The translations under genes and the position numbers were made by a program. From NCBI GenBank assembly GCA_020851635.1, contig JADZCJ010000041.1, positions 1 to 32,455 of the forward strand: a DNA stretch of 32,455 bases, read 5' to 3'. The notes below the pieces were generated by a model. That model made no database searches. It saw only the letters and a list, made by a program, of their open reading frames with translations, and was not told the origin of the DNA. Shown piece by piece: positions 1 to 32,455 of the stretch. Position 1 is the stretch's first letter. Every line of letters starts with the position of its first letter. The DNA comes from Anaerolineae bacterium. Its GTDB lineage: Bacteria; Chloroflexota; Anaerolineae; UBA4142; SHND01.

Positions 1-430
1 ATTGCTTTATCCCAACGCCACCATGCTGTTCTTGGAAGCGGATTGCGGCGGCAGCAACGGGGTACGCTGTCGCCGCTGGAAACACCTCTTGCAAACAAAG
101 ATTGCGGATCGCTTCGGTTTGACCGTGACCGTCGCGCATTATCCGACCGGCTGCTCGAAATGGAATCCGATTGAACATCGCTTATTCAGTGAAGTGAGCA
201 AGACTTGTGCCGGCTGTCCCTTGCGTTCGTATGACCTATTTTTGCATTATCTGGGTGACACCACGACCAAAACCGGGTTGAGGGTAGCGGCGAGATTGGT
301 GACGACCGCCTATGCAAAAGGGATCAAAGTTTCAGACACAGCGATGGCAGCCTTGTATCTACAGCAGCATGCGATTTGTCCGCAATGGAATTACACCATT
401 TCTCCGCGTACCTTGCCAAGCCCGACCTAA
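1..430 (+). CDS. ISAzo13-type DDE transposase, C-terminal part (cut by window edge)
   Basis: This is the last ~142 residues of a transposase; the open frame runs off the left edge, so the true start is outside the window. The visible part carries a D-C-G-G-S-N-G segment followed by R-R-W-K, which matches the second catalytic Asp region of the ISAzo13/DDE_Tnp_ISAZ013 family (usually DGGGSNG). It also carries H-Y-P-T-G-C-S-K-W-N-P-I-E-H-R, whose Glu is the last member of the DDE triad. A later G-D-T-T-T-K-T-G-L segment and a Trp-Asn-Tyr-Thr-Ile near the C-terminus also fit the family. The frame is intact to a TAA stop, so this end is not visibly broken. The Cys in place of the first Gly of the Asp motif is a small deviation. 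The family call is by recalled motifs; activity cannot be judged without the missing 5' part. Confidence 0.88.
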   Translation, partial: LLYPNATMLFLEADCGGSNGVRCRRWKHLLQTKIADRFGLTVTVAHYPTGCSKWNPIEHRLFSEVSKTCAGCPLRSYDLFLHYLGDTTTKTGLRVAARLVTTAYAKGIKVSDTAMAALYLQQHAICPQWNYTISPRTLPSPT

Positions 431-460
431 CGCGGGAAGTTATTCTTTAATGAACCCCTA
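431..460 (+). mobile_element. Candidate right end (terminal inverted repeat) of the ISAzo13-like element
   Basis: Immediately after the transposase stop lies an AT-rich stretch. Read from outside inwards on the minus strand it begins GGGTTCATTAAAGAATAACT and continues TTCCCGCG. This resembles the terminal inverted repeats I recall for ISAzo13-family elements. The matching left end is outside the window, so the repeat cannot be verified here. If correct, the element ends only a few bases before the ATG at 465. Confidence 0.5.
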
Positions 461-464
461 GTCC

Positions 465-1454
465 ATGACGACCCTTCAGCGTATCACAAACCCTTATGCC
501 GGTGCGCACATTCTGGTTTTGGGGGCAGCGGGATTTATTGGCAGGTGGGTCGCGCGTGCGCTGACTTGCCGGCAGACACATTTGCATCTGGTTGTGCGCA
601 ACTATGCAAGCGCATCTGAAATCTTTCGGCAATATGGGGTCAAGGGTGAATTGATCGAGATGGACTTGCGCGATACCGAAAGAGTGCGCGAACTCATTCG
701 AACGGTCAAACCCCAGTTGACCTTTAATCTGGCTGGCTATGGTGTGGACCGGACCGAGCAGGATGAAATCGCTGCCTATCAAATCAACGCCCAGCTCGTC
801 TTTTGTGTCACCCAGGTCTTGTCATCGCTCAGCCCCTCCTCATGGCAAGGGCAAACGATTGTCCATGTCGGCTCCGCCCTCGAATACGGAGCGATCGGCG
901 GCAATCTGGCAGAAGATTCCATTCCGGACCCTACGACCGTGTATGGGCGTTCAAAACTTGCCGGGACGGAACTGTTTGTCCAGTTTTGCAAAGAATACGG
1001 CGTTCGGGGGACGGCTGCCCGGTTGTTCACGGTATATGGCTGTGGCGAACACGAACGACGTTTGACTCCCACCCTGTTGCGCGCCGCAAAAACGACCGGT
1101 CCCATAGACTTGACGATGGGTAATCAGAAACGCGACTTTACCTATGTCGAGGATGTGGCGGAGGGACTGCTAAAGCTCGGTTTGACGACCAACGATTTTG
1201 GCAATGTGGTGAATCTTGCCACCGGGCGACTCACCAGCGTACGCAATTTTGTCGAGAGAGCAGCCTCCGTCCTGGATATTTCCGCAGCCCGCTTGAATTT
1301 TGGAGCGCTCACCCCCCACACACAAGAAATGCAGCACGCTCCGGTTTCAGTCGCCAAGCTTGCCGACCTGACGGGCTGGGTCCCCAAGACAACGATAGAG
1401 CTAGGATTTCGCAAGATTCTCGCGTTCCAAAATCAAATGCCGGGTTCCTGTTAG
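465..1454 (+). CDS. NAD-dependent epimerase/dehydratase (extended SDR), sugar-nucleotide reductase or epimerase
   Basis: This 329-residue extended SDR would act in the cytoplasm on a nucleotide sugar. The Rossmann motif G-A-A-G-F-I-G lies at residues 20-26, Ser137 sits in HVGSALEYG, and Y160-G-R-S-K164 is the catalytic YxxxK. R-D-F-T-Y-V-E-D-V near residues 225-233 is the usual substrate-side motif of the family. The start at 465 leaves about 15 residues before the Rossmann fold, normal for the family, so the protein looks complete although an insertion sequence ends just upstream. No Shine-Dalgarno sequence is visible before the ATG. Its neighbours (C-methyltransferase, rfbF, rfbG) suggest it epimerises or reduces the CDP-4-keto-6-deoxy-sugar. 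This is inferred from context; the substrate cannot be read from sequence. Confidence 0.85.
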   Translation: MTTLQRITNPYAGAHILVLGAAGFIGRWVARALTCRQTHLHLVVRNYASASEIFRQYGVKGELIEMDLRDTERVRELIRTVKPQLTFNLAGYGVDRTEQDEIAAYQINAQLVFCVTQVLSSLSPSSWQGQTIVHVGSALEYGAIGGNLAEDSIPDPTTVYGRSKLAGTELFVQFCKEYGVRGTAARLFTVYGCGEHERRLTPTLLRAAKTTGPIDLTMGNQKRDFTYVEDVAEGLLKLGLTTNDFGNVVNLATGRLTSVRNFVERAASVLDISAARLNFGALTPHTQEMQHAPVSVAKLADLTGWVPKTTIELGFRKILAFQNQMPGSC

Positions 1455-1467
1455 GAAGGTAGACAAG

Positions 1468-2274
1468 ATGATGGCACACGACAAAACTCGTTCCGGTCCA
1501 TTCGACATTTCGTTTGTCATGCCTGCATACAACGAACAAGAAATCATCGGATACACGATTCGTCGGCTTTTTGCGGCATTTGAAAAGGAGGGCTACCGCC
1601 TCGAGCTGGTGGCGGTAGATAATGGCTCGCAAGACCGCACGGGCGAAATTATCCGCGAGTTTGCCGAGACACACCCGGGGATGATTGGTGTGCGGGTTGA
1701 AACAAATCAAGGTTACGGGAATGGCATTCTCGAGGGCATTCCTCATTGCACGGCGCCGTGGATCGGCATTATTCCTGCCGATGGCCAAGTTGATGCCGAA
1801 GATGTGGTCCACCTCTATGAAGCAATCATGGCGGCGAATCGTCCGGTCATCGGCAAGGTGCGGCGGCGTTTCCGTATGGACGGGTTCAGACGCAAGCTGG
1901 TGTCTGTAGCATATAACCTGCTCGTCCTTGCCATGTATCCTGAAATTGGCTCGCTGGATATCAACGGCAGTCCTAAACTCGCGCCACGCGATGTCGTTAC
2001 CCAGATGCGCCTGCAATCGGTGGGCTGGTTCCTGGACCCCGAGATCATGATCAAGGCGCACTATATGCAGGTCCCCGTAATTGAATTCAATGTGTTTGCG
2101 CGCATGCGCGGCAGCGGCGTTTCACATGTGCGCGTCGAGACATGCTGGGAATTCATGCGCGCTCTGCTCCATTATCGCTTTTCCGACCACTTGGCCGGTT
2201 GGAGACAAGAGATCAAGGACCGCCGGATTGCCGAGACACCGTCAAGCGGCGTTCTCTCTCACGCAGGACACTGA
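1468..2274 (+). CDS. Glycosyltransferase family 2, DPM1-like (polyprenyl-phosphate sugar synthase type)
   Basis: This 268-residue GT-A enzyme starts its fold with F-V-M-P-A-Y-N-E-Q-E (about residues 16-25), followed by V-D-N-G-S-Q-D at 50-56 and N-Q-G-Y-G-N-G at 80-86. It has P-A-D-G-Q at 103-107 where the family's DxD metal/sugar-nucleotide site lies. The pattern matches DPM1/DPG-type GT2 enzymes, which transfer a sugar from a nucleotide to polyprenyl phosphate on the cytoplasmic membrane face. There are no clear C-terminal membrane segments, so it would be peripheral. A GGAAGG Shine-Dalgarno lies about 8 nt before the ATG, and the gene follows the SDR gene by 13 nt, so they are likely co-transcribed. 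It could feed one of the two GT-C transferases in the locus. Donor sugar unknown. Confidence 0.87.
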   Translation: MMAHDKTRSGPFDISFVMPAYNEQEIIGYTIRRLFAAFEKEGYRLELVAVDNGSQDRTGEIIREFAETHPGMIGVRVETNQGYGNGILEGIPHCTAPWIGIIPADGQVDAEDVVHLYEAIMAANRPVIGKVRRRFRMDGFRRKLVSVAYNLLVLAMYPEIGSLDINGSPKLAPRDVVTQMRLQSVGWFLDPEIMIKAHYMQVPVIEFNVFARMRGSGVSHVRVETCWEFMRALLHYRFSDHLAGWRQEIKDRRIAETPSSGVLSHAGH

Positions 2275-2293
2275 ATACAAGGATTGGTTCCGA

Positions 2294-3586
2294 ATGCTTT
2301 CACCCATTTCCACCCGCATCGCAGAGCAAAGAGCGAACGTGCCTTTTTCGGACGTGCATCACAAGCGTGAACGCTGTCGAATTTGTTCGAGCAGCGATTT
2401 GATTTTGTTTCTCAGCTTGGGGCGTATGCCGCTGGCGAATGCGTTCCTGCAATCACCGACGGGTTTCGAGACAGAACAGTCCTATCCGTTGGACGTTTAC
2501 TTGTGCTCTGCGTGTTCGCTCGTCCAACTTTTGGATGTGATCCATCCCTCTGTTTTGTTCAGCCGGTACAATTATGTCACCGGCACATCGGACACGATTG
2601 CCGCGCACAATATCGAGTATGCGCGGGCGATTGTCACGCGGCTCGACATGCAGCCCGATGACCTGGTCGTCGAGATTGCCAGCAACGACGGCAGCTTGCT
2701 CAAACGATTTGTGCCGCACGGCGTTCGGACTCTCGGCGTAGAACCCGCAACGAATATTGCAGAAATTGCCAACAACGCGGGCATCGAGACGGTGAATCAA
2801 TTCTTTGATTCGGCGCTGGCGCTCGAGCTGGCGGCGGCGTATGGCAAGGCGCGGGCGATCATTGGGAATAACGTTCTCGCGCATCTTGATGATCCGGTTG
2901 ATTTTCTGAGCGGCTGCAAGCAGCTGTTGGCGCCGGATGGGTTGGTCTCGGTCGAGGTGCCATATCTTTATGATCTGGTCAAGCAGCTCGAATACGACAC
3001 GATCTATCACGAGCATCTGTCGTACTTTTCCGTCAAGACATTGATGCTCCTCAGCCGCGCGGCAGAGCTTGAAATTTTCAGTGTCGAACATGTGCCTGTG
3101 CACGGTGGTTCTCTGCGCGTTCTGATGGGACATCCCGGGGCGCACGATATATCGGAGGCGAATGTGCCTGCCTTGCTGAATGTGGAACGGGTGCTCGAGT
3201 TGGACCGTCCGACACGATATCTGACATTCAGCGAACAAGTGATCGAACACCGTCGCGATCTCTTGCATACCCTGCGAACAATTGCCGCCAAGCACTCGCT
3301 CGCCGGATACGGCGCGCCTGCCAAAGGCAACACCCTGTTGAACTATTGCGGCATTGGCACGGATTTGCTCCCCTATACCGTAGACAAGAGTTCGCTCAAG
3401 GTGGGGCAATTCACCCCCGGTATGCACATCCCTGTTCGTCCCGTATCGGCGCTGATCGAGGACCAACCGGATTATGTGCTGGTGCTTGCGTGGAATTTTG
3501 CCGACGAAATTGTCAAGCAGCAGCAGGTTCTCCGTGATCGGGGAACCAAGTTCATCATTCCCTTGCCCGAACCGCGCGTTATCTGA
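2294..3586 (+). CDS. Sugar-nucleotide C-methyltransferase (TylC3/NovU-like, three domains)
   Basis: This 430-residue SAM-dependent C-methyltransferase adds a methyl group to a ring carbon of an NDP-4-keto-6-deoxysugar. The N-terminal zinc domain shows C28-x2-C31 and C71-x2-C74. The SAM site is E-I-A-S-N-D-G-S at 127-134. The signature Y-H-E-H at 238-241 holds the catalytic His/Glu pair known from TcaB9-type enzymes. The C-terminal domain has G-Y-G-A-P-A-K-G-N at 338-346. The frame stays open upstream to 2081 inside the GT2 gene, but homology begins near the ATG at 2294, so I chose that start; it lies 19 nt after the GT2 stop. With rfbF and rfbG nearby, the substrate is probably a CDP-4-keto-6-deoxyhexose (inference). 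Family assignment is firm. Confidence 0.93.
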   Translation: MLSPISTRIAEQRANVPFSDVHHKRERCRICSSSDLILFLSLGRMPLANAFLQSPTGFETEQSYPLDVYLCSACSLVQLLDVIHPSVLFSRYNYVTGTSDTIAAHNIEYARAIVTRLDMQPDDLVVEIASNDGSLLKRFVPHGVRTLGVEPATNIAEIANNAGIETVNQFFDSALALELAAAYGKARAIIGNNVLAHLDDPVDFLSGCKQLLAPDGLVSVEVPYLYDLVKQLEYDTIYHEHLSYFSVKTLMLLSRAAELEIFSVEHVPVHGGSLRVLMGHPGAHDISEANVPALLNVERVLELDRPTRYLTFSEQVIEHRRDLLHTLRTIAAKHSLAGYGAPAKGNTLLNYCGIGTDLLPYTVDKSSLKVGQFTPGMHIPVRPVSALIEDQPDYVLVLAWNFADEIVKQQQVLRDRGTKFIIPLPEPRVI

Positions 3587-3611
3587 ACTTGTTGATTTCC
3601 TGCAAAAGCCA

Positions 3612-3652
3612 AATAACAACAGGTCTGCCCCGGAGTTATTGCTCGATTTTTT
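3612..3652 (+). terminator. Weak terminator-like hairpin after the C-methyltransferase gene
   Basis: In the 100-nt gap 3587-3686 an AATAAC arm (3612-3617) pairs with GTTATT (3635-3640), and a run of six T follows a few bases later. The stem is short and AT-rich with a 17-nt loop, so it would be an inefficient terminator at best. It may be chance. Confidence 0.22.
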
Positions 3653-3686
3653 ATTCGACGGGAGGCACACCGGAACGCGACATATC

Positions 3687-4649
3687 ATGTTCGATTTAGC
3701 AGAATTGACTACACCGCGGGCAATCAGTCTTGTCCTTGGAATTCTTGTTGTTGGAGTTGCGCTTTTGGGCGCCCGCCGGGTTCCGGTGGTTCAAAAATAT
3801 CAACGCCTGATTGTGGTTATCGGCGCCGCGCTCATTTTTGTGGGGCTGGTCGGCACTTATCAACCGCGAATGGCTCTTGAACGCGTCCGGCTGATACTCA
3901 CCGGGGGATTGGTGGATGTCGGGGGGTATTATTTGCGCATTGAATGTTGGGGGGAAGGTACTCCAACTGTCGTGATGGATGCGGGCATGTCGCAAGACCG
4001 CACGACCTGGGGGCAGGTGCCGGAAGGCATTGCCAAATTCACGCGAGTCTGCATCTATGACCGCGCCGGAGTCGGCGAAAGTGACAATGGTCCGCGCCCT
4101 CGCACGAGCGAGCGAATTGTCCAGGAGCTTGATGCCTTGATCCGGAACTCCAACATCACCGGTCCCCTCGTCCTTGTTGGGCACTCGTTCGGCGGCGCCA
4201 ATGCGCGTCTTTATGCAAGCCAGCACCCGGCGCAAGTTCAGGGGCTGGTCCTGGTGGACTCGGTCCAGGAAGACGAAATCGAGAGATACGCCGAGCTAAT
4301 TCCGCCCGAACAACAACTCTATTATTTAAAGGAACACCTCGTCGGGCTGTACGAATCAATTGATATCAAGGAAAGTCTGGAACAGGTCCGCGCGGCGAAA
4401 TTGCCTCCGTCTATTCGGTTGACGGTCGTTGCGGCAGGCAACCCTGACGAATTCGAGACCCGACCCTATGCTCAAATTCATCAAGAGCTACAGGAAACTC
4501 TGGCACGGCTCGTGCCCGATGCCAAACTGGTTATTGCTTCCAGGAGCGGACACTTTATCCAGATGGACGAGCCCGAGCTTATCGTTCAACAAGTTCACGA
4601 GATGGTCAACCGGGTGCGCGCGGACATGCAGGTTCCCCCCACTCGATAG
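3687..4649 (+). CDS. Alpha/beta hydrolase with two N-terminal membrane segments
   Basis: This 320-residue protein has hydrophobic segments near residues 12-28 and 41-58, then an alpha/beta-hydrolase fold. The nucleophile elbow G-H-S-F-G-G places Ser167, and His289 in R-S-G-H-F is the likely catalytic His. An acid in G-N-P-D-E near residue 254 could complete the triad. D-R-A-G-V-G-E-S at 125-132 is the usual conserved loop of the fold. The catalytic domain follows the second segment; its side of the membrane is not decided by sequence alone. The ATG at 3687 puts the first membrane segment close to the N-terminus; the frame is open upstream to 3474 but that part overlaps the methyltransferase gene. 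A hydrolase between sugar-nucleotide genes is unusual; de-esterification of a glycan or lipid is a guess. Substrate unknown. Confidence 0.85.
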   Translation: MFDLAELTTPRAISLVLGILVVGVALLGARRVPVVQKYQRLIVVIGAALIFVGLVGTYQPRMALERVRLILTGGLVDVGGYYLRIECWGEGTPTVVMDAGMSQDRTTWGQVPEGIAKFTRVCIYDRAGVGESDNGPRPRTSERIVQELDALIRNSNITGPLVLVGHSFGGANARLYASQHPAQVQGLVLVDSVQEDEIERYAELIPPEQQLYYLKEHLVGLYESIDIKESLEQVRAAKLPPSIRLTVVAAGNPDEFETRPYAQIHQELQETLARLVPDAKLVIASRSGHFIQMDEPELIVQQVHEMVNRVRADMQVPPTR

Positions 4650-4661
4650 GATCATAAAACC

Positions 4662-5432
4662 ATGAAAGTTATCATTCTTGCAGGGGGCAAAGGAACACGA
4701 CTTGCCGAAGAAACCGCGTATCGCCCCAAGCCGATGGTCGAGATTGGCGGCAAGCCGATGCTCTGGCATATCATGAAGATTTATGCCGGTCAGGGATACG
4801 ATGATTTCTTGATTGCGTGTGGCTACAAGGGCGAACTCATCAAAGAGTATTTCACCAACTATTACACCCACAGCTGCGATTTTATTCTCAACCTGAGAGA
4901 CGGTTCACGCCAGATCGTCAGCACAAACGGCGAGGACTGGTGCATTGGCTTGATTGACACCGGGCTTGAAACCATGACGGGAGGGCGCATTCGCCGTCTG
5001 GCGCGGTTCATTGGGAACGAGACCTTTATGGTCACGTATGGGGATGGTTTGGGCAATATTGATATTAACGCTTTGGTGGCGCGGCACAAGGCAGGCGGAA
5101 AATTGGCGACGGTGACTGCGGTCCGCCCTCCGGCACGGTTCGGCTCGCTCGTGTTGGAAGGGGACCGCGTCGCCGTATTCTCGGAAAAGCCGCAAACCGG
5201 CGAAGGTTGGATCAACGGCGGATTTTTTGTTTTTGAGCCGGAGGTCTTGAATTATATCGCCGATGACGGGGCGACTTTGGAGCGCGAGACGCTCGAGCAA
5301 TTGGCTCGCGAGGGTGAACTTGCCGCATATCGCCATGATGGTTTCTGGCAGCCGATGGATACGCTGCGCGACAAGCAGCTCCTCGAATCGCTGTGGGCGG
5401 GGGGAAATCCGCCGTGGAGAATATGGCAATGA
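4662..5432 (+). CDS. rfbF: Glucose-1-phosphate cytidylyltransferase
   Basis: This cytoplasmic enzyme makes CDP-glucose from CTP and glucose-1-phosphate, the first step of CDP-linked deoxysugar synthesis. Its 256 residues match the family length. The nucleotidyltransferase signature L-A-G-G-K-G-T-R-L ends at residue 14, with Lys23 in R-P-K-P, Y-G-D-G at 127-130 carrying the metal-binding Asp, E-K-P at 175-177, and N-G-G-F-F-V-F-E-P from 185. The segment W-H-I-M-K-I-Y-A near residue 35 and the C-terminal [11 protein letters not shown] are typical of RfbF rather than RmlA. The start codon follows the hydrolase gene by 12 nt with AGGA upstream. The stop overlaps the next start in ATGA, so rfbF and rfbG are translationally coupled. 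Confidence 0.95.
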
Positions 5433-6400
5433 ATTTCTGGCAGCGACGCAGCGTATTTGTCACAGGCGCGACCGGCTTGCTCGGCTCGCGACTTGTTTCG
5501 GAATTGGTTTTGCGGGGAGCCAACGTTACGTGTCTTGTTCGCGACTGGGTCCCGGGCAGCCCGCTGATAGCCAATGGCTTGTTGAACAAGACGAATGTGG
5601 TTCGCGGCGAATTGGAGGATTACCTGCTCCTGGTCAGAGCGCTGAATGAATATGAAATTGACAGCGTGTTCCACGCGGGCGCTCAAACCATTGTCGGCAC
5701 TGCATCACGCTCTGCCCTTTCTACCTTCGAGTCAAATATCCGCGGGACGTGGAACTTGCTGGAGGCATGCCGCACGTGTTCCAAGAAAATCGAGCGTATC
5801 GTCGTCGCTTCGAGCGACAAAGCATACGGCTGCCATGACCAATTGCCATACACCGAAGATACCCCTCTGCGCGGACAATTCCCGTATGACGTAAGCAAGT
5901 CCTGCGCGGACCTGATCACACACTCTTATTTTTATACCTATCAATCCCCGGTCGCGATCACGCGGTGCGGAAATCTTTATGGCGGTGGAGACCTGAACTT
6001 TAATCGCCTCATCCCCGGCACAATTCGCTCCGCGCTCTATAACGAGGCGCCAATCATTCGGAGTAACGGACAATTCTCTCGCGATTATTTTTATGTTGGC
6101 GACGCGGTGGATGCGTATTTGCTTTTGGCGGAGCGTTTGCCGGATGAACGTATCGCCGGCCAGGCGTTCAACTTTGGCAACGAAAAACCGATCTCGGTTC
6201 TGGCTCTGGTGCAGCTTATTTTGCAGCAAATGGACAAGCCGAATTTGGAGCCGATTGTGCTCAATGAGGCAAGCCACGAGATCACGGACCAATATCTCGA
6301 TTGTTCCAAAGCGCGCAGGGAACTCGACTGGCATCCCCACTGCAGCTTGGAACAGGGTCTGCGCGAAACGATTCGCTGGTATCGCGAGTATTTGAATTGA
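5429..6400 (+). CDS. rfbG: CDP-glucose 4,6-dehydratase
   Basis: This 323-residue extended SDR oxidises CDP-glucose to CDP-4-keto-6-deoxyglucose using bound NAD+. The Rossmann motif G-A-T-G-L-L-G is at 13-19, S-S-D-K-A-Y-G at 128-134 holds the active-site Asp and Lys, and the YxxxK pair is Y153/K157 in [13 protein letters not shown], a strong RfbG hallmark. A-Q-T-I-V-G-T-A near residue 85 also matches. I chose the ATG at 5429 because it overlaps the rfbF stop (ATGA); an in-frame ATG at 5423 is possible. It is the last + strand gene before the reversed hydrolase. No RfbH-like 3-dehydrase follows, so the product probably goes to the C-methyltransferase and SDR upstream (inference). Confidence 0.94.
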
Positions 6401-6424
6401 TTGGTTCTAAACGGGGATTTTGAT

Positions 6425-6480
6425 TGCTCGGGAGCACGGGGTCGAAGCAGGGGGGGCGAGCAAAGGCCGGTTCACTCGCC
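6425..6480. terminator. Possible bidirectional terminator region between convergent genes
   Basis: The 123-nt gap 6401-6523 separates convergent rfbG and the hydrolase gene. It holds a TGCTC-GG-GAGCA hairpin (6425-6436) and a GGCGAG/CTCGCC pair (6455-6460 with 6475-6480). Neither is followed by a clear T run, so the terminator role rests mainly on position. Confidence 0.3.
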
Positions 6481-6523
6481 GAAATCTCGTCAAACGTGAG
6501 GACCGCCGGATTTGGCGATTTGC

Positions 6524-8269
6524 CTACGGTTCTGTCCGAACTTTAAAGGTCCACCAGTCAGAGGACTGGCAGCCGTAGGTGTTACATGCTTTGATTCGCC
6601 ACACATACTTTTTTCGGTCGGTCAACTCTGTTTCAAAATTGGTGTCGGTTTCTTTGGCTTTGAGTATCATTGGTCCTTTTGGTTTTTTCTGGCGGAGAAT
6701 CAATTTGTATTTGGCGGCACACTCGACACTCGCCCATTGCAATTGAATGACGGTCGAGTCCAGCACTTGGCCATGGTATGGATCGATCTGCACAGGTTTT
6801 GCCGGACGGCTGGCGCAGCCACCCGGGGGTGGTGTCGGTGTGTAGGTGGGCGTGGCGGCGTTGGGCGGCTTGGTCGGCGTGCGGGTTGGTGTTCTTGTCC
6901 GTGTGTGTGTCGGGGATGGTTGGGCGGATCCCCCCTTACCGTAAATTGTGATCACCCCGACTCCGGGGATGGACGAGTCGAGGACCTGGCCCGCAGCAAG
7001 CGTTACATCTGGCAGATCCTTGTCATATTCTTGTTGGGTTGTGTATTTGATGCCGTAGGTCCCTGCTGGCAAGCCCTGAATTGAGAACGAGCCGGCCCTC
7101 GCGGCATTCACCACGACCACATATCTGCCTGGCATGACGGGGTTGCTTGCGCTGTTGATGAACGCGACCGGCAAAAAGGCAGTATCGTTGGTTTCTGCGC
7201 CGATGCGAACGGCGCCCGAGCGGACATATCGAAAATACTGGCGCAGAAACTTTGCTCGGCTCGTCAAGATGATTTTTGGATTGCTGGGATTACCCAGGTC
7301 AAGATCATAATAAACTGACCCATCCTCGCCTGCATCATAGGCAAGCGCAAACTGCTGCCAGGCGGAATTTCTTCCGACCGTCAAATCCTCATGCAGGTCC
7401 GGATAGCCGCTCGCGATATGTTCGAGCATTGCGGTATCCACCCCGTACTGCTGTCCGAGGTTGGCCAATGTCTGGATATTTTGCTGCCAGGCGCCGCCAT
7501 AGCGATGATATGCCAGTTCACGGACTGCGTTGTCCAGCGGGGGGGACTGGTTCTTGAGCTGGGTCATGATCGTCACAAAGTCATTGATGGCGCGGCCCGC
7601 ATCTGTATTTGAGGGAATGACAAAGTAATTTTCGTGCGGCAAGCCGTTCGCCTTGAATATTTTCGCGGTTGCAATGAGCGCATTCGCTACGTTTGTCGGG
7701 TCGCCCCAGCCGAAATTATCCGGCTCTAGCGCGATTTCCCATGAATCGGGCAAGAACCCGTACTTGGACTGCATATGAGTCACAAGTTCCAGCGCCGCCG
7801 AATCATAGCCGGTGCCGTTAGCGCCGCTGGGGTTGGTCGCATATGCCCTGCCCACCACGCAAAGATTGACCCACAGCTTTTCGCCGCGCGCTGCCAGCCG
7901 TTGTCTTAGTGGCAGTACCACCGTTTCGATCGTGTGGTCGAGCGCCGCCAAATCAAAGCCGTTCCCAGATTGGTTGGGCCCCTTTCTCAGGGTCTCTAGT
8001 CGGATACGGTTGATTCCCAAATCGTTAACAGCAGCATCGTACAACGTATCTTTGTATATTTGGAATGCTGCCGAGTAATCAATCTGCCCTGCCTGTCCGG
8101 TTGCTTCCCAACCATTGATGGTCTGATATGTGACTGTGTGGTTCAGTGTAATCGTCGCTTCGCTGCCCATGGCGAGTGCCGGGACACAGCCCTGTTGGAG
8201 GAGCGCCAACATTGGCAATACAACTCCGATCACGAAAAGTAGCCGCCTGGCGTGCAATCGTTCAAACAT
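6524..8269 (-). CDS. Secreted GH30-like glycoside hydrolase with Thr/Pro linker and C-terminal beta-sandwich domain
   Basis: The 581-residue protein starts with Arg/His residues and a hydrophobic stretch (about 9-24), a signal peptide with a plausible cleavage site after A-L-A near residue 33. A Cys at 28 does not sit in a good lipobox. The TIM-barrel part begins T-Y-Q-T-I-N-G-W-E, resembling GH30/GH39-type hydrolases. Glu182 in A-L-E-P-D-N is the likely acid/base and Glu283 in A-M-L-E-H the likely nucleophile; Y-H-R-Y-G-G is at 254-259. After a beta domain to about 445 comes a Thr/Pro-rich linker (450-485), then a fibronectin-III-like domain to the end. I chose 8269 because GGGAGA lies 7 nt upstream; ATG at 8284 is an alternative. 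It is the only minus-strand gene and may trim the polymer made here. Exact GH family uncertain. Confidence 0.82.
   Translation of the reverse strand: MFERLHARRLLFVIGVVLPMLALLQQGCVPALAMGSEATITLNHTVTYQTINGWEATGQAGQIDYSAAFQIYKDTLYDAAVNDLGINRIRLETLRKGPNQSGNGFDLAALDHTIETVVLPLRQRLAARGEKLWVNLCVVGRAYATNPSGANGTGYDSAALELVTHMQSKYGFLPDSWEIALEPDNFGWGDPTNVANALIATAKIFKANGLPHENYFVIPSNTDAGRAINDFVTIMTQLKNQSPPLDNAVRELAYHRYGGAWQQNIQTLANLGQQYGVDTAMLEHIASGYPDLHEDLTVGRNSAWQQFALAYDAGEDGSVYYDLDLGNPSNPKIILTSRAKFLRQYFRYVRSGAVRIGAETNDTAFLPVAFINSASNPVMPGRYVVVVNAARAGSFSIQGLPAGTYGIKYTTQQEYDKDLPDVTLAAGQVLDSSIPGVGVITIYGKGGSAQPSPTHTRTRTPTRTPTKPPNAATPTYTPTPPPGGCASRPAKPVQIDPYHGQVLDSTVIQLQWASVECAAKYKLILRQKKPKGPMILKAKETDTNFETELTDRKKYVWRIKACNTYGCQSSDWWTFKVRTEP
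6838..6925. repeat. Low-complexity tract encoding the Thr/Pro linker
   Basis: A G/T-rich tract on the + strand (C/A-rich on the coding strand) with repeated short ACAC and CGCACxxxx units encodes the T-P-T-R-T-P-T-type linker of the reversed hydrolase. It is coding low complexity, not a separate element. Confidence 0.7.
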
Positions 8270-8276
8270 ACGTGAA

Positions 8277-8282
8277 TCTCCC
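8277..8282 (-). promoter_or_regulatory. Ribosome binding site that decides the hydrolase start
   Basis: On the minus strand GGGAGA lies 7 nt before the ATG whose first base is 8269. It overlaps the upstream in-frame ATG at 8284, which has its own, more distant G-rich stretch (GGGGGA). The spacing favours 8269. Confidence 0.6.
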
Positions 8283-8520
8283 ATTGATCTGAATTCCCCC
8301 GACCGTATCGTACGGCGGATCTGCAATCCGATTGGCGCAGTGACGCGCCGACACCACAGGATGAATGCGCAAGCGCGCAATTCGCAAGCGTGTGACGCAT
8401 CCGGTTGAACTGTGCTGCTGCGGTCACACCAGAGTTAGGAACGAATTTTCGCGCTGGCCGGGGATTAGATGTTGGTGCTGTGCCTGTGATTGGTGCTTGT
8501 TGGGTTGGTGTTGGTAGAGA

Positions 8521-8544
8521 CGATCAATTTCGATGAATTGCGAT
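8521..8544. repeat. Three CGAT direct repeats in 10-bp phase
   Basis: CGATCAATTT, CGATGAATTG and CGATG follow each other at exactly 10-nt intervals, about one helical turn. The first two share CGATNAATT. Such phasing is typical of tandem activator sites, but no factor can be named. Confidence 0.35.
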
Positions 8545-8619
8545 GCAGCGGGGCGTGATGACGCGATGAGGACAAGCGAGATTGACGCACCAAAACTGTC
8601 AGGTCTGATGCAAGAGCTT

Positions 8620-8646
8620 GGTTACATGCAGAACAGATTTGTAACC
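8620..8646. promoter_or_regulatory. Inverted repeat GGTTACA-N13-TGTAACC, candidate operator
   Basis: A perfect 7-bp inverted repeat with half-site centres 20 nt apart lies just upstream of the deacetylase-FemAB gene. The spacing suits a dimeric DNA-binding protein. A related TGTAAC dyad is found in the only other promoter-like gap (26328-26357), but with half-sites in the opposite order. Confidence 0.4.
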
Positions 8647-8662
8647 CCGCCTCCCGCTTTAT

Positions 8663-11350
8663 TTGCTATCAAAACCTGATCCAAATTCGGAAAACAAAGC
8701 GTATAGTTGCAGTTCCGTACGAGGCGTGGCGATTATATCACGAATTGAGGAAACAACACCTTCGAATTGTCCCGTGACAACAGAATCCGGTCCCTTGCGT
8801 ATTGGCATTGACCCCGCGCTCGCCCAATCCAGCGCAGAAATAAAATACACCTTTCGCACCTTGCTCCGCATTGCGGGGTATCCCTACGAATTCAGATGGG
8901 TTGATGCGGCCGAGTTGGGCCCTGCGGTGGATATTTATTATGGACAGCATCACACCTGCGCGGCGAGCATTTTCATTCGCGCGTCAGGCAAGCCATTTAC
9001 AGCGGCAGAGGGGCTTGAGCCGCGGGCGCTTGGAGATTCGGAGAACAGTACGTGCCTGATTCTGGACTCGGCTGCCCCCGGCTCCTACATTCGCTCCCGA
9101 GACCAATTTGAATTCACACACGACCTTATCCTGACTTGCTACTGGCTGCTCACGGGTGCGGGTGAAGCGCGGTATTCCCGTGATCGTTGGGACAACTTTG
9201 ATCTTGGTGACTCGTTCTTGATCAGGAACTCGCTTGCTTCAGCACCGCTTGTTTCTATGTATGGCACGTGGCTGCGAAACCATTTTCAACGTCTCGGCAA
9301 AACGCCATTGGCTCTGCCCTGGAACAGTGGGAGCAAACGCGCGGCATTTGCCCTCACCCATGATGTGGATTATCCCGAAATCATTCGCTCCATCGAATGC
9401 TTGCGTCTGGCACGGACGCGCGGACTTGGGAGTGTCAAGTCCATTCGCGAGGTGCTCAATGGGACCAGCCACTTTTGGAAATTCTCGGATTGGGTGGAAT
9501 TTGCCAAATCATTCAATACCCGTCCCGCCTTTTACTTTATGGCGCGCCGGGGGTCGCTCACGCAGTACGCGCTCGGCACTCCGGACGCATTCTACGACAT
9601 CCGCTCCCCGCGCTTTCGAGAATTATTCCGCGAGCTCCGAGATCAAGGTTGTGAAATCGGATTGCATGCCTCTTACAACGCCTATCGCAGCGCCGAGACT
9701 TATCGCAATGAAAAGCAGGCATTGGAAGAGATCGCAGGCACAGCCATTGTGGGGAATCGCAACCACTATTGGCATCTCGATCCGTTGGTTCCGCACGAGA
9801 CCTTGTACCGGCAGCAACAGGCGGGACTGCTGTACGACAGCTCGCTGGAATTTGAATTTTATCCGGGCTTTCGCCGCGGCATTGCGCATCCCTTTCACGT
9901 TTTTCATCTGGGCGAGCGCCGCGAACTAAAAATTCTGGAGCTGCCGCCTGCGTGGATGGACGACCAGTTTGATCGGCGGCGTTTGCAGAACGGGATCTCG
10001 GATTGTGTGGGATACGCTCGCAATCTCGTCCGGGCGGCACAACAGACGGGGGGCGTGATCATTGTGGATTACCACCAGCGCGGCATGAATCACGATTTTT
10101 ACCCGCGCTATGGTGCGTGGCTGATGGATTTCATGACAAAGCATCTCGATTCAACGGTTGGTTTCCATACCCCCCAGGAGCTGGCTCGGCAATATTTGGC
10201 GTATGAAACGCAGCTCGAGTCTGCATCTCTTGATGCCTGCGAACCGGCAGCTCCGGTCTTGATTCCGTCTCAACCGCAGACGGTGAGCGTTATCAACATA
10301 GACCTGCTGCAGCTGAGTGAGCACGCACAATGGGATGCGTTTGTGGCAGCTCACCCCCAGGGGAATATTTATCATACCTTGGCATGGCAGGTGGTGGAGC
10401 AAGAGGGGTTTGGACATTCGGCGCACTATTTGAGGGCAGTGCGGGACGGCGAATTTGTAGGAGTGCTGCCCCTCTTTCTGGTCAAGGGAATTTTCGGACG
10501 GCGGTTAGTTTCCGTGCCACTGCGCGACCGTGGCGGTCTGCTGGCGGTTGATGCTGATGTTGCCGGCCGACTGCTCGCAAGCGCGAGGGAGCTTGCCAGG
10601 ACGCTGCGCTGTGACTATCTGGAACTACGCTCGCTCGACGAGCTGGATCCGGACGTGGCGCGTCAACAAGAGCTTGAATGTATCAAGTATTGGACCACAA
10701 CCCGCATTGATCTTGCTCCGGGGACGCAAAAATTATGGAAGCGGTTGGACCGCGAATCCGTTCGTTGGGCAATCGGCAAAGCACATCGAAGCGGTGTTCA
10801 GGTCTCGATTGACGATAGCGAGCGCGGCATCGAGCAGTTTTACTCCCTGTTTGTGAAAACACGCAGCGCGATGGGGATTCCTCCCTTTCCAAAAAGATTT
10901 TTTGTCTCGATGTGGACCCATCTGATTCGGCAAGGCAGAGCCAAGCTCTTTATGGAATCGTGCGGCTCAGAACTCATTCACGGCATGGTCTGCCTGCTGT
11001 CCAAGGACACGTTCATTCCGGCTTATGCCGCGCCGCAAAATCAATGGCGGAAAAAGTTCATTAACGAAGTCATGATTTGGCACACGATCGAGTGGGCGAG
11101 CGAGAACGGGTTTCGCTATTATGACTTTGGCGCAGACTCGCCGCGACAGACCGGGTTGCTTCATTTCAAGGAAAAATGGGGCGGTGTGCCGCATCCGGTC
11201 CCGTATTATTTCTATTCGACGCGCGGCAGCACGCTGCCAAACTTTGACAGCAGCACTCCCGGCTACGAGCTGATGCGCAAGATTTGGAAGCGTATGCCGA
11301 CCGCGCTCAGCCAACCTCTCGGTGGTTGGGTTACGCGGCAGCTGAGTTGA
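8663..11350 (+). CDS. Fusion of a CE4 (NodB-like) polysaccharide deacetylase and a FemAB-type GNAT transferase
   Basis: The reading frame is 895 residues long. Residues ~45-220 resemble the N-terminal domain found before many uncharacterised CE4 deacetylases. The NodB part (~225-510) has T-H-D-V-D at 232-236 (catalytic base and metal Asp), G-L-H-A-S at 333-337 (second metal motif, one His plus Ser), H-Y-W-H-L-D at 368-373 and D-Y-H-Q-R at 469-473. Residues ~545-890 form a FemAB-like double GNAT, with Y-H-T-L-A-W near its start and Y-D-F-G-A-D-S-P and F-K-E-K-W-G-G near its end. FemAB proteins transfer amino-acyl or acyl groups to amines. No signal peptide is visible, so it appears cytoplasmic. 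The start is uncertain: TTG at 8663 is the first available, GTG at 8726 or 8774 are alternatives; conservation seems to begin after 8774. The joining of both activities in one chain is notable. Confidence 0.85.
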   Translation: MLSKPDPNSENKAYSCSSVRGVAIISRIEETTPSNCPVTTESGPLRIGIDPALAQSSAEIKYTFRTLLRIAGYPYEFRWVDAAELGPAVDIYYGQHHTCAASIFIRASGKPFTAAEGLEPRALGDSENSTCLILDSAAPGSYIRSRDQFEFTHDLILTCYWLLTGAGEARYSRDRWDNFDLGDSFLIRNSLASAPLVSMYGTWLRNHFQRLGKTPLALPWNSGSKRAAFALTHDVDYPEIIRSIECLRLARTRGLGSVKSIREVLNGTSHFWKFSDWVEFAKSFNTRPAFYFMARRGSLTQYALGTPDAFYDIRSPRFRELFRELRDQGCEIGLHASYNAYRSAETYRNEKQALEEIAGTAIVGNRNHYWHLDPLVPHETLYRQQQAGLLYDSSLEFEFYPGFRRGIAHPFHVFHLGERRELKILELPPAWMDDQFDRRRLQNGISDCVGYARNLVRAAQQTGGVIIVDYHQRGMNHDFYPRYGAWLMDFMTKHLDSTVGFHTPQELARQYLAYETQLESASLDACEPAAPVLIPSQPQTVSVINIDLLQLSEHAQWDAFVAAHPQGNIYHTLAWQVVEQEGFGHSAHYLRAVRDGEFVGVLPLFLVKGIFGRRLVSVPLRDRGGLLAVDADVAGRLLASARELARTLRCDYLELRSLDELDPDVARQQELECIKYWTTTRIDLAPGTQKLWKRLDRESVRWAIGKAHRSGVQVSIDDSERGIEQFYSLFVKTRSAMGIPPFPKRFFVSMWTHLIRQGRAKLFMESCGSELIHGMVCLLSKDTFIPAYAAPQNQWRKKFINEVMIWHTIEWASENGFRYYDFGADSPRQTGLLHFKEKWGGVPHPVPYYFYSTRGSTLPNFDSSTPGYELMRKIWKRMPTALSQPLGGWVTRQLS

Positions 11351-11366
11351 GATTGAATTGACAGCA

Positions 11367-12164
11367 ATGTCGAATGCGCAAGCTTTGCCGATTGCCCGAC
11401 AACCCGCCCAGCAAGCTCTCAGCGTGTTGTTTTTGGGCAATTCAAACAATCCACTCAGCACAAGTTGTGCTTTGGGCCTGGTCGAGTCCGGTCATCGGGT
11501 GGTGCTGGGCGTTCATGATCCTGTATCGAAAAATAAACTCAAACTCTTGCAATCCAGTCTTGCATCGCGCGGGCTTGGATTTGTCCTCCGGCAGACGCAA
11601 TTGTTGCTCCATGCTCGCCTGCGTCGGGGGCTTGTGAACGCCGGAATTCATCTGCGCGGATGTTTTTCGCTCGACGAGCTCTCGGCGGCATACAATCTGC
11701 CGAAAATCCCCTGCAGAAATCCGAATAGTCCCGAATTTGTTCAGCGAGTCAGAGAAATCAATCCGGATTTGATTGCGGTCGCGGCATTCGGGCGCATCTT
11801 GAAAAACGAACTCATCGAAACTCCGAGACTGGGTTGTATCAACGTGCATCCCTCATTGCTGCCGCGTTATCGGGGTCCGAATCCCTATTACTGGGTGCTT
11901 GCCAATCGAGAAACCAAATCCGGCGTGACCGTCCATTTCATTGACCAGGGCATTGACACCGGAGACATCATCCTGCAGACCGATTTTTGCCTGGAGCGCA
12001 CCGAGAGCGAAGCCACACTGCAAGCCAAAGCGGTCAAAACCGCGCCCGCGCTGCTCAACCAAGCAGTTTGGTTGTTGGCACACGGAATCGCGCCGCGGAT
12101 TCCACAGGACGAATCACTGGCTAGCTATTTCGCCTTGCCGCCGCGGGGCGCATCAAAATTCTGA
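11367..12164 (+). CDS. Sugar N-formyltransferase-like protein (methionyl-tRNA formyltransferase fold)
   Basis: This 265-residue protein has the N10-formyltetrahydrofolate-dependent formyltransferase fold. The catalytic triad is visible: N159 and H161 in I-N-V-H-P-S-L-L-P-R-Y-R-G, and D197 in G-I-D-T-G-D, with the same His-to-Asp distance as in E. coli Fmt. It lacks the Fmt C-terminal tRNA-binding domain, and the context is glycan synthesis, so a 3- or 4-amino-sugar nucleotide is the likely substrate, as for WlaRD/QdtF-type enzymes. I chose the ATG at 11367 over TTG at 11358; there is a 16-nt gap after the deacetylase-FemAB gene and no strong ribosome binding site. No aminotransferase dedicated to its substrate is visible, since the DegT enzyme at 23093 fits the wlb pathway. 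It might instead act on an amine freed by the neighbouring deacetylase (inference). Confidence 0.85.
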   Translation: MSNAQALPIARQPAQQALSVLFLGNSNNPLSTSCALGLVESGHRVVLGVHDPVSKNKLKLLQSSLASRGLGFVLRQTQLLLHARLRRGLVNAGIHLRGCFSLDELSAAYNLPKIPCRNPNSPEFVQRVREINPDLIAVAAFGRILKNELIETPRLGCINVHPSLLPRYRGPNPYYWVLANRETKSGVTVHFIDQGIDTGDIILQTDFCLERTESEATLQAKAVKTAPALLNQAVWLLAHGIAPRIPQDESLASYFALPPRGASKF

Positions 12165-12170
12165 TTGAAA

Positions 12171-13928
12171 ATGTCGGATGCGTCCTTGAATCTCTACACG
12201 GCGCGCGCTTTGACGTATTGGAACGAGGTTTCACCAACCGTTCCGCGACTGCTCAGCCAGCTCGACCGTCAACCCTGCTCTCCAAGCGTCGGCAGCTTTG
12301 ATCGCGAGCATTGGGGTTGGAAGTTCCGAGATTTTCCCATCACCATGCTCCAGGCGGGCATCTATCCGCTCTCCTTGCTCTGGCGCTACCCCTTTCCTGA
12401 CAATCCGTATTATCACAACCCGGAGCTGCTGGACTGGATCGGTGCGGCAATCGAATATACCTGTCGCCAACAACATCGCAACGGCGCCTTTGATTCGGTG
12501 GGACCATTTACCCAGGATCACGGGGTCAGTCTGGCGATGGTATTCACCCTCGTCGAGTCTCTTTTGAATCTTGAAGGAGGGCTCGGCGGCGACGTGCGCG
12601 ACCGGGTTGTGGACACTGTCCGCCGCAGCTGCGAATTTGCGGCTGTGAGCCAAGAAGATTATGCGTTTATCAGCAATCATCACGCTCTCTTCGCGCATGC
12701 TTATCTGAGTGCCCATGAACTCACGGGCGATGCAGAATACCGCGAGCGCGCAAACAAGAGTATTGGGCTGATTCTGCAGAATCAATCATCAGAGGGCTGG
12801 TATCCCGAATACGGTGGTCCGGACCCCGGCTATGAATCGCTGGGCATCTTTTATCTTGCTTTGTTTTGGCGGCGGACCCGCTCGCCGGAATTGCTCGAAT
12901 CTCTGCAGCGAGCCGTCGAGTTCTTTTCCTTTTGTGTTCATCCGGATGGTAGCGTCGGTGGGGTCTATGGGAGCCGGTACACCCAGCTCTATTTCCCGGG
13001 CGGCTTTGAGATTCTGGCGAGCGAGCAGCCCTTGGCAGCTTCTGTCGCTCGCTTTATGCGCGAACGACTCGCGCTCAGAAATGTTCTGACCCCTGCCGCG
13101 TCGGACGCGGAAAATCTCGCGCCACTCCTCTATTCATATTTGGAGGCGGCGCTCGCCCATAATGGTCCATTCGCTTCGTTGCCGTTGCTGCCATGTCAAA
13201 ACCTTGAGGGAGTCAGACATCTGCCTGAATCCGGCATCGCCTTTGTTGGCGGCAAACAATACTATGCCGTCACAAACACATCCAAGGGCGGGGTCTGTTG
13301 CATTTTTGACAAAGACACGGCGAAACTAGCGTTCCAGGATTCCGGATATCTGGTCCAGGCGGACAGTCGCCGTTGGACATCGCAATCCACCGGGGTTGGG
13401 CAACTCGAAATTGTCGGCTCTGCCGTTCGGGCCCACTGTGAGACAACTTTTTGCAAAGCAAAACAACATCTCCCCACGTCGGCTAGTTTTGTTGTGCTCC
13501 GGTTGCTGAACTTGACCATCTTTCGGAGTGTGCATCTGGGAGCGTGGATCCGGCGAGTCCTCATCGCGCGGCTGATAACCGAGAGGCGCCCCGGCCCGCT
13601 TCGCCTCGAGCGCGAAATCGCTTTTGGCGAGACAGAGATCTTGATTTCGGACCGCCTGACTGCAGAAACGGCTGTGCGCGTCGAATTCGTCATGCGCCCC
13701 CGTTCTTTTACTCCCATACACATGGGGTCCGCCAGGTATTTTCACAGCGCCGAATTGGAGAAAAATCCTGACATTCGGACGGATGGAATGTCCGAGGCGT
13801 TGAATCTTGAACGCCAAGCCGATTGCATATATTCAATTCAATTGGTCCAAGCGCCGGATGCGCGAGCGATTGACTCGCCGGTGACTCGGCAATCTTCCGC
13901 GCCGTGCGAGAGAGGGGTACACGCATGA
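12171..13928 (+). CDS. Unexported (alpha/alpha)6-toroid plus beta-sandwich protein, heparinase/alginate-lyase-like
   Basis: The 585-residue protein begins with an alpha-helical part (to ~330) rich in paired aromatic motifs: F-D-R-E-H-W-G-W-K at about 42-50, W-Y-P-E-Y-G-G-P-D-P-G-Y-E-S around 207-220, and S-N-H-H-A-L-F-A-H-A at 165-174. These suggest an (alpha/alpha)6 barrel like polysaccharide lyases. Residues ~350-560 look like beta-sandwich, with G-P-L-R-L-E-R-E-I-A-F-G-E-T-E typical of heparinase II/III C-terminal domains. There is no signal peptide or membrane segment, so it would stay in the cytoplasm, which is odd for a lyase. ATG at 12171 follows the formyltransferase by 6 nt and the stop overlaps the next start (ATGA). 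It may process a lipid-linked intermediate or a nucleotide sugar. I do not know its function. Confidence 0.75.
   Translation: MSDASLNLYTARALTYWNEVSPTVPRLLSQLDRQPCSPSVGSFDREHWGWKFRDFPITMLQAGIYPLSLLWRYPFPDNPYYHNPELLDWIGAAIEYTCRQQHRNGAFDSVGPFTQDHGVSLAMVFTLVESLLNLEGGLGGDVRDRVVDTVRRSCEFAAVSQEDYAFISNHHALFAHAYLSAHELTGDAEYRERANKSIGLILQNQSSEGWYPEYGGPDPGYESLGIFYLALFWRRTRSPELLESLQRAVEFFSFCVHPDGSVGGVYGSRYTQLYFPGGFEILASEQPLAASVARFMRERLALRNVLTPAASDAENLAPLLYSYLEAALAHNGPFASLPLLPCQNLEGVRHLPESGIAFVGGKQYYAVTNTSKGGVCCIFDKDTAKLAFQDSGYLVQADSRRWTSQSTGVGQLEIVGSAVRAHCETTFCKAKQHLPTSASFVVLRLLNLTIFRSVHLGAWIRRVLIARLITERRPGPLRLEREIAFGETEILISDRLTAETAVRVEFVMRPRSFTPIHMGSARYFHSAELEKNPDIRTDGMSEALNLERQADCIYSIQLVQAPDARAIDSPVTRQSSAPCERGVHA
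13911..13917 (+). promoter_or_regulatory. Ribosome binding site that decides the start of the GT2 at 13925
   Basis: AGAGGGG ends 7 nt before the ATG at 13925. This supports that start over the in-frame ATG at 13904 inside the preceding gene. Confidence 0.65.
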
Positions 13929-14764
13929 TCTATCTACTATTGCCCGCCTACAACGAACAAGACGCGCTAGAGCCCTTGATGTCCAAGATCGAACGCGTAA
14001 TGCACGAGATGCATGTCCCATACCGCGTTATCGTTGTGAATGACGGCAGCACGGATGCGACCGAACGCATTTTGCAGGAACTCGGGACGCGCTATCCGCT
14101 TGACGTCATCAAGCACAAATACAATCGCGGATTAGGGGAAACGGCGCGTGATGGCTTTGAATTCATTGCCGAGGTTGCTTCCCCGGGAGATATCGTGGTG
14201 CGCATGGACTGTGATGACACGCATGACCCTGCGTACATCCCGGCGATGGCAGCCAAGCTCAAGGAAGGTTATGAGGTCGTAACGACTTCACGCTATGCCG
14301 AGGGCGGCGGGCAGATCGGAGTAGATTTGTACCGCCGCACGATCAGCCGCATTGCGAACCTGCTGCTCAAGGCATGCTTTCCCATTCCCGGAGTCTGGGA
14401 ATATACCTGCGGCTTTCGCGCATACCGCGCCGCAGTCCTGCAGGATGCGCTGGCGATTTTTGGCAATCGTTTCATTGATCTCAAAGGGCTGGGTTTTACG
14501 GGCACGGTCGAAAAGATGGTCAAATTCAAACTGATGGGCGCACGCGTTGCCGAAATTCCATTTGTCCTACGCTACGACCAAAAGTTGAGCACGAGCAAGG
14601 TGGTCACCAGCATTACGACGCTGGGTTATTTTGTGCTGATCGCCAAGTATGTTTATTTCTGGGGAGATCTGGGCAAAGAGTGGAAGCTCAAGATCGAGGA
14701 ACGTAAACGACGGCTGTACGGCAGTGATGGACGCTTGAGTGAACAGGCACAGAGGGTAAGCTAA
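13925..14764 (+). CDS. Glycosyltransferase family 2, DPM1-like
   Basis: This 279-residue GT2 starts with L-L-P-A-Y-N-E-Q-D at about 5-13, has V-V-N-D-G-S-T-D at 37-44, N-R-G-L-G at 67-71, and M-D-C-D-D-T-H-D-P around 94-102, where the DxD metal site lies. F-R-A-Y-R-A near residue 165 and the length fit polyprenyl-phosphate hexose synthases. A hydrophobic stretch near 233-245 could help membrane association but is not a full anchor. It is coupled to the toroid gene by ATGA and to the amidotransferase by a one-base overlap (TAATG). A GT-C transferase and an LPG_synthase_TM protein follow two and three genes on, which together would suit a route that makes a polyprenyl-phosphate sugar, flips it and uses it outside (inference). 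Confidence 0.88.
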   Translation: MIYLLLPAYNEQDALEPLMSKIERVMHEMHVPYRVIVVNDGSTDATERILQELGTRYPLDVIKHKYNRGLGETARDGFEFIAEVASPGDIVVRMDCDDTHDPAYIPAMAAKLKEGYEVVTTSRYAEGGGQIGVDLYRRTISRIANLLLKACFPIPGVWEYTCGFRAYRAAVLQDALAIFGNRFIDLKGLGFTGTVEKMVKFKLMGARVAEIPFVLRYDQKLSTSKVVTSITTLGYFVLIAKYVYFWGDLGKEWKLKIEERKRRLYGSDGRLSEQAQRVS

Positions 14765-16728
14765 TGTGTGGTATCGCAGGGATTCTGGAACGGAATCCAT
14801 CCGCTGCGGCGGACCGCCGACTTGTGCGAAAAATGACACGTGCCCTACAGCATCGCGGACCCGATGGGGAAGGTTTTTATTTTGATGGTCCGGTTGGCTT
14901 GGGGCATCGCCGTCTCGCGATTATTGATCTTGCGACGGGAGAGCAGCCCATTTCGAACGAGGACGGGTCCATTTGGCTCATCTTTAACGGCGAGATCTAT
15001 AACTATCTCGAACTGCGCCGCCAACTGGCTGGACATCATACCTTTCGCACGCAGAGCGATACCGAGGTGATTGTCCATCTCTACGAGGACCTGGGCGCGC
15101 GCTGCGTCGAACAGCTGAACGGCATGTTTAGTTTTGCGCTGTGGGATGCGCGGCTGGGATGTCTGTTTGCGGCGCGCGATCACATGGGGATCAAACCCCT
15201 GTACTGGCATCTTGACCGCGACCGTTTCAGCTTTGCCAGCGAACCCAAGGCGTTGCTCGCCGCGGGTCTCGTCGAGCCGCAAGTAAATCCACAAGCGCTG
15301 GAGGAATATCTGGCATTCCAGTTCTGCCTCGGCGACAGAACTCTGTTCAAGAATGTTTGGCAGCTCGAACCCGGTCACTATCTTGTATTTCGACCGTTTG
15401 ACGATGACGCGCCGCGCATCGTGCGGTATTGGGACACCGACTATCAGTTGGATCACCACCACACCGAAGATTATTTTGTCGAGCAGCTCCTCTCGCTCTT
15501 GCAGGACTCGGCGCGACTTCAACTGCGGAGTGATGTGCCTGTTGGCTCGCATCTCTCGGGTGGGATTGACAGTTCCACAGTTGCCTGCCTCGCTGCCCCT
15601 GTCTACGGCGGTTCGTTCCACACCTTTACCGGCGCATTTCGGGAAGGCGCACAGTACGACGAGACGCCTTATGCGGGTGTCATTGCAAATCATATTCACA
15701 GCACACATCATGAAATCTGGCTCGATGCGACAGAGTGTCTGGATGCCTTGCCCGGGCTCATTTACATGATGGATGAGCCGGCGGCTGGTCCGGGTTTGCT
15801 GCCCCAGTATTTTGTCTCCAGGTATGCGCGCGAGCATGTCAAGGTGGTCCTGGGTGGTCAGGGGGGTGACGAGATCTTTGGTGGTTATGCGCGGTATCTG
15901 ATTGCTTATCTCGAACAGACCTTGAAAGCGGCAATTTACGGCACACAAGACGAGGGGAAATATGTCGTCACCTGGGAAAGTATCATGCCTAACCTGAGGT
16001 TGCTGGCGAATTATCGTCCGCTCATGCAGAGTTTTTTGCGCGACGGCCTGTTTCGCGAGATGGACGAAAGGTATTTTCGTTTGGTCAGTCGCATCGAGGA
16101 TGTCGAAACTGTCATTACAGGGGATGTTTGGGACAGTGGGACCCGGTCACGGCTGTTTGCAGAATTTCAGACAATTTTCAACCGCCCTGACACCAAGAGT
16201 TATTTTAACAAGATGACAAATTTTGACATCAAGACGTTACTGCCCGCGCTGCTGCATGTCGAAGACCGCGCCAGCATGAGTGTTTCACTTGAATCGCGCG
16301 TCCCGCTGCTCGATCATCGGATTGTTGACCTTGTCACGCACATGCCGCCAACGTTTCGCTTCAAGGGCGGCGACACGAAAAGGACCTTGCGCGACGCGGT
16401 AAAGCATCTTTTGCCCGAAGCTATCTTTAATCGGCGCGACAAGATGGGTTTTCCCGTGCCGCTGGCAGAATGGCTGCGCGGACCGCGTCGCGCCTTTGTT
16501 TACGACACCTTGCTCTCGGCTCGTGCCCGCGAACGCGGCATCTATCGCATGGATGGGATCGAGCAGTTGTTGCTCACGGAACAGCAGTTTGGCAGACAAT
16601 TATGGGGCTTGCTTTGTCTCGAGTTGTGGTTCCATGCGTTTTTTGACGACCACACAAGTTCAAGCGCAGACGACCTCACCGAGCTGCCTCTGGCAGTTTC
16701 ACAGTTCGAACCCGCGATCGCGGCATAG
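14764..16728 (+). CDS. asnB: Asparagine synthase-type glutamine amidotransferase
   Basis: This 654-residue protein combines an N-terminal class II glutaminase (M-C-G-I-A-G, Cys2 becoming the N-terminal nucleophile; R-G-P-D-G-E-G near 36; N-G-E-I-Y-N-Y near 76) with a C-terminal ATP-pyrophosphatase synthetase domain (S-G-G-I-D-S-S at 265-271, G-G-Q-G-G-D-E-I-F-G-G-Y near 365). AsnB makes asparagine, but copies inside glycan loci, such as WbpS-type proteins, are thought to amidate uronic acids, and the wlb genes here make a uronic acid. The length and context also resemble amidotransferases of exosortase-linked EPS loci, though no exosortase is seen. The ATG shares one base with the previous stop. 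Family firm; true substrate inferred. Confidence 0.92.
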   Translation: MCGIAGILERNPSAAADRRLVRKMTRALQHRGPDGEGFYFDGPVGLGHRRLAIIDLATGEQPISNEDGSIWLIFNGEIYNYLELRRQLAGHHTFRTQSDTEVIVHLYEDLGARCVEQLNGMFSFALWDARLGCLFAARDHMGIKPLYWHLDRDRFSFASEPKALLAAGLVEPQVNPQALEEYLAFQFCLGDRTLFKNVWQLEPGHYLVFRPFDDDAPRIVRYWDTDYQLDHHHTEDYFVEQLLSLLQDSARLQLRSDVPVGSHLSGGIDSSTVACLAAPVYGGSFHTFTGAFREGAQYDETPYAGVIANHIHSTHHEIWLDATECLDALPGLIYMMDEPAAGPGLLPQYFVSRYAREHVKVVLGGQGGDEIFGGYARYLIAYLEQTLKAAIYGTQDEGKYVVTWESIMPNLRLLANYRPLMQSFLRDGLFREMDERYFRLVSRIEDVETVITGDVWDSGTRSRLFAEFQTIFNRPDTKSYFNKMTNFDIKTLLPALLHVEDRASMSVSLESRVPLLDHRIVDLVTHMPPTFRFKGGDTKRTLRDAVKHLLPEAIFNRRDKMGFPVPLAEWLRGPRRAFVYDTLLSARARERGIYRMDGIEQLLLTEQQFGRQLWGLLCLELWFHAFFDDHTSSSADDLTELPLAVSQFEPAIAA

Positions 16729-16749
16729 GACTCCGGACTTGATTGTTCA

Positions 16750-18459
16750 ATGAGAACTCGCTTTTCCTCGACGGTTTTGATCGCCATCGCGATTGCTCTC
16801 GTTGCCCTTGTGCTCTATCTCCCCGGAGTTTGGTGGGGCGCGCCGTATGCGACTGCCGCAGATCGCACACATGCCTGGGGCGTTGACGACGAAACACCGC
16901 TGGGACCCATCGGCGAGATCGCCAATCTTCGTAATCCGCGCCCTGAGCGCAATCTGGGTTACCCCCTTCTTTATTCCTTTGTCGTCGGCGCTGCGTATGC
17001 CCCCTATTTGGGGTTTCTGTGGCTCACGGGGGGGATGACCCGCCCCGGCGGTGAATATCCGTTTGGGCTTGCTGACCCGGTTCAATCGCTTCAATTGCTG
17101 ACCTGGATTGCTCATGGCGTCACCGTCTTGATGGCAAGCGGGACGGTTGCTGCGGCGTATTTGGCAGGCAGTACCCTCTGGGACCGGCGCACCGGAGTTT
17201 TGTCCGCGCTTTTTGTGATGCTGTCGTTCCCGATGTTTTACTATGCGCGGACCGGGAACGTGGATGTTCCCGTGCTCTTTTTCACGGCGGCTGCTCTTGC
17301 CGTGTTTGCGCGGGTCCTTGTGCATGGGCTGGATGTCAAACGCGCGGTGGGGCTCGGTATTTTTGTCGGTTGTGCGCTCGCAACCAAAGAACCATCCTTT
17401 GCTTCGTTTCTTGCCCTCCCGCTTATAGTACTAGTCGTCGAGCTGCGCCGCGCAAGTTACAAGGTGAATCGGCTCGCCCCGAAATTCTGGCAGGCGGCAG
17501 CTGCCTCGCTGGTGGCTGCATTCCTTGCCTTTGGCATTGGAAGTGGTTTGTTCGTTGATCCGGAGCGCTATCTGGCGCACCTCGCATTTGCATTTGGACG
17601 GGGCGCAGAGGCAAATGCTGGACAGATCGTGTGGATAGAGGCGTTCCCCCACACACTCGAGGGCCAAATCCGACTTGGGTCGCGTATTGTCCAGTATCTC
17701 GTTGATGCAATGACGTTTCCCGGTCTTGTGCTTGCAATTGTCGGGATCGTTCTGGCAGCGCGCTACAAAAGAATTACGCTCTTCTTTTTGCTTCCCGCTG
17801 TCACCTACCTTGCCGTTCTCGCCGGGCTTGCCCACACGGCGCAGCTGCGTTACCTGATGCCGGTTGCGTTTACGCTGTCTTTTTTTGCGGCATTTTCTCT
17901 GGCGTGGTGGTCGCGGTCGAATACGCGTCCGGTCCGGGTGATGGCATGGCTCGTAGCCGGTGGTGTCCTGTTTTACAGTTTTTTGATCGGTGTCGAGCTC
18001 ACTTTTGCGATGATAAATGATTCGCGCTATGCCGCCGCCGTCTGGCTCGCGCGCGAGACCCGACCCGGCGACCGCGTCGAATACTTTGGCTATTCGGACC
18101 ATTTGCCGCCGCTCCCCCTCGGAGTGACCACTTCACCCACTATTTCGTCCGTCGAGGCGGTCCGCGCACCAACATCTGCCGGGAACACCATTTCAAAAAC
18201 GGTAGAGGGCTGGGACGCGAGAAAACCCGAATATATCATTCTGGTCCCCGACTTTATGAGCGCTCCTGATGCGCCCTACAGCGGGGCCTGTCCGCCCGAG
18301 ATTTATCAGGGCTTGATGAGCAGCAAGTATGGCTATGAGATGGCCGCTTTTTTTCAAACGCCCCGTCTGTTTCCGTGGCTTCCCATGCCACAGCTTGACT
18401 ATCCGGTAGTAAATCCGCCGATCCACATTTTTGTACGAAACGTCCCGGACTTGACATGA
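16750..18459 (+). CDS. Polytopic GT-C glycosyltransferase (ArnT/PMT, GT39-like)
   Basis: The 569-residue membrane protein has an N-terminal hydrophobic segment (about 7-25), then a loop with W-G-V-D-D-E-T around 44-50 whose acidic pair fits the catalytic Asp of the first outer loop of GT-C enzymes. At least eight further hydrophobic segments follow between ~95 and ~430 (for example 112-135, 145-165, 175-195, 200-230, 320-360). The C-terminal ~120 residues are hydrophilic and probably extracytoplasmic. Such proteins move a sugar from polyprenyl phosphate to a glycan, lipid or protein outside the membrane. The gene lies 21 nt after the amidotransferase and its stop overlaps the next start in ATGA. 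Substrates are not predictable from sequence. Confidence 0.83.
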   Translation: MRTRFSSTVLIAIAIALVALVLYLPGVWWGAPYATAADRTHAWGVDDETPLGPIGEIANLRNPRPERNLGYPLLYSFVVGAAYAPYLGFLWLTGGMTRPGGEYPFGLADPVQSLQLLTWIAHGVTVLMASGTVAAAYLAGSTLWDRRTGVLSALFVMLSFPMFYYARTGNVDVPVLFFTAAALAVFARVLVHGLDVKRAVGLGIFVGCALATKEPSFASFLALPLIVLVVELRRASYKVNRLAPKFWQAAAASLVAAFLAFGIGSGLFVDPERYLAHLAFAFGRGAEANAGQIVWIEAFPHTLEGQIRLGSRIVQYLVDAMTFPGLVLAIVGIVLAARYKRITLFFLLPAVTYLAVLAGLAHTAQLRYLMPVAFTLSFFAAFSLAWWSRSNTRPVRVMAWLVAGGVLFYSFLIGVELTFAMINDSRYAAAVWLARETRPGDRVEYFGYSDHLPPLPLGVTTSPTISSVEAVRAPTSAGNTISKTVEGWDARKPEYIILVPDFMSAPDAPYSGACPPEIYQGLMSSKYGYEMAAFFQTPRLFPWLPMPQLDYPVVNPPIHIFVRNVPDLT

Positions 18460-19463
18460 CAAAGCGTCTGTCACCCGCGCTGTTGAACATAATAAAAATC
18501 GTCATCGCGATTGGGCTCTTGTTATATCTCGCCATTGGTGGCGCGATTGATTGGAGCAGTCTGGCGCGCCTCGGCTCGCGCTGGGATCTTGCGTTCGCCG
18601 CGCTGCTGGCTCTGATGGCAGCTGTTACAGCGAATGCCATACGCTTGTGCATTTTGTTCAGACCGCCGGCTCTGTTTCTGACTTTTTGGTCTTCGTTACG
18701 TCTGACCATGGTGGGGACCTTTTTTAATGCTTGTCTACCGGGTTCGACCGGGGGCGACCTTGTGCGCATGTACTATGCCTCAGAGGGAAATAACGGTCGG
18801 CGCGCCGAGACGGTTACGGTGATCTTGCTGGATCGAGTGGTTGGTTTGTTGGCGCTTTTGTTGGTTCCTTTGATTGTTCTCCTCTTGCTGCCGGGACTCG
18901 CCGGTTCTTTTCAGTTTGTGCAAGAGATCGCATTGGGCGCGGCAGGCATTTCGGTCCTCGTCATTACCGGATTGGTTTTGGGCGCTAAACTGTTCCCTCG
19001 GATTGACCGAATTTCATTCCCTGCATTTGAGCGACTGCGCCTAAAAGAATTGTTGAGCCGTTTTGATGCCTTGTTCAGGACCTATGGCGACCGACCGGGT
19101 ATGTTTCTGACAGCGATTGCCGTTGCGCTGGTCTCGCACGGCTTTACCATTTTTGCCATGCTCATGATCACCCTGACGATTGTGCCAGAGCCATTGAATC
19201 CCTCTATCTTTGTGCTCATGCCGGTTGGTTTTCTGGCAAACGCCGTGCCGATCACTCCCGGTGGGTTGGGAGTTGGCGAGGTCGCGTTCACAAACCTCTT
19301 TGCGCTTGCAGGAGCGAGAGGAGGAGCAGAAACTCTCTTGAGTTGGCGCGTGCTGACCATTGTTGTTGGTCTTTTTGGACTAGTCTTTTATTTGAACGGG
19401 AGAAAACAGTTCAAGATGCAATTGACACCCCCTGCTTCCACGCAGCAAGCCGAGGTGCTCTGA
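18456..19463 (+). CDS. LPG_synthase_TM family integral membrane protein (flippase-like)
   Basis: This 335-residue protein has about eight hydrophobic segments and the conserved features of the LPG_synthase_TM/UPF0104 family (PF03706). These include F-F-N-A-C-L-P-G-S-T-G-G-D-L-V-R near residue 86, L-L-D-R-V-V-G-L near 122, and P-I-T-P-G-G-L-G-V-G-E near 267. The catalytic MprF lysyl-transferase domain is absent, so it is not a lysyl-phosphatidylglycerol synthase. In glycan loci such proteins are proposed to be lipid-linked sugar flippases and sometimes occur joined to DPM1-type GT2 domains. The start overlaps the GT-C stop (ATGA) and its stop overlaps wlbA (TGATG), so it belongs to the same transcript. 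Function inferred from context. Confidence 0.85.
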   Translation: MTKRLSPALLNIIKIVIAIGLLLYLAIGGAIDWSSLARLGSRWDLAFAALLALMAAVTANAIRLCILFRPPALFLTFWSSLRLTMVGTFFNACLPGSTGGDLVRMYYASEGNNGRRAETVTVILLDRVVGLLALLLVPLIVLLLLPGLAGSFQFVQEIALGAAGISVLVITGLVLGAKLFPRIDRISFPAFERLRLKELLSRFDALFRTYGDRPGMFLTAIAVALVSHGFTIFAMLMITLTIVPEPLNPSIFVLMPVGFLANAVPITPGGLGVGEVAFTNLFALAGARGGAETLLSWRVLTIVVGLFGLVFYLNGRKQFKMQLTPPASTQQAEVL

Positions 19464-20503
19464 TGAATTATTTCCAGGATCCAATCGAGACCTGTCAAAA
19501 TATTGCCGTCATCGGGTCGGGTTACTGGGGCAAGAATCTGGTGCGGAATCTTGCGCAGATAGATGCCCTTGCCTGCATTTGTGACGCCAACCCTGTGGCG
19601 CTCAAGAAACAGGCAGCGCTCTACCCGAATGTCTGCCTTGAAACTGAATTCGAGCGAGTGCTCGCGGACCCGACTATACGTGGGGTGGTCATTGCCACGC
19701 CCGCCGCGATGCATTATGCGCAGGTCAAGCAGGCGATTCTGAGCGGCAAAGATGTATTTGTCGAAAAGCCGCTTTCCCTGCATTTGAGCGAAGGGGCAGA
19801 ACTGGTCGAATTGGCATCCGCGATGGGGTCCATCCTCATGGTCGGTCACATCCTGGAATATCACCCTGCGTTGGTCCTGCTCAAAGACATTATCAGTCAC
19901 GGTGAGCTTGGAAGAATCCGTTATCTCTACTCGAACCGGCTCAACCTCGGCCAGGTGCGCAAAGAGGAAAATATCTTGTGGAGCTTTGCGCCGCACGATA
20001 TTTCGGTTATCTGCAGCTTGATCGGCGGCGATCCTGCTGTCGTCAGCGCCATGGGCGGCAGCTATCTCCAGCCCGACATTGTAGACGTAACCGTGACCAA
20101 TCTGGCGTTTGGTGATGGCGCCCGGGCGCATATTTTCGTCAGCTGGCTCCATCCATACAAGGAACAAAAGCTCGTGGTCATTGGCGAGAACAAGATGGCG
20201 GTGTTCGACGACACGGCACGCGACGGCAAACTCAAAATTTATGACAAAGGTATCGAATGGCGCGGGGGCGTGCCGGTCCCGAGACAGACCGCCGAGACGA
20301 CCCTCTTTTTTGACGATACCGAACCATTGCTCCTCGAGTGCCGTCACTTTGTTGAATGTTTGCAGACTAGATCGCGTCCGCTTACCGATGGCGAAAATGG
20401 GCTGCGGGTTTTGCGCGTTTTGGAAGCGGCGCAAATTTCTCTGGAAAGTGGGGGAATGCCTGTGCCTATGGCGGAGGTGGAACTACGGCTGCCAACATAC
20501 TAG
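19463..20503 (+). CDS. wlbA: UDP-GlcNAc-uronate 3-dehydrogenase (Gfo/Idh/MocA, WlbA/WbpB type)
   Basis: This 346-residue oxidoreductase has the NAD-binding G-S-G-Y-W-G-K-N at 18-25, E-K-P-L at 101-104, and [11 protein letters not shown] at 171-181 with H178 and D179 in the active site. This last segment is characteristic of WlbA enzymes that oxidise C3 of UDP-GlcNAcA. It is followed directly by the acetyltransferase and later by the aminotransferase and 2-epimerase of the same pathway, which makes UDP-ManNAc3NAcA in Bordetella and Pseudomonas. I chose ATG at 19463 because it overlaps the previous stop (TGATG); the open frame upstream lies inside the flippase-like gene. The UDP-GlcNAc 6-dehydrogenase that feeds the pathway is not in the window. 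Confidence 0.9.
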
Positions 20504-20511
20504 ACTATTAT

Positions 20512-21114
20512 GTGCATCCCTCCAGTGTCATTGATGAGGGCGCCGAGATTGGAAGCGGGACCAGGATCTGGCATTTTTGCCATGTCATGACCGGCGCGCG
20601 CGTTGGCAGGCACTGCAACATCGGGCAAAACGTTTTTATCGCCGCGGGTGTTTGTATCGGCGATAACGTCAAAATTCAAAACAATGTCTCGCTCTATACC
20701 GGCGTTATCGTACAGGACGATGCATTCATCGGACCGTCCGTTGTTTTCACAAACGTAATCAATCCTCGCAGTCATGTCGAGCGCAAGTCCGAGTACAAAC
20801 AAACGCTTGTCCAACGCGGCGCTTCGATTGGCGCGAATGCGACGATTGTGTGCGGGGTAACTCTGGGCGTGTATTCCTTTGTCGGTGCGGGCGCAGTGGT
20901 GACGCGCAGTGTATTTGATTATGGTCTCGTGTATGGAAATCCGGCACGCCAGCAAGGTTGGATCTGCAGCTGCGGTGTAAAACTAGAGTCCAAGCCCCGA
21001 CAGGCGGATAAAATCTATAAATGCCACAACTGCGGCATAGTCTATCGGTCCTTTTTGATGCAAGACAACCGAACCGTAGGAATCATATCCTTGATTCCGG
21101 ATCAAACGCAATAA
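20512..21114 (+). CDS. wlbB: UDP-GlcNAc(3NH2)A N-acetyltransferase (left-handed beta-helix, WlbB/WbpD type)
   Basis: The 200-residue protein is built of hexapeptide repeats (for example [28 protein letters not shown]) forming a left-handed beta-helix that uses acetyl-CoA to acetylate the 3-amino group. The insert F-T-N-V-I-N-P-R-S at 79-87 and [10 protein letters not shown] at 141-150 are family marks. The C-terminus has C152-x-C154 and C171-x2-C174, a probable zinc knuckle seen in some WlbB proteins. The only in-frame start is GTG at 20512, 8 nt after wlbA; related proteins usually have a few residues before H-P-S, so the start is slightly short or atypical. GGAGGT at 20473-20478 is too far to be a normal ribosome binding site. 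Confidence 0.9.
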
Positions 21115-21143
21115 ATTCGCAAGATTCATCTAGATTCTTTTTC

Positions 21144-23096
21144 ATGGCTACGTTTCTGCACTCGGCACTACCAGACTCTTTCAAGACAGGCAAGAATCGA
21201 AAATCGCAATTCATTCTCTTGAGTGTGATCCTGCTTCTCTCGTTTGTGCACATTAGAGCGGTGTGGGGTTACCCGACCCTCTTTTGGGGTGACCATGGGC
21301 TGTGGTTGAACCAGGTTGAACGCTTTGCCCGGGGGGAGGGCTTGTACACGGACTTTGTCTATCATTTCCCTCCGGTTTCGATCTGGATTATGGGAACGCT
21401 CGGCAAGCTATTCGGGACCAATCTCGATGCGATGTGGACCTGGACGGCGCTTGTCTATGTCGTGATCATGCTCTTGTACTGGGTCTATACAAGCCGCTTG
21501 CTCGAGCCCGGACTGAGACTCGGTGCAGTTACAAGTGGGATGGTTCTCTCCGCTGCCTACGCAAATATCCTCTCCGCTCCACTACCGCTGGGCATGTACA
21601 CACCATCTGCTCCGCTCGGATTTTTGATTCTGCTTGGAACAGTCCTGCTGGTGCTTGACCTCATGCGCCATGCGCGTCCATTGAACGCAGCGGCGATTGG
21701 GTTCTTGTGCGCCCTCCTTATCCTGACAAAACAAGATTTTTGGATGCCCGCCCTCTATCTGGTGCTCGTCTCTTCTGTGATAGCTGGCAGAGATGGTAGA
21801 GCGAATATCGTAGCAATCGCACTATTGTTGGGAACGTTTGGGGTTACCATCGTTGCCGCAGGTGCAGTGGTGGTTGATTCCGCGGGATGGGATACGCTCG
21901 TTGGACTCGTCGGTGGTTTGCATGATGTGAACTATAGCATAGGACGGGGGTTGCCATCCTGGCAGCGAATTATTGCCGAACTTGTCACTCTGTCTCTGGT
22001 TGGCTTGGGGCTGGGCATTTGCATAGTGTCGAGTCGAGGATTCGCATTTCACCGCGTACGGCGTTGGATGGTTGTCTTGGCGAGCACAGCTTGCCTGACG
22101 GCTGCTATCCACATCGTCATGACCTACATTGTCGCGTTGAATCCCGTGCTTGCTGCCGGCGCAGAGTATACGACGCCGACACAGGGGTTTCAATCCGGCG
22201 CCGCTGTCATAGATGTAGGGTTGCTCAGCAGGTCAGTCCGATTTCTCGCGTCCGAGATCCAGATTCGCATCTTTCCTCTCCTTTTGCCGGTCGCCGTCTT
22301 TGTTCTTTTGTGGTCGCGCCGAAACCATCTTCCAAAGGGAAAGGCACATCAAGTCGTGTTGATCCTCTTGGGGCTTGTTATCACAGCGCGTCTGCGAAGG
22401 GGTTTCGAATACGTCGAGTGGTATCATTTTCTGCTCGAAATCCCGATCTATGTCCTGGCTGTGCAACTGATATTCTTTGGGCGACCCCGGGAGATAAAGC
22501 GTGGGCTGAATATTGGTCTCGCTTGCCTGACAGCCATTGGCTTGTTTTCCTATTGGGATATGGCGCCGGGTTTTGGCACAAGAACGGGTGAGCTCGTCAC
22601 GGTCGAAACGCCCAAAGGAACAATCCATGCATTTGAGAATGAGGCGAAAGATTATAGAGAGATCAGTGCGGCACTCGCACAGCTTGATCCGAGTGGAACT
22701 CGACCGTTGCTTGCCTCCGGTTATTCCGGACCCTATAACTACTACTTTGATCGCAAGAATCCTGTGGCAATTACGCTGGGATTCACCTTTGCCAGCATGC
22801 CGCCCAATAGAATCATAGAGGATTTTAAAACTGCAAGCCCCGCTCCAATTCTTTTGCGCAACAGTCTTCTCGATTCAATGGTCGTGCCGGACTATCAGCT
22901 GGATCCGATGCGATGGGGGTTTGACAAGATTGCAAATCCCGTCTTTGAGCTCGAGCATCACTATTTTGACCGTCTCATCTCTGGGTGTACTAGAGGAACC
23001 AACATTCCAAGTTGGTCGTATGGCATTTTTAGTCTGTACGATTGCGCCAGCCCTGATTGGAGTCAAGACCGGGGTCAAGACTGGGGGACCAATTGA
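21144..23096 (+). CDS. Polytopic GT-C-like membrane glycosyltransferase
   Basis: The 650-residue protein has a first membrane segment near 22-40, then F-W-G-D-H-G-L-W-L-N near 46-55 (an Asp in the first outer loop, as in GT-C enzymes), and roughly ten more hydrophobic segments up to ~475. A soluble C-terminal domain of about 160 residues, rich in Pro and aromatic residues, probably faces outside. The ATG at 21144 is 29 nt after wlbB, without a clear ribosome binding site; the frame is open upstream inside wlbB but that part does not look like protein. It interrupts the wlb genes, so it may be the transferase for the sugar they make, or a polymerase-like enzyme. It is not clearly related to the GT-C at 16750. 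Family level call only. Confidence 0.75.
   Translation: MATFLHSALPDSFKTGKNRKSQFILLSVILLLSFVHIRAVWGYPTLFWGDHGLWLNQVERFARGEGLYTDFVYHFPPVSIWIMGTLGKLFGTNLDAMWTWTALVYVVIMLLYWVYTSRLLEPGLRLGAVTSGMVLSAAYANILSAPLPLGMYTPSAPLGFLILLGTVLLVLDLMRHARPLNAAAIGFLCALLILTKQDFWMPALYLVLVSSVIAGRDGRANIVAIALLLGTFGVTIVAAGAVVVDSAGWDTLVGLVGGLHDVNYSIGRGLPSWQRIIAELVTLSLVGLGLGICIVSSRGFAFHRVRRWMVVLASTACLTAAIHIVMTYIVALNPVLAAGAEYTTPTQGFQSGAAVIDVGLLSRSVRFLASEIQIRIFPLLLPVAVFVLLWSRRNHLPKGKAHQVVLILLGLVITARLRRGFEYVEWYHFLLEIPIYVLAVQLIFFGRPREIKRGLNIGLACLTAIGLFSYWDMAPGFGTRTGELVTVETPKGTIHAFENEAKDYREISAALAQLDPSGTRPLLASGYSGPYNYYFDRKNPVAITLGFTFASMPPNRIIEDFKTASPAPILLRNSLLDSMVVPDYQLDPMRWGFDKIANPVFELEHHYFDRLISGCTRGTNIPSWSYGIFSLYDCASPDWSQDRGQDWGTN
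23083..23088 (+). promoter_or_regulatory. Ribosome binding site supporting a TTG start for wlbC
   Basis: GGGGGA lies 4 nt before the TTG at 23093. That TTG overlaps the previous stop as TTGA, and the protein then begins M-K-I-P-L-F-D, the usual beginning of DegT-family enzymes. Confidence 0.65.
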
Positions 23097-24229
23097 AGAT
23101 TCCATTGTTCGATCCGGCAGCACAGTATCAAGCACTGGAGCACGAAATGAATCAGGCCGTCCATAATGTGTTGCGTGTGGGCCAATTCATTCTTGGTCCG
23201 GAGGTCGCGGCTTTCGAACACGAGGTTGCCGATTACCTGAATGTAAAACATGCAATAGGCGTCGCATCCGGCACGGACGCTCTGGTTATAGCGTTGCGCG
23301 CCCTGGGCATTGGCGCCGGCGATGAGGTGATTGTTCCAGCTTTTACTTTTTTTGCGACGGCAGAGGCAGTCCTTTTGGTTGGCGCTGTGCCTGTGTTTGT
23401 TGATGTTGATCCTTTGACTTTATGTCTGGACGTCAAGTTGATTCGCGACCGAGTCACCGCGCTGACCAAAGCGGTAATTCCGGTGCATCTCTATGGGCAT
23501 CCGGCAGACATGATTGCGCTGGCGGAACTCGCCGCCGATCTGGGTCTCAAGCTGATTGAAGACTGCGCGCAATCCTTTGGGGCAGAGTTGTGCGCGCGCA
23601 AGACAGGCACCTTTGGTGACATCGGATGCTTTAGTTTTTTTCCAACAAAGAACTTGGGAGCGTGCGGCGACGCCGGGATGCTGGTCACCAACGACGACGA
23701 GCTCGCCGAAAAGATCAAGATGCTTCGAACGCACGGCTGGCGCGAAAAATACAAGCCCGAACTCGTCGGCTACAACAGTCGTCTCGATGAGCTTCAGGCG
23801 GCAATCCTCCGCATCAAGCTGCGGCATCTGGACCGATGGAATGAGCGGCGCCGCGAACTGGCGAATCTCTACGCCGAGTTCCTCGCGGACTTGCCGGTCA
23901 TTCTGCCGTATCAATCTCCGGTTGGCAAACACGTCTATCACTTGTTTGTGATTCGAGTCCGCGAACGGGAAACGGTGCGGCAACATCTTGCAAAACAAGG
24001 CATCGCAACGGGGGTTTATTATCCGAGTCCGCTCCACCTGCTCGAACCCTGTGGGCACCTGGGTTACGCGTGCGGTGATTTCCCCGTCGCTGAAATGGCG
24101 AGCCGTAAAGCCCTGGCGCTGCCGTTGTATCCTGAGCTCATCCCCGCTGACATACAACAAGTTTCGGCTGCCCTCGGACAAGTGACCCAAACTCTCAACC
24201 AAACGACATGCGAATCCTCTCTATCGTAG
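23093..24229 (+). CDS. wlbC: UDP-3-keto-GlcNAcA aminotransferase (DegT/DnrJ/EryC1, WlbC/WbpE type)
   Basis: This 378-residue PLP enzyme transfers an amino group to C3 of the keto-sugar made by WlbA. K186 in S-F-F-P-T-K-N-L-G is the PLP Schiff-base lysine; D157 and Q160 in E-D-C-A-Q hold the cofactor; A-S-G-T-D-A-L at 58-64 binds its phosphate. The segment G-C-F-S-F-F-P-T-K-N-L-G-A-C-G-D-A-G matches WbpE closely. The Lys rules out RfbH, which has His there. The start is the TTG at 23093, which overlaps the preceding gene's stop; TTG at 23057 would add 12 unsupported residues. The gene overlaps wlbD by 22 nt. The pathway call rests on the four linked wlb genes. Confidence 0.9.
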   Translation: MKIPLFDPAAQYQALEHEMNQAVHNVLRVGQFILGPEVAAFEHEVADYLNVKHAIGVASGTDALVIALRALGIGAGDEVIVPAFTFFATAEAVLLVGAVPVFVDVDPLTLCLDVKLIRDRVTALTKAVIPVHLYGHPADMIALAELAADLGLKLIEDCAQSFGAELCARKTGTFGDIGCFSFFPTKNLGACGDAGMLVTNDDELAEKIKMLRTHGWREKYKPELVGYNSRLDELQAAILRIKLRHLDRWNERRRELANLYAEFLADLPVILPYQSPVGKHVYHLFVIRVRERETVRQHLAKQGIATGVYYPSPLHLLEPCGHLGYACGDFPVAEMASRKALALPLYPELIPADIQQVSAALGQVTQTLNQTTCESSLS

Positions 24230-25335
24230 GCGCACGCCCCCAATTTATCAAAGCCGCGCCCGTCTCATGGGCGCTTGCCGAAATGGGGCATTCGGAAACC
24301 ATCTTGCACACCGGGCAGCATTATGATGACCGGATGTCTCGAGTCTTTTTTCAAGAGTTGGAGCTGCCCATCCCGGCTTTCAACCTCAAGGTCGGGTCCG
24401 GTTCCCACGGCTGGCAGACCGCGGCGATGCTGAGCGGGATAGAAGAGGTCTTGAGCAAAGAGAAACCGGACTGGGTCCTGGTCTATGGGGATACCAACTC
24501 GACGCTGGCGGGCGCGCTTGCCGCCAGCAAATTGCGATTGCCCCTCGCGCATGTCGAAGCCGGACTGAGATCGTTTAATCGCGAAATGCCCGAAGAGCAC
24601 AATCGCGTCCTGACCGATCATTGCTCTGATCTTTTGTTTTGCCCAACCCATACTGCCGTGCGGAATCTCGCGCAAGAAGGCATCACGCGCGGCGTGGAAC
24701 GCGTGGGTGACACAATGTACGACGCAGTGCTCCGGTATATTCCGCTCGCCCGCGAGCGCTCCGGGATCATGGAAAAGCTGAATCTGGAGCCCCAAAAATA
24801 TCTGCTGGCAACGATCCACCGCCCCTACAACACGGACTCGCCCGAGATATTAAAGCAGCTCCTGATGACCCTTTCGCGTCTTGATGAAACTGTGGTTTTT
24901 CCCGTGCATCCCCGCACCCGGCGAATGCTCATCGAGCTGGCAAGGACTCATCTCTCTCTTTTGGGCGCTCCCAATCTGTGCCTCATTGACCCGCTCGGTT
25001 ATCTCGATATGCTTGCATTGGAATCAAACGCGCGCGTCATTCTCACGGATTCCGGGGGCATTCAAAAAGAAGCGTATATGGTTGGTGTCCCCTGTGTCAC
25101 GCTGCGACCGGAGACCGAATGGGTAGAGACGGTTGAAGCGGGCTGGAACACCATCGCAGGCACCGATCCCAAGCGGATTCTTGCCGCCGCGCGCAATAAC
25201 CCGCGACACCTGCCGCGCCGTCAAATCTTTGGATCGGGTGACGCCGCGTATCGCATTGTGGCACATTTGACCGCGCGAGCCGGTCCGACTTGCCCCGTCA
25301 TTTCAAATCGCGTGCCGGAGCTGGAATTCGCATGA
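24208..25335 (+). CDS. wlbD: Non-hydrolysing UDP-N-acetylglucosamine 2-epimerase family (WlbD/WbpI type)
   Basis: This 375-residue GT-B-fold epimerase inverts C2 of a UDP-N-acetyl sugar. G-A-R-P-Q-F-I-K-A-A-P is at 8-18, H-T-G-Q-H-Y-D-D near 36-43, V-Y-G-D-T-N-S-T near 92-99, H-V-E-A-G-L-R-S near 114-121, P-E-E-H-N-R near 128-133, and T-D-S-G-G-I-Q-K-E near 280-288. The set would also fit WecB, which makes UDP-ManNAc, but the position after wlbA, wlbB and wlbC points to UDP-GlcNAc3NAcA as substrate, giving UDP-ManNAc3NAcA. The start lies 22 nt inside wlbC and the stop overlaps the next gene as ATGA. Confidence 0.92.
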   Translation: MRILSIVGARPQFIKAAPVSWALAEMGHSETILHTGQHYDDRMSRVFFQELELPIPAFNLKVGSGSHGWQTAAMLSGIEEVLSKEKPDWVLVYGDTNSTLAGALAASKLRLPLAHVEAGLRSFNREMPEEHNRVLTDHCSDLLFCPTHTAVRNLAQEGITRGVERVGDTMYDAVLRYIPLARERSGIMEKLNLEPQKYLLATIHRPYNTDSPEILKQLLMTLSRLDETVVFPVHPRTRRMLIELARTHLSLLGAPNLCLIDPLGYLDMLALESNARVILTDSGGIQKEAYMVGVPCVTLRPETEWVETVEAGWNTIAGTDPKRILAAARNNPRHLPRRQIFGSGDAAYRIVAHLTARAGPTCPVISNRVPELEFA

Positions 25336-26276
25336 GTGCAAACGAGATCCCTCTTTCCGTCGTTGTGCGAATAGTCGGAGGCGGCGCCTTTCTTGAACGG
25401 TGTCTCTCACATCTTGTGCCCCAAGCAGAGGGCAAGCACATCGAGCTTGTTGTCCCCTATGATTCAACCATCGCCGATGTGCGGAAATTGGCTTCCAAAT
25501 TCCCCCAAGTCATATTCAGCGAAATGGGTGTGGCGCCTATTTCGCATCTGAACGAAGGGACTGCCCATCAACTTTATGATCTTCGCATCTCTGCGGGACT
25601 GCGCGCCGCACGCGGGCGAATTATTGCCTGTATTGAAGATTTCGCGATTCCTCAAGACGATTGGTGTGAGCAAATCTTGCTGGCACACCAACTGGAGCAC
25701 GGAGTAATTGGAGGGGCAGTAGAACATTCGGGACATGGCGCCTTGAACTGGGCAGTCTATTTTCTCGATTTCGAAAGATACGCGTTGCCCCTACCCGAAG
25801 GACCCGCCGCGTATGTTACGGATGTAAACGTCTCGTATAAAAGGACTGTCCTCGAAGCCACACGGGCGAAATGGGCAGAACGCTATAACGAAGTCATCGT
25901 TCATTGGGCGATGTCTGCCATGGGCGTAACTCTCTGGCAGAGACCGACGATAGTCGTCTATCAGGATCGCGGCGCATTGTCACTCAAGCGAGTCCTTCGC
26001 GAGCGCTTTGCGTGGGGACGGGTGTTTGGTTTTATGCGCATTCGTGAGAGCTCGCTCTCGACGAGAATGGGTCTGATAATTGCCAGCCCATTGATCCCAT
26101 TCGTCCTTTTAGGTCGCGCCCTGTTCCGCGTGCTTGCCAAAAAGCGACATCGCCTTGCTTTTCTTTCAGTTTTGCCATTGACCGCAGTGTTGGTAGCCGC
26201 CTGGAGTCTTGGGGAATTGGCGGCATATATCACCGGGCGCGAAATCTCCTCTCCGCGCCTGGCACCTTCCACGTAA
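25332..26276 (+). CDS. Glycosyltransferase family 2 with C-terminal membrane segments
   Basis: The 314-residue protein has a GT-A fold beginning S-V-V-V-R-I-V at about 9-15. I-E-D-F-A-I-P near 103-109 stands in the place of the DxD motif (E-D-x-x-x-P, as in other membrane GT2 enzymes of EPS loci). V-I-G-G-A-V-E near 128-134 and V-N-V-S-Y-K-R near 164-170 are acceptor-side marks. Two hydrophobic segments near 240-262 and 277-300 anchor it. It closely resembles the GT2 at 28870 in layout (I-G-G-A-V-E, E-D, N-x-x-Y-x-R), so the two are probably duplicated genes. The ATG overlaps the wlbD stop. It is the last gene before a 110-nt gap. Donor and acceptor unknown. Confidence 0.84.
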   Translation: MSANEIPLSVVVRIVGGGAFLERCLSHLVPQAEGKHIELVVPYDSTIADVRKLASKFPQVIFSEMGVAPISHLNEGTAHQLYDLRISAGLRAARGRIIACIEDFAIPQDDWCEQILLAHQLEHGVIGGAVEHSGHGALNWAVYFLDFERYALPLPEGPAAYVTDVNVSYKRTVLEATRAKWAERYNEVIVHWAMSAMGVTLWQRPTIVVYQDRGALSLKRVLRERFAWGRVFGFMRIRESSLSTRMGLIIASPLIPFVLLGRALFRVLAKKRHRLAFLSVLPLTAVLVAAWSLGELAAYITGREISSPRLAPST

Positions 26277-26311
26277 CAAATCTAAAACTCGTAAATCCCT
26301 GCAAGATTTGT
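26276..26311 (+). terminator. Hairpin after the GT2 gene, possible weak terminator
   Basis: ACAAATCT (26276-26283), overlapping the last base of the stop codon, pairs with AGATTTGT (26304-26311) across a 20-nt loop. The 8-bp stem is AT-rich and not followed by a clean T run, so termination is uncertain. Its position at the end of a long coupled gene run is the main support. Confidence 0.3.
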
Positions 26312-26327
26312 AGGTTTGTTCCACTTT

Positions 26328-26357
26328 TGTAACAACGTTTGTCCCCCGATTGTTACA
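26328..26357. promoter_or_regulatory. Inverted repeat TGTAACAA-N14-TTGTTACA, candidate operator or promoter element
   Basis: A perfect 8-bp inverted repeat with centres 22 nt apart lies 29 nt before the ATG at 26387. Its right arm supplies TTGTTA, and 17 nt on is TAAACA, a poor -10 match. A promoter here would give almost no leader. The TGTAAC core also occurs in the dyad at 8620-8646. Confidence 0.4.
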
Positions 26358-26386
26358 GCCCTGCATTAACCTTAAACAAAAGCCAA

Positions 26387-27553
26387 ATGCATATCGGCGT
26401 TGATGCGACGTGCTGGCAAAACCGGCGCGGTTACGGGCGGCATGCCCGCGCGCTCCTGACCGCCCTGGTCACCTCGGACACGTCCAACCACTATACATTC
26501 TGTCTGGATTCAGCAGAACAGCTCGATTCGGTGCCCTGGCAAGCCGGAGTCAAGCTCGTGCGCTCGCGCGTTCCGACCGCGCTGGCAGCCGCCCATGACG
26601 GGCGGCGCTCCGTGCGCGACGTGTGGCGGATGAGCCGCGCCTTGTCAAGCCCCGATTTTGGAATCGTGTTCTTTCCAACCGTCTACAGCTATGTGCCTGT
26701 CAGCGGACCCGCAAAAAAAGTCGTAATGATCCACGATGTAATCGCCGAGACCTTTCCGCAGTGGACTCAACCCAGCCGCGCCGGGCAGTTCCTGTGGAAT
26801 CTCAAGACCGGTTTGGGGCGTCACCAGGCGGACGCTCTCGTCACTGTCTCTGATTATTCGCGCCAGGGGATTCTCGAACGATTTCGCCTGCCTCCGGCAC
26901 GCGTGCAGGTGGTGGGCGAAGCGCCCGACCCAATCTTTCGCGTATTGGAGCGCCCCGAATTGCCAAAAGTCCTGCGCGACGCGGGCGTGGATGACAAGAC
27001 GCGCCTGATTGTCTATGTGGGCGGCTTTGCGCCCCATAAAAATCTCGGCATGTTGCTCAACGTCTTTGCCGAATTGACAACGCTTCCGGATTTTGACGAT
27101 CTCAAACTGGTCCTTGTGGGAGAATACGCAAACGAGGTCTTTTACAGCGAGTACGGCGCGCTTCTGGATCGAATCAAATCGCTCGGGACAGGCGAGCGCG
27201 TTGTGTTCACCGGCTATCTCCCGGACCCCGACCTTGTATCCCTCTTGAATCTCGCGACGGTTTTTGTTCTTCCATCGCTGATGGAGGGCTTTGGCTTACC
27301 GGCAGTAGAAGCGGCTGCTTGCGGTTGTCCGGTCATCGTCACGACCGCCAGCCCGCTGCCCGCGCTCTTTGGAGATGCCGCGCTTGCAATGGACCCGCAG
27401 CAGGCGGATACCTTGCAAGCTGCGCTCGCGCAAATCTTGACCGATGAAAATCTCCGCCGGCGCCTGAGCGTTCAGGGTCGCGCCACAGCGGAACGTCTCA
27501 GCTGGGCAAAAGCGGCGCAGGAGCTGCGGGGAATTTTTGGGGGACTCGGATGA
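26387..27553 (+). CDS. Glycosyltransferase family 4
   Basis: This 388-residue GT-B enzyme starts M-H-I-G-V-D-A-T-C-W, typical of GT4 proteins whose N-terminal loop binds the acceptor (R-R-G-Y-G-R-H at 13-19). The donor-binding C-terminal half shows Y-V-G-G-F-A-P-H-K-N near 214-223 and the E-x7-E motif in M-E-G-F-G-L-P-A-V-E near 302-311. It would act at the cytoplasmic membrane face. ATG at 26387 was chosen over an upstream in-frame ATG at 26339, which lies in the inverted repeat region and adds residues unlike the family. No ribosome binding site is seen, so it may be leaderless. Its stop overlaps the next gene (ATGA). Confidence 0.88.
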   Translation: MHIGVDATCWQNRRGYGRHARALLTALVTSDTSNHYTFCLDSAEQLDSVPWQAGVKLVRSRVPTALAAAHDGRRSVRDVWRMSRALSSPDFGIVFFPTVYSYVPVSGPAKKVVMIHDVIAETFPQWTQPSRAGQFLWNLKTGLGRHQADALVTVSDYSRQGILERFRLPPARVQVVGEAPDPIFRVLERPELPKVLRDAGVDDKTRLIVYVGGFAPHKNLGMLLNVFAELTTLPDFDDLKLVLVGEYANEVFYSEYGALLDRIKSLGTGERVVFTGYLPDPDLVSLLNLATVFVLPSLMEGFGLPAVEAAACGCPVIVTTASPLPALFGDAALAMDPQQADTLQAALAQILTDENLRRRLSVQGRATAERLSWAKAAQELRGIFGGLG

Positions 27554-28863
27554 GACGCCCACTAAGGTTTTTGCATCTCTCGACGTTTTACCCCCCTTAT
27601 AGTTTCGGCGGGGACGCGATGTATATCTATCGTCTCGCGCACGCTCTCGGCGACGCGGGGCATTCTGTGGACGTTGCGTATTGCCGGGATGCGTACCATC
27701 TGCTTCATCCGGCGGAACCCGAAATACGTTTTCGTGATCATCCCAACGTCACGGTTCACGCGCTCCACAGCATGTTTGGTCTTTTATCGCCCCTGCTGAC
27801 ACAGCAAACCGGGAAAGTGGGCTTGAAAGCGCAGCAGCTCGAACAACTGTTGAACCGCAGGCGTTATGATGTAATTCATTATCACAACATCTCGCTTTTG
27901 GGTCCCGAGATCCTCGCGCTCGAGCCGCTGCGCGGGAACCCGATCAAACTGTATACCACGCACGAGCATTGGCTGATTTGCCCGATGCATGTGCTCTGGA
28001 AATTCAACAAACGCCCCTGTGATAAACCGGAATGTTTTCGCTGTTCCCTGTTGGCAAAAAAACCGCCGCAGCTCTGGCGCTATACATCGCTCCTCGCGAA
28101 TGCCAGCGCTCACATAGACCAATTTGTCTCTCCCAGTCGCTACACATTGCGGATGCATGCCGCGCGCGGCTTTTCCCAACCGGTGGCGCATCTGCCCTAC
28201 TTTACCGAACGAGTTGACGGCGACTGGCAGCAGCCCGCCCCGCGCCCGCAGGCGCGACCGTATTTCCTCTTTGTGGGCAGACTGGAGAAAATCAAGGGTC
28301 TTCAGACGCTGATTGATGCGTGGAAGCGCGTCGGAGATTACGATTTGCTTGTCGCGGGCACGGGGAATTACGCTGATGAACTGCGCGCACAGGCGGCGGG
28401 CGATCCGCGCATCAAGTTTCTCGGCGCGCTGCCCCAGCGCGAACTCGGGGCGCTCTATTTTCACGCTTTGGCATGTCTCGTGCCATCGCTCACCATCGAG
28501 ACATTTGGAATGATCGTCATCGAATCTTTTGCGCGCAAAACGCCCGTGATCGTTCACGACATTGGCGCGCTCCCCGAAGTGGTCAGCGACAGCGGCGGCG
28601 GCTTTATCTATCGGACGGACGCCGAGCTGCTTGATGCCATCGGACAGATTGTCTCTCAACCACTCTTGCGCGATGAACTGGGTGCGCGGGGTTACGCCGC
28701 CTTTGTCCAATGGTGGACTCCGGAAGCGCATTTCAAGTTGTATTTTGACCTGCTCGATCGTCTCGCCCGGGATAAATTTGGTCAGATCCCCTGGGAACAG
28801 GATACCCCGGAACGCAAACAGGTCCCGGAACCTATTTGGGACCAAATCCCGGTCACGGTTTGA
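27550..28863 (+). CDS. Glycosyltransferase family 4 with a Cys cluster
   Basis: The 437-residue GT-B protein starts with F-L-H-L-S-T-F-Y-P-P-Y-S-F-G-G, the N-terminal loop of GT4 enzymes. The C-terminal half has F-V-G-R-L-E-K-I-K-G near 244-253 and E-x7-E in E-T-F-G-M-I-V-I-E. Between the domains, after T-T-H-E-H-W-L-I-C144, lie C157, C162 and C165 (C-x4-C-x2-C), four Cys that may bind a metal; a similar Cys group is seen in some other GT4 proteins. The start overlaps the previous stop as ATGA. Sugar specificity unknown. The tail after ~410 is polar and probably disordered. Confidence 0.87.
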   Translation: MRRPLRFLHLSTFYPPYSFGGDAMYIYRLAHALGDAGHSVDVAYCRDAYHLLHPAEPEIRFRDHPNVTVHALHSMFGLLSPLLTQQTGKVGLKAQQLEQLLNRRRYDVIHYHNISLLGPEILALEPLRGNPIKLYTTHEHWLICPMHVLWKFNKRPCDKPECFRCSLLAKKPPQLWRYTSLLANASAHIDQFVSPSRYTLRMHAARGFSQPVAHLPYFTERVDGDWQQPAPRPQARPYFLFVGRLEKIKGLQTLIDAWKRVGDYDLLVAGTGNYADELRAQAAGDPRIKFLGALPQRELGALYFHALACLVPSLTIETFGMIVIESFARKTPVIVHDIGALPEVVSDSGGGFIYRTDAELLDAIGQIVSQPLLRDELGARGYAAFVQWWTPEAHFKLYFDLLDRLARDKFGQIPWEQDTPERKQVPEPIWDQIPVTV

Positions 28864-28869
28864 CGCATC

Positions 28870-29856
28870 ATGCTTGAAACACTCACCCCATTCCCCCGGG
28901 TACAGCACGATTCAAAAACCAAAACGCTGGATGGATTGTTGCTCTCTGCGCCGGATAATCATTTACCAACTGTATCCGTCGTTATCGCATGGGTAAACCC
29001 GCTTGACCTCCTGCTGCCTGTCCTTGAAGCGCTCGATCGGCAGACCCGGCTTCCGGATGAAATCATCATCGTAACGCGCCATTCCACCGCGAGCTACTCG
29101 CTGCTGGTGGAACGTTTTCCGGGGGTGATTCTGGTTCCTGCGGCTGCTCGGACACCGATAACCCGTCTGCGCGCTTTGGGAATCGAAAGCGCGCGCAGCC
29201 GGGTTATCGCCATCACAGAAGATCATTGTGTGCCGTCGCCTGATTGGGTTGAACGCATTGCGGCCGGGCTCCAGGATCAATCGTACGCAGTGATTGGAGG
29301 CGCTGTTGAAAACGCATGCACTACGCGGCTGCGCGACTGGGCTGCGTTTCTCACTGAGTATGCGGGCGCCGTGCGTTCTGCGCATGACAATACCGTCCCC
29401 CAATCAATCCCCGGCAACAACGTTGCATACCAACGTGAGGTTGTTGCGGGGTTGTCAAATACACTCGCACAGGACCGGTGGGAGTCCTTTTATCACACAG
29501 AACTTGATGCCAAAGGAGCCGCATTACACTTTGACCCGGACCTTGTGGTGCAGCACCGCCGCCCCTTTGAAATTGGCTATTTCATTAGCCAGCGGTTTCA
29601 TTTTTGCCGCGCCTTTGCCGGGATGCGTAATAAATCGCTCACAGCGACTCGCCGCCTTTTCTATGGCGCTGCTTGCGTAATGTTACCTGTCCTGTTATGG
29701 TTGCGCGGGCTGAGGATTCTCATGCAGAAAGGGCGCTTGGTGAGTTGCTATTTGGTTTGTTCTCCCCTGATTGTCATATATTTGACTGCGGGAGCATGTG
29801 GCGAATCTATCGGATACTTTTTTGGAGCGGCGGATAGTTTGGAGCAAGTAGAATGA
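28870..29856 (+). CDS. Glycosyltransferase family 2 with C-terminal membrane segments
   Basis: The 328-residue protein carries an extra ~33 residues before the GT-A fold (V-S-V-V-I-A-W-V near 35-42). T-E-D-H-C-V-P near 115-121 is the DxD-like motif, V-I-G-G-A-V-E near 140-146, and P-G-N-N-V-A-Y-Q-R near 180-188. Hydrophobic segments near 255-275 and 288-312 anchor it. It shares layout and motifs with the GT2 at 25332 and is probably its paralogue. The gene starts 6 nt after the GT4 gene without a visible ribosome binding site and is coupled to the next gene by ATGA. Likely adds one sugar to the lipid-linked glycan; specificity unknown. Confidence 0.84.
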   Translation: MLETLTPFPRVQHDSKTKTLDGLLLSAPDNHLPTVSVVIAWVNPLDLLLPVLEALDRQTRLPDEIIIVTRHSTASYSLLVERFPGVILVPAAARTPITRLRALGIESARSRVIAITEDHCVPSPDWVERIAAGLQDQSYAVIGGAVENACTTRLRDWAAFLTEYAGAVRSAHDNTVPQSIPGNNVAYQREVVAGLSNTLAQDRWESFYHTELDAKGAALHFDPDLVVQHRRPFEIGYFISQRFHFCRAFAGMRNKSLTATRRLFYGAACVMLPVLLWLRGLRILMQKGRLVSCYLVCSPLIVIYLTAGACGESIGYFFGAADSLEQVE

Positions 29857-30917
29857 TCAAGTTCGGACTCGTCGGGTATGGAGCAATTGGCGAAGTGCGC
29901 GCCCAGGCGCTCAAAGGGACTCCCGAAGCTAAACTCTCCCTCATTATTGATCCGGTACAAGAACGCCGAAAACAAGCCAAAGCCGCACATTCGATTCGGG
30001 TCTCTTCCGCGCTGCAGGACCTTTTAGATGATGACGCGATTGATGCCGTAATTGTTTCAACTCCGCCAAATTTGCATCGCGTACATTGTGAGGCGGCTCT
30101 CATGGCAGGCAAGCACGTATTGTGCGAAAAACCTCTCGCACCAACGCCTCAAGACTGCAGGAGCATTGTTGAGACTGCATTAAAATGCGGGCGTGTTCTT
30201 GCGACAGGGTTCAATTACCGGTTTTATCCGGGGATTGTTTTGGCGCGCCAATGGATTGAGCAAGGTCGCATTGGTCAGGTCACACATGTCAAGAGCGTTG
30301 CCGGGCATCCCGGCGGGCCCGAGTTCACCCATCAGTGGGTCCATGATCCGCGGATTGTCGGGGGCGGCGCTCTGATGGACAACGGGATTCATCTGGCGGA
30401 TTTGACATTACTTTTTTTGGGTCCGGTAGAGACAAGCTGCGGTTTTACCAGCCATCAGACATGGCAGTTTCAAGGCACAGAAGACAACGGATTCGTATTA
30501 ATGCAGACCTCCGATGGGCGGATTGGGTCATTGCATGCGACATGGACCGCCTGGAAGGGCTATCACTGGCAAGTTGAGATCCATGGGACCCGGGGGTCTA
30601 TCCAGGTCTCTTATCCGCCGATGATGGCTGCTTTGTATGATCGGCCCCTCGGCGCGGCGAAACGAGGCAAACGGCATCTTGAATTGTTTCCTGTATTTCA
30701 GGTTTTTGAAAGGTTGCGCTCCTATCGCTGGACCGTTGTCCAAAGTTTCATTGCCGAACAAACAGATTTCATTTCGCGCCTCAAATCCGAGCGGGGCAGC
30801 GGGGCAACGGGGCTGGATGGGCTGCGCGCTGTCGAACTTGCAATGAGCGCGTACGCGCACGAGCACGCGCCTGTGGAAAAGTTCACGGCTCAAACACATG
30901 TGCCGATACTGAATTAG
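29853..30917 (+). CDS. Gfo/Idh/MocA family oxidoreductase
   Basis: This 354-residue NAD(P)-dependent enzyme has G-L-V-G-Y-G-A-I-G at 5-13, C-E-K-P-L near 93-97 (Lys of the EKP motif), and G-G-G-A-L-M-D-N-G-I-H-L-A-D near 170-183 with the active-site His. It differs from the WlbA-like enzyme at 19463, as it lacks the W-S-F-A-P-H-D segment, so a different sugar or sugar-nucleotide substrate is likely. The ATG overlaps the GT2 stop (ATGA). It lies just before the flippase gene. It may make or reduce a third unusual sugar for the polymer; which one cannot be read from the sequence. Confidence 0.87.
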   Translation: MIKFGLVGYGAIGEVRAQALKGTPEAKLSLIIDPVQERRKQAKAAHSIRVSSALQDLLDDDAIDAVIVSTPPNLHRVHCEAALMAGKHVLCEKPLAPTPQDCRSIVETALKCGRVLATGFNYRFYPGIVLARQWIEQGRIGQVTHVKSVAGHPGGPEFTHQWVHDPRIVGGGALMDNGIHLADLTLLFLGPVETSCGFTSHQTWQFQGTEDNGFVLMQTSDGRIGSLHATWTAWKGYHWQVEIHGTRGSIQVSYPPMMAALYDRPLGAAKRGKRHLELFPVFQVFERLRSYRWTVVQSFIAEQTDFISRLKSERGSGATGLDGLRAVELAMSAYAHEHAPVEKFTAQTHVPILN

Positions 30918-30924
30918 CACAAAA

Positions 30925-32373
30925 ATGCGCCTCGCCAAAAACTATTTGTATCTTTCTGCGGCAGAACTGGCTGCCAAAGTGATCACTTTTGCCGCAATCG
31001 CCTATCTCGCGCGGGTCGCGGGTCCGGTCGCATATGGCTATTTCGAGTTTGCGGCGGCGGCTGTTTTTTGTGCGGGCTTGATTGTTGACCAGGGACTCGG
31101 ACCGTATGGCGCGCGTGAAATTGCCAAGGGTTCGATGCCGACCGCCGACCTTGTTCGGCAAATCGTCAGTTTGCGAGTCATCCTTGCTGCCATCGCTGCC
31201 GGCGCGCTGGCGCTCTTTGCCCTCGCGTTCGAGCAGCCGCCTCTCGTCACACAGCTGCTCTTGATCTATGCGCTGGACTTGATGCTCATGCCCTTGTTGC
31301 TGCAGTGGGTGTTTCAAGGACATGACCGCATGGGAACCGTCGCCGTCCTGCAGCTCATCCGTCAGGCGTTCTTTGCCATCGTTATCTTTGCCTGGGTTCG
31401 AGAGCCGAAGCAAATCTGGATTGTTGCCGTTGCCGAAGGCGTCGGCATCGCGGGCGCTGTAATTTACGGTTTGATTGCATATCATCGGCGCTATGGAAGT
31501 TGGCTTCAAGCCCGGTTGCATGTCTCATGGAAGGTTCTGCGTGAGAGCGCCCCAATCGGCGCCAGCCAAATTTTTTGGGTCGTCCGCATGTATGGCGCGA
31601 TCCTTATTCTCGGTCTCGTTGCGACCCCTCCGGAAGTGGGCTACTTTGGCGCGGCGATGCGTATTTTCGTTGCCCTGCATGCCTTTGTCTATCTCTATTT
31701 TTTCAATCAACTTGCATCGCTCGCTCGGGCGTGGCACGCCCGGGACGCGAGTCTCGACACCCTTATTGCCCAATCGCTGCGGCGTGTCGCGGGAGTCTGT
31801 CTTTTTAGCGTGCCCGTCTGGATCTTGACCTCCCCGCTTGTCATTCGCATTGCCTACGGTCCCGAATTTGCCCCGGCGGCGGTGCCTCTCGCGTGGTTGG
31901 CAGTGGTCTTTGGGTTTGCCTGGTTGGACGGGCATTATCGCTTTTCGTTGATCGCTGCGGGCTATCAGCACATCGAAATGTACAGCCAGTTGTTCGGCTC
32001 TTTGGTGGCTGCAATTTTGATCCCGGTCTTGTATGTGCTGGGCGGCTTGGGTGGTGTGGGGATTGCGCTTGTGATCGGCGAACTTGTCGTGTGGCTCATT
32101 GCGTGGTGGTACTCGCGACGGGAATTGCATCTGCGGGGACATGCGGCGCTGCTGGGTCGCATGGGCATTGCAGGACTGTTTGCCGCATTTCTGATCTGGG
32201 TCACCGGAGAGATGCCCCTCCTCGCGCGTATCTTTTTGGTAGAGCTATCGCTTGTGCTCGTTATGCTGGTGATTGATTCGCAGCTGCGCACGTTCGTGCT
32301 GACTGTCGGGTCAAGAGAGCATACGAGGTTAAGGGCGCGTTTGGGTAGATTGCTGCGGTTACGCTTGACATAG
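30925..32373 (+). CDS. Wzx-type polysaccharide flippase (oligosaccharide flippase, MOP superfamily)
   Basis: This 482-residue protein has about 12-14 hydrophobic segments and the N-terminal pattern of Wzx/RfbX proteins (N-Y-L-Y-L-S-A-A-E-L-A-A-K then A-Y-L-A-R-V-A-G-P-V-A-Y-G). G-L-G-P-Y-G-A-R-E-I-A near residues 57-67 is also typical. Such proteins move undecaprenyl-linked oligosaccharides from the inner to the outer membrane face. It starts 7 nt after the oxidoreductase stop, with no clear ribosome binding site, and its stop overlaps the ribosome binding site of the next gene. It is the main evidence for Wzx/Wzy-style export, though no Wzy is recognisable in the window. Confidence 0.88.
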   Translation: MRLAKNYLYLSAAELAAKVITFAAIAYLARVAGPVAYGYFEFAAAAVFCAGLIVDQGLGPYGAREIAKGSMPTADLVRQIVSLRVILAAIAAGALALFALAFEQPPLVTQLLLIYALDLMLMPLLLQWVFQGHDRMGTVAVLQLIRQAFFAIVIFAWVREPKQIWIVAVAEGVGIAGAVIYGLIAYHRRYGSWLQARLHVSWKVLRESAPIGASQIFWVVRMYGAILILGLVATPPEVGYFGAAMRIFVALHAFVYLYFFNQLASLARAWHARDASLDTLIAQSLRRVAGVCLFSVPVWILTSPLVIRIAYGPEFAPAAVPLAWLAVVFGFAWLDGHYRFSLIAAGYQHIEMYSQLFGSLVAAILIPVLYVLGGLGGVGIALVIGELVVWLIAWWYSRRELHLRGHAALLGRMGIAGLFAAFLIWVTGEMPLLARIFLVELSLVLVMLVIDSQLRTFVLTVGSREHTRLRARLGRLLRLRLT

Positions 32374-32377
32374 GAGA
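32372..32377 (+). promoter_or_regulatory. Ribosome binding site of the last, partial gene
   Basis: AGGAGA ends 5 nt before the ATG at 32383 and overlaps the flippase stop codon, one of the best ribosome binding sites in the window. Confidence 0.7.
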
Positions 32378-32382
32378 ATTTT

Positions 32383-32455
32383 ATGAAGATACCGGAATCC
32401 CCGGACGCTGCGGAGCGTCGCATTGTCATTATCGGCGGAGGACCTGCGGGTCTGA
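32383..32455 (+). CDS. FAD/NAD-binding oxidoreductase, N-terminus only (cut by window edge)
   Basis: Only the first 24 codons are present. After about 12 polar residues they read R-R-I-V-I-I-G-G-G-P-A-G-L, a Rossmann dinucleotide-binding motif G-x-G-x-x-G typical of FAD-dependent amine oxidase, protoporphyrinogen oxidase-like or UDP-galactopyranose mutase-like proteins. It follows the flippase by 9 nt with a strong ribosome binding site, so the operon continues past the window. An FAD enzyme of this type in a glycan locus is often a NAD(P)-binding 'amine oxidase-like' protein or a mutase, but the choice cannot be made here. Confidence 0.75.
   Translation, partial: MKIPESPDAAERRIVIIGGGPAGL

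Follow-up and report, generated by a model that had tools for sequence, protein, structure and literature searches.

The 32,455-nucleotide stretch of DNA analysed here (the window) encodes what an earlier note described as a deacetylase and a FemAB-type transferase in one chain, which raises the question of whether this is a genuine two-domain enzyme and, if so, what it does and to which sugar.

Domain organization of the fusion

8663..11350, + strand: fused open reading frame of 895 aa, a VimE-like deacetylase half followed by a FemAB-like transferase half
Residues 146-480: VimE-like N half (NCBIfam VimE, NF053580, E 3e-22; 78.6 bits, below the curated 440-bit cut-off)
9119..9376, + strand: DUF7033-like domain, residues 153-238 (Pfam PF23019, E 1e-4; 23.0 bits, slightly under the 27-bit Pfam cut-off)
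10211..10291, + strand: linker, residues ~517-543, variable in sequence and length in the alignment with the homologue P0002
10325..11344, + strand: FemAB/FemX-like double-GNAT half, residues 555-894 (TIGR03019, E 1e-66; 225 bits over the full model length, below the curated 260-bit cut-off)

The reading frame runs without interruption through all 895 codons (8663-11350) and both halves have Pfam or NCBIfam matches, which bears out the claim that the two domains share one chain. Its start is ambiguous (TTG at 8663 or GTG at 8726); P0002 begins at the residue corresponding to position 24 of the window protein. Third-position composition has no break at the junction of the two halves. The double GNAT, which had been placed at ~545-890, was found as residues 555-894, and within it residues 697-825 match the GNAT model Acetyltransf_6 (PF13480, E 1e-15). 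No hydrophobic N-terminal signal was seen, the best 19-residue hydropathy average over the first 60 windows being 0.4; the earlier note had likewise seen no export signal. Structure prediction (two sequences) for the whole chain and the deacetylase core gave pLDDT values of 35 and 42 and no usable model.

Recurrence and rarity

If the two halves had been brought together by a sequencing or assembly error, as the earlier note considered, the same arrangement should not recur independently. It does: P0002 is a full-length homologue with 54% identity over residues 24-895, encoded on contig JAJRXX010000007.1 of a planctomycete MAG (locus L051), whose sample we infer to be deep-sea from the isolate name Dive96. 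Because this genome encodes the whole fusion in collinear surroundings, we reject chance as well as an assembly join of two genes. These are the only two genomes in which the fusion was found by 1,383 genome searches, which were centred on Planctomycetota and covered some genomes more than once, and it is absent from five genomes of the same genus. A scan of 84,980 species representatives with six exact 8-residue patterns, a search of low sensitivity for distant fusions, returned L051 as its sole match. Viral contigs and phages yielded no relatives when scanned, and plasmids only single halves. A 654-aa frame (L080) was considered as a further fusion and rejected, as the translation of its N-terminal extension suggests a spurious frame. 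Such a fusion was likewise not found in the open-access literature searched, and the single-chain version appears to be new and very rare.

The deacetylase half is of the VimE type

9356..9370, + strand: THDVD, CE4 motif 1, residues 232-236 (H233, D234, D236), invariant in 26 of 26 family members
9659..9676, + strand: GLHASY, CE4 motif 2 region, residues 333-338 (H335 and Y338, each in 25 of 26)
9752..9772, + strand: GNRNHYW, motif 3 region, residues 364-370 (R366 and H368, 26 of 26)
9833..9847, + strand: YDSSL, motif 4 region, residues 391-395 (D392, 26 of 26)
10064..10078, + strand: VDYHQ, motif 5 region, residues 468-472 (H471, 26 of 26)

Both deacetylase motifs reported earlier, THDVD and HxS, are present, the latter within GLHASY. 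The ordinary NodB model of Pfam (PF01522) does not match the N half, and we therefore regard it as a divergent CE4 branch. Eleven positions are invariant in the 26 deacetylase relatives (H233, D234, D236, R366, H368, D392, R404, P428, M432, D433 and H471), and in a profile comparison with a polysaccharide deacetylase of known structure (PDB 3rxz) THDVD aligns with TFDVD and YDSSL with YDSTL. Of the classical HxxxH motif the second His is lacking; H368, which is invariant, may stand in for it.

The N half is much closer to the syntenic Parabacteroides VimE (BLAST E 5e-20; hhalign 99.1%, E 8e-19) than to the XrtA deacetylase (E 5e-4; hhalign 86.9%), and an XrtA-type identity was rejected since this similarity is remote only. 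It carries the set that marks VimE, namely DUF7033, which is also present in VimE-type proteins and VimE orthologues, together with a CE4 core with the invariant H, D, D, R, H, D and H. In the tree it groups with stand-alone VimE-like proteins (SH-aLRT 99) and not in the clade of VimEs encoded beside VimA.

The transferase half is FemX-like and of the TIGR03019 type

11165..11170, + strand: F835-K836, equivalent of FemX F304-K305
Residues 821-823: DFG in the transferase half

Against solved structures the profile of the C half matches lipid II:glycine glycyltransferase (6snr, E 5e-21), and also FemX and an aminoacyl-tRNA-dependent peptide synthase. Both features of FemABX membership, the double GNAT and the equivalent of FemX Lys305 (for its role see PMC12945691), are present. 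Of the 45 transferases compared, 42 retain K836 and the other three are VimA-type proteins. As catalytic residues are thus kept in both halves, the concern that one of them might lack its active site throughout the family finds no support.

The C half is 31% identical to a TIGR03019 FemAB (E 9e-55) and only remotely similar to VimA (BLAST E 6.6; hhalign 87.7%, E 3e-6). The tree places it inside the TIGR03019-type group and not in the clade of Bacteroidota VimA, which is separate. Both trees were built by a quick method and have several long branches, so that the fine placement of either half is uncertain. The three VimA-type proteins mentioned above (L082 7805-8758, L096 5241-6167 and L097 10244-11185) have Phe at the Lys305 position, in contrast to the remaining FemAB relatives that were compared.

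The fusion lies in a Wbp-type gene cluster

11358..12164, + strand: formyltransferase-like gene, 7 bp after the fusion (Formyl_trans_N, E 2e-32)
12165..13928, + strand: 587-aa protein with no Pfam or NCBIfam match, 56% identical to the protein at the same position in L051
13904..14764, + strand: GT2 glycosyltransferase, 66% identical to its L051 counterpart
14764..16728, + strand: AsnB/WbpS-like amidotransferase, TIGR03108 type, 69% identical to its L051 counterpart
19343..20503, + strand: WbpB-like Gfo/Idh/MocA dehydrogenase (NF040723, UDP-GlcNAc 3-dehydrogenase, E 8e-40, below cut-off; 67% in L091), actual start probably ~19484
20512..21114, + strand: WbpD-like hexapeptide N-acetyltransferase (NeuD/PglB family, E 2e-24; 63% in L091)
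23057..24229, + strand: WbpE-like DegT aminotransferase (55% in L091)
24208..25335, + strand: WecB/WbpI-like UDP-N-acetylglucosamine 2-epimerase (TIGR00236, E 7e-94, above cut-off; 63% in L091)
30925..32373, + strand: Wzx-like polysaccharide flippase (Polysacc_synt, E 2e-23)

Of the Wbp/Vim set, homologues of WbpB, D, E, I and S are thus in the operon, the transferase is not VimA proper, and a WbpA-type dehydrogenase is encoded outside the operon on another contig of the same genome. The cluster is collinear with the planctomycete contig, of which L091 is a further part that also encodes PMT-like proteins and an LPG-synthase-TM flippase-like protein (41%) before the Gfo/Idh dehydrogenase. The slot directly after the fusion differs, as in L051 it holds an unrelated GNAT acetyltransferase (P0003, 12646-13341) and not a formyltransferase-like gene; the two different N-acylating enzymes perhaps provide a cap for the new amino acid or another amine. 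At the contig edge the window contains the end of an ISAZ013-type transposase (2-430).

Split pairs and single halves

Deacetylase and FemAB genes were expected to occur elsewhere as separate neighbours, and they do. On pDVUL01 an XrtA deacetylase gene is followed by FemAB with an 8 bp overlap, and in Parabacteroides the order is bcp-recA-vimA-vimE, the VimA and VimE genes overlapping by 10 bp. Two planctomycete loci, L096 (3884-6167) and L097 (8838-11185), whose class is given as the window's own, are true split pairs in the order vimA then vimE, and the L097 pair is accompanied by WbpA, WbpB and WbpE homologues. The reversed gene order and both trees led us to reject descent of the fusion from a vimA-vimE pair. 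The fusion therefore links the unexplained TIGR03019 FemAB family to a VimE-type deacetylase.

Each half also occurs singly in Wbp-type clusters: the deacetylase without FemAB in L109 and likewise in loci of family f24, and FemAB in L050 and L110, where no VimE-like gene was seen. In the latter two a conserved protein of 258-276 aa with no Pfam match lies directly before FemAB (L050 7796-8626, L110 8853-9629).

The fusion is not encoded in an exosortase locus in either genome. In the genome of the window a single exosortase is encoded, on a different contig, and a search for PEP-CTERM at E 1e-3 gave no match, so that a sugar that anchors proteins is less likely in this organism. L051 comes from a genome with three exosortases, all on contigs other than that of the fusion, as well as 16 PEP-CTERM matches and a second, ordinary FemAB adjoining an exosortase.

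Comparison with known systems

The Wbp enzymes of two gum-disease bacteria, Porphyromonas gingivalis and Tannerella forsythia, produce 2,3-di-N-acetylglucuronic acid, from which VimE, whose activity is called putative, is proposed to take off the C-2 acetyl, after which VimA presumably transfers serine or glycine; WbpS forms the uronamide in P. gingivalis, and placing T. forsythia vimA in P. gingivalis led to a different amino acid being added (PMC7468200). In a later paper the Vim enzymes are said to "switch out the acetyl group", with an amino acid taking its place (PMC11969387). The earlier note had proposed an undescribed swap of acetyl for an acyl or aminoacyl group on an amino sugar. Kinship and gene context make such a swap by the fusion plausible, but the chemistry is not new, as it has been published with VimE and VimA as separate enzymes.

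As in the VimE/VimA system, a deacetylase of the VimE family occurs with a FemAB-like transferase and alongside homologues of WbpB, D, E, I and S, and an identical exchange of acetyl for aminoacyl on a diamino-uronic sugar is predicted for the fusion. Unlike VimE/VimA, it is a single chain in the order VimE-FemAB, where the genes run vimA-vimE; its transferase groups with TIGR03019 and has the FemX lysine where the three aligned VimA-type proteins have Phe, and no link to type IX secretion is known for it. With the FemAB of the XrtA/PEP-CTERM system (TIGR03019) it shares the type of its C half and the deacetylase-then-FemAB order, whereas its deacetylase is of the VimE/DUF7033 type and its surroundings are a Wbp-type cluster, not an exosortase locus. 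It has the double GNAT of the aminoacyl-tRNA-dependent FemX/FemABX transferases and their FK motif with the Lys305 equivalent, but its predicted acceptor is an amino sugar and theirs the peptidoglycan stem peptide. Finally, HfsH and HfsK of the Caulobacter holdfast are also a deacetylase and a FemAB-like N-acyltransferase, which may act sequentially on an exopolysaccharide; in contrast to the fusion they are separate proteins and their substrate is the holdfast polysaccharide, not a Wbp-pathway sugar.

Proposed function

We propose, with a probability of roughly 60%, that the fusion is a one-chain version of the last two steps of the Wbp/Vim pathway. In this proposal the operon's Wbp-type enzymes and the WbpA-type dehydrogenase encoded elsewhere would make the nucleotide sugar of a 2,3-diacetamido-2,3-dideoxy-uronic acid. 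The N half would then remove one N-acetyl group, by analogy that at C-2, through a metal-dependent CE4 mechanism, and the C half would attach an amino acid to the freed amine, with aminoacyl-tRNA as the most likely donor, as in FemX. The AsnB/WbpS-like enzyme would amidate the carboxylate, and the finished sugar would enter a polysaccharide repeat unit to be exported by the Wzx-type flippase. The absence of WbpA from the operon makes it possible that the substrate is a neutral 2,3-diacetamido sugar and not the uronate. Counting against the proposal are the scores of both halves, which lie below the NCBIfam cut-offs, and their positions outside the clades of the Vim pairs.

As a GNAT the C half could use acyl-CoA or an acyl carrier and transfer a fatty acyl or some other acyl group to the amine; its Pfam match is indeed to a GNAT model (PF13480), and VimA was originally annotated as an acetyl-CoA transferase. 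However, its profile matches FemX and the aminoacyl-tRNA-dependent peptide synthases, the FemX Lys305 position is kept, and the vimA exchange experiment altered which amino acid was added. This makes an acyl-CoA donor improbable and a tRNA-derived amino acid the more likely addition, so that of the "acyl or aminoacyl" alternatives offered earlier the second is favoured.

FemA/B-type enzymes can use lipid-linked acceptors, and in XrtA loci the deacetylase gene lies directly before FemAB, which would suit a lipid-linked or polymeric exopolysaccharide whose chain is deacetylated and then decorated by the same protein, much as Caulobacter HfsK has been proposed to acylate the amines exposed by HfsH. 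We consider this about as improbable as the acyl-CoA donor, as the N half is of the VimE/DUF7033 type and only remotely XrtA-like while the Wbp-type genes indicate a nucleotide sugar, which, going by the VimE annotation, is the more likely predicted substrate than the lipid-linked one suggested in the earlier note. Slightly less probable still is that each half acts on a different sugar of one repeat unit and the fusion merely fixes their stoichiometry: both halves occur singly in Wbp-type clusters, as such a division of labour would allow, but the published pathway has the two half-reactions in sequence on one amine. An artefactual join or an inactive fusion is highly improbable given the independent MAG with the same fusion (54%), the intact catalytic residues and the smooth third-position composition.

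In a more far-reaching reading the bifunctional enzyme would swap N-acetyl for aminoacyl on one nucleotide sugar without release of the free amine and, as a fusion of a VimE-type deacetylase with a TIGR03019-type FemAB, would reveal the task of the widespread exosortase-associated FemABs as aminoacylation of an amine freed by the neighbouring deacetylase. We advance this combined reading only tentatively and think it somewhat less likely to hold than to fail. Veith et al. speculated that the FemABs of PEP-CTERM/exosortase loci make an amino-acid-bearing sugar (PMC7468200), and their idea gains genomic evidence from a natural fusion of such a FemAB to a VimE-type deacetylase that lies among homologues of WbpB, D, E, I and S. 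Together with the single halves in Wbp-type clusters, it supports the view that TIGR03019-type FemABs act on amines of Wbp-pathway sugars. The two-step exchange could, moreover, be assayed on the fusion as one soluble protein, in which no membrane segment is obvious.

Stand-alone relatives of the deacetylase half

Relatives of the N half that stand alone were found at L031-L042 and L093 (34-39% identity), many of them from one planctomycete family. In the loci that were read (L031-L036, L038, L041 and L093) no FemAB was seen; in most of them genes for a WecB-type epimerase and hexapeptide transferases lie in the vicinity, perhaps for a different acyl exchange.
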